Shown: positions 1 through 64,000 of the stretch, one piece after another | Numbering within the stretch: position 1 is the stretch's first letter | How the letters are laid out: each line of letters opens with the position of its first letter | Origin: Tardibacter chloracetimidivorans | GTDB taxonomy: Bacteria; Pseudomonadota; Alphaproteobacteria; Sphingomonadales; Sphingomonadaceae | Assembly (NCBI RefSeq): GCF_001890385.1 | Contig: NZ_CP018221.1 | Coordinates: forward strand, 1,475,501 to 1,539,500 | DNA: 64,000 nucleotides | Direction of reading: 5' to 3' | Translations under genes and position numbers: made by a program | Notes under the pieces: generated by a model | Told to the model about the DNA's origin: nothing | What the model saw: the letters and a program-made list of their open reading frames with translations, nothing else | The model's database searches: none

Positions 1-1
1 G

Positions 2-31
2 AACCTTTATATCGAGCCCGGCAGCCCATGG
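2..31 (+). pseudogene. Possible IS3-family transposase relic
   Basis: Reading from base 2, the first ten residues are NLYIEPGSPW. This resembles the conserved IEPGSPWENGY stretch of IS3-family transposases. The similarity stops there and no downstream transposase motif follows, so at most this is a decayed end of an element lying to the left of the window. The match is short and could be chance. Confidence 0.3.
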
Positions 32-241
32 TGCTGCCGGTCCTCGCCAGCGTCGGGGTTCGACGCGGCCAGCGGGAAAATCCGGCTCACGGGGCTGCGC
101 GATCAGAGTGGCACAGGCTCGACCGTTAAGGCCGGGAGGCGGCCGCCAATGGCGAATGGCAGTTCGATCTTGGCTCGGGCCTCCACCCAACCAGCTGCAG
201 CCAACTCGACAGTTCACGACTGATGGCGGTCACTACCCAAT

Positions 242-265
242 AAAAAAGGGCCCCGTAGGGCCCTT
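242..265 (-). terminator. Rho-independent terminator after the CsbD-like gene
   Basis: On the minus strand the sequence forms a GC stem AAGGGCCC / GGGCCCTT with a TACG loop, followed by a run of six T. It lies about 27 bases past the stop codon of the CsbD-like gene, the classic geometry of an intrinsic terminator. Confidence 0.85.
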
Positions 266-291
266 CCGCTTGTTCGGCGCAATCACGGGTT

Positions 292-474
292 TCACACCTT
301 GTCGCCCAATGCGCCCTTTACCTTGCCTTTCAGGTTCTGCGCCTCGCCCTTGCGTTCCTGCGCCGCGCCTTCAGCGGTCACATCGGGCCGGCCGGCGGCC
401 TTTCCCGCCGCCTGTTTCGCATTGCCCGCCGCTTCATTGGCCAGGCCCTTCGCCTTGTCCTTCAGTTCACCCAT
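292..474 (-). CDS. CsbD-like stress protein
   Basis: A 60-residue, highly charged, alanine- and lysine-rich protein (MGELKDKAKGLANEAAGNAK and onward) typical of the CsbD family, small hydrophilic proteins induced in general stress responses; their molecular role is not established. The ATG at 474 is preferred over the upstream in-frame GTG at 483 because AGAAGGAG sits about 8 bases before the ATG but directly against the GTG. A strong terminator follows. It is monocistronic and faces away from the next stress-type genes. Confidence 0.8.
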   Translation of the reverse strand: MGELKDKAKGLANEAAGNAKQAAGKAAGRPDVTAEGAAQERKGEAQNLKGKVKGALGDKV

Positions 475-710
475 GTCGTCCACTCCTTCTGGAGGCAGAC
501 CAGGACGATTATCGCCCCGGCTTCACATGAGACTAGAGACGCCTGGGACACGAGGTTGGTTCCGGCCGCCCGTTTGGGCCAAGCCCACGGGGCATTCAAA
601 CCATGCACTGCGCATTTCGCCGCATGGCCCGTCCCATTCCGGAACGCCGACCTCGTTCCGTTGTTCAATCAGCATGAGCGGGCAACGGAATTGCGAGACG
701 GAGAAGGCCG

Positions 711-1133
711 ATGGCAGACGAACGGTACGAACAAAGGCAGCGCAGCCCTGAAAGCGGCCAGCGCAGCCGCCAGAACTCCATATTCGACGATGCGTCCGGA
801 ATGGAGCGGGACGAGGGCCGCAGGTCTTTCGCCCGCAGCGAGGCCCGGACGGGTTCTTGGTTCGGACATGAGGACGACGACACAGGCGACGACCAGGGCG
901 AGGACGGCCATTATCGCCGCTGGCGCGACAGCCAGATCGAGCAGTTGGACCGCGACTATGACGAATACCGCAGGGAGCGCCAGCAGCAGTTCCAGTCCGA
1001 TTTCGACAGCTGGCGTCAGAACCGCCGGCAGCAGGCGCAGGGGCAGGAACGGCAGCAACCGTTGTCGGCCCCCAAAGAGCGGCAGGCGGCGACATCGATC
1101 GGCGGCAGCTCCACCAGCAGCGGCAAGGCCTGA
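711..1133 (+). CDS. Acidic, hydrophilic low-complexity protein of unknown function
   Basis: A 140-residue protein with no membrane segment or signal peptide. It is rich in Arg, Asp, Glu, Gln and Ser, with an RRWRDSQIEQLDRDYDEYRRER-type charged central helix at about residues 68-100. The composition suggests a largely disordered or coiled protein. A GGAGAAGG ribosome site precedes the ATG. It lies 39 bases before the PRC-barrel gene, on the same strand and beside a CsbD-like gene, so a role in stress or envelope protection is plausible but only inferred. I do not recognise a family with certainty. Confidence 0.6.
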   Translation: MADERYEQRQRSPESGQRSRQNSIFDDASGMERDEGRRSFARSEARTGSWFGHEDDDTGDDQGEDGHYRRWRDSQIEQLDRDYDEYRRERQQQFQSDFDSWRQNRRQQAQGQERQQPLSAPKERQAATSIGGSSTSSGKA

Positions 1134-1172
1134 CCGACCCAACGACCCATCATCAAAGAGGAGGCCTGACCA

Positions 1173-1748
1173 ATGGGCTATTATGATCGTGACGACGACA
1201 GCTACACCCGGACGCGGGACTCATCCGAGCGTTCGTCGAACTGGCGGAACGAAAGCATCTTCGGCCGCAGCAACAGACGCGATGACGATGGCGACTGGCG
1301 GACGCGGCGCTCCACACGCGGCAGCTCTGGCAATCGGAATTACCAGAGCCGGGACAGCGGCGACGAGGGCTATGGTCCCGACGACGATCGCGACGACCTG
1401 CCGAGGAACGAGACCAACCATCTGATCGCATCGAATAAGGTGGAAGGCACTGCCGTTTATGGCAGGGACGGCGAACGCCTGGGCCACATCTACAACTTCA
1501 TGGTCGACAAGGTGAGCGGCCATGTCGAATATGCAGTCATGGCCTATGGTGGGTTCCTGCGCATGGGCGAGCGCTATTTCCCCCTGCCGTGGCAGACGCT
1601 TGATTATGACACGCGCAGAGGCGGCTACCGGATCGACATGACCGAGCGGGATCTGGAGCGCGCGCCCAGCTTCGACAGGAACAGCGAGCCGTCGTTCAAC
1701 CGCCGCTATGGAAGCCGCGTCTACAGCTATTATGGCCTGAGCTACTGA
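1173..1748 (+). CDS. PRC-barrel domain protein with disordered N-terminus
   Basis: 191 residues. The first 85 or so are polar and Arg/Asp/Ser-rich. Residues about 88-165 form a PRC-barrel: IASNKVEGTAVYGRDGERLG, then HIYNFMVDKVSG and the PLPWQTLDYD strand. PRC-barrels are small beta folds found in RimM and in photosynthetic reaction centre H subunits; the function of stand-alone ones is mostly unknown. A strong GAGGAGG precedes the ATG. The barrel is clearly paralogous to the gene at 41769-42170, which lacks the long disordered leader. Confidence 0.8.
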   Translation: MGYYDRDDDSYTRTRDSSERSSNWRNESIFGRSNRRDDDGDWRTRRSTRGSSGNRNYQSRDSGDEGYGPDDDRDDLPRNETNHLIASNKVEGTAVYGRDGERLGHIYNFMVDKVSGHVEYAVMAYGGFLRMGERYFPLPWQTLDYDTRRGGYRIDMTERDLERAPSFDRNSEPSFNRRYGSRVYSYYGLSY

Positions 1749-1886
1749 CCGGAGGCGCAGGCCCGCCAGCGGGGGCCGCACGCCTTCGATTCACCGCAAA
1801 GCTGTTGTGCGGCGACCGGGCTGCCGTCATCCTCGATATCGGGCTGGCGGCAGCTTCGTGCTGCGCAAAAGAGAGCGGAGTTTTGG

Positions 1887-2420
1887 ATGGGCAGGGTCGC
1901 AAAGACCGGCCGCGGCGCGGCGATGCTTGCGGAAATGCAGGAGTTCAGCAGCTTTGCTCCGGCAGAGCAGCGCTACATCTGCCGGGCGCTGGAAGTGGCG
2001 GCCGGTTCCCACTCGGCGCTGCGGCGCTGGGCGCGCGACATCGATGAAGCCCGCAGCGTCCGCAATCAGGCGCGGACCTACCGTCGGCGTGACCATGTGG
2101 TACGGCTGCTCGCCGAGGAGCGCTATCTGGAGATGGCCGCGCCCTTGACGGAGATCAGCATATTCGATCTTTCCCAGCGGCAGATCCGCTCTTTCCCGGC
2201 TTATCGCTTCCTTTATGAACGGCTCATCGGGGGAGCAATCCGTCCCTGGCTTGCAAGCAGCTTCGGCGCGGCGGCGGTGCTCCCGCTTCTGAGCCCCCGC
2301 CACAGGGGCGAGCTTATCGGGACGCTGGCGGAGGACGAGGTTCTGCGGACGGATTGGCCGCGCGAAGAGCCGGTGTTCTTCCCCCGCTGGGTGGAAATGC
2401 CGGTCAACATCGCCGCCTGA
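1887..2420 (+). CDS. Hypothetical protein
   Basis: 177 residues, not recognised. It has no signal peptide and no convincing transmembrane segment. The N-terminal half is Arg-rich and probably helical (LRRWARDIDEARSVRNQART); the middle holds SIFDLSQRQIRSFPAYRFLY and the C-terminal third is mixed. The ATG has a GGAG six bases upstream. It stands alone between the PRC-barrel gene and a monooxygenase-fold gene. Codon use and GC match the surroundings, so it looks like a resident gene. Confidence 0.55.
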   Translation: MGRVAKTGRGAAMLAEMQEFSSFAPAEQRYICRALEVAAGSHSALRRWARDIDEARSVRNQARTYRRRDHVVRLLAEERYLEMAAPLTEISIFDLSQRQIRSFPAYRFLYERLIGGAIRPWLASSFGAAAVLPLLSPRHRGELIGTLAEDEVLRTDWPREEPVFFPRWVEMPVNIAA

Positions 2421-2506
2421 GCGTTTGATCTTTTCCCTTCCTTTGGGAACTTAGCTGGGAACTTAGCCCCGGCCACGCGCGCTGTTCTTTCGTGTTTGAG
2501 GGAGCA

Positions 2507-2845
2507 ATGTGCATGTTCGTGGCGGTCTATTGGTGGCGCGTCCACCCCGGCAAGGAAGAACAGTTTCGCGCCGCCTGGAGGCGCGGGACGGATCTGATCA
2601 GGGAACGCTATGGGAGCTATGGCTCGCGCCTGCACCGCGATGCCGACGGCCGCTTTGTCGGCTATGCCGAATGGCCGGACGAGGCGACATGGCGCGCCGC
2701 ATTCGACCAGAAGATGGTCTATGACGATCCCGAAACACGGGCTGCCTTCGTCGATGCGATTGCCGAGGTTCCGGCGGACGCGGACCCGATCTTCACCATG
2801 ACCGTCACCGACGACCTTCTCGTTCGCTCAACCGGATCACCATAG
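2507..2845 (+). CDS. Antibiotic biosynthesis monooxygenase (ABM) fold protein
   Basis: About 112 residues with the dimeric ferredoxin-like ABM pattern: an opening FVAVYWWRVHPGKEEQFRAA strand-helix, a central FVGYAEWPDEATW strand and a DPIFTMTVTDDLLV closing strand. Such proteins include cofactor-free oxygenases and many uncharacterised enzymes. The ATG at 2507 is chosen because GAGGGA lies about five bases upstream; a GTG at 2492 and an ATG at 2513 are alternatives. The substrate cannot be inferred. Confidence 0.65.
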   Translation: MCMFVAVYWWRVHPGKEEQFRAAWRRGTDLIRERYGSYGSRLHRDADGRFVGYAEWPDEATWRAAFDQKMVYDDPETRAAFVDAIAEVPADADPIFTMTVTDDLLVRSTGSP

Positions 2846-2850
2846 GCAGG

Positions 2851-3954
2851 TCAGCCGGAGAGTCGGGTCAGGCTGGCGGCCCAGCGCATCGGCAGCGGCC
2901 AATGTCGCGCGGTGGCGACAAGCCCCGTCCGGCCCGGCCCGGTGGACGCAAGCCGGTGGAGCCCGCCCGCGACGGCGAATTGGCGGGCAAGCCGCCGCCT
3001 GAGCCTCATTTGGTAATCCGCCGCCGCGCTTCCGGCCAGAAAGCTGTCCGCCGCCGCAATGCCGCTGTGAAGCGCAATCGCCATGCCATCGCCTGAAAAG
3101 GACGGGATCACCGCCGCCTGATCGCCCAGACGGTAGACGCCACCATCCGCGGATCCGGGCGTGTGAAGGAAGCCATAGGGAATGCGCGCAACGGCCAAGG
3201 GCCGCGCGAGCAACGGCTCCGCGCCTTCCAGCCGCTCCTTCAGCATCGGCATTTCGTCCGTCAGCGACCGGACCAGATCGTCCCATGCCCCGCCCCTCGC
3301 CCGCCACGCGGAGTCGCCGATGACGAGGCAGAAATTGGCCCTGCCGTTCTCGACAAGCTGCAGGCCCGCATAGCCGCCGTCGAACAGATAAAGCTCGACC
3401 GCGCCCGCCAACCTCTCGCGCTGGCGGGGCGACAGCGCGAACATCTGCTTCAGCCCGATATTGTGACACGGTTCCGTCACCGGGCGCGCCGCGCCCCTCA
3501 CCTCATGCTTTCCGGTCGCAAGGAAAAGCGTGGACGCGCGCAGCCTCCCCTTGCCGCGCGTTTCGATCTCGCCGCCCCCGCCGCCCGTCTCGGCAACCGC
3601 GACAATCGTCTCCCTCACGATCCGCGCTCCGGCCCTTGCAGCCGCCTCGATCAGCGCGCCGTCGAGGCGATGCCGCGAAAGCCCCCGCGCACGAAACGGC
3701 AGACGCACCTCGGCCGACCGATGGGCCGCGACCAGCCGCACCCGGTCGATTGTGCTTGCACCCAGCCGGTCCGCCTCCACACCCAGCCGCGCGAGCATCG
3801 CCTCCGTCTCGCTGCTCAGGAAGCAGCCGCAGAGCTTTTCATCGGCGGCTTCGCCACGTTCGATCACCAAGGGCGATTGTCCCGCGCGCGCCAGCGTCAG
3901 CGCCGCCGCCGTTCCCGCCGGGCCGCCGCCCGCGATGACCAGCGCCTCATCCAC
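2851..3954 (-). CDS. FAD-dependent oxidoreductase of the geranylgeranyl reductase / UbiH-like type
   Basis: About 367 residues. The N-terminus has the FAD-binding GGGPAG motif within LVIAGGGPAGTAAALTLARA, then the CGCFLSSE segment. The second FAD contact GDQAAVIPSFSGDGMAIAL is near residue 290. These features place it with flavin monooxygenase/reductases acting on lipid or polyketide substrates. The GTG start at 3954 overlaps the methyltransferase stop as GTGGATGA, so the two are translationally coupled. As the third gene after a type III PKS it probably oxidises or reduces the methylated polyketide; that is inference from position. Confidence 0.8.
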   Translation of the reverse strand: MDEALVIAGGGPAGTAAALTLARAGQSPLVIERGEAADEKLCGCFLSSETEAMLARLGVEADRLGASTIDRVRLVAAHRSAEVRLPFRARGLSRHRLDGALIEAAARAGARIVRETIVAVAETGGGGGEIETRGKGRLRASTLFLATGKHEVRGAARPVTEPCHNIGLKQMFALSPRQRERLAGAVELYLFDGGYAGLQLVENGRANFCLVIGDSAWRARGGAWDDLVRSLTDEMPMLKERLEGAEPLLARPLAVARIPYGFLHTPGSADGGVYRLGDQAAVIPSFSGDGMAIALHSGIAAADSFLAGSAAADYQMRLRRRLARQFAVAGGLHRLASTGPGRTGLVATARHWPLPMRWAASLTRLSG

Positions 3955-4666
3955 TGGTGAATGCACCAACGCACAGCCGGTAGGGGAACCGGCGGCATAT
4001 CTCGGCGCGCGCATCGGCGATGCCCGCCTGTTGCAGCAGGCGCTTCCAGTCCTCCTCCACAAAGGCGCGCGTAATCGATGTCAGCCCGTCCTGCCGGATG
4101 AAGCGGTGCCAGGGGGCAAGCGCGGTCCCGATGCCGAACAGCGCATGGGCAGCCCTGCTCCGCCGCAGGTCGTTGACGAACCAGCCGATCCGCGCGGTCG
4201 CATCCATCCAGCGCAGAAAGCGGACCAGCGCCGCGTCATCCAGATGATGCGCGAAAAGCGAACTCAGGATGATGTCGGGCGGCTGCGACGGCTGATAGGC
4301 GAACAGGTCCCCGGTGACATAGTCGATGCCCGCCCCGGCCGGAATGGCCTCCCGCGCCGCGTCGGCGCTCCAGCGGTTGAGGTCGATGCCGGTCAGCCGC
4401 ACCTCCACCCCGCGCCGCGCCGCCCAGCGGTGGATGGCGCGAAGCATGTCGCCATAGCCAGAGCCTGCATCGAGAATATTGAGCGGCCTGCCCGGCGCGC
4501 GGGCAATCGCGCGTTCCATCCAGTCAAGCGTCGGCCGATGGGCGAGCGTCAGCCGGTTGACGAGCGCCAGATGCCGCAGGCACTGTCGGAAGTCCTCATA
4601 ACCGGTCTCTTCCGTGTCCATCAGCTCCGGCATGGTGCTGCGGCGGCTGAAATCCGCATCAGCCAT
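3947..4666 (-). CDS. SAM-dependent methyltransferase linked to type III PKS
   Basis: About 239 residues with the class I methyltransferase core: motif I ILDAGSGYGDML near residue 65, an acidic motif II LTGIDLNRWS, and DIILSSLFAHHLDD as motif IV/post-motif. The ATG at 4666 overlaps the stop of the preceding PKS gene as ATGGCTGA, and its own stop overlaps the next start. A methyltransferase beside a type III PKS commonly methylates the polyketide (for example alkylpyrone or alkylresorcinol O-methylation); the exact product here is unknown. Confidence 0.82.
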   Translation of the reverse strand: MADADFSRRSTMPELMDTEETGYEDFRQCLRHLALVNRLTLAHRPTLDWMERAIARAPGRPLNILDAGSGYGDMLRAIHRWAARRGVEVRLTGIDLNRWSADAAREAIPAGAGIDYVTGDLFAYQPSQPPDIILSSLFAHHLDDAALVRFLRWMDATARIGWFVNDLRRSRAAHALFGIGTALAPWHRFIRQDGLTSITRAFVEEDWKRLLQQAGIADARAEICRRFPYRLCVGAFTSG

Positions 4667-5759
4667 GGCCCTTCCCGACATCGCCCAGATCGAAGCGGAA
4701 GGTCTCGGCCACCAGCCCCGGTCCAAAGGCCATGGCGACACCGCGTCCGGCATCGCCCGCCGTCACCATCCGGGCAAGCACGAACATCAGCGTGGCGGAA
4801 GACATGTTGCCGAAATCCCGCAGCACCGACCGCGACCGGCCGAGCGCGTCGGCCTCCAGCCCCAGCCCCCGCTCCACCGCGTCCAGAATCGTGCGGCCGC
4901 CCGGATGCACCGCCCAGAGATCGTAGCTTTCGGCCGGTTCGCCGCGCAATATGCCGTCCCGGTCGTTCCGCAGCCGCTCCGCGTCGAGCGCCTTCGCCAG
5001 TCGCTGTGGCACCTCTCCGGACAGGTGCATTTCAAACCCCTGATCGCCGATCCGCCATGTGATCAGATGCGCGCTCTCGGGAATGGTGACGGTACGAAAA
5101 TCCCTCAGCGCAATGCCCCGCGCATCGCTGGAGATCATCGCGGCCGCACAGCCGTCGCCGAACAGCAGACCGCTCAACAGCCGCTCGAGTTCGCGGGTCT
5201 CCTGGAGGTGGAGCGAGCATAGCTCTATGTTCACCATCAGCACCCGCGCGGCCGGTTCCGACCGGACGATATGGTTGGCGAGCCGTATCGCGTTGATCGC
5301 CGCCGAACATCCCATGAAGCCTATGGCGGTGCGCTCCAGGCCGGGGTCCAGCCCAAAGCTGTCTATCAGCATCTGATCTATGCCGGGCGCGACAAAGCCG
5401 GTGCAGGAGACGAGCAGCAGATGCGTCGCCGATTGCACATCCTCATTCTCGCCCAGGGCGCGGACAGCCTCCTCGCACAGTTTTACGCCTTGCGTTTCGA
5501 ACCGCTCCATCCGCTGGGCGGTGCCGGGAAATGCGCCGAGCCGGTAGAAACCCTCGCGGTCGGCGGCCTCGAAATCATCATCGTCGGCCGGTTCCAGGAA
5601 CGACCAACGATGCTCGATCCCGGCAAGACCCGCCATGCGACGAAAGATTCTGCGGCTGGCGTCGCCTTCCAGCAGCCGGTCCGCCAGCCCGATGAAGCGG
5701 GCGTGGATGTCGTGCCGGGGCACAGCCGTGCCAATGGCGTTGATATGGGCTGTGGTCAC
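4659..5759 (-). CDS. Type III polyketide synthase (chalcone/stilbene synthase family)
   Basis: 366 residues, normal family length. The full thiolase-fold catalytic triad is visible: Cys151 in GFMGCSAA, His285 in WAVHPGGRTIL and Asn318 in RDFGNMSSAT. The C-terminal GFGPG-loop equivalent reads AFGPGLVAETF. The enzyme is expected to extend an acyl-CoA starter with malonyl-CoA and release a pyrone, resorcinol or similar. It leads a three-gene overlapping operon with a methyltransferase and an FAD enzyme, suggesting a small lipid-like or quinone-like product. The starter specificity cannot be read from the sequence. Confidence 0.93.
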   Translation of the reverse strand: MTTAHINAIGTAVPRHDIHARFIGLADRLLEGDASRRIFRRMAGLAGIEHRWSFLEPADDDDFEAADREGFYRLGAFPGTAQRMERFETQGVKLCEEAVRALGENEDVQSATHLLLVSCTGFVAPGIDQMLIDSFGLDPGLERTAIGFMGCSAAINAIRLANHIVRSEPAARVLMVNIELCSLHLQETRELERLLSGLLFGDGCAAAMISSDARGIALRDFRTVTIPESAHLITWRIGDQGFEMHLSGEVPQRLAKALDAERLRNDRDGILRGEPAESYDLWAVHPGGRTILDAVERGLGLEADALGRSRSVLRDFGNMSSATLMFVLARMVTAGDAGRGVAMAFGPGLVAETFRFDLGDVGKGHG

Positions 5760-5836
5760 TTGATTCCCTTCGGACGGGCGTCAGACCATACCGCAGATGC
5801 GGCAGGATTGGGAGAAATGCGTCAGGCTTGCCCCGA

Positions 5837-6718
5837 CTAACGCCGCCAGAATGGTTTCGTGCCGCGCAGCTTCTTCAAGCGCCGGGGTATGCGCTGGATG
5901 AGCGCCTTTCGCGCTTCTCGCGCTTCTTGCAGCAGAAGGTCCGCCGCCTGCCGCTCCCGCGTGGCGAGGCCGACATTTTCCATGATCGTCTCTGCGACGA
6001 CCAGATCGTTGATAGCCCCGAGCCGGTCCTGCGCCTTGGCCATCCGCTTGCGGAACCGCTCGGCGTCCAGCGTGTCCTCGTCGGCATAGAGCGGCGCCAG
6101 AAAATTCGCCGTGTAGCGCATCTTCTTCAGTTCGATCCGCAGCCGGTGAAGGGCCGCCGGATCGGGATTCCTAACCGCACGGCGGGCGCGTCCGCGCAGC
6201 CTGCGCCAGCGCTTGGAAAGCGCACGGTCCGCGAAATCGCCGATCCGCTCATCCCGCCCGACGATATTCAGAATGTCGCGATTGAGCCACACGGTCATCT
6301 CGGCGACAAGCTGGTTCATGCGGTGCGACGTGATCGCCGCATTCGCCTGCGCATAGGCCGCCTCCTGCACCACCAGCATCCGGTCGAGCAGCGGTCCGGC
6401 ATGGCCGCTGCGCGCGTCGAAGAAGCGGGCGAGCAGCGCATCCAGATTACGCGCGTCGCCAAGCTGGCCCATGATCCAGCGCAGCTCGATCTGGAACCGG
6501 ATGGGGCCACCGGGCGACAGCACGGGCTGGAACAGCGCCAGCGCGGCCCTCAACTGCCTTATGGCAACCCGGCACTGGTGCAATGGCTCCGCTCCGCCGA
6601 TATCGCCGAATTGCTGGGCCTGATCCGACAGTCTTTGCAGGCAATCGCGTGCGATCACCCGAAAGGCGTCAAGGACCGGCATGGCCCGGTGCAGCGGTAT
6701 CGGCTCCCTGCCGGGCAT
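5837..6718 (-). CDS. Stand-alone CHAD domain protein
   Basis: 293 residues of the conserved histidine alpha-helical domain. There are two helical repeats with the basic signature HQCRVAIRQLRAALALF (about residues 47-63) and ALHRLRIELKKMRYTANFL near residue 200. CHAD domains bind inorganic polyphosphate through these basic His/Lys/Arg surfaces. There is no N-terminal CYTH/ygiF triphosphatase domain. It lies 77 bases upstream of the type III PKS gene on the same strand, so it may be co-transcribed with it; a functional link is unproven. Confidence 0.88.
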   Translation of the reverse strand: MPGREPIPLHRAMPVLDAFRVIARDCLQRLSDQAQQFGDIGGAEPLHQCRVAIRQLRAALALFQPVLSPGGPIRFQIELRWIMGQLGDARNLDALLARFFDARSGHAGPLLDRMLVVQEAAYAQANAAITSHRMNQLVAEMTVWLNRDILNIVGRDERIGDFADRALSKRWRRLRGRARRAVRNPDPAALHRLRIELKKMRYTANFLAPLYADEDTLDAERFRKRMAKAQDRLGAINDLVVAETIMENVGLATRERQAADLLLQEAREARKALIQRIPRRLKKLRGTKPFWRR

Positions 6719-6899
6719 TGGTCTCCGGTCCCTCGGATTCGCATTAACAGCGGAAATGCTCCGCCAATGTAATGGTTGCGGCTTAATGGAACGAGTTCAC
6801 CAATACGTCAGTCCAAAAGGGGGTAGATGAACGACGCGCGAACCGGTTTGATGCTATACTATTGCGTCCGCGCGCCGTTTGGAGAGGAGCCGCCTTGTT

Positions 6900-8222
6900 A
6901 TGACCCGCTCGCACGATCCCAACGGTCCCGCGACTATTCCGACGGCGCGTCGCCGCCCGAAGGCCGATGTCCTGGAACTCGGCGGCCGCAAGCTGAAGCC
7001 CGCCACCTTGATGATGGGCCACGGCTTCGATCCCGCGCTTTCCGAAGGCGCGCTGAAGCCGCCGATCTTCCTGACCTCCACCTTCGTCTTTGAAAGCGCG
7101 GCGGCAGGCAAACGCTTCTTCGAGCACATTACCGGCAAGCGGGAGGGACCGGCGGAAGGCCTTGTCTATTCCCGCTTCAACGGCCCCGATCAGGAGATAC
7201 TGGAGGACCGGCTGAGCCTTTGGGAAGAGGTGGAGGACGCCCTCACCTTCTCGTCGGGCATGTCGGCGATCGCCACCACCCTGCTTGCACTGGTCCAGCC
7301 CGGCGATGTCATCATCCATTCCTCCCCGCTTTACGCAGCCACCGAAACGCTGATCGGCCGCATCCTCGGCCGGTTCGGCGTGCAATGGGTGGATTTTCCG
7401 GCAGGCGCTTCCAGACAGGAGATCGACGCCGCGTTCGAGCGGGCGAAGGCGCTCGGTCGTATCGGCTGCGTCTATCTGGAAAGCCCGGCCAACCCCACCA
7501 ACCAGCTTGTCGACATCGCCGCCGTGGCGGATGCGCGGGACGCCTTCCACCCCGACCCCGCAAGCCGGCCGCCGGTCATCATCGACAACACCTTTCTGGG
7601 GCCGCTCTGGCAGAAGCCGCTGAAGCATGGCGCGGACCTGGTCGTCTATTCGCTTACCAAATATGCGGGCGGCCACAGCGATCTTGTCGCCGGCGGCGTG
7701 CTGGGCAGCCGGGCGATGCTTGCGCCCGTCCGCTCGATGCGGAACACCATCGGCACGATCACCGACCCGCATACCGCCTGGATGCTGCTCCGGAGCCTTG
7801 AGACGCTGGAGCTGCGCATGACGCGCGCTGGCGAAAGCGCGGCGAAGGTCTGCACATGGCTGAAGGACCATCCCGGCGTGGAACGTATCGGCTATCTCGG
7901 CTTTCTCGATCCCGAATCGCGGCAGGCCGACATCTACCGCCGCCATTGCACCGGTGCCGGCTCCACCTTCTCGCTCTATCTGAAGGGCGGCGAGGCGGAG
8001 GCGTTCCGATTCCTCGATTCGCTCAAGATCGTGAAGCTCGCCGTCAGCCTTGGCGGCACCGAGACGCTTGCCAGCCACCCTGCCGCGATGACCCATCTTT
8101 CCGTGCCGGACGAACGCAAGCGGCAGCTCGACATTTCGGACAATCTCGTCCGCATCTCGATCGGCGTGGAGGACGCCGACGATCTCATCGCCGATTTCGA
8201 TCAGGCGCTGGCGGCGGTCTGA
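6900..8222 (+). CDS. Cystathionine gamma-synthase family PLP enzyme
   Basis: 440 residues of the Cys/Met-metabolism fold-type I family. The PLP lysine is Lys254 in VVYSLTKYAGGHSD, with FSSGMSAIATTLL binding the phosphate and IIDNTF carrying the PLP-ring aspartate. It could be cystathionine gamma-synthase, methionine gamma-lyase or O-acylhomoserine sulfhydrylase; sequence alone does not separate these. The ATG at 6900 follows GGAGAGGAG by about ten bases. Its 3' end overlaps the convergent ygfZ gene by 22 bases. Confidence 0.88.
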   Translation: MTRSHDPNGPATIPTARRRPKADVLELGGRKLKPATLMMGHGFDPALSEGALKPPIFLTSTFVFESAAAGKRFFEHITGKREGPAEGLVYSRFNGPDQEILEDRLSLWEEVEDALTFSSGMSAIATTLLALVQPGDVIIHSSPLYAATETLIGRILGRFGVQWVDFPAGASRQEIDAAFERAKALGRIGCVYLESPANPTNQLVDIAAVADARDAFHPDPASRPPVIIDNTFLGPLWQKPLKHGADLVVYSLTKYAGGHSDLVAGGVLGSRAMLAPVRSMRNTIGTITDPHTAWMLLRSLETLELRMTRAGESAAKVCTWLKDHPGVERIGYLGFLDPESRQADIYRRHCTGAGSTFSLYLKGGEAEAFRFLDSLKIVKLAVSLGGTETLASHPAAMTHLSVPDERKRQLDISDNLVRISIGVEDADDLIADFDQALAAV

Positions 8223-8989
8223 TCCTGCAGCCATTGCGGCCAGATCACCTCGGCCTCCGCGCTCCCGACGGTCAGCACGCCGTCGGCATGTTCCATCCGC
8301 AGCCATGCCATGCCGACATCGCCGACCTGTGATCGCAGCTCGCCCGCAGCCTTTCCCTCGCCGGTCCGCAACTCCGCCTCGTCGCCCGGCGCGCCGACGA
8401 TCTTCACCGGCAGCAGGCGGCGGCGCAGCTTGTCGCGATGGTGCATGCGCGCGGTGTTCTCCTGCCCGACATAGCAGCCCTTGGAAAAGCTGACGCCGTT
8501 CAGCTCGACGGCATTGGCTTCCAGCCACAAGGTCTTGTCCACGCCCAGCTCGGCTGTCCCTTCCGCCACGCCAAGCGCGATGCGGCGTTCGTCATAGTCC
8601 GCGGCCTCGCCATCGGCGGGTGCGATCCAGCGGCGGCCCAGCGCCGCCAGGCGAGGATCGGGACTTCCCGCCTCCCCTTCCGCCGACCAATGGACCGCCA
8701 ACGCATCGCCGCGGCCGATGACGATGGGCCTGCGCAGGCGATAGAGCGTCAGCCGCTTCGCCAGTTCGTCGGCGCGCGCTGCCTCGCAGTCGATCAGCAC
8801 GTCCTCGCCGTCCGCCCAGAGGATGAAATCGAACAGCGCCTTGCCCTGCGCGGACAGCAACCCCGCCCACACCGGCCGCGCGGGGGCGAGCAGCGCCACA
8901 TCATTGGTGACGAGGCCTTGCAGGAAATCCCGAACGCCTTCGCCCGACAGGCGGATCACGGCGCGGTTCGAAAGGGTGGTGTTGGGCAT
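8201..8989 (-). CDS. ygfZ: Folate-binding protein YgfZ
   Basis: 262 residues. The family signature KGCYVGQE is at residues 170-177, in a GcvT-like folate-binding fold. YgfZ/IBA57 proteins assist maturation or repair of certain iron-sulfur proteins, including radical-SAM tRNA thiolases such as MiaB, and bind tetrahydrofolate. A MiaB-type enzyme (mtaB) is encoded elsewhere in this window. The ygfZ gene is divergent from the dihydroorotase-like gene and convergent with the PLP enzyme. Confidence 0.9.
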   Translation of the reverse strand: MPNTTLSNRAVIRLSGEGVRDFLQGLVTNDVALLAPARPVWAGLLSAQGKALFDFILWADGEDVLIDCEAARADELAKRLTLYRLRRPIVIGRGDALAVHWSAEGEAGSPDPRLAALGRRWIAPADGEAADYDERRIALGVAEGTAELGVDKTLWLEANAVELNGVSFSKGCYVGQENTARMHHRDKLRRRLLPVKIVGAPGDEAELRTGEGKAAGELRSQVGDVGMAWLRMEHADGVLTVGSAEAEVIWPQWLQDQTAASA

Positions 8990-9024
8990 CAGGGGAAGCT
9001 AGGGACTCAATCCGGAAAAATAAA

Positions 9025-9086
9025 CCGTTCGTGTCGAGCGAAGTCGAGACACGCCCCCGTCCCTCGACTAAGCTCGGGACGAACGG
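9025..9086. repeat. Palindromic double-hairpin (BIME-like) element
   Basis: The outer ends CCGTTCGT and ACGAACGG are inverted repeats. Inside are two adjacent imperfect hairpins, GTGTCGAG...GAGACAC and GTCCCTCG...CGGGAC. It fills nearly all the space between ygfZ and the amidohydrolase gene and ends nine bases before the ATG at 9095, so it would lie in that gene's leader. It resembles the REP/BIME-type repeats of sphingomonads. Confidence 0.7.
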
Positions 9087-9094
9087 AGTTTGAA

Positions 9095-10423
9095 ATGCCC
9101 CAGACCTATGACCTCATCCTCAAGAACGGCCGCGTGTTCACGCCCGGTGGACTGGCGGAGACCAGCATCGGCGTGAGGGACGGCAGGATCGCCGCGATCG
9201 GCGCATCCGGCGATGCAGGCGAAGTCATCGACTGCGCCGGTCTTGTCGTCCTTCCAGGCGCGATCGACACGCAGGTTCACTTCCGCGAGCCGGGGCTGGA
9301 GCAGAAGGAAGACCTTGAGTCCGGCAGCCGCGCTGCCGTGCTTGGCGGAATCACCGGCGTCTTTGAAATGCCGAACACCAAGCCCAACACCGACACTGCC
9401 GACGCGCTCGCCGACAAGCTGAAGCGCGCCGCGGGCCGCATGTGGTGCGAGCATGCCTTTTATGTCGGGGCGACCAACGCCAACGCGCGCCACCTGGACG
9501 AACTTGAAATGCTACCGGGTGCGGCGGGCATAAAGGTGTTCATGGGCGCATCGACCGGCGACCTGCTGGTGTCGGAAGACGATGTGCTTGCCGAAGTGCT
9601 CGCCAGCGGCCGCCGCCGCGTCGCCATCCATGCCGAGGACGAAGCGCGGATGCAGGCCCGCATGGGGGAGCGGGTGGAAGGCGAACCGTCCAGTCACCCC
9701 GTCTGGCGCGACGATGAAAGCGCGATCCTCGCCACCCGCCGAATCCTGAAGCTGGCGCGCGAGGCACGGCGTCGTATCCATGTCCTGCACGTCACCACGC
9801 CCGCCGAGCTGGAGCTGCTGGGCCGGAACAAGGACATCGCAAGCTGCGAGGTGACGCCGCAGCACCTGACGCTTGCGGCGGAAGACGCCTATCCCCGGCT
9901 TGGCTCCCACGCCCAGATGAACCCGCCGATCCGTTCAGCCGCGCACCGCGACGGGCTGTGGCACTGGCTCGATCAGGGCGTGCCCGACGTCATCGGATCG
10001 GACCACGCCCCCCACACGCTGGAGGAAAAGGCGAAGCCCTATCCGGCGTCCCCCAGCGGAATGCCCGGCGTGCAGACGCTGCTGCCGCTGATGCTGAACC
10101 ATGTCGCCGAGGGGCGGCTGACGCTGGAACGGCTGGTGGATCTGACCGCCTTCGGCCCCCAGCGACTGTTCGGCCTGACCGGCAAGGGACGCATCGCCAT
10201 GGGCTATGACGCCGATTTTTCCATCGTCGACCTGAAATCCCGCTGGACGATTGAGGAAAGCTGGCTGGCGAGCCGGTGCGGCTGGTCCCCCTTCACCGGG
10301 ATGCGGATCACGGGCAGGCCCGTGGGCACGATCATCAGGGGCAATCGCGTGATGTGGGACGGTCAGCTTGCCGATCAGGCGGCCGGGCAGCCGTTCCGCT
10401 TCGACGAGACGATCAGGGCATAG
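9095..10423 (+). CDS. Dihydroorotase-like amidohydrolase with altered metal site
   Basis: 442 residues of the class I dihydroorotase/allantoinase family. Recognisable metal ligands are the carboxylated lysine Lys147 (GIKVFMGAS), His179 (AIHAED), His232 (VLHVTTP) and Asp303 (GSDHAPHTLEEK). The usual N-terminal HxH of the family reads Gln60-Val-His62 (DTQVHFREPG), so one zinc ligand is replaced. It may be a dihydroorotase with one metal site, a related cyclic amidase, or a structural homologue. No aspartate transcarbamoylase gene is adjacent. GGAG precedes the ATG. Confidence 0.8.
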   Translation: MPQTYDLILKNGRVFTPGGLAETSIGVRDGRIAAIGASGDAGEVIDCAGLVVLPGAIDTQVHFREPGLEQKEDLESGSRAAVLGGITGVFEMPNTKPNTDTADALADKLKRAAGRMWCEHAFYVGATNANARHLDELEMLPGAAGIKVFMGASTGDLLVSEDDVLAEVLASGRRRVAIHAEDEARMQARMGERVEGEPSSHPVWRDDESAILATRRILKLAREARRRIHVLHVTTPAELELLGRNKDIASCEVTPQHLTLAAEDAYPRLGSHAQMNPPIRSAAHRDGLWHWLDQGVPDVIGSDHAPHTLEEKAKPYPASPSGMPGVQTLLPLMLNHVAEGRLTLERLVDLTAFGPQRLFGLTGKGRIAMGYDADFSIVDLKSRWTIEESWLASRCGWSPFTGMRITGRPVGTIIRGNRVMWDGQLADQAAGQPFRFDETIRA

Positions 10424-10439
10424 GAGGCCGGAGGCGCAC

Positions 10440-11099
10440 ATGACACTCGAGGTTTATGGCCACCCCTTTTCCTCCTACTGCCAGAAGGTCTTCATCGCGC
10501 TCTACGAGAACGCGACCCCGTTCGACTTCCGGATGATAGACCCCGATCACCCGGAGAATGCGGCGGAATGGGCGAGGCTCTGGCCGCTGAAGCGCTTTCC
10601 GCTGCTGGTCGACAACGGCCGCCCGGTCATGGAGGCGACGGTCATCATCGAGCATCTGGGCCTTCATCATCCCGGCCCGGTGGAGCTTGTCCCGGCCGAT
10701 CCGAAGGCCGCGCTTCCCGTCAGGGCGATGGACCGCTTCTTCGACAACTACATCATGACGCCGATGCAACGGATCGTCGGCGACAGCCTGCGCCCCGCCG
10801 AGGCGCGTGACTCCTTCGGCGTTTCCGAAGCGCGGACGCTGCTCGACACCGCCTATCAGTGGCTGGACGACCGGATGAGCGGCGGCCAATGGGCGGCCGG
10901 GGACAGCTTCACCCTTGCCGATTGCGCCGCAGCGCCTTCGTTATTCTATGCCGACTGGGCGCATCCCATGGATGGCCGCTTCCCACATGTGGCCGCTTAC
11001 CGGCAGCGCCTGCTCGCGCGCCCGTCCGTCGCGCGCGCCGTAGACGAGGCGCGGCCGTATCGAAGCTTTTTTCCGCTGGGCGCGCCCGACCGGGATTGA
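10440..11099 (+). CDS. Glutathione S-transferase family protein
   Basis: 219 residues with a thioredoxin-like N-terminal domain (VYGHPFSSYCQKVFIAL; RFPLLVDNGRPVMEATVIIEH, including the glutathione-contacting Glu-Ala) and an all-helical C-terminal domain ending in FTLADCAAAPSLFYAD (the N-capping box). The substrate is unknown. GGAGGCG precedes the ATG, which lies 16 bases past the amidohydrolase stop, so the two are probably one transcript. Confidence 0.87.
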   Translation: MTLEVYGHPFSSYCQKVFIALYENATPFDFRMIDPDHPENAAEWARLWPLKRFPLLVDNGRPVMEATVIIEHLGLHHPGPVELVPADPKAALPVRAMDRFFDNYIMTPMQRIVGDSLRPAEARDSFGVSEARTLLDTAYQWLDDRMSGGQWAAGDSFTLADCAAAPSLFYADWAHPMDGRFPHVAAYRQRLLARPSVARAVDEARPYRSFFPLGAPDRD

Positions 11100-11168
11100 A
11101 CATGCCTGCAAAAAATCACCCTCTTCATGTTGTTTTCAAACGGAAAAACTTTCTCTCCGCGCCGTCGC

Positions 11169-11195
11169 TAAACTTTGATCCGGCCCTGCCGTGAA
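11169..11195 (+). promoter_or_regulatory. Sigma-28 (FliA) promoter of fliC
   Basis: TAAACTTT, an 11-base spacer, then GCCGTGAA, matching the flagellar sigma-28 consensus TAAAGTTT-N11-GCCGATAA at 13 of 16 positions. It lies about 74 bases before the flagellin ATG, leaving a leader of about 66 nucleotides. A FliA gene is present at 12972-13718. Confidence 0.8.
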
Positions 11196-11268
11196 CATGG
11201 ATACGGCAGATGCTTCGCCAGTCTAGGGGTGAGGATAGCCGGGTAGAAGCGGGAAAAGAGAGATAGCC

Positions 11269-12084
11269 ATGACTGTTATCAACACCAACACTTCGGCGCT
11301 TCGGGCTCAGAACGCCTCGCGCCTCGCTGAAATGAACCTTTCGCGTGCAATGGAACGCCTGTCTTCGGGCAAGCGCATCAACTCCGCTCGCGACGACGCC
11401 GCCGGCCTTGCCGTCGCATCGCGTATGACTGCGGAAATCCGTGGCCTTGGCGCTGCGATCCGCAACGCAAATGACGGCATCTCGCTGGCCCAGACGGCCG
11501 AAGGCGCGATGGGCGAAGTCACCAACATGCTTCAGCGCATGAAGGAACTTTCGGTCCAGTCGGCCAACGGAACGCTGAGCGACGGCGACAAGGACAATCT
11601 GCAGGCCGAATTCGCCGAGCTGATCGCACAGATCGACGACATCGCCAACCGCACCACCTTCAACGGCGTTGCGCTGGCTGACGGCACCAACGCCACCGTC
11701 TCGATCCAGACCGGCACCAGCGCCGGCGAGACCGTGGACGTCACGCTGTCCGACCTGACGGCGGCGACGCTTGCGATCGACGCGTTAGACATCGGCTCCG
11801 CCGGTGACGCGGACGCCGCGATGACCGCCATCGACGCTGCGCTCGACACGGTGACAACCGCACGGGCAACGCTGGGCGCGGTTCAGAACCGCCTCGACGC
11901 CACCGTCAACAGCCTGACCGACCGCGCCACGAACCTGACGGAATCGCGTTCGCGGATCGAAGACACGGATTTCTCGGCAGAGACGACCAATCTCGCCAAG
12001 TCGCAGATCCTGTCCCAGGCCGCCACCGCAATGCTCGCCCAGGCGAACCAGTCGCAGCAGAACGTGCTGTCGCTGCTCCGCTAA
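11269..12084 (+). CDS. fliC: Flagellin
   Basis: 271 residues with the two conserved terminal D0/D1 helical regions: N-terminal [16 protein letters not shown] with [17 protein letters not shown], and C-terminal [15 protein letters not shown] followed by a Q-rich, LLR-ending tail. The central variable domain is very short (about residues 140-185), so this is a minimal filament subunit with almost no surface domain. It is driven by a sigma-28 site upstream and followed by a GC hairpin. It is the only flagellin gene in the window. Confidence 0.97.
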
Positions 12085-12106
12085 TAGAGCACAGAGCCCG
12101 ACGGCA

Positions 12107-12136
12107 GGCCCCGGCGCTCAACTGAACGCCGGGGCC
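12107..12136 (+). terminator. GC hairpin after fliC
   Basis: A perfect 10-bp inverted repeat GGCCCCGGCG / CGCCGGGGCC with a 10-base loop, starting 22 bases after the flagellin stop. There is no T-run, so it may be a weak terminator or a 3' mRNA-protecting stem rather than a classic intrinsic terminator. Confidence 0.55.
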
Positions 12137-12188
12137 AGTTCGTCTGGCGTCACCTCAGACGATCTCATTGCCTCTGCGGGAGGGCAGG

Positions 12189-12914
12189 ATGTCCGCCGAC
12201 ATCGATGACGAGGAATTGACCTTCGACGACAATCCGCCAGCCGCTGCGCCGGATGCCGGAGCAGAGCCGGAGCCGGAGCGAGCGCCGTCAAAGGCCCCGG
12301 AGGCCGCACAGGCGCAACCGACAGCTGCCGCCGAACCTGCTCCGAAGCAGGATGCCGGGCCAGCCTCCGCGCCAAAAAAGCGCTCGAATGTGGGAATGGC
12401 GGTGGCCGCCGGCTTCGCCGTCTGTATCGTCGCTTCGGTGACATCCGCCGTTCAGGCGTCGCGCGCCGCAAGCGCTGCACATGGCAGCGCAGCCTCCTCG
12501 CCCGACGCGCTTGCCGCACGGCTCAACAAGATCGAGAAGCTGCTTGAGCAGCAGCGCAACGCACTGGATGCGCTTTCAGCCAATCCGGCATCGCCCGTCA
12601 GCTCTGCGGGTCCGGCCGATGAGAGCCAGATCAACGCGCTTGCCGCCGCCGTCCGCGCCAATCAGGAAATGAACGAGCGGCTTCCGTCCGTCGTCATGAG
12701 GCAGGTGGATGCCCGGCTTGCAAGGGTTGAACGTTCGGCTCCGCGCGCGGTCGCCCGGCCCTATCGGAAAGCGGGAACGCCATCCCCCAAGCCCAGCGCG
12801 AAGCCCGCAGCGGCAGCGCCTGCGCCAGCGCCGCAACCGGCGGCGGCGTCTCCGGCAGTCGTGCAGCAGGTGGAGGCAAAGCGCCCGGCGGGAGATGCGA
12901 TCCGCTATCCCTGA
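12189..12914 (+). CDS. Hypothetical single-pass membrane protein beside fliC
   Basis: About 241 residues. An acidic, Pro/Ala-rich cytoplasmic N-terminus (about 1-65) leads to one membrane segment, MAVAAGFAVCIVASVTSAVQ, near residues 69-90. A predicted coiled coil follows (LAARLNKIEKLLEQQRNALDAL), then a Pro/Ala/Lys-rich tail. The ATG at 12189 follows a GGAGGGCAGG site. Its place between fliC and the fliA operon suggests a flagellar or motility role, but no family is recognised. It could be a scaffolding or envelope anchor protein. Confidence 0.65.
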   Translation: MSADIDDEELTFDDNPPAAAPDAGAEPEPERAPSKAPEAAQAQPTAAAEPAPKQDAGPASAPKKRSNVGMAVAAGFAVCIVASVTSAVQASRAASAAHGSAASSPDALAARLNKIEKLLEQQRNALDALSANPASPVSSAGPADESQINALAAAVRANQEMNERLPSVVMRQVDARLARVERSAPRAVARPYRKAGTPSPKPSAKPAAAAPAPAPQPAAASPAVVQQVEAKRPAGDAIRYP

Positions 12915-12971
12915 CTTCCGCCCACCCATTCAGGTTAGGTCGCCATTTGCAGGCCGACCGGGCCTGAATGG

Positions 12972-13718
12972 CTATTCGGTCCATTCGGAAAGCTGGCCGC
13001 GCATCCGGTCCAGCGCCACCTTCTTGATCTGGCAGACGCGCGCCGCGCCGACGCCCAGCACCTCGCCGATCTCGTCGAGGTTCAGTTCCTCGACATAGTA
13101 AAGCTGGAGGACCATCGCCTCGCGTTCGGGCAGGTTGCGGATGCCGGCCGCCAGCGCCCGTTCCAGATCGGCGCGCTCCAGCGCATCGGCGGGCGTTTCG
13201 CCATCATCGACGAACCATTCCGAATGATCGGAATAGATGTCGTCCAGATTTTCATATTGCACGCCCTGGGTGGCGTCGATCTCGCGCAGCAGTTCCTCGA
13301 TCGATATGCCCATGCGGGCCGCAAGCTCGACCTGCGTCGGCGAGCGGCCGAGGACGACCTCGGCTTCCTTGCGGGCAGCGTTCAGCCTCCTTCGCCGCAC
13401 CAGCGCGCTGCGGCACATGTTCGCCTGCCGCCGAAGCTGGTCGATCATCGCGCCACGGATGCGGGTGGTTGCGTAGGAGGAAAAGGCCGCCACGCCGCGT
13501 TCCTCGAAATTGCGCGCCGCCTCCAGCAGGGCGACGGTGCCGATCTGCACCAGATCGCCCACCTCTATCGCCGAGCTGACATGGCCATGCACATGCCACG
13601 CGATCTTGCGGACAAGGCCCAGGTGCGTCTCCACCAGCTTTTGTGGAGACGGGCGGGCGGCGGGCGCCCGCGAATAGACGAGATCGCCTGCCGACCTTAT
13701 GTCAGGCTGCGCGTGCAT
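12972..13718 (-). CDS. fliA: Flagellar RNA polymerase sigma factor FliA (sigma-28)
   Basis: 248 residues. Region 2 reads HLGLVRKIAWHVHGHV then VGDLVQIGTVALLEA and FSSYATTRIRGAMIDQLRR. Region 3 has RSPTQVELAARMGIS and region 4 has LPEREAMVLQLYYVEELNLDEI with the HTH IGEVLGVGAARVCQIK. The ATG at 13718 overlaps the flhG gene by 17 bases and has GAGGG five bases upstream. As the last gene of the transglycosylase-flhA-flhF-flhG operon it falls under a sigma-54 promoter. It should drive fliC and motAB from the sigma-28 sites seen here, opposed by FlgM. Confidence 0.95.
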   Translation of the reverse strand: MHAQPDIRSAGDLVYSRAPAARPSPQKLVETHLGLVRKIAWHVHGHVSSAIEVGDLVQIGTVALLEAARNFEERGVAAFSSYATTRIRGAMIDQLRRQANMCRSALVRRRRLNAARKEAEVVLGRSPTQVELAARMGISIEELLREIDATQGVQYENLDDIYSDHSEWFVDDGETPADALERADLERALAAGIRNLPEREAMVLQLYYVEELNLDEIGEVLGVGAARVCQIKKVALDRMRGQLSEWTE

Positions 13719-14577
13719 TCTCACCCTCGAAGAAGGAATTGGCGGTGAAGGCGAAGGCTTCCGTCCGGGTCCGCTTGTCGATTTCCCATGCAATGCGGTT
13801 GAAGGCCTGACCGGCCGAGGTCAGCGGATAGGCTTCCACCACGCATTTCTTGCGAAGCGCGGCGCGGCGGACATGCGGATCGGCCGGGATCGAACCCAGA
13901 TGATCAAGCGCGATGTCGAGAAACTTTTCTGCCACCGCCTTGAACCGCTGGAACAGATGCCGCCCCGCCGCCTCGCTCGTCGTCATGTTGGTCAGGACCA
14001 GCGCGCGCCTGCACCGGCCGCGGGCGGCAAGCGCCTTCAACAGGCCATAGCCGTCGATGAAGCTGGCGGGCTCGTCGTTGATGACGATGACCGCAAGATC
14101 GGCCCGTTCGACAAAGCCGGTGACGATCGGCGCGATTCCGGCCGCAGTGTCGATCACCAGATAATCGAGTTCATCCTCGAACACGCGGAACGCGCCGCAC
14201 AACCTTTGCTGCACATCGTCGTCCAGAACGGCAAGGCTCGCGTCACCCGATCCACCACTGATGAGGCCGATGCCACCCGGCCCGGCCTGGACGATGTCGG
14301 CGAGCGGGGCCTTGCCCGACAGCGCATCTTCCACCGTCGCCTGCGCGGGCAGGCCCAGCACGACACCGGCATTGGCAAGGCCAAGGTCGGCGTCGAACAG
14401 CATCACCCTTTTGCCGCCCCGTGCGAGCGACACCGCGACATTGACCGACACATGAGTCTTGCCGACCCCGCCCTTGCCGCTTGCAACCGCCACCACCACC
14501 GGGCGCCTGCCATTGTCCTGAGCCGAGGTGTCGGGCGTGTTCATGTGGCGGGAAACCCTTTCGATTTGAGCGATCAT
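13702..14577 (-). CDS. flhG: MinD-like ATPase FlhG/FleN, flagellar number regulator
   Basis: 291 residues. The deviant Walker A motif SGKGGVGKTH (Lys40 region) is followed by LFDADLGLANAGVVLGL and the Walker B-like YLVIDTAAGI. A C-terminal part lacks a recognisable MinD amphipathic helix. FlhG/FleN limits flagellar number, acting with FlhF and usually on the sigma-54 activator FleQ/FlrA. The ATG at 14577 overlaps the flhF stop as ATGA, indicating coupled translation. Confidence 0.93.
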   Translation of the reverse strand: MIAQIERVSRHMNTPDTSAQDNGRRPVVVAVASGKGGVGKTHVSVNVAVSLARGGKRVMLFDADLGLANAGVVLGLPAQATVEDALSGKAPLADIVQAGPGGIGLISGGSGDASLAVLDDDVQQRLCGAFRVFEDELDYLVIDTAAGIAPIVTGFVERADLAVIVINDEPASFIDGYGLLKALAARGRCRRALVLTNMTTSEAAGRHLFQRFKAVAEKFLDIALDHLGSIPADPHVRRAALRKKCVVEAYPLTSAGQAFNRIAWEIDKRTRTEAFAFTANSFFEGENARAA

Positions 14578-15527
14578 TGCAGCGCCGCCGATCCGCCCGC
14601 CGACAGCGCGGCCGCGATCATCCGGCACAGGCTGGTGCCGCGCGCGGTGGCAAGCCCGTCGGCCAGTTCGGCAGAGCGGCCGATGGCGGCCAACGGTATG
14701 CCGCTTTCAAGCAGCATGTGGAGCGCTGCCCCCGGCGGCAGCGTCTCGCCCGCATGGGTCAGCACATAGCCGTCGAACTCGGAGGCAAAGAGCTGGGCGA
14801 CCTGCCGGTGCCGCGCCAATTGCCCGTTGAGGGGCAGCGTGCAGAGCACGGTGAGCGTGCCCACCCGCCCGAAGCGGAGGCGAAGCTCCTCGGTCTCGCA
14901 GGCGGCGAGCCGGGGGTCGCTCGGCATGTCGATGAACAGCCGGCGGCTGCCGCCGAGACGCACCACCGCATCGGCCAGGCTTTCGCGCGGTTCCGGTTCC
15001 ACCATCGGCACGCCGATCATGCCGGAGATGATGCGCAGCTGCTCGCGCGCGCCCAGTCGCCGGTCGGCGGCAAGCAATGCGACCGGCTCATGCGGCCATT
15101 CCGATCTCGCCATCGCGGCCAGCTGGGCCAGCGTCGTCGTCTTTGCGCTGCCGCTGTCGCCCACTACGCACAGATGCGCGAGGTCGCGGTGCGGCAGGGG
15201 CGCGAGGGCAAGCTCGCGTTCCACCCTCAAGGTAAAGCGCGACCAGACATCGGCCAGATCGTCGCCGCAGATCGCCAGTTCGGCCGAAAGCAGTTCGGGG
15301 TCCACGCCCACCGCGCGCGCCTGGGCGATGAAGCGCACCATCGGATCATGTCGGGGCTTGAGCGCTTGCGGGGCGATGGGCGGCATGCGCCGTTCGACGC
15401 CTGCGACAACTTCCACCCCGCCCCTTGTCTTGCGGGTCTGGATGATGACCGCGTCCGGGCCGAGCGCGTCCATCACGCGGTTCAAGGCGCTGCGGCTGTC
15501 CGGTGCGGTGATCGTTGTCGTCTGCAT
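14574..15527 (-). CDS. flhF: FlhF-like SRP-type GTPase with degenerate G motifs
   Basis: 317 residues, shorter than many FlhF proteins. Position between flhA and flhG and the SRP-GTPase layout identify it. The P-loop reads GDSGSAKTTT (123-132) instead of GPTGVGKTTT. The DTYR-type motif survives as ADRRLGAREQL. The DTAG motif is DMPS (200-203), and the TKLD guanine-specificity motif is replaced by THAG (257-260). FlhF normally places the polar flagellum. Here GTP binding or hydrolysis may be weakened or lost. The N-terminal region has the usual VMDALGPDAVIIQTRKT helix. Confidence 0.88.
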   Translation of the reverse strand: MQTTTITAPDSRSALNRVMDALGPDAVIIQTRKTRGGVEVVAGVERRMPPIAPQALKPRHDPMVRFIAQARAVGVDPELLSAELAICGDDLADVWSRFTLRVERELALAPLPHRDLAHLCVVGDSGSAKTTTLAQLAAMARSEWPHEPVALLAADRRLGAREQLRIISGMIGVPMVEPEPRESLADAVVRLGGSRRLFIDMPSDPRLAACETEELRLRFGRVGTLTVLCTLPLNGQLARHRQVAQLFASEFDGYVLTHAGETLPPGAALHMLLESGIPLAAIGRSAELADGLATARGTSLCRMIAAALSAGGSAALQ

Positions 15528-15548
15528 GTTCTTGACCTCAACCCTTTG

Positions 15549-17636
15549 TTATTCCGTGCCGCGGCCGACCACGGCCACCACCTGAACCTGACGGCTGTCC
15601 GGTATCTCGTAGAAGGACAGCACCGTCACATCCGGCAGATGCTGGCGCAGGAGTTGGAACAGCGGCCTGCGCACGAGCGGCGTCGTAACCACAGCAAAAG
15701 TCGTGCCATCTGCGAGCAGCGGCTTGGCGGCTTCGCCAAGCGCCGTCAGGATGCGTTGCGAAAGCGCCGGGTCCAGCGGATAGGCGCCGCTAGGATCGGC
15801 CCGCACAGACGACACCAGAAGCTGTTCCAGATCGCCGTCCAGCGTGATGATCTTGAGCTGGTCCTTCAGCCCGCACAGCCGCTGCACGATCAGTCCGCCC
15901 AAGGCCGGGCGGATAAGCTCGGTCAGCTCGGCCGGGTCTTGTGTCCGGTGCGCGGCCCCTGCCAGAGCCTCCACAATCCGCCGGAAATCGCGGACGGGCA
16001 CGCTTTCGTCGAGCAGCGTCTGGAGCACCTGCGTGATCGTCTGGAGCGACAGCGCCTTGGTGATATTGCCGACAAGCTGGGGTGCTGCCGCCTGCAGGGT
16101 GTCGAGCAGCTTTTGCACTTCGTCCTGACCGAGAAGCTGGCAGGACTGGCTCTGGAGGATCTGGTTGACGTGCGTTGCGACCACCGTCGACGCATCGACG
16201 ACCGTATAGCCGCTGGCGACGGCCTGGTCCTTCTGCTCGGCCGGAATCCAGAGTGCTTCCAGGCCGAACGTCGGATCCTTGACGGCGCGCCCGGAAACCG
16301 ACGCATGGACGAGGCCGGAATCGAGCGCCAGCATGTCGTTGGGCGAAACCTCGTCCTCGCCGTGCACGACGCCCGACACGAGCACGCGATAGGCATGAGG
16401 GGCAAGGCTCATATTGTCGCGCACGCGAATGGGCGGGACGACGAAGCCAAACTCGCGCGACAGCTGGCGGCGGATGCCGGTGAGGCGGCCCATCAGCGGG
16501 GCGCTGAGCTTTTCGTCCACCAGCCCGATCAGCCCATAGCCGATCTCGACGCTGATCTGGACATTGTCGGTCACGTCTTCCCAGTTGATCTGCGATTCTC
16601 GCGCCGGATCGGCGACGGCCGCATCGGCCGTTTCCGGCGCGGCGGATGCGGATTGCGCCTTCTTCAGCCGCCAGGCGGCATAGGCCGCAAGACCGGCGGC
16701 AGGCAGGATGATCATCTGCGGCATGCCGGGCAGCACGCCCAGCAATGCGAGGATGGCCGCAACCGGAGTCCATGCGGCGGCCGAACCGAACTGGCTGGAC
16801 ATCTGGCCGGTCAGGTCCAGCGGCGAGGAAACGCGGGTGACGATGACGGCCGCCGCAATCGAAAGCATCAGCGCGGGCACCTGCGCGACAAGGCCGTCGC
16901 CGATCGCCAGCAATATATAGTTGGACCCGGCCTCGGCCATCGTCAGGCCATGCTGCACCGTGCCCAGGATCAGCCCGCCGATGATGTTGACCGCAAGGAT
17001 CAAAAGACCCGCGATCGCATCGCCCTTCACGAACTTGGATGCGCCGTCCATCGATCCGTAGAAATCGGCCTCGGTCGCGACTTCCTGCCGCCGCGACTTG
17101 GCCTCGTCCGGGGTCAGCAGCCCGGCGTTGAGATCGGCGTCGATCGCCATCTGCTTGCCGGGCAACGCATCGAGCGTGAAGCGCGCCGACACTTCGGACA
17201 CGCGACCCGCGCCCTTGGTGATGACGACCAGATTGATGATGATCAGGATCATGAAGACGAACAAGCCGACGACATAGTCGCCGCCGATCAGGAAATGGCC
17301 GAAGGCCTCGATCACCTGTCCCGCAGCGTCAGGCCCGGTGTGGCCGTTGACCAGCACCACCCGGGTCGAGGCGACGTTCAGCGCCAGGCGGAGCAGCGTG
17401 GCGAACAGCAACACGGTCGGGAAGGACGAGAAATCGAGCGGCTTCTGCGTATTGAGCGACACCATCAGCACCGCAAGCGCGATCATGATGTTGAGGATGA
17501 AGAACACGTCGAGGAGGAACGGCGCGATCGGCACCACCATCAGCACGACCAGCAGCAATATGCCGAGCGGCAGCATCGCCGCCCTGCCCGCACCGGCCCA
17601 GATCGTCCGGTTCATCTGCAATGCGGCGGTCGTCAT
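15549..17636 (-). CDS. flhA: Flagellar export gate protein FlhA
   Basis: 695 residues, full length. The N-terminal half has about eight membrane segments (LPLGILLLVVLMVVPIAPFL onward) with the FHIPEP family signature around RLALNVASTRVVL and the charged cytoplasmic loop ARFTLDALPGKQMAIDADL. The C-terminal half is the cytoplasmic docking domain for chaperone-substrate complexes. It is the core of the type III flagellar secretion gate. The ATG overlaps the stop of the transglycosylase gene as ATGA. The partner flhB is not in this window. Confidence 0.97.
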   Translation of the reverse strand: MTTAALQMNRTIWAGAGRAAMLPLGILLLVVLMVVPIAPFLLDVFFILNIMIALAVLMVSLNTQKPLDFSSFPTVLLFATLLRLALNVASTRVVLVNGHTGPDAAGQVIEAFGHFLIGGDYVVGLFVFMILIIINLVVITKGAGRVSEVSARFTLDALPGKQMAIDADLNAGLLTPDEAKSRRQEVATEADFYGSMDGASKFVKGDAIAGLLILAVNIIGGLILGTVQHGLTMAEAGSNYILLAIGDGLVAQVPALMLSIAAAVIVTRVSSPLDLTGQMSSQFGSAAAWTPVAAILALLGVLPGMPQMIILPAAGLAAYAAWRLKKAQSASAAPETADAAVADPARESQINWEDVTDNVQISVEIGYGLIGLVDEKLSAPLMGRLTGIRRQLSREFGFVVPPIRVRDNMSLAPHAYRVLVSGVVHGEDEVSPNDMLALDSGLVHASVSGRAVKDPTFGLEALWIPAEQKDQAVASGYTVVDASTVVATHVNQILQSQSCQLLGQDEVQKLLDTLQAAAPQLVGNITKALSLQTITQVLQTLLDESVPVRDFRRIVEALAGAAHRTQDPAELTELIRPALGGLIVQRLCGLKDQLKIITLDGDLEQLLVSSVRADPSGAYPLDPALSQRILTALGEAAKPLLADGTTFAVVTTPLVRRPLFQLLRQHLPDVTVLSFYEIPDSRQVQVVAVVGRGTE

Positions 17637-18454
17637 GCGCCCATGCTCGCAAGCATCAGATAGGCGAGCCGCGCGTTTTCAGGCCGCGTCTTCGTGAACA
17701 TCTCTTCCGGTCCGGGTGTGCCGTCATCGGCCGACAGCGCGCGGGCCAGCGCCATCGGCAGGGGCGGCAGATCGCTCCCTTGCGCCGCGTCGGCCATCAT
17801 CACCGGCTGCGCGGCGGGCAACGGCCCGGCATCGTCATCCATCTTCCGGGCGAAGCGGTCGTAAATCTCCGCGAGCGAGCGCGGCCTACCGTTCTCCGCG
17901 TAGAAGACGGGGCGATTGCTTGCAGCGGCGGCAGGCAGGATGCGGTCGGCGCGCTGGTTCGGATCGGCCGCCATCGCGCCAAGGAAATCGGCCGCGCCCT
18001 TCGGCCCCAGGAAATGGCCCATATAGAGATCCGCCGCATTGGCGGTGCGGCCGGTGGCGCGTTCGATATGCTGCCGGTTGTCGGCCGCCGTCTCGGCCGC
18101 CATCAGCGCCGATGCCTCCGGCTCGTTGCGAAGGTTCATGATCGCCGCGCGAGCGCCGGGATCGGTCACGCACAACCGGCCGCGCCGGTCGGCCGCGATG
18201 CAATCGGCGGCCCATTGCAGGCCGTGCTTCGCGCCGTGGCGCTTCAGGGCTGCAAGCCAGCTCTGGTCGATGAACTGATAGAGTCCGGTCGCGCTGCTGG
18301 TGCGCGCCTTCGCATCGGGCCGCAGCCCGCTTTCGATCCTGGCCTGCTTGTAGAGATAGCCGAAATCCATGCCGGTGCGGCGGCTCGCCTGCGCGATTGC
18401 CGAACGGACGCGGTCCACCCCAGACGTGATCTCACCAAGCAGCGTCGGATTCAT
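17633..18454 (-). CDS. Lytic transglycosylase (SLT) domain protein, flagellar operon
   Basis: 273 residues without an obvious signal peptide. An SLT-like fold is indicated by the catalytic ARIESGLRPDA segment (Glu41), SATGLYQFIDQSWL and a downstream ADLYMGHFLG motif. It heads the operon with flhA. FlgJ here (30267-30596) lacks a muramidase domain, so this enzyme may open peptidoglycan for the rod. How it would be exported is unclear: possibly by the flagellar apparatus. A sigma-54 site is directly upstream, with AAGGAG 11 bases before the ATG. Confidence 0.8.
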   Translation of the reverse strand: MNPTLLGEITSGVDRVRSAIAQASRRTGMDFGYLYKQARIESGLRPDAKARTSSATGLYQFIDQSWLAALKRHGAKHGLQWAADCIAADRRGRLCVTDPGARAAIMNLRNEPEASALMAAETAADNRQHIERATGRTANAADLYMGHFLGPKGAADFLGAMAADPNQRADRILPAAAASNRPVFYAENGRPRSLAEIYDRFARKMDDDAGPLPAAQPVMMADAAQGSDLPPLPMALARALSADDGTPGPEEMFTKTRPENARLAYLMLASMGA

Positions 18455-18483
18455 GACGGCTTCGACTCCTTTTCAGGAGCAGA

Positions 18484-18499
18484 AGCAAAGCCCGTGCCA
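18484..18499 (-). promoter_or_regulatory. Sigma-54 promoter of the transglycosylase-flhA-flhF-flhG-fliA operon
   Basis: Read on the minus strand: TGGCACG, four bases, TTGCT, a full match to the sigma-54 -24/-12 consensus. The predicted start of transcription is about 20 bases before the ATG at 18454. Because fliA ends this operon, sigma-28 supply would depend on RpoN. Confidence 0.85.
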
Positions 18500-18525
18500 G
18501 TCTAACTATGGAAAGTTCGAAGGAT

Positions 18526-18891
18526 TCAGGCGCAGTCCAGATCGATGCTGCGATAGCCGCCCGCGATCCGCCCGTCGCGGCCATAGGCTGCGGCAGGCGC
18601 GTGTCCGGCGGCGTGCGCCAGAACGTTCAGCCGCCGCTCGATCCCGGCGAGCAACAGGTTGACCCTGAGCGCGGCCTGCTCGCAAAGCGCGGCCCCCTCG
18701 TGGATCAGCGCCTCGGTCTCGTCGTCGGGCGCGACCAGCGGCGAAAGCTGGAGAGCGGAAATCGCGGCGAGCTTCGATGCCGTGGACGATTCAAGCGCCG
18801 CCACGTCACCAGAATCGAGCGCCGCCAGCTCCTGCCGCAGCGCTTCGTTCAGGTTCCTCAATGTTTGCTGATAGGCGGGCGCGCCCGTCAT
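18526..18891 (-). CDS. flgN: FlgN-like flagellar export chaperone
   Basis: 121 residues, mostly helical: YQQTLRNLNEALRQELAALDSGD, then EALIHEGAALCEQAALRVNLLLAGIERRLN. This matches the small helical FlgN type, which escorts hook-associated proteins FlgK and FlgL to the export gate. The identification rests mainly on size, helix pattern and position: it overlaps the flgM stop as ATGA. Both FlgK and FlgL are encoded at 27445-30270. Confidence 0.72.
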   Translation of the reverse strand: MTGAPAYQQTLRNLNEALRQELAALDSGDVAALESSTASKLAAISALQLSPLVAPDDETEALIHEGAALCEQAALRVNLLLAGIERRLNVLAHAAGHAPAAAYGRDGRIAGGYRSIDLDCA

Positions 18892-19199
18892 GCCGCGCCG
18901 TCCTTGTCCGCCCAGCCGAGATCAAGCTCGACCATCTTCGCGGCGATCCTCTCGGGATCAACCTTGTAGCTGCCGCTGGCGATGGCCTCGCGCAGTTCTG
19001 CGACGCGCGCCTTGTCGATTGGCGCGGACGCGGCATCGCGCGCCTCGGTCGCAAGCGGCGACAGTTCCGCGCGCGCCGGTGCTTGCAACGCGGCGGCTTC
19101 TGCTGGCCGGGCCGCTCCACCAGCTTCGGGGACGGACGCCTCCAGCCGCGGAGACGGACCGCCAAGCCCGGCCGGACGCCCTGCAATTCCGTCGATCAT
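18888..19199 (-). CDS. flgM: Anti-sigma-28 factor FlgM
   Basis: 103 residues. The N-terminal half is Ala/Pro-rich and disordered. The C-terminal half has the sigma-28 binding region IDKARVAELREAIASGSYKV followed by DPERIAAKMVELD. FlgM binds FliA until the hook is complete, then is exported. It lies between flgA and flgN, so it would be transcribed from the sigma-54 site upstream of flgA. Confidence 0.9.
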   Translation of the reverse strand: MIDGIAGRPAGLGGPSPRLEASVPEAGGAARPAEAAALQAPARAELSPLATEARDAASAPIDKARVAELREAIASGSYKVDPERIAAKMVELDLGWADKDGAA

Positions 19200-19237
19200 C
19201 TCATCGCCTCACAATCAATCGAACCGGGGTCATACGA

Positions 19238-19966
19238 CTATTCACGACCGGTCCGCGCATTTTTATAGCCCGGCAGAAAAACAATTCCCGGCCCGCCAAC
19301 AATCGCCTGCACCCGGCCGCCGGACGCCGCGTTTTTCACCTTGATGCGGCTGCCGGGCGCGCCGTCCTGCTCGGCCACGCCTTCGGCGGAAATCTCGAAG
19401 CCCGGCGATCCCGTCTTGATGATGACCGGATCGCCCCGTTTCACGGCAGGCGCGGTCGCGATCAGCTTCGCCCGCACCGGCTCGCCCGGATTGAGCGCGC
19501 GAACCGCGATCTTCCCCGTCACATCGCCAATGTCGGAAACGCCGCCGGGCACGGCGGTTGCGGGCTCGACCTTCAGATCGGCCGCCGTCAGCGCCGCCCC
19601 GCGCGGCACAGGACGGGTGACGACCACGGTTCCGTTGCGCTGCGCCGCCGCGGCCGGAGCATCATGTGCCACCACCACCGGCACATAAATCTGCCAGGAT
19701 TCCGGCCCGCCGCAGCGTACCAGCACCGTGCTTTCGCCCGTGCCGTACCAGAGCAGTTCGGGAAGCACGTCGCAGCCCGAAAGCCTGAGCCGCCGATCGA
19801 GGCGCGGCTGGCGATGGCCGCCGCCCCGGCTCGCGAACTCCGCTATGCGCTGTTCCAGCCGGGTCATGTCCTCATAGCCGCGCGCCGATGCGCCCACTGC
19901 CGCCACCTGCAAAATAGCGAGCGCGAGCAAGGTTGCAGCAAAGGCCAGGCCTGTTCGTTCAGTCAT
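19238..19966 (-). CDS. flgA: Flagellar P-ring assembly chaperone FlgA
   Basis: 242 residues. The ATG at 19966 gives a clean Sec signal peptide (MTERTGLAFAATLLALAILQ with cleavage near GASA). The mature part has the SAF-like C-terminal domain typical of FlgA: VTRPVPRGAALTAADLKVE, then LNPGEPVRAKLIATAPAVKR and a VKNAASGGRVQAIVGGPG end. FlgA is a periplasmic chaperone for FlgI. In-frame codons further upstream are not used because they would bury the signal peptide. Confidence 0.93.
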   Translation of the reverse strand: MTERTGLAFAATLLALAILQVAAVGASARGYEDMTRLEQRIAEFASRGGGHRQPRLDRRLRLSGCDVLPELLWYGTGESTVLVRCGGPESWQIYVPVVVAHDAPAAAAQRNGTVVVTRPVPRGAALTAADLKVEPATAVPGGVSDIGDVTGKIAVRALNPGEPVRAKLIATAPAVKRGDPVIIKTGSPGFEISAEGVAEQDGAPGSRIKVKNAASGGRVQAIVGGPGIVFLPGYKNARTGRE

Positions 19967-19995
19967 CCGGACAATCCATTGCATCCGCAGATGGA

Positions 19996-20011
19996 AGCAA
20001 TGTCCATGCCA
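19996..20011 (-). promoter_or_regulatory. Sigma-54 promoter of flgA-flgM-flgN
   Basis: On the minus strand: TGGCATG, four bases, TTGCT, one mismatch from TGGCACG-N4-TTGC[A/T] with the -24 GG and -12 GC intact. It lies just past the flgT stop and about 30 bases before the flgA ATG. Confidence 0.75.
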
Positions 20012-20021
20012 AGGGATACGC

Positions 20022-21122
20022 CTAGCGCATCCGCGTTGCGACATGTCCCGCATTTCCGCGACTTGCGGGGTCGAACAGCCGCGCGCGGGCAGTTGAATCA
20101 CCAAGGGAAACGACCTGCGCCATCGGCCAGTCGAGGCTTTCCGACGCATCGACCGTCGGCCCGCCGACGCGGAGAAGATCGCCCACCTTCAGCCCGGAAT
20201 CGCTTCCACCGCCCAGCAGCAGATCGTCGCCCTGCCGCCCTGCTATTCGGATCGCCACCGGGCGGCAGCGGACCAGTTCGCGCGCATCCTCGATCAGGCG
20301 GCCGATCATCCCGCGCACGTCCGGCGAGGTGGCGCGCCGCGCGGGGCGATAGTCGGCGGGCAGATAGTCCCATCCGCGCGAGGCGAGCGTCCAGTCGCCG
20401 TCGCGTTCCGCCCGGCCAAGCAATGTGCCGCGCGCCGCATCCAGCAGTTCAAGGCCCAGCAGCGCGTCCATGCGCCTGCCTTTGACCAGCCCCGGCCCCG
20501 ACACCGCGCGCCCGGTCAGCCGCACATAGGGGCGAACATAAACGCCGCTGCCCGGCGCATTGCCATAGGCGAGCACGGAATAGCGATCCCAGCTTCTTGT
20601 CGCCACCGACAATGGCACCGCCGCCGGGCCAAGCGTCGCGTCGCTCGGGTCAGCCCCGAAGGCGCGGCGAAGCGCATATCGGAACTGCGCGACCAGCGGA
20701 TCGGCCGCGGCGGGATCAAGCGCCGGGTCCACGTCCAGCCGCATTTCGCCCAGATGCACCGGCGGGAGCGGATCGGCCCCGCACGATGGTGCATCGATCG
20801 GCGCGATGGTGGCCGAGATGCTGACCTTCATCAGCCCCGCCTCGCGCCATTCGTCGGTCAGGCGATAGCCGGTGACACGCGCCTGGGCGGTCGCCCACAT
20901 CGCGTCCGAGCGGATGACGTTGCGGTCGATGAGCGTGGCGGCGCGCATGTCCATCCCGCCCGCTGCGATCGCCTGGCGAAGCGCGTCGCCGATCGCCCGC
21001 CAGCGCGCCTGCGCCGGATCGCCGGACAGCGGCGCGACGCCGGTCGCTTCCACCACCTGTTCGCGCGCAATGGCGGGGGATGCGACCAACATCGAAAGCG
21101 CAACAATGGCCCTGCGGATCAT
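20022..21122 (-). CDS. flgT: FlgT-like flagellar assembly protein
   Basis: 366 residues with a signal peptide (MIRRAIVALSMLVASPAIA). The start of the mature protein reads VVEATGVAPLSGDPAQARWR and AIGDALRQAIAAGGMDM, the N-terminal FlgT domain. In Vibrio, FlgT forms the H ring around the basal body. The C-terminal part has a small beta-domain, DSGLKVGDLLRVGGPTVDAS, as in FlgT. Its start overlaps the flgP-like stop as ATGA. Confidence 0.82.
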   Translation of the reverse strand: MIRRAIVALSMLVASPAIAREQVVEATGVAPLSGDPAQARWRAIGDALRQAIAAGGMDMRAATLIDRNVIRSDAMWATAQARVTGYRLTDEWREAGLMKVSISATIAPIDAPSCGADPLPPVHLGEMRLDVDPALDPAAADPLVAQFRYALRRAFGADPSDATLGPAAVPLSVATRSWDRYSVLAYGNAPGSGVYVRPYVRLTGRAVSGPGLVKGRRMDALLGLELLDAARGTLLGRAERDGDWTLASRGWDYLPADYRPARRATSPDVRGMIGRLIEDARELVRCRPVAIRIAGRQGDDLLLGGGSDSGLKVGDLLRVGGPTVDASESLDWPMAQVVSLGDSTARARLFDPASRGNAGHVATRMR

Positions 21123-21523
21123 TGCTTCGCGCCTTCCGCCGCGCGTTCCACCTCGACCACCGTTTCATAGGCGTCGTCGCCCTTGGGCGTGATCTTCACG
21201 ATCCGCGCCCCGGACACGACCCCGCTCACCGTCGCGCTGATCCGGTCCGACTGGATGGTGGAGCCAGCCGCGCGCGAGCTGCTTTCTACCCTCAGGCCAT
21301 GGATCTGTTCGGCAAGGTTGCGCATCGCAGCAAGCTGCGAGGCCCGGATCGCCAGCAGCCGCCGCTCCTCATCGGTGGTGGCGGGCTGGGACGAGATCGG
21401 CGCATAGCCGACCCCGGTGATGACCCTGGGCGCGGGCAGCACGGTCTCGCGAGCGACGGCGATGGGCGCAAGTCCGCCCGCTGCGGCCAGACCGACGAAA
21501 AGGACAAGCAAAGCGCGTTTCAT
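21119..21523 (-). CDS. flgP: FlgP-like (LPP20 family) flagellar outer-membrane-associated protein
   Basis: 134 residues with a Sec signal peptide (MKRALLVLFVGLAAAGGLAP) but no lipobox cysteine. The mature part resembles the LPP20/FlgP fold: RLLAIRASQLAAMRNLAEQI then a VSGVVSGARIVKITPKGDDA strand pair. In Vibrio and Campylobacter, FlgP builds outer basal disks; those are usually lipoproteins. The missing lipidation site is a difference to note. It is coupled to flgT and divergent from comM. Confidence 0.7.
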   Translation of the reverse strand: MKRALLVLFVGLAAAGGLAPIAVARETVLPAPRVITGVGYAPISSQPATTDEERRLLAIRASQLAAMRNLAEQIHGLRVESSSRAAGSTIQSDRISATVSGVVSGARIVKITPKGDDAYETVVEVERAAEGAKQ

Positions 21524-21541
21524 GTTTCAATGAACGGCGGC

Positions 21542-21581
21542 AGCGGCAAGTTGTTTAGCGGGCGTCATTTTCCTTGCCGCT
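21542..21581. promoter_or_regulatory. Inverted repeat between flgP and comM
   Basis: A perfect 9-bp inverted repeat AGCGGCAAG / CTTGCCGCT with arms 22 bases apart, in the divergent gap. It could be an operator or a hairpin in the flgP leader. No regulator can be assigned. Confidence 0.4.
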
Positions 21582-21635
21582 CAGTCCCCTATGCGGCTAA
21601 GCGACGGAACCAAAGGGGAACAGGGGCCGGGGTCC

Positions 21636-23144
21636 ATGGTTGCGCACGTCACGACGGTTGCCTTTCTGGGGCTGGAGGCCCGCACGGTCGATGTGCAGGT
21701 GCAGATCGCCAATGGCGTCCCGGCCTTCAGGGTCGTCGGCCTGCCCGACAAGGCCGTGGGCGAAAGCCGCGACCGCGTGCACGCAACGCTTTCCGCCCTT
21801 GGCCTGGCGCTTCCGCCAAAGCGGATCACCGTCAATCTTTCCCCGGCCGATCTTCCGAAGGAAGGCTCGCATTACGACCTGCCGATCGCGCTTGGCCTGC
21901 TGGCGGCGATGGGCGTGGTCGATGCCGAACAACTGGGCCAGTATCTGGTGGTTGGCGAGCTTGGGCTGGACGGCCGCGTCGCGCCGGTGCCCGGCGTGCT
22001 GCTGGCGGCGCTCCACGCGTCGGAGAACGACCTCGGCATGATCTGCCCCGCCGACCAGGGGGGCGAGGCGGCCTGGGCGGGACGGATCGAGGTGCTTGCC
22101 GCCACCGATCTGCTGACGCTGCTCAACCATTTTCGCGGCATCCAGCTCATGTCGCCGCCTGAACCCGCGCGGGCCGAAAAGCAGGTCGGCGGCCCCTGCC
22201 TGTCGGAGATCAAGGGGCAGGAAAGCGCCAAGCGCGCGCTGGAGGTGGCGGCGGCGGGCGGACACAATCTGCTTTTCAGCGGCCCTCCGGGGTCCGGCAA
22301 GTCGCTTCTCGCCTCCTGCCTGCCCGGCATATTGCCGGACCTGACGCCGGCCGAGGCGCTGGAAGTGTCGATGGTCGCATCGGTCGCCGGATCGCTGGAA
22401 GGCGGCAAGCTGCTGCGCGCCCGCCCCTATCGCGCGCCCCATCATTCCGCGTCCATGCCGGCGCTGGTCGGCGGCGGGCTGAAGGCGCGGCCGGGCGAGG
22501 TCAGCCTTGCCCATCTGGGGGTGCTGTTTCTGGACGAACTGCCGGAGTTTCAGCGATCGGTGCTGGATTCGCTGCGCCAGCCGCTGGAAACGGGCAAGGT
22601 CACGGTCGCGCGCGCCAATGCCCATGTCACCTTTCCGGCGCGGGTTCAGCTTGTCGCGGCGATGAACCCGTGCCGGTGCGGCCATCTGGGCGATGCCTCG
22701 CTTGCCTGCGCCCGCGCGCCGCGCTGCGCGGCCGAATATCAGACGCGCATCTCCGGCCCGCTGCTGGACCGCATCGACCTGCACGTCGATGTCCAGCCCG
22801 TCTCCGCCGCCGATCTGGTGTTGCCACCACCAGCCGAAGGATCGGCCGAAGTTTCGGCCCGGGTGAAGGCGGCGCGAGACCGCCAGAGCGCCCGCTATGC
22901 CGGACACGGCATCCGCACCAACGCCGAGGCGGACGGCACGCTGCTGGAGCAGGTCGCCACGCCCGACGAAGCCGGCCGCAAGCTGCTGCACCAGGCGGCC
23001 GAGGCGATGCGGCTGACCGCGCGCGGATTTCACCGCGTGCTGCGCGTCGCCCGCACCCTTGCCGATCTTGCCGACGCCGAGAATGTGGGCCGCATCCATA
23101 TTGCCGAAGCACTCAGCTACCGCAGACAGGCCCCGGTTAACTGA
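21636..23144 (+). CDS. comM: ComM/YifB family Mg-chelatase-like AAA+ ATPase
   Basis: 502 residues: an N-terminal Lon-protease-like domain, then an AAA+ core with Walker A GPPGSGKSLLA and Walker B LFLDELPEF, the zinc-finger-like NPCRCGHLGD...CARAPRCAAEYQ insertion, and a C-terminal LTARGFHRVLRVARTLADLA helical domain. ComM is a hexameric helicase that promotes branch migration during natural transformation. The ATG at 21636 begins the conserved VAHVTTVAFLGLEA start. Its last codons run into a tandem repeat. Confidence 0.93.
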   Translation: MVAHVTTVAFLGLEARTVDVQVQIANGVPAFRVVGLPDKAVGESRDRVHATLSALGLALPPKRITVNLSPADLPKEGSHYDLPIALGLLAAMGVVDAEQLGQYLVVGELGLDGRVAPVPGVLLAALHASENDLGMICPADQGGEAAWAGRIEVLAATDLLTLLNHFRGIQLMSPPEPARAEKQVGGPCLSEIKGQESAKRALEVAAAGGHNLLFSGPPGSGKSLLASCLPGILPDLTPAEALEVSMVASVAGSLEGGKLLRARPYRAPHHSASMPALVGGGLKARPGEVSLAHLGVLFLDELPEFQRSVLDSLRQPLETGKVTVARANAHVTFPARVQLVAAMNPCRCGHLGDASLACARAPRCAAEYQTRISGPLLDRIDLHVDVQPVSAADLVLPPPAEGSAEVSARVKAARDRQSARYAGHGIRTNAEADGTLLEQVATPDEAGRKLLHQAAEAMRLTARGFHRVLRVARTLADLADAENVGRIHIAEALSYRRQAPVN

Positions 23145-23185
23145 CTGAAATGGTGAACTGACTGGAGCGGTGGACTGACTGGAAC
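23135..23185 (+). repeat. Three tandem copies of a 17-bp unit at the comM stop
   Basis: Units begin at 23135, 23152 and 23169, each close to GGT[T/G][A/G]ACTGACTGGAA. The first unit contains the comM stop codon. The copies differ at a few positions, so the array is not freshly made. Confidence 0.75.
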
Positions 23186-23253
23186 AATGCCGGGTTTGGC
23201 ATAATGTTGCACGATCCGGTTCAAGGTGGGCAAATCGAGGAAAGGAACATGCC

Positions 23254-23607
23254 ATGGCGTTACAGGGAAGCTGTCATTGCGGAGCGATTCGGTTTGAAGT
23301 CGATGCGGAACCGCCGGCCGAGGTGGTTGAATGCAACTGCTCCTACTGCCGCCGCCAGGGACGCAAATGGTGGTTTCTGCCGGACAGCCAGTTTCGACTA
23401 GTGACCGACGAGAACGCGGTGGCCAGCTATTTCTTTGGCGCCCACAAGATCGAGCATCATCACTGCGGCGTCTGTGGATGCGCGCCCTATTCTGAAGGCG
23501 CGAATCCCAATACCGGCGAACGGACTGCGGCAATCAACGTACGCTGCATTCCGGAGGTGGATATAGACTCGCTGCCGATACGCCGCGTCGACGGCGCAAG
23601 CTTTTAG
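23254..23607 (+). CDS. GFA/CENP-V domain zinc protein
   Basis: 117 residues with the Cys pattern of glutathione-dependent formaldehyde-activating (GFA) family proteins: GSCHCGAIRFEV, ECNCSYCRRQG, and HHCGVCGCAPYSEG, giving two zinc sites. Most family members are uncharacterised; some act on glutathione adducts. A second, diverged GFA gene is at 52906-53352. It stands alone between comM and the permease gene. Confidence 0.87.
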   Translation: MALQGSCHCGAIRFEVDAEPPAEVVECNCSYCRRQGRKWWFLPDSQFRLVTDENAVASYFFGAHKIEHHHCGVCGCAPYSEGANPNTGERTAAINVRCIPEVDIDSLPIRRVDGASF

Positions 23608-23665
23608 GGTCCTGACCCTAAGCAAACGGCTTTCCTCCCGCGCACGTTCGGCTAAGTTGCGCCCG

Positions 23666-24985
23666 ATGATCAGCCCCTTCGCCGCGCCGACCTGGCGTGA
23701 CCGCCTACCGCAAGGCGTCCGTCCGTATCTGGAACCCGCGCCGTTGGCGGCGCTGTTTCTCGGCATCTCGTCGGGCTTTCCCTTCGCGATGCTCGCGGCG
23801 ACGCTCACCAACCGGCTGTCGGAAGCGGGGATCGACAAGAAATCGATCTCGGCCTTCGCGCTCGCGCTGCTGATCTACAGCTTCAAATGGGCCTGGGCTC
23901 CGCTGGTGGACCGGGTCCACATCCCCATTCTCTCCGCCCGCTTCGGCCAGCGCCGCGCGTGGCTTTGGCTGGCCGGGTTCGCGGTGATGGCGGCCGTGGT
24001 GACGCTTGGCTTCGCCGATCCGGCGGCCGACATCCGCACCGTCGCCTATGCCGCGATTCTGCTGGGCTTCTGCGGCGCAACCTTCGACATCGTGATCGAT
24101 GCCTACCGGATCGAGCTGTTGAAGCCGGAACAGCTGGGCGTGGGCTCCGGCATGTCGCAATATGGCTGGCGGATCGGGGCGGCGGTGGCCGCCTCGCTGG
24201 CGCTGTTCGTCGCGCTGCGGACTGACTGGACGCTTGGCTATATCGCCTGTGCGCCGCTTGCGCTTTCCGCCATGCTCGCCTCGCTGGTGATGGGCGAACC
24301 CGAACGGCATCGCGAGCCCACGCCCAAGCGGGGCATGGCCGAGCTGGTCGACGCCTTCGTCTCCCCGCTCAAGGACTTCTTCACTCGCGAGGGCGCGCTT
24401 GTCGTGCTGCTGTTCGTGCTGGTCCACAAGATCGGCGACACCATGGCCAATCTGATGATCCGCGACCTGCTCGTCGGCCTTGGCTTCACCAAGGACGAGA
24501 TACTGGTGGGCGATGTCTGGGTTGGCTTCATCGCGCTGCTGGCCGGGATCTTCGTCGGCGGCTGGCTTTACGCGCGGCTCGGCATGAAGCGGTCGGTGAT
24601 GATCAGCCTGCTCCTGATGGCGGTATCGAACCTGAGCTTTGCAGCGCTTGCGGCTGCGGGCCATTCGATGCCGTGGCTTGCGTTCACCATCGGCTTTGAA
24701 AACTTTGCAAGCGGCATCGGCGGCGTGGTGGTGGTGGCCTATCTGTCGGCGCTGTGCAACCTGGCGTTCACTGCGACGCAGTTCGCGCTTCTGTCGGCTG
24801 CGGCCGCGATTGTCGGACGCTTCCTCACCGGCACCACGGCAGGCGCGCTGATCGAAGGTATCGGCTATGTGGATTTCTATCTGCTGACGACCGCGCTCGC
24901 CTTGCCGGGCGTGATCATCTACTGGTTGATGATGCGGTCCGGCCTTGTCGACCGCTCGGTCGGGTCGGCCGCGAGAGAAGGCTGA
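23666..24985 (+). CDS. ampG: AmpG-like MFS muropeptide permease
   Basis: About 439 residues with about 12 hydrophobic segments, starting APLAALFLGISSGFPFAMLA, the SGFP-containing first helix typical of AmpG and its relatives. Further marks are YSFKWAWAPLVDR and FDIVIDAYRIELL. AmpG imports GlcNAc-anhydromuropeptides for cell-wall recycling and influences beta-lactamase induction. The ATG at 23666 is preferred over a TTG at 23657. Substrate assignment is by homology only. Confidence 0.85.
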   Translation: MISPFAAPTWRDRLPQGVRPYLEPAPLAALFLGISSGFPFAMLAATLTNRLSEAGIDKKSISAFALALLIYSFKWAWAPLVDRVHIPILSARFGQRRAWLWLAGFAVMAAVVTLGFADPAADIRTVAYAAILLGFCGATFDIVIDAYRIELLKPEQLGVGSGMSQYGWRIGAAVAASLALFVALRTDWTLGYIACAPLALSAMLASLVMGEPERHREPTPKRGMAELVDAFVSPLKDFFTREGALVVLLFVLVHKIGDTMANLMIRDLLVGLGFTKDEILVGDVWVGFIALLAGIFVGGWLYARLGMKRSVMISLLLMAVSNLSFAALAAAGHSMPWLAFTIGFENFASGIGGVVVVAYLSALCNLAFTATQFALLSAAAAIVGRFLTGTTAGALIEGIGYVDFYLLTTALALPGVIIYWLMMRSGLVDRSVGSAAREG

Positions 24986-25019
24986 ACCCGACCCGGAGAA
25001 AGATGCAAAGGAGAGGTCC

Positions 25020-25427
25020 ATGGCCGTCATCGGCATCGACCATGTGAACATCCGCACTTCGGATGTCGCCGCAACCCTCGGTTTTTTCAGGGATGTGCTG
25101 GAGATGACGGTCACGCCGCCGCCCGGCCGGTCCAGCATCAGCGACAGCGGATGGGTGCTGGACGGCAACGGCCATGCCGCGATCCATGTGGGGTCCACAA
25201 GCCTCGCCTTTCCGGGCGATGACAAGCAGGCCGCGGTGGCTTCGCGTGGCAGCGGCGCGGTCCATCATGTCGCGCTGAACTGCGGCGACTATGCAGCCAC
25301 GCGCGACAGGTTCGCCCGGCTCGGCCTGAGCTTCACCGAAAACCATATTCGGGCAGCAGGGCTGCGGCAGATCTTCGTCCACGAGCCGAACGGCGTGCTG
25401 ATCGAACTGAACTTCCGCGAGGCGTGA
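25020..25427 (+). CDS. VOC superfamily (glyoxalase-like) protein
   Basis: 135 residues with two beta-alpha-beta-beta-beta modules: IDHVNIRTSDVAATLGFFRD at the start and VHHVALNCGDYAATRDRFAR in the second half, ending FVHEPNGVLIELNF with the metal-ligand Glu. This is the dioxygenase/glyoxalase fold. The substrate is unknown. It lies 34 bases after the AmpG-like gene and converges on motB. Confidence 0.85.
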   Translation: MAVIGIDHVNIRTSDVAATLGFFRDVLEMTVTPPPGRSSISDSGWVLDGNGHAAIHVGSTSLAFPGDDKQAAVASRGSGAVHHVALNCGDYAATRDRFARLGLSFTENHIRAAGLRQIFVHEPNGVLIELNFREA

Positions 25428-25445
25428 CGCGCGACAGGCTGAACA

Positions 25446-26357
25446 TCACTTGCCCGGCGTGCGGTACAGCAAGGTGACGCTGATCCGGCGGTTGCGCGGA
25501 TCATAGGGGTTCTGGGCGTTGAAGGGCTCGCGGTCGGCGACGCCTTCCAGTCGGGCGAAGCGCGTCGGATCCACCCCATTGGTGGCGAGCATGGCCCGCG
25601 TCGCCTCGGCCCGCTGCGACGACAAGATCCAGTTGTTCATGCCCTGCGGCGTTCCGGGACGCGGATTATAGGGCAGGCTGTCGGTGTGGCCGCGCATCGC
25701 GATCGGGTTGGGCAGCGTAGAGATGGCGCCCCCGACCTCCACCAGCAGTTCGGCGGCTGCCCGCGACAGACGATTGGTGCCGATATCGAACATCGCGAAA
25801 TCGGCCTCGTCCAATATCTCTATCCGCAGGCCTTCGGGCGTGATCGACAGGCGCACCTTGTCGCGCAGCTTCGCCAGATCGCCGTCGCGCGACATGCGCT
25901 GGCCAAGCTCGTTGGCGGCCTGCTCGAACCTTTTCTGGTCTTCCTTCTTCATCTGCTCGGTCCGGAGCCGTTCCTCCGGCGTCGGCGGCGCAACCTGCGC
26001 ATACATTGTGACGGGCAGCACCCGCTGCGATCCGGCGGGCACAGCCTGGGGCGCATTGCCGTCGGGCGCCATCATCGCTCGGCCACCCATCACGCCGTTC
26101 GACCCGCCCGCCTTGGTGTGCTGGACCAGGGTGGGCGAGAAATAATCGGCGATGCCCTTGCGCTGATCCTCGTTGGTGGCGCCGACGATCCAGAGCAGCA
26201 GGAAGAACGCCATCATCGCGGTCACGAAATCGGCATAGGCGACCTTCCACGCGCCGCCGTGATGGCCGCCATGTCCGGCCACCGTGATCTTCTTGATGAT
26301 GATCGGCGGCAGAACCTCTGATTCCGCGACCAACGGCTTCATCGGCTCGGCGCTCAT
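25446..26357 (-). CDS. motB: Flagellar motor stator protein MotB
   Basis: 303 residues. A cytoplasmic leader ends at the single membrane helix YADFVTAMMAFFLLLWIVGA, with the proton-carrying aspartate at Asp43. A plug segment follows, then an OmpA-like peptidoglycan-binding domain (PIAMRGHTDSLPYNP, SSQRAEATRAMLATNGVD, NRRISVTLLY). With MotA it forms the ion-driven stator. The YADF motif suggests proton coupling. The gene follows motA across a gap that holds a large hairpin. Confidence 0.97.
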   Translation of the reverse strand: MSAEPMKPLVAESEVLPPIIIKKITVAGHGGHHGGAWKVAYADFVTAMMAFFLLLWIVGATNEDQRKGIADYFSPTLVQHTKAGGSNGVMGGRAMMAPDGNAPQAVPAGSQRVLPVTMYAQVAPPTPEERLRTEQMKKEDQKRFEQAANELGQRMSRDGDLAKLRDKVRLSITPEGLRIEILDEADFAMFDIGTNRLSRAAAELLVEVGGAISTLPNPIAMRGHTDSLPYNPRPGTPQGMNNWILSSQRAEATRAMLATNGVDPTRFARLEGVADREPFNAQNPYDPRNRRISVTLLYRTPGK

Positions 26358-26396
26358 CTTTCTGAATCCTTACGGATTGAGCGGTGCCAGCCCGCT

Positions 26397-26448
26397 CCCC
26401 CACCCGGCCACCCAGCGGCAGCATCCTGAACGGGTGGCCGGGTGGGGG
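26397..26448 (-). promoter_or_regulatory. 17-bp stem hairpin in the motA-motB gap
   Basis: The arms 26397-26413 and 26432-26448 are perfect reverse complements (17 bp, almost all G/C), with an 18-base loop. There is no T-run after the stem on the minus strand. It may attenuate transcription between the two stator genes or stabilise the 3' end of motA mRNA. Confidence 0.75.
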
Positions 26449-26481
26449 GGCGGGCCGGTGCCGTAGCTGCGCGACCGCGCA

Positions 26482-27345
26482 TTATTTCGCCCTCAGCCCG
26501 TCGAACACCTCGGCAAAGCCGGGCTGGTTCTTGTGGCTGATGCTGGTACGCGCCGCCTCGATCACGATCGGCTGCGGATTGCCGAACAGCGAGGATATGA
26601 TGATCGCCTTGGCGACGTGATAGATCTCGCCGTCCTCCTCGACGATCTGCTCCAGGCGGCTGGCGAGCGGCGAGACGATGCCATAGGCGAGCAGCACGCC
26701 TAGGAAGGTGCCGACCAGCGCCGATCCGATCATGCCGCCAAGCACGGCGGGCGGCTGGTCGATCGATCCCATGGTCTTCACCACGCCAAGCACCGCCGCG
26801 ACGATACCAAGCGCAGGAAGCGCGTCGCCCAGCGTCTGAAGCACCTTCACCGTCTTTTCGACGCCGTGATGGTGGGTCTTCAGCGCATTGTCCATGATCT
26901 CCTCGACTGCGTGGACGTTGAGCGTGCCCGACGACACGACCACAAGCCGGATCGCGTCGCAGATGAAATCGATCAGGAAATGGTCTTTCAGCAGCTTGGG
27001 ATAATCGGCAAAGATGTTGCTGGACTGGGGATTTTCGATGTGCGCTTCCATCGCCACGGGGCCGTCGGTGCGCAGCATCTTCATCAGCTTGGCGGTGAGG
27101 AAGATGGTGTCGAGATAATCCTGCTTGAAATAGGTCGGCCCCTTGAAGACCTTGCCGACGCCGCCGCCTACCTGCTTGAGCAGGCCCATGGAGTTGCCCA
27201 GCAGCAGCGCGCCCGCCGCGGCACCGCCGATGATGAGCATTTCATGGGGGATGGCGTGAAACACCGGGCCGAGATGCCCGCCGGTAATGGCGAAACCGCC
27301 GAACACCATGGCAAACAGCACGATAAGCCCGATTGCCGCAAACAT
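26482..27345 (-). CDS. motA: Flagellar motor stator protein MotA
   Basis: 287 residues with four membrane helices: FAAIGLIVLFAMVFGGFAIT, MLIIGGAAAGALLLG, then after a charged cytoplasmic loop ALPALGIVAAVLGVVKTMGS and LVGTFLGVLLAYGIVSPLAS. The last pair carries the conserved prolines near the ion channel. It is transcribed from a sigma-28 site immediately upstream, and motB follows. Confidence 0.97.
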   Translation of the reverse strand: MFAAIGLIVLFAMVFGGFAITGGHLGPVFHAIPHEMLIIGGAAAGALLLGNSMGLLKQVGGGVGKVFKGPTYFKQDYLDTIFLTAKLMKMLRTDGPVAMEAHIENPQSSNIFADYPKLLKDHFLIDFICDAIRLVVVSSGTLNVHAVEEIMDNALKTHHHGVEKTVKVLQTLGDALPALGIVAAVLGVVKTMGSIDQPPAVLGGMIGSALVGTFLGVLLAYGIVSPLASRLEQIVEEDGEIYHVAKAIIISSLFGNPQPIVIEAARTSISHKNQPGFAEVFDGLRAK

Positions 27346-27391
27346 ATTCCCGCCACCCCGATTAGATCACGCGTCTTTCCGCCTGATCTGT

Positions 27392-27418
27392 TTAACGACC
27401 CGATCCGGAAAAACTTTA
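27392..27418 (-). promoter_or_regulatory. Sigma-28 (FliA) promoter of motA
   Basis: On the minus strand: TAAAGTTT, an 11-base spacer, GTCGTTAA. The -35 box is identical to consensus and the -10 matches six of eight positions. It lies between the flgL stop and the motA start, so motAB can be expressed late and apart from the flgB-L operon. Confidence 0.8.
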
Positions 27419-27444
27419 GCCGCCGCCAGGTTAACGCTTCGCCA

Positions 27445-28374
27445 TCAAAGATACTGGAAAAGCGACAGTTTCTTGATCTGCGCGAAGCTCTGCTGCGATG
27501 CCTGAAGCAGGGTCATCGCGCTTTGCAGCTGCGTGATCGCGCCCGCCACGTCGAGGCTTTCGATCTTGCTCTGGGCGATGGTCATCGTCGTCTCCAGCGT
27601 CTTCAGCCGCTCGCTTTCCGTATCCACCTGCGCCAGCCGCGAGCCGAAGATGGCGCGCTGGTCGATCAGCCGGTCCACCCCGGCGCTGAGGTCTGCAAGC
27701 GCCTTGTCCATGCTGGCCTGAAACGCCGGTTGATCGGCGGGCGTCAGCGGCGGATTGTCGAGCGCGTCCTTGAACTCCATCAGCGACTGGAAGATCGTCT
27801 GCCGGCCCGATGACGTGTCGATCGACAGCATCGAAAGGCCGCTCGCCCCCGTGGAGACGGTGACGTCTGCGTTGACCGGAACGCGGGGCGGCTCCCCGCT
27901 GCCCTGCCAGAGGATTGCGCCCGATGCGTCGCGCGCAAAGGCGGGTGCGCCGACCTGCGCGCCGGAGAAAATATAGTTGCCGGAGGAATCGCGCGTGTTC
28001 GCCAGCGCCAGCACCTGCTCGATGATCTGGGCCAGTTCGGTCGAGATATTCTGCCGGTCGGTTGCGGTCATGGTGCCGTTCGCCGCGATGATCGCAAGCT
28101 CGCGCGCCCGGACAAGCTGGTTCGACATGGATTCCGCCGCACTGTCGGCCAGCGAAATCTGCGTGGTGATCGTGTCCATGTTGCGGATGAACTGCTGGTT
28201 GTCGGTGATGCTGCGTTGAAGATCGACCACCCGGTTCGCGCCAAGCGGATCGTCCGACGGGCGCAGCACGCGCTTGCCGGTCGCGATCTGCGTCTGGAGC
28301 CGATCGATCGTCGATTGCAGGTCCGCCATGCGGCTGGTCTGCGAATTATAGGACTGGAAGCTGCCGATACGCAT
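27445..28374 (-). CDS. flgL: Hook-filament junction protein FlgL
   Basis: 309 residues with the flagellin-like N-terminus (DLQSTIDRLQTQIATGKRVL and PSDDPLGANRVVDLQRSI) and C-terminus (QVDTESERLKTLETTMTIAQ). It forms the last junction layer before the filament. It is the last gene of the flgB-to-flgL run, starting six bases after the flgK stop. Confidence 0.95.
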   Translation of the reverse strand: MRIGSFQSYNSQTSRMADLQSTIDRLQTQIATGKRVLRPSDDPLGANRVVDLQRSITDNQQFIRNMDTITTQISLADSAAESMSNQLVRARELAIIAANGTMTATDRQNISTELAQIIEQVLALANTRDSSGNYIFSGAQVGAPAFARDASGAILWQGSGEPPRVPVNADVTVSTGASGLSMLSIDTSSGRQTIFQSLMEFKDALDNPPLTPADQPAFQASMDKALADLSAGVDRLIDQRAIFGSRLAQVDTESERLKTLETTMTIAQSKIESLDVAGAITQLQSAMTLLQASQQSFAQIKKLSLFQYL

Positions 28375-28380
28375 TGTTCA

Positions 28381-30270
28381 TCACCGAATGTCGAGCATGG
28401 TCTGGAAGATCTCGCGCGCTGCCGCGATGATCTTTGCGCTGGCCTGATAGGCCTGTTGGAAACGGATGAGTTCGGCCGCTTCCTCGTCGAGATTGACGGC
28501 GGATGCGGAGTCGCGCGCCTCCAGCGCCTTGTCGCGGACGGCCTGGGCGGCGGTGGCGAGCGCCGTGGTGTCGCTGAGGTTGGTCGCGACCCGCGTCACC
28601 TCGCGCGTGAACTTGCCTTCAAATCCGGGGTTGCCGAGCCGCGTGTCGATGAGCGCCCGGATATTGCCGTTGTCGGCCATGCCGGCGGGCGTCGGCTGCA
28701 CCGTGAAGCTGTCTCCGGGCTGGAGGCTGCCCGACAGCTGAACGTCAAAGCCGTTCACCGGAATCCATGCGCCCGGAACATAGGGGCCGCTCGCCAGCAC
28801 GGTCGGCGGAACGGCAGTGTCGGCGGCGTCGATGATCTCATATATATTGCCCGCGCCGGCCTGAATGACGAAGCTGGAAGGCGCAGGCGCTGGAATGGCG
28901 GCCGCCGCCGGATTGGTGCGAACCGCGACCGTGCCGCTGCCCTCATTGTCCCCCGATATGCTGGCGGAAAAGGGCGCCGCGGCGGCGACCTCTGCCCCAT
29001 CGTCGATCAGCACGCGCATGCCCGCAGCGCCGGTCTGCCCCTTGATCGCGAACCAGTCGCCGCCCACCGGCGCGCCGCCAAGATCGAGGTGGACCCCGTC
29101 AAGATCGAGCGAGTCCGTGCCAGACACCGACGCGCTGCCATCGGTGCGCGACAGCGTCCACTGGCTGGTCGTTCCGTCATAGCGAAGCTCGTAGCCGCCG
29201 GGGAAAACCTGCGTCTGGTCGGTCACCTCCATCCGCAACGTGGCCTGCCCCACATTGGTGCGCGACGGGGTGGCCGCAAGCGAACTGGTGGCGAACAGGT
29301 CCGCGCCCGGCTGGCCGTTCAGGTCAACGCCCTGGCGGTGCACGGCGTTGACCGTGGTGACGAACTGATTGGCGAGAGTGTCGAGCGCGGCGGCGCTGTC
29401 CGAAAGCTGGACATAGGCGTCGGCAAGGCCGGCGAGCGCGCCGCTGGCCGGGACCGAGATCAGCCCCGAATTGCCGAACGGGTCGAGCGTGAGCTGGATC
29501 TTGCCATTGGCTTCGGCCGCGCCGAGCAGCTTTGGCCCCCTCTGGTCGACAAGCAACGGCCCGTTGCTGTTGTCCAGCCGGACGTTGACCGTGCCGTCGG
29601 GCCTGATCTCCGCGTCGATCTTCACCAGCCCGGCCAGCTCCTGAAGCAGCCGGTCGCGGTCGTCCTCAAGCCCCGCGTTCTGCGAGGTGCCGTCGGCCGT
29701 GCGGCGCAGGCTGGAATTGAGGCTGGAAAGCGAACGGCCGATCTCGTTGATCCGCGCGACCGTCTGGTCGACGTCCTGCCTGATGCCGGTGCGCGTGCCC
29801 GCGAACGACTGGGCAAGCGAGCGGAACTGATCGGCGACCTTGCCCGCCGATGCCAGAAAGGCGTCACGCGCCGAGCCGGATGTCGGATCGGCCGCAAGGT
29901 CCTGCGCGGCGTTGTAGAAGCCGGTAAGCTGCCCGCCCAGTCCCTGGGAATCATTGTTGAGATAGGACTGGATCTGATCGAGCCAGCCCTGCCTGGCGGC
30001 CGCACGCGCATAATCACCCGCCGCCGTCCGGGCATCGTTGGTCAAAAAGCTGTTATAGGCGCGCAGCACGCCGGAGACGTTGACGCCCGAGCCTGCCTTC
30101 ACGTCGCGCACCAGCGGATAGCCGGTGCCGGCGGACGGGTTCTCGGTCACCACCGCCTGACGGCGCGCATAGCCGGCGACGTTGGCGTTGGAGATATTCT
30201 CGCCGATGATGTCGAGCGCCGTCTGATAGGCGCGGACGCCCGCCGCGCCAAGGCCAAGCAGGTCGCTCAT
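28381..30270 (-). CDS. flgK: Hook-filament junction protein FlgK
   Basis: 629 residues. The N-terminus GLGAAGVRAYQTALDIIGEN then NISNANVAGYARRQAV is the conserved FlgK rod/hook signature. The C-terminus SVNLDEEAAELIRFQQAYQA ends in ...IFQTMLDIR, the D0 helix. The large middle is the variable domain. The start overlaps flgJ as ATGA. Export probably uses the FlgN-like chaperone. Confidence 0.96.
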   Translation of the reverse strand: MSDLLGLGAAGVRAYQTALDIIGENISNANVAGYARRQAVVTENPSAGTGYPLVRDVKAGSGVNVSGVLRAYNSFLTNDARTAAGDYARAAARQGWLDQIQSYLNNDSQGLGGQLTGFYNAAQDLAADPTSGSARDAFLASAGKVADQFRSLAQSFAGTRTGIRQDVDQTVARINEIGRSLSSLNSSLRRTADGTSQNAGLEDDRDRLLQELAGLVKIDAEIRPDGTVNVRLDNSNGPLLVDQRGPKLLGAAEANGKIQLTLDPFGNSGLISVPASGALAGLADAYVQLSDSAAALDTLANQFVTTVNAVHRQGVDLNGQPGADLFATSSLAATPSRTNVGQATLRMEVTDQTQVFPGGYELRYDGTTSQWTLSRTDGSASVSGTDSLDLDGVHLDLGGAPVGGDWFAIKGQTGAAGMRVLIDDGAEVAAAAPFSASISGDNEGSGTVAVRTNPAAAAIPAPAPSSFVIQAGAGNIYEIIDAADTAVPPTVLASGPYVPGAWIPVNGFDVQLSGSLQPGDSFTVQPTPAGMADNGNIRALIDTRLGNPGFEGKFTREVTRVATNLSDTTALATAAQAVRDKALEARDSASAVNLDEEAAELIRFQQAYQASAKIIAAAREIFQTMLDIR

Positions 30271-30596
30271 TCAGGCGCTCCCTTCGCTTCGTCCGTCGCC
30301 GCCATCGGCTGCGCCCGATCCAGAAAATCGGCCATCGCCTTTGCGATGCCAAGCGTGCCGCGCTTTGCCATTTCCTCGGAAAAGCGCGCGTCCTGCATGT
30401 CGCGGAAGGTCCTCATCGCGTCATTTTCAAACATGCCGCCGCCAAGGCTCGTCTTGCGCGCCTCCTTCAGCATCATGTTGACGAACACCGCCTCGAACTT
30501 CTGCGCCGCCTTTTCCAGATTGGCGCGGCTGGCGCGGCGGCTGTCGTCGACCGCCGCCGGTCCGGCAGACTGGATGCTGTTGATCGGTGCGGTCAT
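30267..30596 (-). CDS. flgJ: Rod-binding protein FlgJ, N-terminal domain only
   Basis: 109 residues: EKAAQKFEAVFVNMMLKEAR, then MFENDAMRTFRDMQDARFSE and a C-terminal helix. This is the rod-scaffolding half of FlgJ. The C-terminal muramidase domain of enterobacterial FlgJ is absent, as is usual in alphaproteobacteria. A separate transglycosylase gene at 17633-18454 may supply the activity. The ATG at 30596 is chosen over a codon three residues earlier. Confidence 0.9.
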   Translation of the reverse strand: MTAPINSIQSAGPAAVDDSRRASRANLEKAAQKFEAVFVNMMLKEARKTSLGGGMFENDAMRTFRDMQDARFSEEMAKRGTLGIAKAMADFLDRAQPMAATDEAKGAPE

Positions 30597-30613
30597 CTTG
30601 CACATTCCTTCTG

Positions 30614-30684
30614 ACCGTCATGCTGAACTTGGTTCAGCATCCATGAACGCCGCCGCGCAGGGATGTACGGTCCCGTGTTCATGG
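30614..30684. repeat. Dispersed palindromic repeat, flgI-flgJ gap
   Basis: Starts with the hairpin ATGCTGAAC / GTTCAGCAT (30620-30628 and 30632-30640), then CCATGAAC (30641-30648) paired with GTTCATGG (30677-30684). It has the same CCATGAAC / GTTCATGG core as the copies near 31800, 38124 and 53849. The distal hairpin is missing. Confidence 0.75.
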
Positions 30685-30702
30685 GTGGAGCAAACTTCAT
30701 CC

Positions 30703-31803
30703 TCAAATCACGATCAGCTCGGCCTTGAGTGCGCCCGCCTGCTTGAGCGCCTCCAATATGGCCACGAGGTCGCCGGGGCTTGCGCCAAGCGCGTTCACCG
30801 ACTTCACGATGTCGTCCAGCGCGACGCCGGGCGCGAAGAGGAACATGTTGCCGCCCTTCTGCTCCACCTCGATGCCGCTGTCGGCAACCACCGCCGTCTG
30901 CCCGCGCGAGAACGGTCCCGGCTGGCTGACCTGCGGATTTTCGGTGATCTTCACCGTCATGCTGCCGTGACTGACCGCCGCCGCCGAGACGCGGACATTG
31001 GCGCCGATCACGACCGTACCGGTGCGCGAATTGACGACGACGCGCGCGACCGGATCGGCAGGCCTCACTTCGATATTCTCTACGATCGAGACCAGGCTGA
31101 TGCGCTGGCTGGCGTCCATCGGGGCCGACACCTGGATCGACACCGCATCGAGCGGCGAGGCAGCGCCTGGCCCCAACGTGCCGTTGATCGCTTCGGCAAC
31201 ACGCTTGCTGGTGGTGAAATCGGCCTCGCGCAGGTTGAACATCAGCGCGGGCGAGGTGTTGAACGGGGTGTCGACCATCCGCTCCACCGTCGCGCCATCG
31301 GGAATGCGGCCCGATGAAGGGACGTTCACGACCACCTGCGATCCGTCGCCGCCTTCCACGCCAAGCCCGCCGACGGCGAGGCTGCCCTGCGCCATCGCAT
31401 AGGGCTCCCCGTCCGCGCCGACGAGCGGAGTCAAAAGCAGATTGCCGCCGCGAAGCGACTTGGCCTTGCCGATGGCGGAAACGGTGACGTCGATCTTCTG
31501 GCCCGGCTTTGCGAACGGCGGCAGATCGGCGGTGATCATCACCGCCGCCGCGTTCTTGAGGCTGGCCTTGACGTTGGGCGGGATGACGACGCCAAAGCGG
31601 GCGATCGCGCTCTTCATGCTCTGGATCGTATATTCCAGATTATCATCGCCGGTGCCGTTGAGGCCGACGACGATGCCATAGCCGACCAGCTGGTTCGTCC
31701 GGATGCCCGCGAAATTGCCCAGATCCTTGATCCGTTCGGCCGAGGCGGGCGTGGCGACAAGACAGAGTAGCGCCATGGCCGCGAGCCGCAAATGTTTCGT
31801 CAC
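30703..31803 (-). CDS. flgI: Flagellar P-ring protein FlgI
   Basis: About 366 residues. A GTG start at 31803 gives a proper signal peptide with basic residues (V/MTKHLRLAAMALLCLVATPA, cleaved before ERIKDL). An ATG at 31776 would give a short, uncharged leader. The mature protein is canonical FlgI (IKDLGNFAGIRTNQLVGYG, GTGDDNLEYTIQSMKSAIAR). It polymerises in the peptidoglycan layer with help from FlgA. The GTG start lies within a dispersed repeat. Confidence 0.94.
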   Translation of the reverse strand: MTKHLRLAAMALLCLVATPASAERIKDLGNFAGIRTNQLVGYGIVVGLNGTGDDNLEYTIQSMKSAIARFGVVIPPNVKASLKNAAAVMITADLPPFAKPGQKIDVTVSAIGKAKSLRGGNLLLTPLVGADGEPYAMAQGSLAVGGLGVEGGDGSQVVVNVPSSGRIPDGATVERMVDTPFNTSPALMFNLREADFTTSKRVAEAINGTLGPGAASPLDAVSIQVSAPMDASQRISLVSIVENIEVRPADPVARVVVNSRTGTVVIGANVRVSAAAVSHGSMTVKITENPQVSQPGPFSRGQTAVVADSGIEVEQKGGNMFLFAPGVALDDIVKSVNALGASPGDLVAILEALKQAGALKAELIVI

Positions 31804-31890
31804 CCTGGCGAAGGCCGGGGTCCATGAACGCAGGCGGCCGCCAACACGGGCGCGGCGGTGTTCATGGATTCCCGCCTTCGCGGGAATGAC
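31799..31890. repeat. Dispersed palindromic repeat, flgH-flgI gap
   Basis: A decayed left hairpin (GTCACCCTGGCGAAGGCCGGGG) leads to CCATGAAC, a spacer, GTTCATGG and a right hairpin ATTCCCGCCTTCGCGGGAAT. It fills most of the flgH-flgI gap, and its left edge supplies the GTG start codon of flgI. Confidence 0.8.
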
Positions 31891-31921
31891 GGGAAAAGGA
31901 TCGGGATGCATGTTCAGCACC

Positions 31922-32611
31922 TCAAAACGGGGTGATCGCGGTGAAGAAGCGCTGCAGCCAGCCCATGCGGCTTTGCTGCGCTATCTCGCCGGTGCCGGAA
32001 TAGGCGATGCGGGCGTCCGCCACCCGGGTGGAAAGCACGACATTCTCGGGCGTCACGTCCTGCGGGCGGACGATGCCTGCGATCTGGATATATTCCTCGC
32101 CCCGGTTCAGCTTCATCAGCTTCTGGCCGCGCACCAGCATCGTGCCGTTGGGATAGACCTGGGCGACGGTGACGGTGATCTGCCCGGAAAGCTGGTTCGA
32201 TTGCGCGGCACCCCCCTGCCCCTTGAAGCTCTGTGCGCTGCCGCCCGAAAGCAGCCCGTCCGGCACCCATGAAAAGGGCTTAGCGTCCGGCAGGGTGAGG
32301 CTCATGTCGCTGTCGCGCGAGCTGGTGGCCGACGCCGTCTTCGACGCCTGGGTGCGCTCCACCAGCGCGATCGTCAGCACATCGCCCACGCGCCGGGCGC
32401 GATTGTCCTCCACCAGGCTCGCGAAGCGGCCGGGCTGATAGATCGCGCCGGTCGGCTGGGCGGGCTGGGTGACGGGCGGCGCATAGCTGGGCGCGAACTC
32501 CGCCGACGGCCGCTCATATGGCGCGGCGCAGGCGGCGAGACCGACGAGCGGAAGGACTGCGCCAAGCACGAACGGTTTGGGAGAACTGAAATTACATGTT
32601 CTGCGTGGCAT
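31922..32611 (-). CDS. flgH: Flagellar L-ring lipoprotein FlgH
   Basis: 229 residues with a lipoprotein signal ending in the lipobox LAAC (Cys28). The mature part has the FlgH pattern IYQPGRFASLVEDNRARRVG, DVLTIALVERTQASKTASAT and LVRGQKLMKLNRGEEYIQ. It forms the L ring in the outer membrane. The start overlaps the end of flgG by 20 bases. Confidence 0.95.
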   Translation of the reverse strand: MPRRTCNFSSPKPFVLGAVLPLVGLAACAAPYERPSAEFAPSYAPPVTQPAQPTGAIYQPGRFASLVEDNRARRVGDVLTIALVERTQASKTASATSSRDSDMSLTLPDAKPFSWVPDGLLSGGSAQSFKGQGGAAQSNQLSGQITVTVAQVYPNGTMLVRGQKLMKLNRGEEYIQIAGIVRPQDVTPENVVLSTRVADARIAYSGTGEIAQQSRMGWLQRFFTAITPF

Positions 32612-33377
32612 ATTGCATCATCCCGTCGACGGTGCTGATCACCTTGGAGTTCACTTCATAGGCGCGCTGGGTCTCGATCATGTTGACCAGTTCCTCGACC
32701 ATGTTGACGTTCGAGGTTTCCAGCATGTTCTGGCTGATCTCGCCCAGGCCATCGATGCCCGGCGTGCCCGCCTGTGGCGCGCCGCTGGCGGCGGTCTCCG
32801 CGAACAGATTGTCGCCCAGCGGCTGAAGACCCGCCGGGTTCAGGAAGTTTACAAGCTCGATCTGGCCGATCTGGCTCGGCTGGGTGTCCCCGGGGACCAT
32901 CACGGTCACCGTGCCGTCCTTGCCGATGGTGAGCGACTGCGCGCCTTCGGGGATGTTGATGTCGGGCTGAAGCGGATAGCCGTCGTTCGTCACCAGCCGC
33001 CCTTCGGAGCTGACGCTGAAGGAACCATCGCGCGTATAGGCGGTGCTTCCATCAGGCTTCTGCACCTGGAAGAAGCCCTGGCCGTTGATCGCCATGTCGG
33101 TCGGATTGTCGGTCGCCTGCATCGCCCCTTGCGTGTTGATCCGCTCGGTGCCGACCACCTTCACGCCCGTGCCGATGTTGAGGCCGGTCGCGTACTGGTT
33201 CGTCTGGTCGCTGTTCGCGCCCGCCTGCTTGTAGTTCTGGTACATCAGCGTCTCGAACTCGGCGCGGTCGCGCTTGAAGCCCGTGGTGTTGACGTTGGCG
33301 AGGTTGTTGGAGATCACGCGCATGCGCATGTCCTGCGCGTCCAGGCCGCTTCGTGCCGTATGCAAGGCAGAGGTCAT
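32592..33377 (-). CDS. flgG: Distal rod protein FlgG
   Basis: 261 residues. N-terminal ALHTARSGLDAQDMRMRVIS with NNLANVNTTGFKRDRAEFE is the rod/hook signature. The C-terminal VNMVEELVNMIETQRAYEVN then SKVISTVDGMMQYATQNM is typical FlgG. It forms the distal rod. It begins 16 bases after flgF. Confidence 0.97.
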   Translation of the reverse strand: MTSALHTARSGLDAQDMRMRVISNNLANVNTTGFKRDRAEFETLMYQNYKQAGANSDQTNQYATGLNIGTGVKVVGTERINTQGAMQATDNPTDMAINGQGFFQVQKPDGSTAYTRDGSFSVSSEGRLVTNDGYPLQPDINIPEGAQSLTIGKDGTVTVMVPGDTQPSQIGQIELVNFLNPAGLQPLGDNLFAETAASGAPQAGTPGIDGLGEISQNMLETSNVNMVEELVNMIETQRAYEVNSKVISTVDGMMQYATQNM

Positions 33378-33393
33378 TGCCGGTCCTTCCTGA

Positions 33394-34137
33394 CTATTCG
33401 AGCTTCAAGAGCGACGTGCTGTTCACGTCCATATCGCGCACGCTGCTGACCAGCTGGACCTGCACCTCATAGGCGCGGGCCTGCTCGATCATCTGCACCA
33501 TCGCGTCCATCATGTTGACGTTGGAGGATTCGAGGCTGCCGGTCTGGAGCTGCGCGGTCTGGTCCTGCGGCAGTTCCAGCCCGTCGTCGGACCGCATCAG
33601 ATTGTCGAGGCCCTTCTTCAGCCTTGCCGGATCGCCGGTCACCAGCTTGATGCGGCCGATCTGCGTGACCTCGGTCGCTTCCGCGCCCTGCGGCTGAATG
33701 CTGACCGTGCCGTCCGCGCCGATCTCCACCTTGTTGGCGGGCGGCACCGTGATCGGCCCGCCCTCGCCGATGACGGGAAAGCCGTCGCCAGTCTCCAGCA
33801 CGCCGGTCGCGCCGATCCTGAGATCGCCGCGCCGCGTATAGGCTTCGGTCCCGTCCGGCACCTGAACCGCCATCATGGCATCGCCCAGAAGCGCCACGTC
33901 CAGCGTGCGGCCGGTCTGGTTGATGACGCCCGTCTCCTGATCGGGAGCGAGTACGCCCTCCGCCGCCTGAATGCGGCTCTGGAACGACTCGCCGCCCTGC
34001 AGCACCCGGCTTTGCGACGCGCTGATGTCGCGCTTGAAGCCAAGGGTGGTCGCGTTGGCGACATTGTGCGCCAGCACGTCCTGCGCAGACATGGTGCTGC
34101 GCAGGCCGGACAGGGCGGTGTAGACGAGGCGGTCCAT
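33394..34137 (-). CDS. flgF: Proximal rod protein FlgF
   Basis: 247 residues, starting MDRLVYTALSGLRSTMSAQD with VLAHNVANATTLGFKRDISA, and ending with the paired C-terminal helix MVQMIEQARAYEVQVQLVSS. Length and context between flgE and flgG fit FlgF, a proximal rod component. Confidence 0.95.
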   Translation of the reverse strand: MDRLVYTALSGLRSTMSAQDVLAHNVANATTLGFKRDISASQSRVLQGGESFQSRIQAAEGVLAPDQETGVINQTGRTLDVALLGDAMMAVQVPDGTEAYTRRGDLRIGATGVLETGDGFPVIGEGGPITVPPANKVEIGADGTVSIQPQGAEATEVTQIGRIKLVTGDPARLKKGLDNLMRSDDGLELPQDQTAQLQTGSLESSNVNMMDAMVQMIEQARAYEVQVQLVSSVRDMDVNSTSLLKLE

Positions 34138-34165
34138 GATGGGCTCCGGTCCCGGTCAGATCGCG

Positions 34166-35464
34166 TTACGAGCGGATGTTGATGATGGCCGACGTCATCG
34201 TGCTGTCGGTCTCGATCGCCTTCGCATTCGCCTGGAAGTTGCGCTGCGCGGTGATGAGGTTGACCAGCTCCTCGGTGATGTCGACGTTCGACTGTTCAAG
34301 CGAGCCGGACCGGATGGTGCCGACGCCGCTCGACCCGGCTTCGCCAAGGATCGGCGCGCCGGACAGCCCGGTTGCGGTGTAATGGGCGTCGCCGGTCTGC
34401 TTCAGGCCGTTCAGGTTTGCAAAGCTCGCGACCGCCACCTTGCCGAGCGCCTGGGTCTCGCCATTGGTGAAGCTGGCGCGCACCACGCCGTCGCTGTCCA
34501 CCGTGACGCTGTCCAGCCGGCCGGAAGGAAAGCCGTCCTGCGTGAACGATATGATGGAAAACGGATCGGAATATTGGGTGGTCGCAGTGCCGTGATCAAG
34601 CGATACCGTCAGCGGATCGCCGCCGGGGATCGGCAGCGGATTGAAGCCGATCCCGGTGGTGGGCGTCACGAGCTGGCCGTTGGTGTCGAAGCTCAGCTGC
34701 ATCGGCGAAGCGCCGCTCGACGGCGTCAGTTCGGTCCCGTCCACGATCAGGTGGACATTCCAGTCGTTGGTGGTGGCCGCCGAATTGGAGCTGGAGGTGC
34801 GGACATAATAGATTTCCGCCGCCAGCGGATTGCCCAGCGAGTCATAGACCGTGGTCGACGTCATCTTGTTGTACGTCGTGGGGCTGTCCGGGTTGAACGT
34901 GTAGGGGTTCGTCACCGGATCGTAGATCGGGTTGTTGGGGATCACTTCCGCGTCGGACGGAAGGTTAAGCGCCAGGTTGATGCCCGTCGTCGCGCGGGGC
35001 TGGCCCGAGGTCAGCGGCAGGCGAAGCGCCCTTGTGTCGCTGATGCTGGTCGAAATGACGGTGCCGGAATCATTGACCGGATAGACCTGCAGCGCCTGGC
35101 CGCCGCTATCCACGACGAAGCGGTCGCTGTTGACGCTGAACGAGCCGTTGCGGGTGAAGCTCATGTCGGTGGTGCCGGACGTCGACTTCACCATGAAGAA
35201 GCCTTCGCCCATGATCGACATGTCCATCACGTTGAGCGACGACTGGATCGCGCCCTGGGTGAACTGCTGCTTAATCGTCTTCAGCGCCGTGCCCGAACCC
35301 GCGACGCGGCCCGCGCTCTGAAGCGCCGAGCTGGAGATGATGTCGCCAAACTCCGCGCGCGAACGCTTGAAGCCGATGGTGCCGACGTTGGCGATATTGT
35401 TTGATGTGGTCGAAAGGTCGGTCTGGGCGGCGTTGAGGCCGGTGAGCGAGGTGTACATTGCCAT
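34166..35464 (-). CDS. flgE: Flagellar hook protein FlgE
   Basis: 432 residues. N-terminus MYTSLTGLNAAQTDLSTTSN followed by NIANVGTIGFKRSRAEFGDI, and C-terminus QSNVDITEELVNLITAQRNF with a closing D0 helix. The central domains are Gly/Ser/Thr-rich, as in hook subunits. FlgD at the previous gene caps hook growth. Confidence 0.96.
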   Translation of the reverse strand: MAMYTSLTGLNAAQTDLSTTSNNIANVGTIGFKRSRAEFGDIISSSALQSAGRVAGSGTALKTIKQQFTQGAIQSSLNVMDMSIMGEGFFMVKSTSGTTDMSFTRNGSFSVNSDRFVVDSGGQALQVYPVNDSGTVISTSISDTRALRLPLTSGQPRATTGINLALNLPSDAEVIPNNPIYDPVTNPYTFNPDSPTTYNKMTSTTVYDSLGNPLAAEIYYVRTSSSNSAATTNDWNVHLIVDGTELTPSSGASPMQLSFDTNGQLVTPTTGIGFNPLPIPGGDPLTVSLDHGTATTQYSDPFSIISFTQDGFPSGRLDSVTVDSDGVVRASFTNGETQALGKVAVASFANLNGLKQTGDAHYTATGLSGAPILGEAGSSGVGTIRSGSLEQSNVDITEELVNLITAQRNFQANAKAIETDSTMTSAIINIRS

Positions 35465-35503
35465 GACTGGTCTCCTTGGGAAGGCTTTGAAACGCTGCGG
35501 GAA

Positions 35504-36184
35504 CTAGCTGCTGATCTTCTGGATCTTGTCGAACGACACCGGCCCGACGCCCAGCAGCTCGACGGTCATCGGTGAATTGGCGGTGGGAAGGCTGACGGCC
35601 TGGACAAGCGCATAGACCGAGGTGTTGAGCGCCTCGCGCTTGCCGCCGACATTGGCGGTCGCCTCGATCGTGACCGGGCCGGGCGTGACAGCCTCGCCCG
35701 CGTCGTTCTTGCCGTCCCAGGCGAAATCGTGCTTGCCCGCCTCCACCGCGCCGACCGAGATGGTCCTGAGCGTCTTGCCGGTGGAATCCTTGATCGCGAC
35801 GCTGGTGTCGGTCGAACCTTCGGGAATGTCGATCTGGCCATAGACCGCGCCGGTCGAATCCTGGACGGCGGTCGTGCCCGATGTGAGCGCATATTTGCCT
35901 ACCAGCCCGGTCGCGGTCGAAAGCTGGCCCTGGTTCATCGCTTCCAGAATATTGCCGAGCTTGGTGTTCATCTCGGTGATGCCGCTCAGCGACGAGAACT
36001 GCGCCATCTGTGCGACGAACGCTTCGTTCTCCACCGGCTTCAGCGGGTCCTGGTTCTTGAGCTGCGTGGTGAGCAGCTTCAGGAAATCGCCCTGGTCGAG
36101 ATTGGTCTTTTTCGTCGGCGCGTTGCTCGCGTCATAGCTGCGAATGCCGAGTGCGTTCAGATCAAGTGTCGAGGTGCCGCTCAT
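35504..36184 (-). CDS. flgD: Hook capping protein FlgD
   Basis: About 226 residues. The N-terminal region has the scaffold motif LDQGDFLKLLTTQLKNQDPL followed by KPVENEAFVAQMAQFSSL. The rest is a FlgD Ig-like/tudor region (GKHDFAWDGKNDAGEAVTPG). The ATG at 36184 has GAGG overlapping the flgC stop region, giving tight coupling. Confidence 0.94.
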   Translation of the reverse strand: MSGTSTLDLNALGIRSYDASNAPTKKTNLDQGDFLKLLTTQLKNQDPLKPVENEAFVAQMAQFSSLSGITEMNTKLGNILEAMNQGQLSTATGLVGKYALTSGTTAVQDSTGAVYGQIDIPEGSTDTSVAIKDSTGKTLRTISVGAVEAGKHDFAWDGKNDAGEAVTPGPVTIEATANVGGKREALNTSVYALVQAVSLPTANSPMTVELLGVGPVSFDKIQKISS

Positions 36185-36191
36185 CGCTGCC

Positions 36192-36602
36192 TCACTGTCC
36201 AAGTTTCAGGGTGTTGAGCATCAGCGACTTCGCGGTCTGGATGACCTCGACGTTGTTCTGATACTGGCGGGAGGCTTCCAGCAGCTCGACCATTTCCTGC
36301 GTCTGGTCGACGGCCGCCTCGTAGATATAGCCCTGCTTGTCGGCCAGCGGGTGGCCGGGGTCATAGCGCTTCACGGGCGTTGCGGTGCTGGTGACAATCT
36401 CGTCCACCTTCACCGTCGCGTTCGCGCCGCCCGTGGTTTCGTCGAACACGGTCTCGAACACGGGCTTGCGGGCGCGATAGACCTCCGCCTCGCTTTTCGC
36501 GATCGAACCTGCGTTGGCGAGGTTGCTGGCCGTCGTGTTCAGCCGCACGAGCTGCGCCGACATGGCGCGGCCGGAAATGTCGAATATCGAAAGGCCGGAC
36601 AT
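36192..36602 (-). CDS. flgC: Proximal rod protein FlgC
   Basis: 136 residues. N-terminus FDISGRAMSAQLVRLNTTAS then NLANAGSIAKSEAEVYRARK, C-terminus VEVIQTAKSLMLNTLKLGQ. It starts two bases after the flgB stop. Confidence 0.96.
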   Translation of the reverse strand: MSGLSIFDISGRAMSAQLVRLNTTASNLANAGSIAKSEAEVYRARKPVFETVFDETTGGANATVKVDEIVTSTATPVKRYDPGHPLADKQGYIYEAAVDQTQEMVELLEASRQYQNNVEVIQTAKSLMLNTLKLGQ

Positions 36603-36604
36603 GG

Positions 36605-36994
36605 CTATTCTCCCTTCATCGCGCGCATCAGCGTGTTGATGCGGCCGTTGAGGAAGGAGAGCGTCGTCTGATACTGGACGGCGTTTTCGCCGAACTTCGT
36701 CTGTTCGACCGAAAGCTCGACCGTGTTTCCGTCAAGCGACGACTGGACCGGTATCCGGTACAGCGCGTCGCCGCCGAACCCCGGCGTTCCTTGCGCAATA
36801 TGGGCAGCGCTGGTCGCCTGCAATCCGGCGCCCCCGCCTTCGGCCCGCTTCAGCTCCGCCGCGAAATCGATGTCGCGCGCCTTAAAGCCGGGCGTAGCGG
36901 CGTTGGCGATGTTCGACGCGAGCATCTCCAGCCGTTTCGAACGCAGTGCGAGAGCATCGCCATGCACACCGAAATATTTGTCGAGCACGTCCAT
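36605..36994 (-). CDS. flgB: Proximal rod protein FlgB
   Basis: 129 residues. [20 protein letters not shown] followed by [16 protein letters not shown] is the FlgB signature, with a C-terminal [20 protein letters not shown] helix. It is the first gene of the flgBCDEFGHIJKL operon and has a sigma-54 promoter 52 bases upstream. Confidence 0.96.
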
Positions 36995-37045
36995 AAGCGT
37001 CGGTCCTGCAACTCCTCATCGCCGGGATTCCGGCAACAGGGGATC

Positions 37046-37061
37046 AGCAAACGCCGTGCCA
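37046..37061 (-). promoter_or_regulatory. Sigma-54 promoter of the flgB-flgL operon
   Basis: On the minus strand: TGGCACG, four bases, TTGCT, a full consensus match. The expected transcription start is near 37035, about 40 bases before the flgB ATG. Confidence 0.87.
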
Positions 37062-37378
37062 GTTTGGACAAAAGCGTGAATTTGCGCGGGTTTCGGCGCG
37101 CGATGCAGGCTATCGGGCGCGGCCCTGTCGGTGAATTGACGGGGTGATATGACGGCTTCCCGACGCCCATTTACACTCCAACGGCATGCTGAACTTCAGC
37201 AACCACACCCTTCATGTCGCGCAGAGACGCAAAGAGCGCAGAGAAGCCATGAGCGCCGAAGGCCCTTCATGGCGCTCTGGAGGCGGCAGCGGGACGCCGC
37301 GGGATTTCGCTTCACCAATCGCTCCGCGCCCTCCGCGTCTCTGCGCGATATCGCTTCTCCAGTCTCTGCGCGAAATGA
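37062..37378. other. Gene-free gap between flgB promoter and infC terminator
   Basis: I see no convincing gene here. It contains one 12-bp inverted repeat, GCGCAGAGACGC at 37219-37230 and GCGTCTCTGCGC at 37335-37346, with related AGAG/TCTCTGCG stretches between the arms. This looks like a different class of dispersed repeat. Confidence 0.5.
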
Positions 37379-37412
37379 AGAAAACCCGCCGCGACGGGGT
37401 CGGGCGGGCTTT
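37379..37412 (-). terminator. Rho-independent terminator of infC
   Basis: On the minus strand CCCGCC, a 12-base loop region, GGCGGG and then TTTT followed by a T-rich stretch. It begins about 22 bases after the infC stop codon. Confidence 0.75.
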
Positions 37413-37433
37413 CGACTCAGGCTTTGAGAACGC

Positions 37434-37982
37434 CTATTTCGGTGAAATCACCATCAGCATCTGACGGCCTTCCATGCGCGGATACTGCTCGATCTTGGCG
37501 ATCTCGTTCGTATCTTCCTGAACGCGCTGGAGAAGCTGCATGCCAAGCTGGCCATGGGCGAGTTCGCGGCCGCGGAAGCGCAGCGTGACCTTCACCTTGT
37601 CGCCTTCGCCGATGAACTTGTGGATGGCCTTCATCTTCGTCTCATAATCATGATCGTCGATGTTGGGACGCATCTTGATTTCCTTGATGTCCTGCGTCTT
37701 CTGGCTCTTGCGGGCGATGTTCGCCTTCTTCTGGGCCTCGTACTTGAACTTGCCGACATCGAGGAACTTGCACACGGGCGGATCGGCGCTGGGAGAAACC
37801 TCCACCAGGTCGAGCCCCGCTTCGGCGGCCTGCTCGATCGCCTCCCGCGTGTACATCACCCCCAGGTTTTCGCCCTCCTCGTCGATCACCCGCACCTTCG
37901 GCACGGTGATGAATTCATTGTAACGAGGACCATTGGTGGGCGGCGGCGGCGTCATCATGCGCCTTGACATGGGCGGTGGTAT
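37434..37982 (-). CDS. infC: Translation initiation factor IF-3, probable non-AUG start
   Basis: About 182 residues with the IF-3 N-domain ([20 protein letters not shown]) and C-domain (RRIKLRP-like [32 protein letters not shown]). IF-3 binds the 30S subunit and checks start-codon fidelity. The best ribosome site, AGGAG at 37991-37995, is eight bases before an in-frame ATA at 37982. The first ATG, at 37970, would be 20 bases away. This fits the known habit of infC to start on a rare codon for self-regulation, but the ATA start is inferred. The gene lies downstream of thrS. Confidence 0.9.
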
Positions 37983-38123
37983 GGCAGGTTCTCCTGTTGT
38001 TGCCTCGGATAGATTCCAAGCACGCGATTTAGTGTGCCTTGGCGCAAAGCGGAAGCCCCATGCGAGGCCCGACCGCGCTTTTTATTCGTCTGTTGCATAG
38101 GCGCACGGGTTTCCCATGCTCCG

Positions 38124-38218
38124 CGTCATGCTGAATTCATTTCAGCATCCATGAACACCGTTGGGCGAGAACGGGTCACGGCGGTGTTCATGGATCCTGA
38201 AACAAGTTCAGGATGACG
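38124..38218. repeat. Dispersed palindromic repeat, thrS-infC gap
   Basis: Left hairpin ATGCTGAA / TTCAGCAT, then CCATGAAC, a spacer, GTTCATGG and a right hairpin ATCCTGAA / TTCAGGAT. This is the best-preserved copy of this family variant. Its right edge contains the thrS stop codon. Confidence 0.8.
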
Positions 38219-40220
38219 TGGATAACAGCTGTTTCCGATCCGGGGGCATGGCCTCGCCTCTCAACCACTCTGCAGCTTCAGCAAGGGTTTTCGACGTCTG
38301 TTCCTGCTGGCCGAGCGTCCGAATCGTGACGGTGCCCTCCTCCGCCTCGCGCTTGCCCACGACCAGCAGATAGGGCGTCTTGGCGAGACTGTGCTCGCGC
38401 ACCTTGTAGTTGATCTTCTCGTTCCGGAGGTCGCTCTCCACGCGGATGCCGGCCGCCTTCAGCCTGTCGACCACCTCAAGCGCATAGGAATCGGCGTCGG
38501 ACACGATGGTCGCCACCACCGCCTGCACCGGCGCGAGCCAGAGCGGCAGCCTGCCTGCGAAATGCTCGATCAATATGCCGATGAACCGCTCATATGAGCC
38601 GAAGATCGCGCGATGAAGCAGGACCGGGCGATGCCTCTCCCCGTCCTCCGCCACATAGCTTGCGTCCAGCCTTTCGGGCAGCACCCGGTCCGACTGGATC
38701 GTGCCCACCTGCCAGGTGCGGCCAATGGCGTCGGTCAGGTGCCATTCCAGCTTGGGCGCGTAAAAGGCCCCCTCGCCCGGCAGTTCTTCCCAGCCATATT
38801 CCTCGGTCGCGAGCCCCGCCGCCACCACCGCCTCGCGCAGTTCGGCTTCCGCCTGGTCCCACATCTCGTCGCTGCCGAACCGCTTTTCGGGCCTGAGCGC
38901 CAGCTTGATCGAATAGGTGAAGCCGAAATCCTTGTAGATCCGGTCGGCGAGCGCGCAGAAGTTGCGCACTTCCTCGACGATCTGGTCCTCGCGGCAGAAA
39001 ATGTGCGCATCGTCCTGCGTGAACTGGCGCACGCGCATCAGCCCGTGCAGCGCGCCGTGCGGCTCGTTGCGGTGGCAGCAGCCGTTCTCGTACAAGCGCA
39101 GCGGCAGGTCGCGATAGCTCTTGATGCCCTGCTTGAAGATCAGGATGTGCGCCGGACAGTTCATCGGCTTCAGCGCCATCCAGTCCGCCTCGCCCGAAAT
39201 CACCGGACCCTCGCCCTCGGTATTGGGCGTCTCGTCGGGGATGACGAACATGCTCTCGCTGTACTTGCCCCAGTGGCCGGATTGCTCCCACTGGCGCGCG
39301 TCCATGATCTGCGGCGTCTTGACCTCGCGATATCCCGCGCCGTCGATGGCGCGGCGCATATAGGCTTCCAGCTCTCGCCAGACCATATAGCCCCTGGGGT
39401 GCCAGAACACCGAGCCATGCGCCTCCTGCTGGAGGTGGAACAGGTCCATCTCCTGGCCCAGCTTGCGATGATCGCGCTTGGCCGCTTCCTCCAGCCGGTG
39501 GAGGTGCGCGTCGAGCTGCTTTCTGTTGAGCCAGCCGGTGCCGTAGATGCGCGACAGCATCGCGTTCTTCTGGTCGCCGCGCCAATAGGCCCCCGACACC
39601 CGCGTCAGCTTGAACGCCTGCGGATCGAGCTTGCCGGTCGACGGCAGATGCGGCCCACGGCACATGTCGAGCCAGTCGGAGCCCGACCAGTAGACGGTCA
39701 GTTCCTCGCCCTCGGGCAGTTCGGCCGCCCATTCGGCCTTGAACGTCTCGCCGCCGTCCTTCCAGCGCGCGATCAGGTCCTCACGCTTCCAGACTTCCCG
39801 ACGGAGCGGTTTGTCGGCGGCGATGATCTCTCGCATCTTCGCCTCGATGGCGGGCAGGTCCTCGTCCGTGAACGGCCGGTCCCTTGGCGCGAAATCATAA
39901 TAGAATCCGTCCTCGGTCGACGGGCCGAAGGTGATCTGCGTCCCCGGAAACAGGGCCTGAACGGCTTCCGCCAGCACGTGGGCGAAGTCGTGGCGGACAA
40001 GCTCCAGCGCGTCCGTCTCGTCCTTCGCCGTCACCAGCGAGAGCGTCGCGTCGGCCTCGAACGGCCGCCCGAGGTCGCGCAGCTCGCCATCGACGCGCGC
40101 GGCGAGCGAGGCCTTCAACAGCCCGGGGCTGATGCTTGCGGCGATATCGGCGGGGGTCGTTCCGGCCGCAACCTCTCGCACCGAGCCATCGGGAAGCGTG
40201 ACGGAGAGAGTGTCGGCCAT
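38208..40220 (-). CDS. thrS: Threonyl-tRNA synthetase
   Basis: 670 residues. A TGS domain comes first (about 1-65), then the editing domain with HxxxH (His77, His81 in RHDFAHVLAE). The class II catalytic core has MNCPAHILIF (zinc Cys), RLYENGCCHRNEPHGALHGL and VRQFTQDDAHIF, followed by the anticodon-binding domain. It charges tRNA-Thr. The ATG at 40220 is chosen over upstream codons. The last three codons and stop lie in a dispersed repeat. Confidence 0.97.
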   Translation of the reverse strand: MADTLSVTLPDGSVREVAAGTTPADIAASISPGLLKASLAARVDGELRDLGRPFEADATLSLVTAKDETDALELVRHDFAHVLAEAVQALFPGTQITFGPSTEDGFYYDFAPRDRPFTDEDLPAIEAKMREIIAADKPLRREVWKREDLIARWKDGGETFKAEWAAELPEGEELTVYWSGSDWLDMCRGPHLPSTGKLDPQAFKLTRVSGAYWRGDQKNAMLSRIYGTGWLNRKQLDAHLHRLEEAAKRDHRKLGQEMDLFHLQQEAHGSVFWHPRGYMVWRELEAYMRRAIDGAGYREVKTPQIMDARQWEQSGHWGKYSESMFVIPDETPNTEGEGPVISGEADWMALKPMNCPAHILIFKQGIKSYRDLPLRLYENGCCHRNEPHGALHGLMRVRQFTQDDAHIFCREDQIVEEVRNFCALADRIYKDFGFTYSIKLALRPEKRFGSDEMWDQAEAELREAVVAAGLATEEYGWEELPGEGAFYAPKLEWHLTDAIGRTWQVGTIQSDRVLPERLDASYVAEDGERHRPVLLHRAIFGSYERFIGILIEHFAGRLPLWLAPVQAVVATIVSDADSYALEVVDRLKAAGIRVESDLRNEKINYKVREHSLAKTPYLLVVGKREAEEGTVTIRTLGQQEQTSKTLAEAAEWLRGEAMPPDRKQLLSTSS

Positions 40221-40300
40221 AAATCCAGTCGCTTGCATGTGTGTTGTCAAAAATGCGCTCGACCCTTGGAAACGGCCGGGCAAACTGTCAAGGCAAAGCC

Positions 40301-41041
40301 ATGACCGAACTCAACTATATGGATCGCGGCGACGGCGTTCGCATCGCCTATCGCCACCGCCGGGGCAAGGGCCCGACCATCGTTTTCCTGCCCGGATATA
40401 TGTCTGACATGGAAGGAACCAAGGCCATCGCGCTCTGGGAATGGGCGGGGGTTGAGGGCCGGGCGATGCTGAGGCTCGACTATTCCGGCTGCGGCGCGTC
40501 GGAAGGGCCGTTCGAGGACGGAACGCTCGACCGTTGGCGCGACGACGTGCTGAAGCTGATCGACACTTTGGTCGAAGGTCCGGTGCTGCTGGTCGGCTCC
40601 TCCATGGGCGGCTGGCTGATGCTGCTGGTGGCGTGCGCAAGGCCGGAGCGGGTGAAGGCGCTCGTCGGGATCGCCGCCGCGCCCGATTTCACCAGCTGGG
40701 GCTTCACCGCCGATCAAAAGGCGCTGATCCGCGCGAAGGGCAGGATCGAGGAGCCGTCGGAATATGACGAGGCGCCCTATGTCACCACGCTGCGCTTCTG
40801 GGAGAGCGGCGAGCGCAATCTGTTGCTGAACGACCCCATCCCCATCGACGTTCCGGTCCGGCTGCTCCACGGGCATGACGACAATGACGTGCCCTGGCCG
40901 ATCTCGCCCAAGCTCGCCAACACGCTTCGTTCAGACGACGTTCGGACTGTGCTGGTCAAGAACGGCGACCATCGCCTGTCGCGGCCGGAAGACATCGGCC
41001 TGCTGCTGACGACCGTGTCCGAACTGCTGGAGATGGAATGA
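40301..41041 (+). CDS. Alpha/beta hydrolase
   Basis: 246 residues. Nucleophile elbow GSSMGG (Ser near residue 101), oxyanion strand TIVFLPGYMSDMEGTKA, acid HGHDDNDVPW and the catalytic His in GDHRLSRPED. The pattern is like the ABHD10-type serine hydrolases (acyl-thioesterase/depalmitoylase-like). The substrate is unknown. The start overlaps nothing upstream; the next gene starts with an ATGA overlap. Confidence 0.87.
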   Translation: MTELNYMDRGDGVRIAYRHRRGKGPTIVFLPGYMSDMEGTKAIALWEWAGVEGRAMLRLDYSGCGASEGPFEDGTLDRWRDDVLKLIDTLVEGPVLLVGSSMGGWLMLLVACARPERVKALVGIAAAPDFTSWGFTADQKALIRAKGRIEEPSEYDEAPYVTTLRFWESGERNLLLNDPIPIDVPVRLLHGHDDNDVPWPISPKLANTLRSDDVRTVLVKNGDHRLSRPEDIGLLLTTVSELLEME

Positions 41042-41796
41042 GCCTGCTTCTGATTCTCGCCGCCGTCGCCGCCCAGCCCTCCGGGGACGAGACGGACAGG
41101 TTCCGGCAATGCGCCGCGCTTGCGCAGAAGGATGCCAGCGCGGGCGTTGAAGCGGCGCAGGCATGGCAGGCCACGGGCGGCGACATACCGGCGCGGCAGT
41201 GCCTGGGGCTCGCCTATATGGCGATGGATCGCGCGGCGCCCGCGGCGGTCGTCTTCGAGCAGGCGGCGCGCGCGGCGGAGGCGGTGCAGGACCAGCGCGT
41301 CACCGATCTATGGGGTCAGGCGGGCAATGCCTGGCTTGTAGCGGGAGAGGCCGAAAAGGCGCGGGCCGCGTTCAACACCGCGCTGGCGCACGGCGGCGGC
41401 AGCGATGACTGGAAGGGCGAGCTTTATATCGACCGCGCACGGGCGCTGGTGGAGCTGGGGCAGCCGGACGCAGCGCGGGCCGATCTGGACAGGGCGCTGG
41501 AACTGGTTCCGGGCGATCCGATGGGATGGTTGCTATCGGCCACCCTCGCCCGGCGGCAGAATGACATCGCCCATGCGGCATTGCACATCGCGGAGGCGGA
41601 AAAGCGCGCGCCCGGCGACCCGAATATCGCACTTGAGGCGGGCAATATCGCCGGGCTGCAAGGCAGGCTGGCCGAAGCCCGCGAGAAATGGTCGGCCGCC
41701 GCGAAGGGCGACGGCCCGGCCAGCGCCGCCGCTCGGGCCGCGCTCGAGGCCAATCCTCCCGGCGACGTTCACCAGGGGAACGGAACCCCCCAATAG
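41038..41796 (+). CDS. Tetratricopeptide repeat protein
   Basis: 252 residues with a short hydrophobic leader (MSLLLILAAVAAQ), probably a signal peptide. It carries at least four TPR-like helix pairs: LWGQAGNAWLVAGEAEKARA, LYIDRARALVELGQPDAARA, GWLLSATLARRQNDIAHAAL, and IALEAGNIAGLQGRLAEARE. It is probably a periplasmic scaffold. It is translationally coupled to the hydrolase and overlaps the convergent PRC-barrel gene by 28 bases. Confidence 0.82.
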   Translation: MSLLLILAAVAAQPSGDETDRFRQCAALAQKDASAGVEAAQAWQATGGDIPARQCLGLAYMAMDRAAPAAVVFEQAARAAEAVQDQRVTDLWGQAGNAWLVAGEAEKARAAFNTALAHGGGSDDWKGELYIDRARALVELGQPDAARADLDRALELVPGDPMGWLLSATLARRQNDIAHAALHIAEAEKRAPGDPNIALEAGNIAGLQGRLAEAREKWSAAAKGDGPASAAARAALEANPPGDVHQGNGTPQ

Positions 41797-42170
41797 CCAT
41801 AGACGCCCGCGCCGTAGCGCGCGTCGAACACCGGAAAATCGTCGGCGGCGAAGCGCGGCGCGTCTTTCAGCGCGTCCTTGTTGATCCCCACGACATAGCC
41901 GCCGCGTTCCTCGTCATATTTCAGCACCTTCCAGGGCAGCGGATGATAATGCTCCCCGATGCCGAGAAAGCCACCGAACGACATCACGGCGTAAAGGACC
42001 TCGCCGCTGTGCTTGTCGATCATGAAATTATGGATATGGCCGAGGCGTTCCCCGTCCAGGTCATAGACGGCCGTTCCTTCCACCTTGTCCGATGCGATCG
42101 TCCGGTCGGTTTCCTCGATCGGCAAGGCGTCGCTGATCTTTTCGGGATATTCCGGCGGATGGGCGCTCAT
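41769..42170 (-). CDS. PRC-barrel domain protein
   Basis: 133 residues, cytoplasmic, with a near-complete PRC-barrel: IASDKVEGTAVYDLDGERLG, HIHNFMIDKHSGEVLYAVMS, YHPLPWKVLKYDEERGGYVV. Most of the core matches the protein at 1173-1748. The ATG at 42170 follows GAGGAGAAGAAG. Function unknown. Confidence 0.8.
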   Translation of the reverse strand: MSAHPPEYPEKISDALPIEETDRTIASDKVEGTAVYDLDGERLGHIHNFMIDKHSGEVLYAVMSFGGFLGIGEHYHPLPWKVLKYDEERGGYVVGINKDALKDAPRFAADDFPVFDARYGAGVYGYWGVPFPW

Positions 42171-42250
42171 CTTCTTCTCCTCTTCGAGTCCGAACACTGA
42201 CGCACTGTTCACGCAACCAGCGGGAAGGCTCAGAAGTTCCTCGCGACCCT

Positions 42251-42967
42251 TCAATCGAGGTAGAAATCCACCGTCGTCACCACGCGAACCTTCTGGAATG
42301 GGGATTCGCTTGAAGAGCTATTGTCCCCATCGCGCGCGCCGATGGAGAAATAGCCCTGCGTCGCCTGCTTGATCGTGCCGACGCTGGTGGCCGAATCCCT
42401 CGCGAACTGTTCCGCCCCGGCGCGCGCATCGCGCGTCGCCTCGGCGATCATCGCCGGCTTGACCTCGTTCAGCTTGGTGAAGCTGTAGGCAATGCCCGAC
42501 TCGCCTTCCAACGCCACGCCGCGCCGGACCAGCTCGAACTGCCGCGCAAAGGCCCGGCGCGCCTCCATGACCCTGGTGGTGCGCAACTGCATGCGCTGGC
42601 GGACGGTGATGTTCGGCACGCCATTATTGTTGGTGTACTGACTGACATTCACCCCGCCCACGCTGATCTCGCCGGGCTGAAAGCCGAAGCCCTTCAGAAA
42701 GTCCTCGATGACCTTGGTGTTGGCGTCGACCTGCGCCTGAACGGGTCCAAGCTCAGACCCCTGCGCCGAATAGGCGAGCGTCCAGGTCGCAAGATCGGCG
42801 GTGACGTCGCGTTCGGCAAGGCCGCGCACCGTGACCGACCGGTCCGCCTCGCGCGCCCTCACCAGCCCGTTGCCGAGCAGATAGCCGCCGATCATGAGGC
42901 CAAGCGCCAGAATGATCGCCGCAGCGATCATGCCCAGCCGGTCAGACAGTCGCCCCGCCCCGTCCAT
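42251..42967 (-). CDS. SIMPL domain membrane/periplasmic protein
   Basis: About 238 residues. A membrane anchor lies near the N-terminus (MIAAAIILALGLMIGGYLLG). The SIMPL (DUF541) domain follows: VTVRGLAERDVTADLATWTL, VIEDFLKGFGFQPGEISVGG and the closing VRVVTTVDFYLD strand. Family members are periplasmic oligomers linked to oxidative-stress or signalling roles, not well defined. It is a single-gene unit. Confidence 0.85.
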   Translation of the reverse strand: MDGAGRLSDRLGMIAAAIILALGLMIGGYLLGNGLVRAREADRSVTVRGLAERDVTADLATWTLAYSAQGSELGPVQAQVDANTKVIEDFLKGFGFQPGEISVGGVNVSQYTNNNGVPNITVRQRMQLRTTRVMEARRAFARQFELVRRGVALEGESGIAYSFTKLNEVKPAMIAEATRDARAGAEQFARDSATSVGTIKQATQGYFSIGARDGDNSSSSESPFQKVRVVTTVDFYLD

Positions 42968-43050
42968 CGCGCTACTCCCGCCGCCAATCGTGAGGCAGGA
43001 TAGCAGCATGCCGCCGAAATGACTTCAACCAAAAAGCGGGATTGGACGAT

Positions 43051-43461
43051 TCAGGAAGCGTGGTTCTGCTGCTTGCGCCGGGCTACCAGCGGATTGGTTT
43101 CCTTGTCGAACCAGGCGAGCGTCTGCTCGAACATCGAACGCAGGCGTGCGACCGGCACCAGCAGCTCTTCCGGCGTTTCCTGATGATCGACGCAGCGGCG
43201 CGCGCCCATCTCGATGGTTTCGGCAAGATCGCCCAGCGACAATGCGCCGAAATGCCGCGCTTCACCCTTCAACGTATGCGCGGGAAGCACGAGCGAAGCG
43301 GAGTCGCCGTTGCGCATCGCATGCTCGATCCGGTCGACGGCTTTCACGCCATCTTCGCGAAAATAGCTGAGGATGCGCAGGAAGGCGCCGCCCAGCTCGG
43401 CGCGGGCGCGCTCGAAAACGCGCGTATCGACGATCTCGTCCTCGACCTGATCCAGCATCAA
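43051..43461 (-). CDS. Histidine phosphotransfer (Hpt) protein
   Basis: 136 residues, a four-helix bundle with the phospho-acceptor motif AHTLKGEARHFGA (His62). An Hpt protein relays phosphate between a hybrid kinase receiver and a response regulator. No kinase or regulator gene is adjacent, so it is an orphan shuttle. It is on the minus strand downstream of tusA. Confidence 0.83.
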   Translation of the reverse strand: MMLDQVEDEIVDTRVFERARAELGGAFLRILSYFREDGVKAVDRIEHAMRNGDSASLVLPAHTLKGEARHFGALSLGDLAETIEMGARRCVDHQETPEELLVPVARLRSMFEQTLAWFDKETNPLVARRKQQNHAS

Positions 43462-43522
43462 TGAGCCCCCGCTCCCGCACTCCGGGCGATCCTAGCCGGA
43501 AGCAGTAAACCAATGGTTGCGA

Positions 43523-43744
43523 TCAGGCGTTAATTCGCCATTTGAGAAGCGGCGGATCGGCCGGAAGCTGCTCTATCTCCCAGCCATGCTCCTCCGCCAG
43601 CCGGGGGATGTCGCGCGCCGCCGCCGGATCTTCGGCCAGCAACTCGAAACAGCCGCCACCGGCCCGACGCACCGCGCGCGCCAGCCGGAGCGCCGGCCAG
43701 GGGCATCTGAGGCCCCGCGCGTCGATGACGGCGGCGGCGCTCAA
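43523..43744 (-). CDS. tusA: TusA-family sulfur carrier
   Basis: 73 residues with the CPxP motif in [17 protein letters not shown] (Cys14), the sulfur-accepting cysteine of the TusA/SirA family. These proteins pass sulfur to tRNA thiolation, molybdenum cofactor or other paths. The start overlaps the der stop as ATGA, so it is coupled to it. Which acceptor it uses is unknown. Confidence 0.85.
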
Positions 43745-45111
43745 CGGTCGAACGGATTGGTCCGGCTGCGCAGGTTCAGCCGGATCGGCACGCCGTCGAA
43801 ATCAAGGCCGGTCCGGAGCGCGTTGACCAGATAGCGGCGATAGCTTTCGGGCAGTTCGTCCAGTCGGTTGCCGAACACGATGAAGGTCGGCGGCCGCGTC
43901 TTTGCCTGGGTGATGTAGCGGAGCTTGATGCGCCTGCCGCCGGGCGCGGGCGGCGGGTTCTTGTCGATGGCCTTTTCGAACCAGCGGTTGAGCGTGGATG
44001 TGCCGACGCGGCGGCTCCACTTCTCGCGCGCCTCGAAGGCGACCTTCATCAGCGTGTCCAGCCCTTTGCCGGTCTTGCCCGACACGGTGAGCAGCGGCAC
44101 GCCCTTGATCTGCGCCAGCCCCTCCTCCAGCGCCGCCTGGACGCCCTGGAACAGGCGGCTCTGGTCGTGGGCGACGTCCCATTTGTTGAGCGCGATGATG
44201 AACGCACGGCCTTCCGTCAGCGCCATGTCGGCGATGCGCAGGTCCTGCGCCTCAAGCCCCAGCGTCGCGTCGAGAAGGAGGACGACCACCTCGGCGAAAT
44301 CGACCGCGCGGCGCGTGTCGGCGGCCGACAGCTTTTCAAGCTTTTCGGTCACCTTCGCCTTGCGACGGAGGCCCGCCGTGTCGATCAGGCGGACGGCGCG
44401 GCCCTGCCATTCCCAGTCTATCGAAATGGAATCGCGCGTGATCCCGGCCTCCGGCCCGGTGATCAGCCGCTCCTGCCCCAGAAGCTGGTTGATGAGGGTG
44501 GACTTGCCTGCATTCGGTCGGCCGATGATGGCGAGTTTCAGCGGCCCGTCGGCGCTGTCCTCCCCCTCGGCGTCTTCGGCCGCTTCGATCTGGCGCGCCT
44601 CGACAAAGGCATCGATATAGGGGCGCAGCGCATCGTACAGCTCGACCATGCCCTCGCCATGCTCGGCCGAAAAGGCAACCGGCTCGTCGAGGCCCAATTC
44701 ATAGCTTTCCGAAAGGCCCGCCTCGCTCGTCGCGCGGCCTTCCACCTTGTTGGCGACAAGGATGACCGGGCGCGGCTGGACGCGAAGCCATTGGGCGATC
44801 GTCTTGTCGAGCGGAGTCACGCCCGCCCGCGCATCGATCAGGAACAGCACGACATCCGCCTCGCCCAGCGCCGCCTCCGTCTGCGCGCGCATCCGGCCGG
44901 GCAGGGTATCGGGATCGGCCTCTTCGAAACCGGCCGTGTCGACGATCCGGAAATCGAGATCGAACAGCCGTCCCTCACCCTCGCGCCGGTCGCGCGTGAC
45001 GCCCGGCAGATCGTCGACCAGCGCCAGCTTCTTGCCCGCCAGCCGGTTGAACAGCGTGGACTTGCCGACATTGGGGCGGCCGACGATCGCAACGACCGGA
45101 AGGATGGACAT
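43741..45111 (-). CDS. der: Ribosome-assembly GTPase Der (EngA)
   Basis: 456 residues with two tandem G domains: G1 [12 protein letters not shown] (about residue 10) and [12 protein letters not shown] (about 197), each with DTAG and NKxD motifs (VANKVEG, ALNKWD). A C-terminal KH-like domain follows. Der is essential for 50S maturation. It lies downstream of bamB, the same order as in many proteobacteria. Confidence 0.97.
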
Positions 45112-45163
45112 GTTTTTCAGTTCCAGGCCAAAGCGTAAATCGTCCGGCCGAAGCTGGAACAGC

Positions 45164-46486
45164 TCAGCGCCAGGCGCTGAGCTTCCCGTCCTCGGTCAGC
45201 ACATAAAGCGTGTTGTTGGCGACGATGGGGCTCAGGTGGCTGCCGTCGGACAGCTTCGTCCGCGAGGCGATCTCCCCGTCGAACGGCGACACGCTGATCA
45301 TCTGCCCATGGGTGCTGACCAGGAACAGGCCTTCGGAGGCAAGCACCGGCCCTGACCAGCGGATCGGGTTCTTCCGCTTCTTCTCGTTCTTGTAGGCGGG
45401 AAGCTGCGTCGCCCAGCGTATCTTGCCGGTGCCGCGCGAAAGGCACAGCAGCCGCGCGTCCGACGTCACGACATAAACCCAGTCGCCCGCCGCCCATGGC
45501 GTCGAGATTCCGGCGATGTTGACTTCCCACACACGCTGGCCGGTCGCGAGTTCAACCGCAGCCATGCGGCCGCCCTGGCCGATGGCGAAAACGCGGCCCT
45601 CATCGATCGCGGGAGAAGCGTCTATATCGGAAAGCATCGCCACCGAGGTTGCGACGCCCGTCCGGGCAAGCGTGTCCTGCCATACCGGACGGCCGTTCTC
45701 GATGCGCATGGCGACCAGTTCGCCCGACGAGTAGCCGGCGACCACGGTATCAAGCGCAATCGCGGGCGTCGCGGCGCCCAGCAGGCTAGAGGTTTCGATC
45801 GTTCCCGCCGATTCCCACAGGGTGCTGCCGTCGGTCGCCGAAAGCGTCGCGATCTGGTTGTCCTGGGTGATGACGACGACGCGATCCCCGTCGACGGCGG
45901 GCGCGCCGCGCAGCGGTGCGTTGAGACTGGTCCGCCAGACCTCGTTTCCGGTCGTCGCGTCGAGCGCGACGACCTTGCCCCATCCGGTGGTCGCAAAGAC
46001 GCGCCCATTGCCGTAGCTCACGCCGCCGCCGAACGCCGTGGCGTCGGAATCGCCGCGCTTTGCCAGGTCCGACCGCCAGACGACCGATCCGCTCCGTGCG
46101 TCGAATGCGCGCACCTCGCCCCGGGTGTCGATCGTGTAGACCCGGCCTGCGCCGACGACAGGCCCCGCGACCAGCTGCGCCCTGGACGTGCTGCCCTTGC
46201 CGATCGATGCGCTCCACGCCCGGTCCAGCGGCTGGGTGACCGTCAGATGGCCCATGTTCTTCGATGCATTGCCGCCGGGCTGTGTCCATTCCTCGTTCGT
46301 CCGGGGCGCGGGAAGCACGATGGTGACGTCCGCGAGTTCAGGATCGGGCTCGGCGTTGGCTTCATAGACGAGGATCGGCAAACGCTCGCCAAGCACCGGA
46401 GTGCGCTTCTTGTCGCCGCCGCCGCCAAAGATGCCGCAGCCGGAAACCAGTGCGGCTGCCGTCAAAACAAATATTATGCGCTTCAT
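45164..46486 (-). CDS. bamB: Outer-membrane assembly lipoprotein BamB
   Basis: 440 residues. Lipoprotein signal [17 protein letters not shown] (Cys17). The rest is a PQQ-type eight-bladed propeller with repeated WRS/W.. strands such as [20 protein letters not shown] and [20 protein letters not shown]. BamB supports BamA in beta-barrel insertion. The start overlaps the yfgM-like gene stop as ATGA. Confidence 0.95.
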
Positions 46487-47193
46487 TCAGTGGCTCCCGC
46501 CTCACCCGCCGCCTGATCCGGCGCAACATCGATTCCGAGCGCCACGGCCATTTGCGCCGCGCGCGACCGCGCCGAAGCCGGCGCATCCTTGTCCTTTGCA
46601 ATCGCCGCGAACAGCGGCCCGGCCAGATCAGGCTTGTTGTCGTTCAGATATGCGATCGCCGTCATTTCTCCGGCGGAGGCGAACCATGGCCCGCCCGCAA
46701 TCGCCAGCGGCTTCATCCGCGCGATCACCTGGGCCGGCTTCAGGCTGTCGAACTGCAAGGCCGTCTGCCGCACCAGCGCCAGATTGCGATAGGCCTCGGG
46801 CACGTTCATGTCCGCCGCCACCTTGCCGAAGGCGTCGGCCGCCTTCTTGGCGTCGCCCTGCTTGGCGGCCATTTCGGCCTCGCCCAGCATCGCGGCCGCG
46901 CGATAGGCGTTGTTGCCGGACAGCTTGAGTTCCGAAAAACCGGCGATGGCGCGGGTCTCGTTGCCCGATTCCGCGCTCTGGAAAGCCTGCACCAAGGTTT
47001 CGCCGAGCAGCCCCGCCTGCCGCTTCTGCTCTTCCTGCCACCACAGCCAGGCGGCAAGCGCGATCAGCCCGAGCCCGACGAGAACGACCAGCCAGCGGCC
47101 CCAGCGGCGCCACCAGCCTGCAAGCTGGTCGCGCCGCAGTTCATCATCCACCTCCCGCAGAAAGGCTTCGTCGACTTCTTTATTCTGGGCCAA
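46483..47193 (-). CDS. YfgM-like TPR protein (ancillary SecYEG subunit)
   Basis: 236 residues. An N-terminal cytoplasmic helix, then one membrane span (GRWLVVLVGLGLIALAAWLW), then a periplasmic TPR region (FQSAESGNETRAIAGFSELK, AYRAAAMLGEAEMAAKQGDA). This architecture and the position immediately before bamB match the YfgM family, which binds SecYEG and passes secreted proteins to periplasmic chaperones. Confidence 0.85.
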   Translation of the reverse strand: MAQNKEVDEAFLREVDDELRRDQLAGWWRRWGRWLVVLVGLGLIALAAWLWWQEEQKRQAGLLGETLVQAFQSAESGNETRAIAGFSELKLSGNNAYRAAAMLGEAEMAAKQGDAKKAADAFGKVAADMNVPEAYRNLALVRQTALQFDSLKPAQVIARMKPLAIAGGPWFASAGEMTAIAYLNDNKPDLAGPLFAAIAKDKDAPASARSRAAQMAVALGIDVAPDQAAGEAGATE

Positions 47194-47260
47194 ACGGCGA
47201 ACTCCGTGTCATGAGCGGGCGGACCTTAGGCGGAGCGCCCCCCGTGCTCAAGGCCCGCCT

Positions 47261-48121
47261 TCAAGGCTTCGGAAGATAGATGTTGTCCTCTCCCGGAAAG
47301 GCCCTGCTCCGCACTTCTCCGGCATAGGCCTGAACGGCGGCTGAAATCTCGCTCGCCATGTCGCCATAGCGCTTCACGAAGCGGGGCACGCGCTCGAACA
47401 TCCCCAGCATATCGTCGATGACGAGCACCTGTCCGTCACAATTGGCGGATGCGCCGATACCGATGATCGGGCAAGCCACCTCGGCCGTGATGCGGTCCGC
47501 AAGCGGCGCGATCACGCCTTCCAGCACGATCGCGAACGCGCCCGCATCGGCTATGGCCTTGGCGTCCGACGCGATCTTTGCCTGCTCCTCCGCCGAGCGG
47601 CCGCGCGCGCCATAGCCGCCAAGCACGTTCACCGCCTGCGGCGTAAGCCCGACATGGCCGATGACGGGGATGCCGCGCGTCACCAGAAAGCGCACCGTCT
47701 CGGCCATCGCCTCGCCGCCTTCCATCTTGACCGCGGCGGCCCCCGTTTCCGCCATCACGCGCGAGGCGCTGCGAAACGCCTGTTCGGGCGAGGCCTCATA
47801 GCTGCCGAACGGCATGTCGATCGCCACGACCGAATGATAGGAGCCACGGACGACCGCCGCGCCATGGGCGCACATCATGTCGAGCGTCACCGGCAGGGTG
47901 GAGGGCAGGCCGTAGATCACCTGCCCCAGGCTGTCGCCCACCAGCAGCATGTCGCAATGCGGATCGAGCAGTTGCGCCATGCGTGCGGTATAGGCGGTCA
48001 GCATCACCAGCGGTTCGCCGCCCTTGCGCTTGCCGATGGCGGGCACCGTCAGCCGCTTCATCGGCGCGGGCGTGGGCGTTGCCCGGCTCGTCGACGTGTC
48101 GAGCGTGTAGGTGGTGGACAT
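47261..48121 (-). CDS. panB: 3-methyl-2-oxobutanoate hydroxymethyltransferase PanB
   Basis: 286 residues, a TIM barrel with [40 protein letters not shown] and the catalytic region [31 protein letters not shown] is the conserved C-terminal strand. It makes ketopantoate from 2-oxoisovalerate and methylene-THF for coenzyme A. It follows the ridA gene by 20 bases. No panC gene is adjacent. Confidence 0.96.
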
Positions 48122-48141
48122 CGGTTCGCTCCCGTTCCGGA

Positions 48142-48525
48142 TCAGCCGCGCTTCAGCGCCGTCACCTCAATTTCGACCTTCATTTCCGGTTTCACAAGCC
48201 CGACGACGATCGCGGACGCGGCCGGGCGAATGTCGCCAAAGGCAGCGCCAAGCGTCGGGCCGACCTCGTCCCAATAGGCGGCGTCGGTGAAATAATAGGT
48301 CGCGCGGACCACGTCGGCGAGCGCGAAGCCCGCCTCCCCCAGCGCCTTCTCGATCACGGCAAGCGCATTTTTCGCCTGTTCTGCCGCGCTTTCCGGCATC
48401 ACCTTGGTGACCGGATCATAGCCGGTCGTGCCGGCGACGAAGCACCAGTCGCCGTCCACCACCGCGCGCGAATAACCCACCTGCTTTTCAAAAGGCGATC
48501 CGCTGGAAATCAGCCGTCGTGTCAC
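48142..48525 (-). CDS. RidA family enamine/imine deaminase
   Basis: 127 residues of the YjgF/YER057c/UK114 family: GVSRAVV-like [40 protein letters not shown] and [19 protein letters not shown]. RidA proteins hydrolyse reactive 2-aminoacrylate-type enamines. The start overlaps the arsC-like stop as ATGA. Several residues of the active site are present, but the exact substrate is not proven. Confidence 0.88.
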
Positions 48526-48875
48526 TTCGCCGTCACTCCCTGTTCATAGATTTCCGGTTTGAATCCGACGAGCAAAGCGTCGCCCGTATCCAGCACCGGC
48601 CGCTTTATCATGGAAGGCTGGGCCAGCATCAGCCGGATCGCCTTTGCTTCGTCGATGTCCGCCTTGTCGGCGTCCGGCAGCTTCTTGAACGTCGTCCCGG
48701 CGCGGTTGAGCAGCTTTTCCCAGCCCAGCTTTCCGCTCCATTCCGCCAGCTTCGCGCCGTCTATGCCTGCCGCCTTGTAATCGTGAAAGCGATAGTCGAT
48801 GCCGCGCGCCTCAAGCCAGTTGCGCGCCTTCTTGATCGTGTCGCAGTTCTTGATCCCGTACATGGTGATCGTCAT
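48522..48875 (-). CDS. ArsC/Spx-like protein (YffB type)
   Basis: 117 residues with a thioredoxin-like ArsC fold: MYGIKNCDTIKKARNWLEAR holds the single redox Cys11. SMIKRPVLDTGDALLVGFKP is the conserved ArsC/YffB C-terminal motif. It is probably not a classic arsenate reductase. The ATG at 48875 is the last base of a 35-bp direct repeat. The present upstream sequence is foreign and offers only a weak ribosome site (GAAAG). The native leader, with TGAGGA, is now at 50137 and beyond. Confidence 0.88.
   Translation of the reverse strand: MTITMYGIKNCDTIKKARNWLEARGIDYRFHDYKAAGIDGAKLAEWSGKLGWEKLLNRAGTTFKKLPDADKADIDEAKAIRLMLAQPSMIKRPVLDTGDALLVGFKPEIYEQGVTAK
48841..48875. repeat. 35-bp direct repeat, left copy
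   Basis: Identical to 50102-50136. It is the first 35 bases of the arsC-like gene, read on the minus strand from its ATG. It is the intact copy that continues into the gene. Confidence 0.97.
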
Positions 48876-48899
48876 CGAAAAACTTTCAACTGTAATACC

Positions 48900-49991
48900 T
48901 CAAGCCCCCTCGCCTCGTTCGGCAGGGGATCGCTGGTAGGATAACATCTTTAATTGTTCGCGGACGGCCTGATACCCGCGAATGGCTTCTCGTGCAGCGG
49001 AAAGAGCCGCATTGCCCTTTTCCGGCCTAGATTCCTCATTGCCTTCAAAATTGGCTTCCTCATCATCCTCACCGCCATCGGGAGCAACAAAATCTACATT
49101 GCCCCCCTTCTCGTTGAATGTGAGCAGCTTCTTGATTGAGTTTTTCAGCGCAGGGATTTTGTCGCCGTTAGCATCCGCCAAGAGCGGCTTCAACTCACCC
49201 AAGATAGTGTCTAAGGCATCTATCTTACGTGTCTCAATAAGGCTTTGGAGTTCCTGTTCCATCGTTGTTGTGAGCAGCTTTTTTTGTCGCAGGTCTTCCA
49301 TCAAGTTAAGTACTTCCAACCCGTCCTTCGCAACACCGGCAACATGCTTAGAGATAATTGCAAGCATCGCTGTGACAGCAGCCGTCCCTGCCAGGATAAG
49401 GATGATTGAACCTGTAGTAGCGCCGACAACACGGGTCTCTTCCGGCGCCTCATTGGAAGCAAGAGCTAGCCCTCGGACAATATCATACCAGTCCTTCGCA
49501 GAGTCCTTCCATTCGGTCAGATTGTTGATCGCTGCTTCCTTCTGGAAGCCAACGCGAATTGTGATAAGATCGCCATCGTCTTCCGGGCCAGCATTGCGCA
49601 GGTTGAGACCATTCAACGCATTGAGAAATGCGTCAAAGTGCTTACCCGCCGTTGACAGGGCACTGAATGCTGCATTCAATTCGCTCAGAGCGGTCGCCGG
49701 ATCGTAATTCGATGATTTGATTGTCGCCTCTATAAAGTTAGCCCCCTCGATTCCAAGAAAGCGGCTAACGCCTAACTGATCCAGCAACCTGATTTGCTGG
49801 AGTGAGAGCACTTCAAAGTCCATCCCCCTGAGATAGTTGAGAACGTTGGTCAGCTGTGTTTCAAAGGGCTGTTTATTAGGCTGACTGGCATTGTGCTGGA
49901 TGGGAGCTATTAGTCTTTGATAACTTTTGCTTAGCGGTTGAAAGTACTCTAGGTACCAATTAGCTAGCCTCTCGATTTCCCCAACGTTCAT
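48900..49991 (-). CDS. Unknown membrane-anchored protein carried by the insertion
   Basis: 363 residues, not recognised. A polar, helical N-terminal region (about 1-185) is followed by one hydrophobic segment GATTGSIILILAGTAAVTAM (about 190-213). A helical region comes next (DGLEVLNLMEDLRQKKLLTT; TRKIDALDTILGELKPLLAD), then an acidic linker (about 300-325) and a terminal helix (AAREAIRGYQAVREQLKMLS). The ATG follows GGGGG. Codon use and GC differ sharply from the surroundings. Topology suggests a single-pass inner-membrane protein with large soluble parts. A defence or toxin role is possible but unsupported. Confidence 0.85.
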   Translation of the reverse strand: MNVGEIERLANWYLEYFQPLSKSYQRLIAPIQHNASQPNKQPFETQLTNVLNYLRGMDFEVLSLQQIRLLDQLGVSRFLGIEGANFIEATIKSSNYDPATALSELNAAFSALSTAGKHFDAFLNALNGLNLRNAGPEDDGDLITIRVGFQKEAAINNLTEWKDSAKDWYDIVRGLALASNEAPEETRVVGATTGSIILILAGTAAVTAMLAIISKHVAGVAKDGLEVLNLMEDLRQKKLLTTTMEQELQSLIETRKIDALDTILGELKPLLADANGDKIPALKNSIKKLLTFNEKGGNVDFVAPDGGEDDEEANFEGNEESRPEKGNAALSAAREAIRGYQAVREQLKMLSYQRSPAERGEGA

Positions 49992-50053
49992 CTATACCCC
50001 CGCTTGCTGTTCGTACTAGCAGCTATCTGGCTGGAAACTAGAGAGAAAGTGCC

Positions 50054-50081
50054 GACGGTAAGAGATCGGCCCTCTTCCGTC
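50054..50081. repeat. Imperfect inverted repeat in the insertion's leader
   Basis: GACGG-TAAGAG and CTCTTCCGTC pair with one bulge across about six bases. It sits between the unknown gene's start and the distal direct repeat. It could be a hairpin in the leader or a recombination end. Confidence 0.45.
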
Positions 50082-50136
50082 AATAAAGGGACGCAGGCTG
50101 CTCGCAGTTCTTGATCCCGTACATGGTGATCGTCAT
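50080..50136 (-). pseudogene. Truncated 5' copy of the arsC-like gene
   Basis: From the ATG at 50136 the reading frame is identical to the arsC-like gene for 11 codons (MTITMYGIKNC). It then leaves into insertion sequence and stops at 50080 after 18 codons. The good ribosome site TGAGGA lies just upstream, so this copy, not the intact gene, now carries the original leader. Confidence 0.85.
50102..50136. repeat. 35-bp direct repeat, right copy
   Basis: Identical to 48841-48875, in the same orientation, 1,261 bases apart. Flanking bases differ on both sides. Confidence 0.97.
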
Positions 50137-50248
50137 TCGGCCGTCCTCACATATGCCGCCATGCCGCTGGAAAGGCGCGCGCATTCAGCACAGCGCCCGG
50201 CGGGCGGTCAAGAAACCGGAAAGGCTGGATTTCACTTCGGCAGGCAAC

Positions 50249-52093
50249 TCACCAGCTACACTGGCGGCCCTTGTTCTGTTCCTCAAGCCAGGTCATCAGC
50301 GGCCGGAAATAGGCGATCATCGCCGTGCCGTCCATCTCGCGCGCGCCGGTGAAGGCTTCCAGCGCATCGGGCCACGGCTTTGACGCGCCCAGCTCCAGCA
50401 TCGCGTTCAGCCGCTGGCCGACCTGCTCGTTGCCATAGAAGGAGCAGCGGTGGAGCGGCCCCTTCCAGCCAGCCTGGTCGCATGCCGCCTTGTAGAACTG
50501 GAACTGGAGCAGCCGCGCCAGGAAATAGCGGGTGTAGGGCGTGTTGCCGGGGATGTGGAATTTCGCGCCGGGATCGAAATCCGCTTCGCTTCGCGGCACG
50601 GGCGGGATGATGCCCTGATACTGGTGGCGCAGGTCGGTCCACGCCTTGTTGTAATTGTCCGGCGTGATCTCGCCCGAAAACACGCCCCAGCGCCATTTGT
50701 CGACCAGCAGGCCAAAGGGCAGGAAAGCGACCTTGTCCATTGCCTGACGCAGCAGCAGGCCGATGTCCTTGTCGGCCGACGGCACCTGCTTTTCGTCCAG
50801 AAGCCCGATCCGGACCAGATAATCGGGCGTGATCGACAGCGCGATCATGTCGCCGATCGCCTCGTGAAAGCCGTCGTTCGCGCCGTTCATGTAGAGCAAA
50901 GGCTGCTGGTTGTAGGCGCGCTGATAGTAGTTGTGCCCAAGCTCGTGGTGGATGGTGACGAAATCGTCGCCGTTGACCTTGGTGCACATCTTGATCCTGA
51001 GATCGTCCTTGTTGTCGAGGTTCCAGGCGGAGGCATGGCAAACCACCTCGCGGTCGCGCGGCCGGGTGATCTGCGAGCGCTGCCAGAACGTCTCGGGCAG
51101 CGGCGCAAACCCGAGCGAGGAGAAAAAGCCCTCGCCGGTCTTCACCATCTTCAGCGGATCATATTTGTTCGCCACCAGCAGATCGGTCACGTCATAGCCG
51201 AGATCGCCCAATCCCGGAGGCGCGACGACATCATAGATGTTGCCCCATTCCTGCGCCCACATATTGCCCAGCAGATCGGCGCGGATCGGGCCGGTCGCGG
51301 GCTGCACCGCATCGCCGTATTTCCGGTTCAGCTTCGCCCGCGTGTAGCAGTGCAGCTGGAGATAGAGCGGCTTCACCTGATCCCACAGCCTGTCGGTCAG
51401 CCCTGCGAATTCGTCGGCGGGCATGTCATAGCCCGCCCGCCACATCGCGCCGGTGTCGGCAAAGCCAAGCTCGCGCGCGCCCGCATTGGCGATATCGACC
51501 ATGCGGACATAATCGTCCTTCATGGGCTGCCCGACCTTGTGCCAGCTTACCCACATTTCCTTCAGCTTCGCGGGATCGCGGACGGTGCCCATCTTCTCTT
51601 CGATGTCGTTGCCCGAGATCGGCTTGCCGTCCAGCGTGCCCTTGCCCTTGCCATAGGTGGATTGGAGGCGGGTGGCGATGGTGTTGAGTTCGGCCGCAGC
51701 GCCCGGAGTCGACGGCGCTGGCAGGACGATGCCCTGCTTCAATATGCCAAGCTTGCGGCGGGTGTCGACGGAAAGGCCGGGCGTCTTGTCGAACCGGGCG
51801 GCCTCCTTCGCCAGCCGGACCGACATTTCGGTGCCCTCCGCACCGACGCGGGCGGCCACGGCATCGCTGTCTTCGGTGATGTAGGTGTTGTTGATCCACT
51901 GCACCCGCGCGTTGAAGACCGAGAAGTCGAACAGCTCCTTTTCGGCCGCCGCGACAAAGGCGTCGGCATCGGCCGCACTGACCCCGGAAGTCGCTGCCGC
52001 CTGCTGCGGCGGAGGGGATGCCGTTGCGGCACAGCCGCCGAGCAACAGCGCCAGCGCGAGAAGGGAGGTTCTGGCTTTGATCGGGGCCTTCAT
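50249..52093 (-). CDS. M2 family peptidyl-dipeptidase (ACE-like) lipoprotein
   Basis: 614 residues with a lipoprotein signal (LLLGGC, Cys21). Zinc site HELGH at 383-387 with the third ligand Glu411 (GFHEAIGD). These mark the M2 gluzincin family of angiotensin-converting-enzyme-like dipeptidyl carboxypeptidases. It is expected to be periplasmic, releasing dipeptides from peptide C-termini. It has normal local GC. It lies downstream of the alpha/beta hydrolase gene on the same strand, 58 bases away. Confidence 0.95.
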   Translation of the reverse strand: MKAPIKARTSLLALALLLGGCAATASPPPQQAAATSGVSAADADAFVAAAEKELFDFSVFNARVQWINNTYITEDSDAVAARVGAEGTEMSVRLAKEAARFDKTPGLSVDTRRKLGILKQGIVLPAPSTPGAAAELNTIATRLQSTYGKGKGTLDGKPISGNDIEEKMGTVRDPAKLKEMWVSWHKVGQPMKDDYVRMVDIANAGARELGFADTGAMWRAGYDMPADEFAGLTDRLWDQVKPLYLQLHCYTRAKLNRKYGDAVQPATGPIRADLLGNMWAQEWGNIYDVVAPPGLGDLGYDVTDLLVANKYDPLKMVKTGEGFFSSLGFAPLPETFWQRSQITRPRDREVVCHASAWNLDNKDDLRIKMCTKVNGDDFVTIHHELGHNYYQRAYNQQPLLYMNGANDGFHEAIGDMIALSITPDYLVRIGLLDEKQVPSADKDIGLLLRQAMDKVAFLPFGLLVDKWRWGVFSGEITPDNYNKAWTDLRHQYQGIIPPVPRSEADFDPGAKFHIPGNTPYTRYFLARLLQFQFYKAACDQAGWKGPLHRCSFYGNEQVGQRLNAMLELGASKPWPDALEAFTGAREMDGTAMIAYFRPLMTWLEEQNKGRQCSW

Positions 52094-52151
52094 GTCCGGT
52101 ACTCCGCTACGGGTTCAACGACCGGCAGTGGAGCGAAGCGAAGGCTTCAGG

Positions 52152-52925
52152 TCAAGCCGCGAGGAAATCGGCGATGGCGGTGTTCAGCTCCGTCCGCAGC
52201 ATCACGCTCATGTGATTTCCCGGCACGGCCACATATTGCGCATTGGGCAGCAGGGCGGCGAGCGCTTCGGCCGAGCCATTGTCCTCGTCGTCCTCGCCGC
52301 AGACGACCAGCGTGTCGGTGACGACGCTCCTGATCTCTTCCTCGGTCGAATCGGTGAAGCTGTCGAGCAGCGGCTTCATCGCCAGCGGATCGCCCTTGGT
52401 GGTCTTCAGGAACTGCACCGCCATCCACTCGGGCGAGCCGCGCGGATGCTCGTCGATATGATCCAGCACATGATGGAAATGCGCCGACCGCCTGCCGGTG
52501 TCGACAAGGCCCTGCAGGCCCATGCCGCCCAGCACCGCCCTGCGCGGCAACGCGCCCCGGATCAGCATCCGCATCGTCGTCCGGGCGCCCAGCGAATAGC
52601 CGCCAAGGTCATATTCGCCCTCGGCAAGCCCCAGATGGCGGAGCAGCGCCAGCCCGTCATCGGCGAGCACGTCTTTGGGATAGGAGGCGGCGTCATGCGG
52701 CTTCGCGCTCATCCCATGGCCGCGCAGATCGGGCATGATGACTCGAAAGCCGCGCGATGCGACCTCGGCCGCCGCGCCATATTTCACCCAGTTGGTGTGC
52801 GCGTTGGAAAACAGGCCGTGGATCAGGATGACGGGCCGCCCCTCGCCCATTTCATGCCAGGCGAGTTCCACCCCATCGTCCGTCTTGAAATAGCGGGTTG
52901 AAACCTCAGTCGGGGAGCTTGCCAT
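52152..52925 (-). CDS. Alpha/beta hydrolase
   Basis: 257 residues. Oxyanion HGLFSNAHTNW, nucleophile GYSLGA (Ser near 111), acid DTLVVCGEDDEDNG and catalytic His in VPGNHMSVM. The RVIMPDLRGHGMSAKPHDAA motif is typical of this superfamily (esterase, haloalkane dehalogenase or C-C hydrolase types). The start overlaps the GFA gene by 20 bases. Confidence 0.88.
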   Translation of the reverse strand: MASSPTEVSTRYFKTDDGVELAWHEMGEGRPVILIHGLFSNAHTNWVKYGAAAEVASRGFRVIMPDLRGHGMSAKPHDAASYPKDVLADDGLALLRHLGLAEGEYDLGGYSLGARTTMRMLIRGALPRRAVLGGMGLQGLVDTGRRSAHFHHVLDHIDEHPRGSPEWMAVQFLKTTKGDPLAMKPLLDSFTDSTEEEIRSVVTDTLVVCGEDDEDNGSAEALAALLPNAQYVAVPGNHMSVMLRTELNTAIADFLAA

Positions 52926-53352
52926 AATGATCCAGCCATCGTTGCCTTATCGGCTGATAGTCCGTCGTCCGGTATTCTGGAAAGCCCTCGGTGTGGCGGA
53001 AAGCCTCTATCCGGCTCTCGACGCCGAAATGATGCTTGAACGTGAAGAGCGAAGGATCGTCGAACGCGCCCAGCGTGAGGTCGATCACGTCGCTGTCCGG
53101 ATAATCGAACGTCAGCGGCGTGCCGCACGCGCTGCAGAAGCCGCGCCGCGCGAACATGGTGGAGGCGTAATAATCCGGCTCCCGCGTTGTCCAGCGGACA
53201 TCAGCCTTGGGCAGGTTCACGAAGCTGGCAAAAATATTGCCGACCGCCCGCTGGCACATGCGGCAATGACAGAAATAGGCTGAAAGCTCCGGCGGCTTTG
53301 CTTCAAACCGCACCTGGCCGCACTGGCAACCGCCCGTCGTCGTCTGGGTCAT
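52906..53352 (-). CDS. GFA/CENP-V domain zinc protein
   Basis: 148 residues with GGCQCGQVRFEA, CHCRMCQRAVGN and GFCSACGTPLTFDYPDS, the full GFA zinc-site cysteines. It is longer than, and only distantly like, the copy at 23254-23607. It leads a two-gene overlap with an alpha/beta hydrolase, hinting at an enzyme pair, perhaps acting on an adduct and its ester; this is inference only. Confidence 0.87.
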   Translation of the reverse strand: MTQTTTGGCQCGQVRFEAKPPELSAYFCHCRMCQRAVGNIFASFVNLPKADVRWTTREPDYYASTMFARRGFCSACGTPLTFDYPDSDVIDLTLGAFDDPSLFTFKHHFGVESRIEAFRHTEGFPEYRTTDYQPIRQRWLDHYGKLPD

Positions 53353-53848
53353 GGCTCACCTCCGTGGTGGCGGCCAGCCTACTCCCTTCGGTGAGTCAGG
53401 CGAAGACGGGAATGACGGGGGATGCGCCTGTGGCCCGGCTCGCGCTGGGGCGGCCGGGGTGGCGGGAAGACTGATGACCGGCGCGGAGTTGCCGCGTTTC
53501 GTGCCCGGACTCGACGGTTTCGGTAGTGCAATGGTGAAGCACGTCGAGATTTGACGCCAGCGGCAGCCGGACCCGCCACTCGATGACGGACAGACGGAGC
53601 CGTGCTTGCTGACTATGTGCCATGCGAACGTTCGACCTGAAGCCGGGACGTCCGCGCCGATCATCTCCCCCGTCGCCGGGGGAACGCCTGTCCCTGCATC
53701 TCGAGCTGCACGGACGGCGAATCACTTACCGCAGCGGCGATCGTGTAGGACAGCGGTTTTTGCGGGCTGTGTGTGGGAAGGGGCGCGCAGAGGACGCGGA
53801 GGGGCGGCGGGCGTGTGAAGCATCCGCATCCTCCTCCTCGTCACCTCT
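53353..53848. other. Gene-poor stretch
   Basis: No gene can be supported on either strand. Open frames here are Pro/Arg/Ser-rich and lack good ribosome sites or recognisable motifs. A half-copy of the palindromic repeat (GCGAAGACGGGAATGAC) appears near 53400-53420. It may contain decayed genes. Confidence 0.5.
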
Positions 53849-53950
53849 CGTCATTCCGGTGAAGGCCGGAATCCATGAACACAGGCCTATGCGAACTGTC
53901 CGCCACCGTGTTCATGGATCCACGCGGTTCCGGCCTTCGCCGGAATGACC
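53849..53950. repeat. Dispersed palindromic repeat, downstream of asd
   Basis: Left hairpin CATTCCGGTGAAGGCCGGAAT, then CCATGAAC, a spacer, GTTCATGG and right hairpin TTCCGGCCTTCGCCGGAATGAC. This is the most complete copy in the window, ending ten bases before the asd stop. Confidence 0.85.
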
Positions 53951-53960
53951 GGGGCGGACC

Positions 53961-55001
53961 TTACGCCTTCTTCAGATGGCGGCGGCCGAGAAGCTCGGCG
54001 ATCTGCACCGCGTTGAGCGCCGCGCCCTTGCGGAGGTTGTCCGACACGCACCACAGGGCAAGGCCGTTCTCCACCGTCGGGTCCTTGCGGACGCGGCTGA
54101 TGAAGGTGGCGTAATCGCCCACGCATTCGATCGGCGTGATGTAGCCGCCGTCCTCCCGCTTATCGATCAGCATCACGCCCGGAGCCTCGCGCAGGATCGC
54201 CTGCGCCTGCTTGACGGACAGCGGGCGTTCGAACTCGATGTTGATCGCTTCCGAATGGCCGACAAACACCGGCACGCGCACGCAGGTGGCCGTCAGCTTG
54301 ATGTCGGGGTCGAGAATCTTCTGCGTCTCGGCCGTCATCTTCCACTCTTCCTTGGTGTAGCCGTCGAGGCCCGAATCGGGTCCGAGGAACACGTCGATGT
54401 GCGGGATGACGTTGAAGGCGATCTGCTTGGTGAACTTCCTGTTCTCCTTCGGATCGCCGACGAAGACCGCGCGGGTCTGCTCGAACAGTTCGTCCATGCC
54501 TTCCTTGCCCGCGCCCGACACCGACTGATAGGTCGATACGACGACCCGCTTGATGCCGGCCGCGTCGTGCAGCGGCTTCAGCGCGACGACCATCTGGGCG
54601 GTCGAGCAGTTCGGGTTGGCGATGATGTTCTTCGCCTTGTAGCCGTCGATCGCCTCCGGGTTCACTTCCGGCACGATCAGCGGCACATCCGGGTCCATGC
54701 GGTAGAGCGACGAATTGTCGATGACGGTGCAGCCCTGCTCCGCCGCCTTGGGCGCATAGGTCTTGGTCGGGCCGGAACCGGCGGCGAACAGCGCCATGTC
54801 CCACCCGGTGAAGTCGAAATGCTCGATGTTCCTGACCGTCAGTTCCTTGCCGCTCTCGCCGAAATCGATGCGGTTGCCGGTGGACCGGGAGGACGCCACC
54901 GCGGCCACCTCGTCCGCCGGAAACTGGCGCTCCGCCAGGATGTTCAGCATTTCGCGCCCGACATTGCCGGTCGCTCCGACCACAACTACGCGGTAACCCA
55001 T
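53961..55001 (-). CDS. asd: Aspartate-semialdehyde dehydrogenase
   Basis: 346 residues. NADP-binding GATGNVGREMLNIL, the catalytic Cys132 in IANPNCSTAQM, and the substrate-binding GHSEAINIEFERP and IDKREDGGYITP regions. It makes aspartate semialdehyde for lysine/diaminopimelate, threonine and methionine synthesis. DapF, later in the lysine branch, is also in this window. The gene is downstream of rplS past a strong hairpin. Confidence 0.97.
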   Translation of the reverse strand: MGYRVVVVGATGNVGREMLNILAERQFPADEVAAVASSRSTGNRIDFGESGKELTVRNIEHFDFTGWDMALFAAGSGPTKTYAPKAAEQGCTVIDNSSLYRMDPDVPLIVPEVNPEAIDGYKAKNIIANPNCSTAQMVVALKPLHDAAGIKRVVVSTYQSVSGAGKEGMDELFEQTRAVFVGDPKENRKFTKQIAFNVIPHIDVFLGPDSGLDGYTKEEWKMTAETQKILDPDIKLTATCVRVPVFVGHSEAINIEFERPLSVKQAQAILREAPGVMLIDKREDGGYITPIECVGDYATFISRVRKDPTVENGLALWCVSDNLRKGAALNAVQIAELLGRRHLKKA

Positions 55002-55026
55002 GTATCAATCCTTCTTGAATGTGCGA

Positions 55027-55059
55027 ACGGCCGGCGCTTCCTTCCAGAAGCCCGGCCGT
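55027..55059 (-). terminator. Strong hairpin after rplS
   Basis: ACGGCCGG / CCGGCCGT with inner GCTTC / GAAGC pairs, so a stem of 13 bp with one bulge. It lies between the rplS stop and the asd start. The T-run is missing, so termination may be partial, allowing some asd read-through. Confidence 0.55.
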
Positions 55060-55090
55060 CCGAGAACTTGTCTTTCCGAAGTCTGAGGGA

Positions 55091-55480
55091 TCAGCCCTCG
55101 CGTGCCTCGGCGGCCGGTCGATTGTCGCGAAGCTCCGCAATTCGGGCCGATTTGCCCGAGCGGCCGCGCAGATAGTAAAGTTTCGCCCGGCGCACCACGC
55201 CACGGCGAACGACATCGATGCTCTCGATGTTCGGCGAGTAGAGCGGGAACACACGCTCCACACCCTCGCCGAAGGAAATCTTGCGCACGGTGAAGCTGGA
55301 GCCGAAACCCTTGTTCGAACGCGCGATGCACACGCCTTCGTAGTTCTGGATACGGGTGCGTTCGCCTTCCACGACCCTCACGCCGACGCGCAGCGTGTCG
55401 CCGGCGCGGAACTCGGGAATCTTCTTCGCCTCGTTGAACTTGGCGATCTGCTCGGCTTCAAGCGCCTGGATGAGGTTCAT
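55091..55480 (-). CDS. rplS: 50S ribosomal protein L19
   Basis: 129 residues: [60 protein letters not shown] and [20 protein letters not shown] are all conserved L19 blocks. The ATG at 55480 is chosen at the conserved NLIQALE start; it is one base past the trmD stop and has AAGAGGA upstream. It closes the ffh-rpsP-rimM-trmD-rplS set. Confidence 0.97.
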
Positions 55481-55481
55481 C

Positions 55482-56219
55482 TCATTCGTCCTCTTCTTTT
55501 GCCTGCGCGCCAGAGGGCGGATGGACCGGCGCGCCCCCATGGCGCTCCCAAAGGTCCGGCCGCCTTAGCCGTGTGTCATCCTCCGCCCTTTGCTTCCGCC
55601 AGGCGGCGATCTTCGCGTGATCCCCCGATCGCAGCACTTCAGGGATCGCGCGCCCTTCCCACAAGGGGGGGCGGGTGTATTGAGGGTATTCAAGAAGGCC
55701 AGCCTCGAAGCTTTCCTCCTCACCGCTCGAAGCCGCGCCCATTACGCCGGGAATGAGCCGGATGCAAGCGTCCAGTACGACCTGGGCCGCCACTTCCCCG
55801 CCCGACAGCACATAGTCGCCGATGGAGACGGGTTCCACGGCGCGCGCCTCGAACAGCCGCTCGTCCATGCCTTCGAACCGGCCGCACAGGATCGTCACGC
55901 CCGGCCCAGCGGCGAGTTCATGCACGCGGGATTGCGTGAGCGGCCGCCCGCGCGGAGTCATCGCCAGCACCGGATTGCCCGGATGGCGCGCGGCGGCTGC
56001 ATCCACGGCGGCTGCAAGAATATCGGCACGCATCACCATGCCCGCGCCTCCGCCGGCGGGCGTATCGTCGACCGACCGGTGCCTGTCTGTCGCGAAACCC
56101 CTGATCTGGATAGCATCCAGCGACCACAGCCCGTCGGCCAGCGCACGCCCGGCAAGGCTCTGGCCGAGCGTGCCGGGAAACATCTCCGGATAGAGCGTAA
56201 GGACGGCGGCGGACCACAT
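55482..56219 (-). CDS. trmD: tRNA (guanine37-N1)-methyltransferase TrmD
   Basis: 245 residues with the SPOUT trefoil-knot region: [40 protein letters not shown] and ARAGRP-like [20 protein letters not shown]. It makes m1G37 in tRNAs reading CNN codons and prevents frameshifts. The ATG at 56219 begins [15 protein letters not shown]; upstream codons run into a repeat and are not used. It is separated from rimM by the vapBC pair. Confidence 0.96.
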
Positions 56220-56238
56220 GGAGCCGGTTACCTCATTT

Positions 56239-56264
56239 GTCATTCCCGCGAAGGCGGGAATGAC
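56239..56264. repeat. Palindromic repeat half-unit between vapC and trmD
   Basis: A perfect 11-bp stem GTCATTCCCGC / GCGGGAATGAC with a GAAG loop. It is the hairpin half of the larger dispersed repeats, without the CCATGAAC core. Confidence 0.8.
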
Positions 56265-56285
56265 GAGTTGAAAGACGAGCAACCA

Positions 56286-56663
56286 TCACGCCGCCCAATT
56301 CTCAAGCTTCAGACCCGGCACATCCGCAAAGTCATCTTCATTGTTGGTGATGATCACGGCGTCGAGACTCAGCGCATGTGCTGCCAGCAAGCGGTCGAAG
56401 CGCGCACGCCTGAACGGAAGCCCCGCATAGGCGCGAGCAGCCGCCTCATCGAAAGGCAGCATCGGAATCACCGCGAGAAAGGCGTCGAGAACCTCTGTCG
56501 GAGGCGGTTTGCCATTGTGCGTTCCAAGGGCGACTTCGGCAAAGCTGATGGCCGAGATCGCAATGTCGCCGGGCGCACATTGCTCCATTCGCTCGGTCAA
56601 TGGGGAGTGGCGTTCGGCCATCGCATAGATGGCCGACTCCGCATCGATCAGATACTTCGTCAC
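56286..56663 (-). CDS. vapC: PIN-domain toxin VapC
   Basis: 125 residues with PIN acidic residues: Asp7 (YLIDAES, in place of the usual DTN), Glu43 (ISFAEVALG), Asp90 (RFDRLLAAHAL) and the TNNEDDF end. VapC toxins are RNases, most often cutting tRNA or rRNA. The start overlaps the antitoxin stop as ATGA. It is inserted between rimM and trmD. Confidence 0.9.
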   Translation of the reverse strand: MTKYLIDAESAIYAMAERHSPLTERMEQCAPGDIAISAISFAEVALGTHNGKPPPTEVLDAFLAVIPMLPFDEAAARAYAGLPFRRARFDRLLAAHALSLDAVIITNNEDDFADVPGLKLENWAA

Positions 56664-56935
56664 GATTCGTGCTGGCGTGCACGTTTGGCGACCGTGCTGG
56701 GCCGCTCGTCAAATTCACGAAGTTCCCTCGGGATGGGCTTCAGCCACGGCGCCTTTCCGGCAAAACCACTGATATCGAGCTTTCGGCCTGACGTATCGGC
56801 CGGTTCGAAGGTGTATTTGCTCTGCTCCTCGCGGACCACCATTTCGGCGCCTTCCTTGAGACCCAGCGCCTTCGGCAGCCGCAACGCAAGCGAGTTGCCC
56901 GACTTGAACACCTTCGCGCGATATTCCTTGCCCAT
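56660..56935 (-). CDS. vapB: AbrB/SpoVT-type antitoxin VapB
   Basis: 91 residues. N-terminal swapped-hairpin DNA-binding domain KEYRAKVFKSGNSLALRLPK, then a C-terminal tail that would wrap the toxin (FAGKAPWLKPIPRELREFDE). The second ATG, at 56935, is taken. A GTATATAC palindrome lies just upstream and is its likely operator. Confidence 0.9.
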   Translation of the reverse strand: MGKEYRAKVFKSGNSLALRLPKALGLKEGAEMVVREEQSKYTFEPADTSGRKLDISGFAGKAPWLKPIPRELREFDERPSTVAKRARQHES

Positions 56936-56945
56936 CACGGCCTCC

Positions 56946-56966
56946 GTATATACGCAATGTATATAC
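56946..56966. promoter_or_regulatory. Palindromic operator of vapBC
   Basis: Two copies of the self-complementary octamer GTATATAC spaced by five bases (GCAAT), together a symmetric site. It lies ten bases before the vapB start and overlaps the rimM stop codon. VapB-VapC complexes usually bind such sites to repress their own operon. Confidence 0.8.
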
Positions 56967-57454
56967 TAAGCCGCAAAGCTGGCGTCAATCACCATGCCTT
57001 CGGCGGACCATTGCGGCACCGCCTCCCGGTTCATCGACACCATGAAGCGGCCGCCGTCCGGCCGTTCGATCTCGATCACGTCGCCCGCGCCGTAATTGTC
57101 GACCGCGACGACATGGCCAAGGTCTTCACCCGTGGTGGAGGTGCATGGCAGCCCGATCAGGTCGGCATGATAATATTCGCCCTCGCCGAGCGGCGGCAGC
57201 GACTCGCGCGCGACGGCAAGCACCGTGCCCCGCAGCTTTTCGGCGTCGGTGCGGTCGCTCACCTCGGCGAAACGCGCGACCGCGTCGCCCTTGTCCGGGC
57301 GGATGGACTTCAATGAAAGCATGCGGCCACCGGCATCGAACGTCCGGTGGCGCTTCAGGCTTTCAATGTCGTGCGCGAACAGCTTCAGGCGCACCTCGCC
57401 GCCTATGCCGTGCGCTCCGGCGACGGCGGCGAGGGTAACCAGCTTTTCAGCCAT
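56966..57454 (-). CDS. rimM: 16S rRNA processing protein RimM
   Basis: 162 residues. The N-terminal domain starts LVTLAAVAGAHGIGGEVRLK, with a PRC-barrel C-terminal half (EYYHADLIGLPCTSTTGEDL, NYGAGDVIEIERPDGGRFMV). It binds S19 and aids 30S head assembly. The start is seven bases after rpsP. Confidence 0.95.
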   Translation of the reverse strand: MAEKLVTLAAVAGAHGIGGEVRLKLFAHDIESLKRHRTFDAGGRMLSLKSIRPDKGDAVARFAEVSDRTDAEKLRGTVLAVARESLPPLGEGEYYHADLIGLPCTSTTGEDLGHVVAVDNYGAGDVIEIERPDGGRFMVSMNREAVPQWSAEGMVIDASFAA

Positions 57455-57460
57455 GGAGCG

Positions 57461-58021
57461 TCAGCCCTGGGCCTTTTCCTCGGCGGTTTCAGCGCCTTCA
57501 GCCGGAGCGGCGTCGACCGCGCCTTCGGCCGGAGCCTCAGCGGAAACGCCTTCGTTGGCCGGCTCTTCCTGGGCGGGAGCCTCCGCAGCGGTTTCCTCGG
57601 CAGGAGCTTCGGCGACGACTTCCTCGGCTGGAGCTTCTTCCTCGGCCGGAGCGTTGGCGGCGGCGTTTGCAGCTTCCTCGGCTTCGGCAGCCTTGGCAGC
57701 CCTGGTTTCGGCGCGTTCCACCGCCTTTTCGCCCGGCTTCGCCTTGTTCGGGTTGTTGCGTGCGGCGCGCTCCACGATGCCGGCGGCGTCGAAGAAGCGG
57801 GCAACGCGATCGGTCGGCTGCGCGCCGACGCTCAGCCAATGCTTCGCGCGGTCGCCGTCCAGCGTCACGCGCTTGGGATCGTCCTTGGCGAGCAGCGGAT
57901 TATAGGTGCCGATCTTCTCGATGAAGCGGCCATCGCGCGGGGCGCGGCTGTTCGCAACGACGATGCGGTAATAGGGACGCTTCTTGGCGCCACCGCGCGC
58001 CAGACGGATTGAAACTGACAT
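57461..58021 (-). CDS. rpsP: 30S ribosomal protein S16 with long acidic tail
   Basis: 186 residues. Residues about 1-85 are canonical S16 ([54 protein letters not shown]). The remaining 100 are Ala/Glu/Pro-rich repeats ([20 protein letters not shown]). Most bacterial S16 proteins are about 80-90 residues. The tail is acidic and probably disordered. Confidence 0.95.
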
Positions 58022-58054
58022 TCTTCGCTCTTCCTTCCTGTAACCTTCAAAAAA

Positions 58055-59515
58055 CTATCGCTTCAGAAACTTGTCGAAGCCCGGCGGCAAGCCGCCCGGA
58101 CCGCCCGCGCCGGGAAGACCGGGCAGGCCTCCCCCACCGCCGCCCATCATTCCGGCAAGGCCGCCAGCACCGCCCGGCATCTTTCCCATCAGGCCCATCA
58201 ACGCCTTCATCCCGCCCATCTTCCTGAGCTTCTTCATGGCGGTGGACATTTCCTGATGCATCTTGAGCAGCCGGTTCACGTCCTGAACCGTGGTGCCCGA
58301 TCCCTTGGCGATGCGGATCTTGCGCTTGGCGTTGAGGATGTCTGGCTTGGCGCGCTCCTTGGGAGTCATGGAGCCGACCATCGCCTCCATGCGAAGCAGC
58401 AGCCGGTCGTCGGGTCCGTTGTTCGCCATCGCGGCCTTGGCCTTCGCCAGCCCCGGTATCATCGAGGCAAGTGCGCCGATTCCGCCCATGTTGCGCATCT
58501 GGCGAAGCTGGGAGCGCAGGTCCTCCATGTCGAACTGGCCCTTCGACATCTTGGCCGCCAGCCTTTCGGCGGCGTCCTGCTCCATCGTCTCGGCCGCCTT
58601 TTCGACAAGGCTGACGACGTCGCCCATGCCGAGGATGCGACCGGCGACCCGGCGCGGATCGAAGGTGTCGAGCGCGTCCAGCTTCTCGCCGACGCCGACG
58701 AACTTGATCGGGCGTCCGGTGACGGCGCGCATCGAGAGCGCCGCGCCGCCGCGCGCATCGCCGTCCATCCGGGTGAGGACGACGCCGGAGAGTTCGACCT
58801 GATCGGAAAAGCTCCTCGCGACATTGACCGCGTCCTGCCCGGTCAGCGCATCGACGACGAGCAGCGTCTCGTCCGGCTCGGCCACCCGGGCCACCGCCTT
58901 CATCTCCTCCATCAACTGCGCGTCGACGTGGAGGCGGCCCGCCGTGTCCAGCATCACCACGTCAAAGCCCTGGAGCTTCGCCGCCTGAAGCGCGCGGCGG
59001 GCGATGTCGACCGGCTGCTGCCCGACGACGATCGGCAGCGTCGCGACGCCGGTCTGCTCGCCGAGCACGCGGAGCTGTTCCTGCGCGGCCGGGCGGGCGA
59101 CGTCCAGCGACGCCATCATCACCTTCTTGCGGCCCTTTTCGGTCAGCCGCTTGGCGATCTTGGCGGTGGTCGTCGTCTTGCCGGAGCCTTGCAGACCAAC
59201 CATCATGACGACCGCCGGAGGCGTGACGTCGAGATTGAGGTCGACTGCATCCGACCCCAGCATTTCGACAAGGCCGTCATGGACGATCTTCACGACCTGC
59301 TGGCCGGGCGTGACCGAGCGAATCACCTGCTGGCCGACAGCCTGCTCGGTGACCTTGTCGACAAAGCTGCGGGCGACCGGAAGCGCGACATCGGCCTCCA
59401 GCAGCGCGACGCGCACTTCGCGCATCGCCTCGCGGACATCGGCTTCGGAGAGCGCACCACGCCCACGCAGGCGGTCGAACACGCCGCCAAGCCGGTCGCT
59501 CAGGCTCTCAAACAT
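58055..59515 (-). CDS. ffh: Signal recognition particle GTPase Ffh
   Basis: 486 residues. NG domain with GLQGSGKTTTTAKIAKRL (G1), DVARPAAQEQLRVLG, LDTAGR (G3) and TRMDGDARGG (G4); a Met-rich M domain follows; and a Gly/Pro/Met-rich C-terminal tail ends LPPGFDKFLKR. It targets membrane proteins with its receptor FtsY, also in this window. It is the first gene before rpsP. Confidence 0.96.
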   Translation of the reverse strand: MFESLSDRLGGVFDRLRGRGALSEADVREAMREVRVALLEADVALPVARSFVDKVTEQAVGQQVIRSVTPGQQVVKIVHDGLVEMLGSDAVDLNLDVTPPAVVMMVGLQGSGKTTTTAKIAKRLTEKGRKKVMMASLDVARPAAQEQLRVLGEQTGVATLPIVVGQQPVDIARRALQAAKLQGFDVVMLDTAGRLHVDAQLMEEMKAVARVAEPDETLLVVDALTGQDAVNVARSFSDQVELSGVVLTRMDGDARGGAALSMRAVTGRPIKFVGVGEKLDALDTFDPRRVAGRILGMGDVVSLVEKAAETMEQDAAERLAAKMSKGQFDMEDLRSQLRQMRNMGGIGALASMIPGLAKAKAAMANNGPDDRLLLRMEAMVGSMTPKERAKPDILNAKRKIRIAKGSGTTVQDVNRLLKMHQEMSTAMKKLRKMGGMKALMGLMGKMPGGAGGLAGMMGGGGGGLPGLPGAGGPGGLPPGFDKFLKR

Positions 59516-59722
59516 AGACCTACTCCCAAACGGTTTTACGCCGGCGGGCGAAAACTCGCTGGCCGGCGTGCATCCGTGGACGCTGTGCAATCATGCTCTT
59601 CGAAGATCGAAGCAGTTCGCTCCTAACGCCGGACGGCCGCAAAAGTCAACGCCGGGGCGATCTTCATACCTTGGAAAGATTTTCGCGCGAAGCTCCGGGT
59701 CAACATGCAGCAGGAGGCATTG

Positions 59723-59959
59723 ATGCAGGAACGGGTCGCCCCAATCACCGCCAGCCGGAACACCGAGATGCTCCGGGGCCTGATCATGACGGCCTGCTGC
59801 GGGCTGCTGATGACGGTCATCCTGCCCAGCCTCCGGATCATCGAACAGGCGTGGAAATCGGCGGCGACCGCCAATCTGCTGCCGCTATCGACGATGGCGC
59901 TCGTGCTCTCGCTGATCCTGCTCACCCACGCCCGGCAAAGGCAGGGCGCGCGCCGATAA
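59723..59959 (+). CDS. Small two-span membrane protein
   Basis: 78 residues with two hydrophobic segments: IMTACCGLLMTVILPSLRII and LPLSTMALVLSLILLTHARQ. The ATG at 59723 has AGGAGG about five bases upstream, much better placed than an ATG at 59705. No family is recognised. It lies between ffh and the convergent DUF924 gene. Confidence 0.6.
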   Translation: MQERVAPITASRNTEMLRGLIMTACCGLLMTVILPSLRIIEQAWKSAATANLLPLSTMALVLSLILLTHARQRQGARR

Positions 59960-59960
59960 T

Positions 59961-60518
59961 TCAAAAGCGGCTGCCGGGTTCTTTCAGAAAGGCCGCTTCA
60001 GCCGCCGTGCTGTCGCGCTCCAGCACGTCGTTTCGCTGCGGGAAACGACCGAAACACGCGATCTGGTCGCGATGGCGGATTGCGAAGTCCAGCACGTCCT
60101 TCATGCCCAGCGCGCGGTAAAGCTCCACCGAAAGCTCCTGATCGGCCAGATCCTCGCTGTGCATCAGCGGCATGTAGAGGAACCATTTTTCCTCCACGCC
60201 AAGCAGCCTGTCCCAACCCTTGTCGAGCGCTTCGCGCATCAGCGCCCGCGCCGCCTCGTCCTGGGCAAAGGCGCGCGGATCATCACGATAGAGATTGCGC
60301 GAGAACTGATCCAGCACGATCACGGCGGCCAGCAGGCCGCGCGGCCTGTCGCGCCACTCCTGCGGCACCTTTTCCGCCAGCCGCGCGTGCAGGGCGCCAA
60401 AACGCTCCCGGATCGCCGCGTCCAGCGCCTTGTCGCGCACAAAGCGACGCTCCATCGGGGTTTCGGACAGCCAGAATTGCAGAACCTCTTCGGCTTCGAT
60501 CGGCACTGGCGACTCCAT
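59961..60518 (-). CDS. DUF924 family protein
   Basis: 185 residues, all helical, with the family signatures LQFWLSETPMERRFVRDKAL, LAAVIVLDQFSRNLYRDDPR, WFLYMPLMHSEDLADQELSV and CFGRFPQRNDVLERDSTAAE. DUF924 proteins look like small TPR-related proteins of unknown biochemical function. It is divergent from dapF, 39 bases away. Confidence 0.88.
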   Translation of the reverse strand: MESPVPIEAEEVLQFWLSETPMERRFVRDKALDAAIRERFGALHARLAEKVPQEWRDRPRGLLAAVIVLDQFSRNLYRDDPRAFAQDEAARALMREALDKGWDRLLGVEEKWFLYMPLMHSEDLADQELSVELYRALGMKDVLDFAIRHRDQIACFGRFPQRNDVLERDSTAAEAAFLKEPGSRF

Positions 60519-60557
60519 TGGTGGACTTGGGGCCTCTGAAACCCTAAATCGCGCGCG

Positions 60558-61364
60558 ATGACGCGATCATTCCACAAGATGCACGGGCTCGGCAATGACT
60601 TCGCCGTATTCGATGCGCGCGAGACGCCGCTGGCGATGACGCCGGCGCTCGCCGCCGCGCTTGCCGACCGCCATACCGGCATCGGCTGCGACCAGTTGAT
60701 CGTCGTCGAGCCGTCCACCATCGCCGATGTCCGCATGCGCATCTGGAACGCCGATGGATCGGAAGTGGAAGCCTGCGGAAACGCCACCCGCTGCGTCGCG
60801 GCGCTGGTCGGCCGGGAGTGCTCGATAGAGACGGCGGGCGGGCTGCTTTCGGCAGCGCCCGGCGGCGATGGCGCAAGCGTGGACATGGGCGCCCCCCGTT
60901 TCGGCTGGGAGGAGATCCCGCTTGCCTATGCAATGGACACCACGGCCCTGCCGGTGGGCTGGGAGATGCTGGAGGGGGCGACCGCGATCAACGTCGGCAA
61001 CCCGCACCTCGTGTTCTTCGTGCCCGACCTGGATGACGTGCCGCTGGAGCGGCTTGGGCCGCAGATAGAAACCGATCCGCTGTTCCCCAACCGGATCAAC
61101 GTCAATGTCGCGCAGGTCATCGACAGAGGCCGCGTCCGCGCGCGAACGTGGGAACGCGGCGCGGGCCTGACCCGGGCCTGCGGCACCGGCGCATGCGCCA
61201 CCGCAGTCGCGGCGATCCGGGCGGGGCTGGCCGACAACGAGGTGACCGTGGAATTGCCGGGCGGGCCGCTGGTCATCGAATGGCGGTCGGGCGGCAACAT
61301 CCGCATGACCGGCCCGGCGACCCTTGCCTATACCGGCGAGATCGACCTTGAGGCGTTCCGGTGA
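60558..61364 (+). CDS. dapF: Diaminopimelate epimerase
   Basis: 268 residues, two mirrored domains with catalytic Cys73 (EACGNATRC) and Cys208 (TRACGTGACAT). KMHGLGNDFAVFDARE opens the protein. It converts LL- to meso-diaminopimelate for lysine and peptidoglycan. The stop overlaps the mtaB GTG start. Confidence 0.97.
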   Translation: MTRSFHKMHGLGNDFAVFDARETPLAMTPALAAALADRHTGIGCDQLIVVEPSTIADVRMRIWNADGSEVEACGNATRCVAALVGRECSIETAGGLLSAAPGGDGASVDMGAPRFGWEEIPLAYAMDTTALPVGWEMLEGATAINVGNPHLVFFVPDLDDVPLERLGPQIETDPLFPNRINVNVAQVIDRGRVRARTWERGAGLTRACGTGACATAVAAIRAGLADNEVTVELPGGPLVIEWRSGGNIRMTGPATLAYTGEIDLEAFR

Positions 61365-62605
61365 CGGCGGAGGTCATCACCTTTGGATGCCGCCTGAACG
61401 CCGCGGATTCCGACGCCATGCGCGCGCTGGCGGCGGACGGCGGGGAGACGGTGATCGTCAACACCTGTGCTGTGACGGGCGAAGCGGTGCGGCAGGCGCG
61501 GCAGGCGATCCGCAAGGCCAAGCGGGCCAATCCGGCAGCCCGGGTGATCGTCACCGGCTGCGCCGCGCAGATCGAGCCGCAGACCTTCGCCGCAATGCCC
61601 GAGGTTTCGCGGGTGCTGGGCAATATCGACAAGTTCGAGCCTGCCAATCTGCGTTTCGACGATGCGGATGTTCCCGACGTGCGCATGTCCGACATCATGG
61701 CCGTGCGACAGACAGCGCCCCACATGCTGGGTGGTTTCGCCGAACGCGCCCGCGCCTTTGTGGAGGTGCAGAACGGCTGCGACCACCGCTGCACCTTCTG
61801 CATCATCCCCTATGGGCGGGGAAACTCACGCTCCGCCCCCGCCGGGCTGGTGATCGACCGGATCAAGGCGCTGGTCGATCAGGGCTTTGGCGAAGTGGTG
61901 CTGACGGGCGTGGACGTGACATCCTATGGCCCCGATCTGCCGGGCGGCTCCACGCTCGGAAGGCTGGTGCAACGCATCCTGACCCATGTGCCGGAGTTGA
62001 AGCGCCTGCGCCTGTCATCGATCGATTCGGTGGAAATCGACGAGGCGCTGCTTGACGCGATCACCGGGGAATCCCGGCTGATGCCACATCTTCACCTGTC
62101 GTTGCAGGCCGGTGACGACATGATCCTGAAACGGATGAAGCGCAGGCACGACCGCAGGCAGTCGATCGATTTCTGCGCGCGGGTGCGCAAGGCGCGGCCC
62201 GATGTAGCCTTTGGCGCGGACCTGATCGCGGGCTTTCCGACCGAAACCGACGAAATGTTCGAGAACACGCTGCGGCTGATCGACGAATGCGACATCGTCT
62301 TCGGCCATATCTTCCCCTATTCCGCGCGCACCGGAACCCCTGCCGCCAAAATGCCGCAGGTGCCCGTGCCGGTGCGGAAGGAACGCGCCGCCCGGTTGCG
62401 CGCCGCTTCGGCGACCCGGCTCGATCGCTGGCTCGCTTCCCTGGTCGGAACCACCCAGCGCCTGCTCGTGGAGCGGGAGGACGGCAGCGGACATGGCGAG
62501 AGCTTTGCCCCCATCCGCATCGATGGCGGCGGCGAACCGGGAGAGATTGTGGCTGTTAAGACATCCGGCGTTGTGGATGGGATGCTTGAGGCGGTGAAAG
62601 CGTGA
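61361..62605 (+). CDS. mtaB: tRNA t6A37 methylthiotransferase MtaB
   Basis: 414 residues. MTTase N-domain with cluster cysteines C10, C36 and C67. Radical-SAM motif CDHRCTFC (140, 144, 147), SAM site GVDVTSYGPDL and a C-terminal TRAM domain (RLLVEREDGSGHGESFAPIR). It converts t6A to ms2t6A in tRNAs reading ANN codons. The GTG start is read as GTGA over the dapF stop. Confidence 0.95.
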   Translation: MTAEVITFGCRLNAADSDAMRALAADGGETVIVNTCAVTGEAVRQARQAIRKAKRANPAARVIVTGCAAQIEPQTFAAMPEVSRVLGNIDKFEPANLRFDDADVPDVRMSDIMAVRQTAPHMLGGFAERARAFVEVQNGCDHRCTFCIIPYGRGNSRSAPAGLVIDRIKALVDQGFGEVVLTGVDVTSYGPDLPGGSTLGRLVQRILTHVPELKRLRLSSIDSVEIDEALLDAITGESRLMPHLHLSLQAGDDMILKRMKRRHDRRQSIDFCARVRKARPDVAFGADLIAGFPTETDEMFENTLRLIDECDIVFGHIFPYSARTGTPAAKMPQVPVPVRKERAARLRAASATRLDRWLASLVGTTQRLLVEREDGSGHGESFAPIRIDGGGEPGEIVAVKTSGVVDGMLEAVKA

Positions 62606-63537
62606 TCGAAGAAAAGGGCGGAAGCTGGCTCGATCGGCTGAGGCGCGGCTTCTCCCGCACGTCGGAGCGGCTGAACGAGAATCTCACCGGCCTTGTCGGG
62701 CCTGGCATCGAGCTTGACGAACGGACGCTTGGCGAGCTTGAGGAGGCGCTGATCGCGACCGACCTTGGCCCCGCTGCTGCGGCCCGAATCGCCGCGCGGG
62801 TGGGCGAAGGGCGCTACAGCAAGACGCTGGACGAGGCTGGCCTGCGCGCCATCGTTGCCGATGAAATCGCAAAGATCCTGCGCCCGGTCGCCAAGCCGCT
62901 GGAGATCACCGCCTTTCCGCGCCCGCATGTGGTGCTGGTGGTGGGCGTCAACGGATCGGGCAAGACCACGACCATCGCAAAGCTGGCGCATCTGTTCACC
63001 GAGCAGGATTATTCGGTGATGCTTGCGGCGGGAGACACCTTTCGCGCCGCCGCCATCGCCCAGCTCCAGACATGGGGCGACCGCGCGGGCGTGCCGGTGG
63101 TCTCGGGCAAAGAAGGCGCGGATGCGGCAGGCCTCGTGTTCGACGCGCATCAGCGCGCGCGGGCCGAAGGAGTCGACGTGCTGATCGTCGACACCGCCGG
63201 ACGCCTCCAGAACAAGCAGGGCCTGATGGACGAGCTTGCCAAGGTGAAGCGCGTGCTCGGCAAGCTGGACGCCGCCGCGCCGCACGACGTGGTGCTGGTG
63301 CTGGATGCGACCGTCGGCCAGAATGCGTTCAGCCAGATCGAGGCATTCCGCGAGACGGCCGGTGTCACCGGGCTGGTGATGACCAAGCTGGACGGCACGG
63401 CGCGCGGCGGCGTGCTGGTTGCGGCGGCGGAACGCTATGGCCTGCCGATCCATGCCGTGGGCGTTGGTGAAACCATGACCGACCTGCGCCCGTTCGATGC
63501 GGATGAACTGGCCCGCGCCATCGCCGGCGCACGTTGA
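62602..63537 (+). CDS. ftsY: SRP receptor GTPase FtsY
   Basis: 311 residues, starting with GTG that overlaps mtaB (GTGA). The short N-terminal domain lacks the long acidic A region of E. coli FtsY. G motifs: GVNGSGKTTTIAKLA, DTFRAAAIAQL, DTAGRLQNKQGLMDE and TKLDGTARGG. It binds Ffh at the membrane. Confidence 0.96.
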   Translation: MIEEKGGSWLDRLRRGFSRTSERLNENLTGLVGPGIELDERTLGELEEALIATDLGPAAAARIAARVGEGRYSKTLDEAGLRAIVADEIAKILRPVAKPLEITAFPRPHVVLVVGVNGSGKTTTIAKLAHLFTEQDYSVMLAAGDTFRAAAIAQLQTWGDRAGVPVVSGKEGADAAGLVFDAHQRARAEGVDVLIVDTAGRLQNKQGLMDELAKVKRVLGKLDAAAPHDVVLVLDATVGQNAFSQIEAFRETAGVTGLVMTKLDGTARGGVLVAAAERYGLPIHAVGVGETMTDLRPFDADELARAIAGAR

Positions 63538-63549
63538 CGAGGACCAAGG

Positions 63550-64000
63550 ATGACCGACGCCGCCAAGACCACAGAACCGGGCACGGGCCTTAAGCTGGCG
63601 ATCGATTTCGGGCCGTTGCTGGCCTTCTTCATCGCCAACAGCCTGGCGGGCGTGTTCACCGCCACCGCCGCCTTCATGGCGGCCACGGCCGTCGCCATGC
63701 TGGTGTCGAAGATGAAGATGGGCAGGGTCTCGCCGATCCTGTGGCTGTCGGGCGTGATGGTGCTCGGCTTTGGCGGGCTGACGCTGTGGCTGCACAATGA
63801 AACCTTCATCAAGGTGAAGCCGACCATCGTCTATGTCATGTTCGCGTCGATCCTCTTCTTCGGCCTCATCAGCGGAAAGCCGACCTTGAAGATCGTGCTG
63901 GAGACCGCCTATCCCGGCCTTGACGAGGCGGGCTGGCACAAGCTGACCCGCAACTGGGGCCTGTTCTTCATCGCCATGGCGCTGCTGAACGAGGCAGTGT
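63550..64000 (+). CDS. Inner-membrane septation protein IspZ/YciB (partial)
   Basis: At least 150 residues, cut by the window end. FGPLLAFFIANSLAGVFTAT opens the first span; KMKMGRVSPILWLSGVMVLG, KPTIVYVMFASILFFGLISG and NWGLFFIAMALLNEAV are the conserved YciB/IspZ blocks. The protein has several membrane spans and links to cell division and envelope synthesis. The gene lies 12 bases after ftsY. Confidence 0.9.
   Translation, partial: MTDAAKTTEPGTGLKLAIDFGPLLAFFIANSLAGVFTATAAFMAATAVAMLVSKMKMGRVSPILWLSGVMVLGFGGLTLWLHNETFIKVKPTIVYVMFASILFFGLISGKPTLKIVLETAYPGLDEAGWHKLTRNWGLFFIAMALLNEAV

Follow-up and report, generated by a model that had tools for sequence, protein, structure and literature searches.

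An FlhF homologue with altered guanine-site motifs in a small clade of Sphingomonadaceae

INTRODUCTION

Species differ in whether FlhF needs GTP binding, GTP hydrolysis or neither (published mutants, including those of PMC6092412). For Vibrio alginolyticus, G304A and K437A are reported to give fewer flagella and less polar localisation, with some flagella still forming; D439A abolishes flagella and E440K loses them too; G380A has little effect on flagellation and lowers motility; and R334A, which is dead for hydrolysis, is described as normal (PMC6092412). A G3 mutant of Campylobacter jejuni, T368A, has impaired GTPase activity and flagellation (PMC6282759), and GTP regulates FliG binding in Pseudomonas aeruginosa (PMC12713375). 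Work on Shewanella describes the FliG-interacting domain (FID) as strand-helix-strand-strand, assigns FliG binding to the first 60 residues of FlhF, and finds the contact of the NG domain with HubP to be nucleotide-independent (PMC11236974). The glutamine of the DQAxxLR motif of FlhG stimulates FlhF, according to a review (PMC12826062); Pseudomonas, which has FlhF, is stated to lack this motif (PMC12713375). FlhF is reported from only a few Alphaproteobacteria, where FipA is given as absent (eLife 2024, PMC11620751). Among other GTPases, RhoA G17A has been called a nucleotide-free mutant (PMC3044755).

Here we describe an FlhF homologue in which three motifs of the GTP site are altered, encoded in a stretch of 64,000 nucleotides from Tardibacter chloracetimidivorans (the window). 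The reading towards which we lean, with modest confidence, is that this FlhF has no guanine-specific GTP cycle and keeps its role in tethering FliG, a reading drawn from motifs, comparison and a predicted structure. In our search of mostly open literature on FlhF in sphingomonads, on pseudo-GTPases and on sphingomonad genera, no FlhF altered in this way came to light.

THE flhF LOCUS

The minus-strand flagellar genes of the window include fliA, flhG, flhF, flhA, an SLT-like ORF, flgN- and flgM-like genes, flgA, motB and motA (the SLT and FlgN matches fall below Pfam cut-offs), and further flgK, flgE and genes for a rod-binding protein and a rod protein; flagellin is encoded on the plus strand (11269-12084). 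The flhF ORF (14574-15527, minus strand; 317 aa) begins at an ATG preceded by a GAGG stretch, and its GC content by codon position (0.73/0.52/0.85) is gene-like. It lies between flhA (15549-17636, minus; TIGR01398, 832 bits, over cut-off) and flhG (13702-14577, minus; called by Pfam and NCBIfam), which encodes a MinD/ParA-type ATPase and whose likely ATG start overlaps the flhF stop (ATGA); the sigma-28 gene fliA follows (12972-13793, minus, ORF start uncertain; NF005413, E 2e-62, and TIGR02479, over cut-off). These Pfam and NCBIfam calls bear out the initial annotation, which had placed the gene beside flhA, flhG and fliA, and flhF sits between flhA and flhG in five relatives as well. Elsewhere in the window, a 363-aa ORF (48900-49991, minus) has a GC3 of 0.54 against mostly about 0.8 in its neighbours and matched nothing in Pfam, PHROGs or PADLOC; it was possibly acquired recently.

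The flhF product contains an SRP54 domain (Pfam, E 5.7e-13) and matches the NCBIfam FlhF model TIGR03499 with E 3.8e-25 and 89.5 bits, below the cut-off of 174.15, a shortfall that does not discriminate here because none of 396 genomes of the order reaches that cut-off. Annotation pipelines leaning on TIGR03499 may leave FlhFs of the order unnamed. The N-terminal head (aa 1-46; 15390-15527, minus) resembles the FID: residues 7-44 match the FlhF FID chain 9en1 in phmmer (E 1.1e-5) and residues 1-44 are predicted as strand-helix-strand-strand, FliG binding itself being putative. An AlphaFold2 model built from an alignment of 42 sequences (mean pLDDT 89.2, pTM 0.77) has FlhF 8r9r as its best Foldseek match (E 9.4e-14), followed by FtsY, Ffh and Bacillus subtilis FlhF, and VIA-align superposes model residues 60-309 on 8r9r (Z 26.4, rmsd 3.4, 243 aligned). 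An SRP-type NG domain is thus predicted at about aa 60-310 (14598-15350, minus), a good predicted fold telling nothing about the content of the pocket. Judged by gene place, head and predicted fold, the ORF is an FlhF homologue, for which the name of GTPase is not yet warranted.

Three SRP54-domain proteins were found in the genome, namely FlhF, Ffh (58055-59590, minus) and FtsY (62602-63537, plus), the latter two over their NCBIfam cut-offs; all three lie within the same 64-kb window. The initial annotation had named a second canonical flhF as the finding that would count against it, and none turned up in this genome, which is 96.85% complete. Models for the polar partners FipA (PF10975) and the FimV/HubP core (TIGR03505), each positive in four of four gammaproteobacterial control genomes, had no match in the three genomes searched (G000, G262 and G499), where divergent forms could be missed; the genome of L051, an alphaproteobacterial FlhF discussed below, gave a FipA match below cut-off (E 7.6e-4).

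MOTIFS OF THE GTP SITE

The motif register was set by aligning the protein with 31 other FlhFs, and the altered motifs that had been read from the ORF are all there. The P-loop (G1) is GDSGSAKTTT (aa 123-132; 15132-15161, minus) and departs from GxxGxGKT, with Ala128 in place of the Gly before Lys, at a position that we take to be that of G17A in RhoA. At G3, DMPS (aa 200-203; 14919-14930, minus) replaces DTAG and does not fit DxxG; at G4, THAGE (aa 257-261; 14745-14759, minus) replaces TKLDE, so that the TKxD of guanine specificity is missing. Asp200 aligns with the Asp of D-T-A-G, and Thr257 and Glu261 with T-K-L-D-E. Also kept are Lys129 and Thr130 of the P-loop and Asp155 and Arg157 of the G2 box DRRLGAREQL (15036-15065, minus), which is one residue shorter than the DTYRIGA type (a one-residue gap in the alignment).

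Placed on V. alginolyticus numbering by our own motif mapping, the window protein is changed at G304 (Ala), G380 (Ser), K437 (His) and D439 (Gly), and K305, T306, R334, D377, T436 and E440 are kept. An FlhF that is ordinary if poor, its altered site binding GTP at cell concentrations, is on these motifs quite improbable: the Thr and Glu of G4 and most of G1 are retained, and the V. alginolyticus G304A and K437A mutants form some flagella, but the Lys and Asp of TKLD are both lost along with the P-loop Gly, and D439A by itself is enough to abolish flagella in that species (PMC6092412).

We compared 98 FlhFs: 47 are gamma- or betaproteobacterial (assigned by record title, that of L100 saying just Pseudomonadota), 30 belong to other families within the order, 15 to other Alphaproteobacteria and six to the clade of the window. 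The set includes L054, whose ORF is truncated, and the strongly divergent L075; L005 (the same as L150), L021 (from the same genome as L006) and L155 and L156 (judged FtsY-like) were left out. Ala in place of the P-loop Gly before Lys is found in all six clade proteins and in none of the other 92, and loss of the G4 Asp in all six and in three of the 92 (L062 with Glu, L075 with Ala and the truncated L054). DTAG itself is present in 37 of the 47 gamma- or betaproteobacterial FlhFs and in three of the 30 from other families of the order, the D..G frame in 46/47 and 30/30, respectively. Among the other alphaproteobacterial FlhFs, eight of which were gathered with a profile built on such divergent sequences so that proportions are no census, G3 is readable in 13 of 15; none of these has DTAG, five have the D..G frame (DFSG, DISG), all 13 have TK/RLD, and only L051 keeps both the Asp and the Arg of G2. 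L051 is intermediate, with DMPS and an intact G2 beside GPSGSGKTT and TKLDE.

What is peculiar to the clade, at the level of motifs, is therefore the P-loop Gly-to-Ala change and the change of TKLD to THAG with loss of its Asp. The loss of DTAG alone says little, because it is shared by all 13 readable alphaproteobacterial FlhFs from outside the order, every one of which has TK/RLD. The initial annotation took the three changes together as weakening GTP binding and hydrolysis; the losses are real and this interpretation is supported in part, but the DTAG change carries little weight by itself, and with the phosphate and Mg side of the site retained without variation some ligand may still bind. 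The FlhFs without DTAG that keep TK/RLD (L051, L053, L061, L086, L109, L212-L215 and L217-L220) lack the G2 Asp/Arg pair in all cases except L051, and are perhaps, from these motifs, GTP binders without hydrolysis. The window clade reads as their mirror image, with G2 Asp and Arg kept and guanine recognition lost. This suggests that either half of the GTP site can go without the other: in other Alphaproteobacteria it is mostly the catalytic side that is gone and guanine recognition that stays, and in the window clade it is the reverse.

CONSERVATION AND SELECTION

Among the matches listed, FlhF occurs in six of 397 Sphingomonadaceae genomes and two of 96 genera, namely in the window's genus, represented in the family set by its one genome, and in five genomes of the genus g45. 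The family search matched 131 of the 397 genomes; the other listed matches (E 3.6e-9 or weaker, starting at query position 99 or later) were taken for Ffh or FtsY. FlhF was not found in a sixth g45 genome (78% complete), tblastn against 72,556 plasmid records gave no match, and FlhF used alone as a query against genome contigs gave no relatives. The alignment across Sphingomonadales that had been proposed as a check of the motif losses finds them common to the window and the five genomes of this one other genus, with identical G1, G3 and G4 letters in all six. Since six genomes have these motifs in common, sequencing error or chance was rejected as their source, and so was a decaying one-off, as the five g45 genomes carry all three changes with silent codon changes around them.

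The clade proteins are 63-66% identical to the window FlhF, against 84.7-85.8% for FlhA (tblastn). Over the whole of FlhF 114 of 314 aligned residues vary among the six genomes. Three stretches around the changed motifs, their borders picked after seeing the alignment, vary at none of 47 residues, yet vary at 29 codons; under random placement of the invariant positions P is 6.5e-11 for these stretches and, when the 19 motif residues are taken by themselves, 1.4e-4. Such invariance shows constraint on the new motif state, not its use, G motifs being conserved in most FlhFs. The reading frame is intact in all six genomes. Between the window and g45, dN/dS (NG86) is 0.280 for flhF, 0.146 for flhA and 0.275 for flhG; within g45 the values are 0.113, 0.080 and 0.105, respectively.

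Lys129, Thr130, Asp155, Arg157 and Asp200 are invariant in the six proteins, and the clade stands apart from other FlhFs only in G4, which reads the base, and in one Gly of the P-loop. Both points would fit a switch that survives with changed base specificity, using the retained phosphate site and the Asp and Arg of G2 to bind and perhaps hydrolyse ATP or another phosphate ligand, and still dimerising on binding. We regard this as unlikely: an adenine-reading motif of known type was not identified in the window FlhF, and the P-loop Gly-to-Ala change should hinder any nucleotide, as with RhoA G17A.

flhG AND THE HISTORY OF THE BLOCK

The window FlhG has an intact KGGVGKT. No DQAxxLR was seen before Walker A in the FlhG of the window or of the five relatives, with start sites as predicted. 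Across the 33 FlhGs inspected the motif is present in three (L064, L068 and L108) and as a variant, KQASGLIR, in L057; it was likewise not seen in eight orphan FlhGs, five from other Alphaproteobacteria, seven from the order, two from Pseudomonas, and L052. Its absence is weak evidence, because Pseudomonas is without the motif too. The C-termini of the window FlhG (13702-14577, minus) and of L148-L152, L160, L164, L169 and L173 end in an FF(G)xE-like motif, where the gammaproteobacterial FlhGs have an ending of LEFFVERL type.

FlhA was detected in 257 of the 397 family genomes. The DNA beside flhA was taken from 41 further genomes of 36 genera, a non-random choice made among those with the best FlhA scores. 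Eight of these 41, from four genera (g25 five times, g54, g125 and g36), have flhG without flhF beside flhA, with no room for flhF between the two; in the other 33, flhA is followed by fliA and neither flhF nor flhG was detected. The latter arrangement was also seen in 17 of 17 sphingomonad records chosen by title from 80 loci. Orphan flhG genes lie between flhA and fliA in L153, L158-L161, L164, L169 and L173, and the orphan FlhG of L164 has an altered Walker A (GRSGVGKT).

In trees, the FlhG of the window and g45 joins the orphan FlhGs of the family (14 rows, 98/95; L068 lost at trimming), and the FlhF clade sits on a branch of 1.91 changes per column, with long branches flagged and its wider place left open. 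The window FlhA is 56-66% identical to family rows outside g45, among the matches listed, 52% to L051, and 51-54% to the named family members L059, L066 and L116; FlhA identity alone does not decide the origin of flhF, because some family members reach only 51-54%. A gain of flhF from outside the family is possible. The simplest account would be an ancestral flhA-flhF-flhG-fliA block, with flhF missing from part of the descendant lines, flhF and flhG both missing from most, and an altered flhF retained in one.

Another reading is that the gene is on its way out, its FlhF function lost and its survival temporary, in line with the loss of flhF in other members of the family. The six carriers among 397 genomes (among the matches listed), the eight sampled loci with flhG alone, the long branch to the clade and a window-g45 dN/dS twice that of flhA would all agree with this. 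We nevertheless find it very doubtful, given six intact reading frames, a dN/dS of 0.113 within g45, and motif stretches that vary in codon and not in residue.

DISCUSSION

On the reading that we favour, FlhF has been kept in the flhA-flhF-flhG-fliA block, the guanine-specific GTP switch would have been given up, and the rest would be held by selection. The N-terminal head would bind FliG and gather FliF-FliG at the site of assembly, and the SRP-like NG domain would be a fixed module for docking or dimerisation, with no cycling between GTP dimer and GDP monomer; FlhF would thereby retain a part in siting or starting the flagellum, and FlhG would not act as a GTPase stimulator. This reading is argued for by three changes fixed in six genomes amid silent codon changes, with flhF under a dN/dS near that of flhG within g45; by Ala128 and the G4 Asp loss being absent or rare among the 92 other FlhFs; by changes at G304, K437 and D439 with the R334 position kept, set beside the V. 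alginolyticus mutants (PMC6092412); and by the FID match of the head and an FlhG in which DQAxxLR was not seen. The nucleotide-independent NG-HubP contact described in Shewanella (PMC11236974) offers a precedent for NG docking without a GTP cycle. Against it, GTP binding matters in published FlhFs (PMC6092412, PMC12713375), and neither of the polar partners, FipA and FimV, turned up in the genome.

Within this reading, the pocket may have no ligand or one with a phosphate group other than a guanine nucleotide. The Gly-to-Ala change, given the nucleotide-free RhoA G17A, and the loss of the base-reading Asp favour emptiness; the five invariant residues speak against it, since a dead pocket would need fewer. 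That the clade is one of pseudo-GTPases, a natural case of FlhF siting or starting the flagellum as a fixed scaffold without any nucleotide switch, we suggest only tentatively, thinking it possible and rather short of probable. If true, a fixed-scaffold clade would represent a stage intermediate between full control by FlhF and FlhG and the lack of both genes, the state of most family members sampled. Changes have become fixed in the clade at sites where single mutations made in the laboratory harm flagellation, which makes the essential part of FlhF directly testable, the more so as relatives in the family keep flhG alone or neither gene.

COMPARISON WITH KNOWN SYSTEMS

The window FlhF shares with canonical FlhF (Shewanella putrefaciens 8r9r and 9en1, B. 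subtilis 2px0 and 2px3) its gene place, a FID-like head and, by prediction, the SRP-type NG fold, and differs from it in that GxxGxGKT, DTAG and TKLD are all altered and in a linker of about 15 residues, whereas the NG match in 8r9r begins at residue 183. With Ffh and FtsY it has the NG fold in common, and its G2 has an Ffh-like A-REQLR stretch; unlike it, they are without a FID. Like the window protein, the divergent alphaproteobacterial FlhFs L051, L053, L061, L109, L212-L215 and L217-L220 have DTAG replaced, by DMPS also in L051, but they keep the P-loop Gly and TK/RLD, and most are without the Asp and Arg of G2, both of which the window FlhF retains. A more distant analogy may be drawn with the septins that are reported to have turned pseudo-GTPases (PMC10731463); they belong to an unrelated eukaryotic family, and in them, as apparently in the window FlhF, a GTPase fold has outlasted its degraded GTPase motifs.
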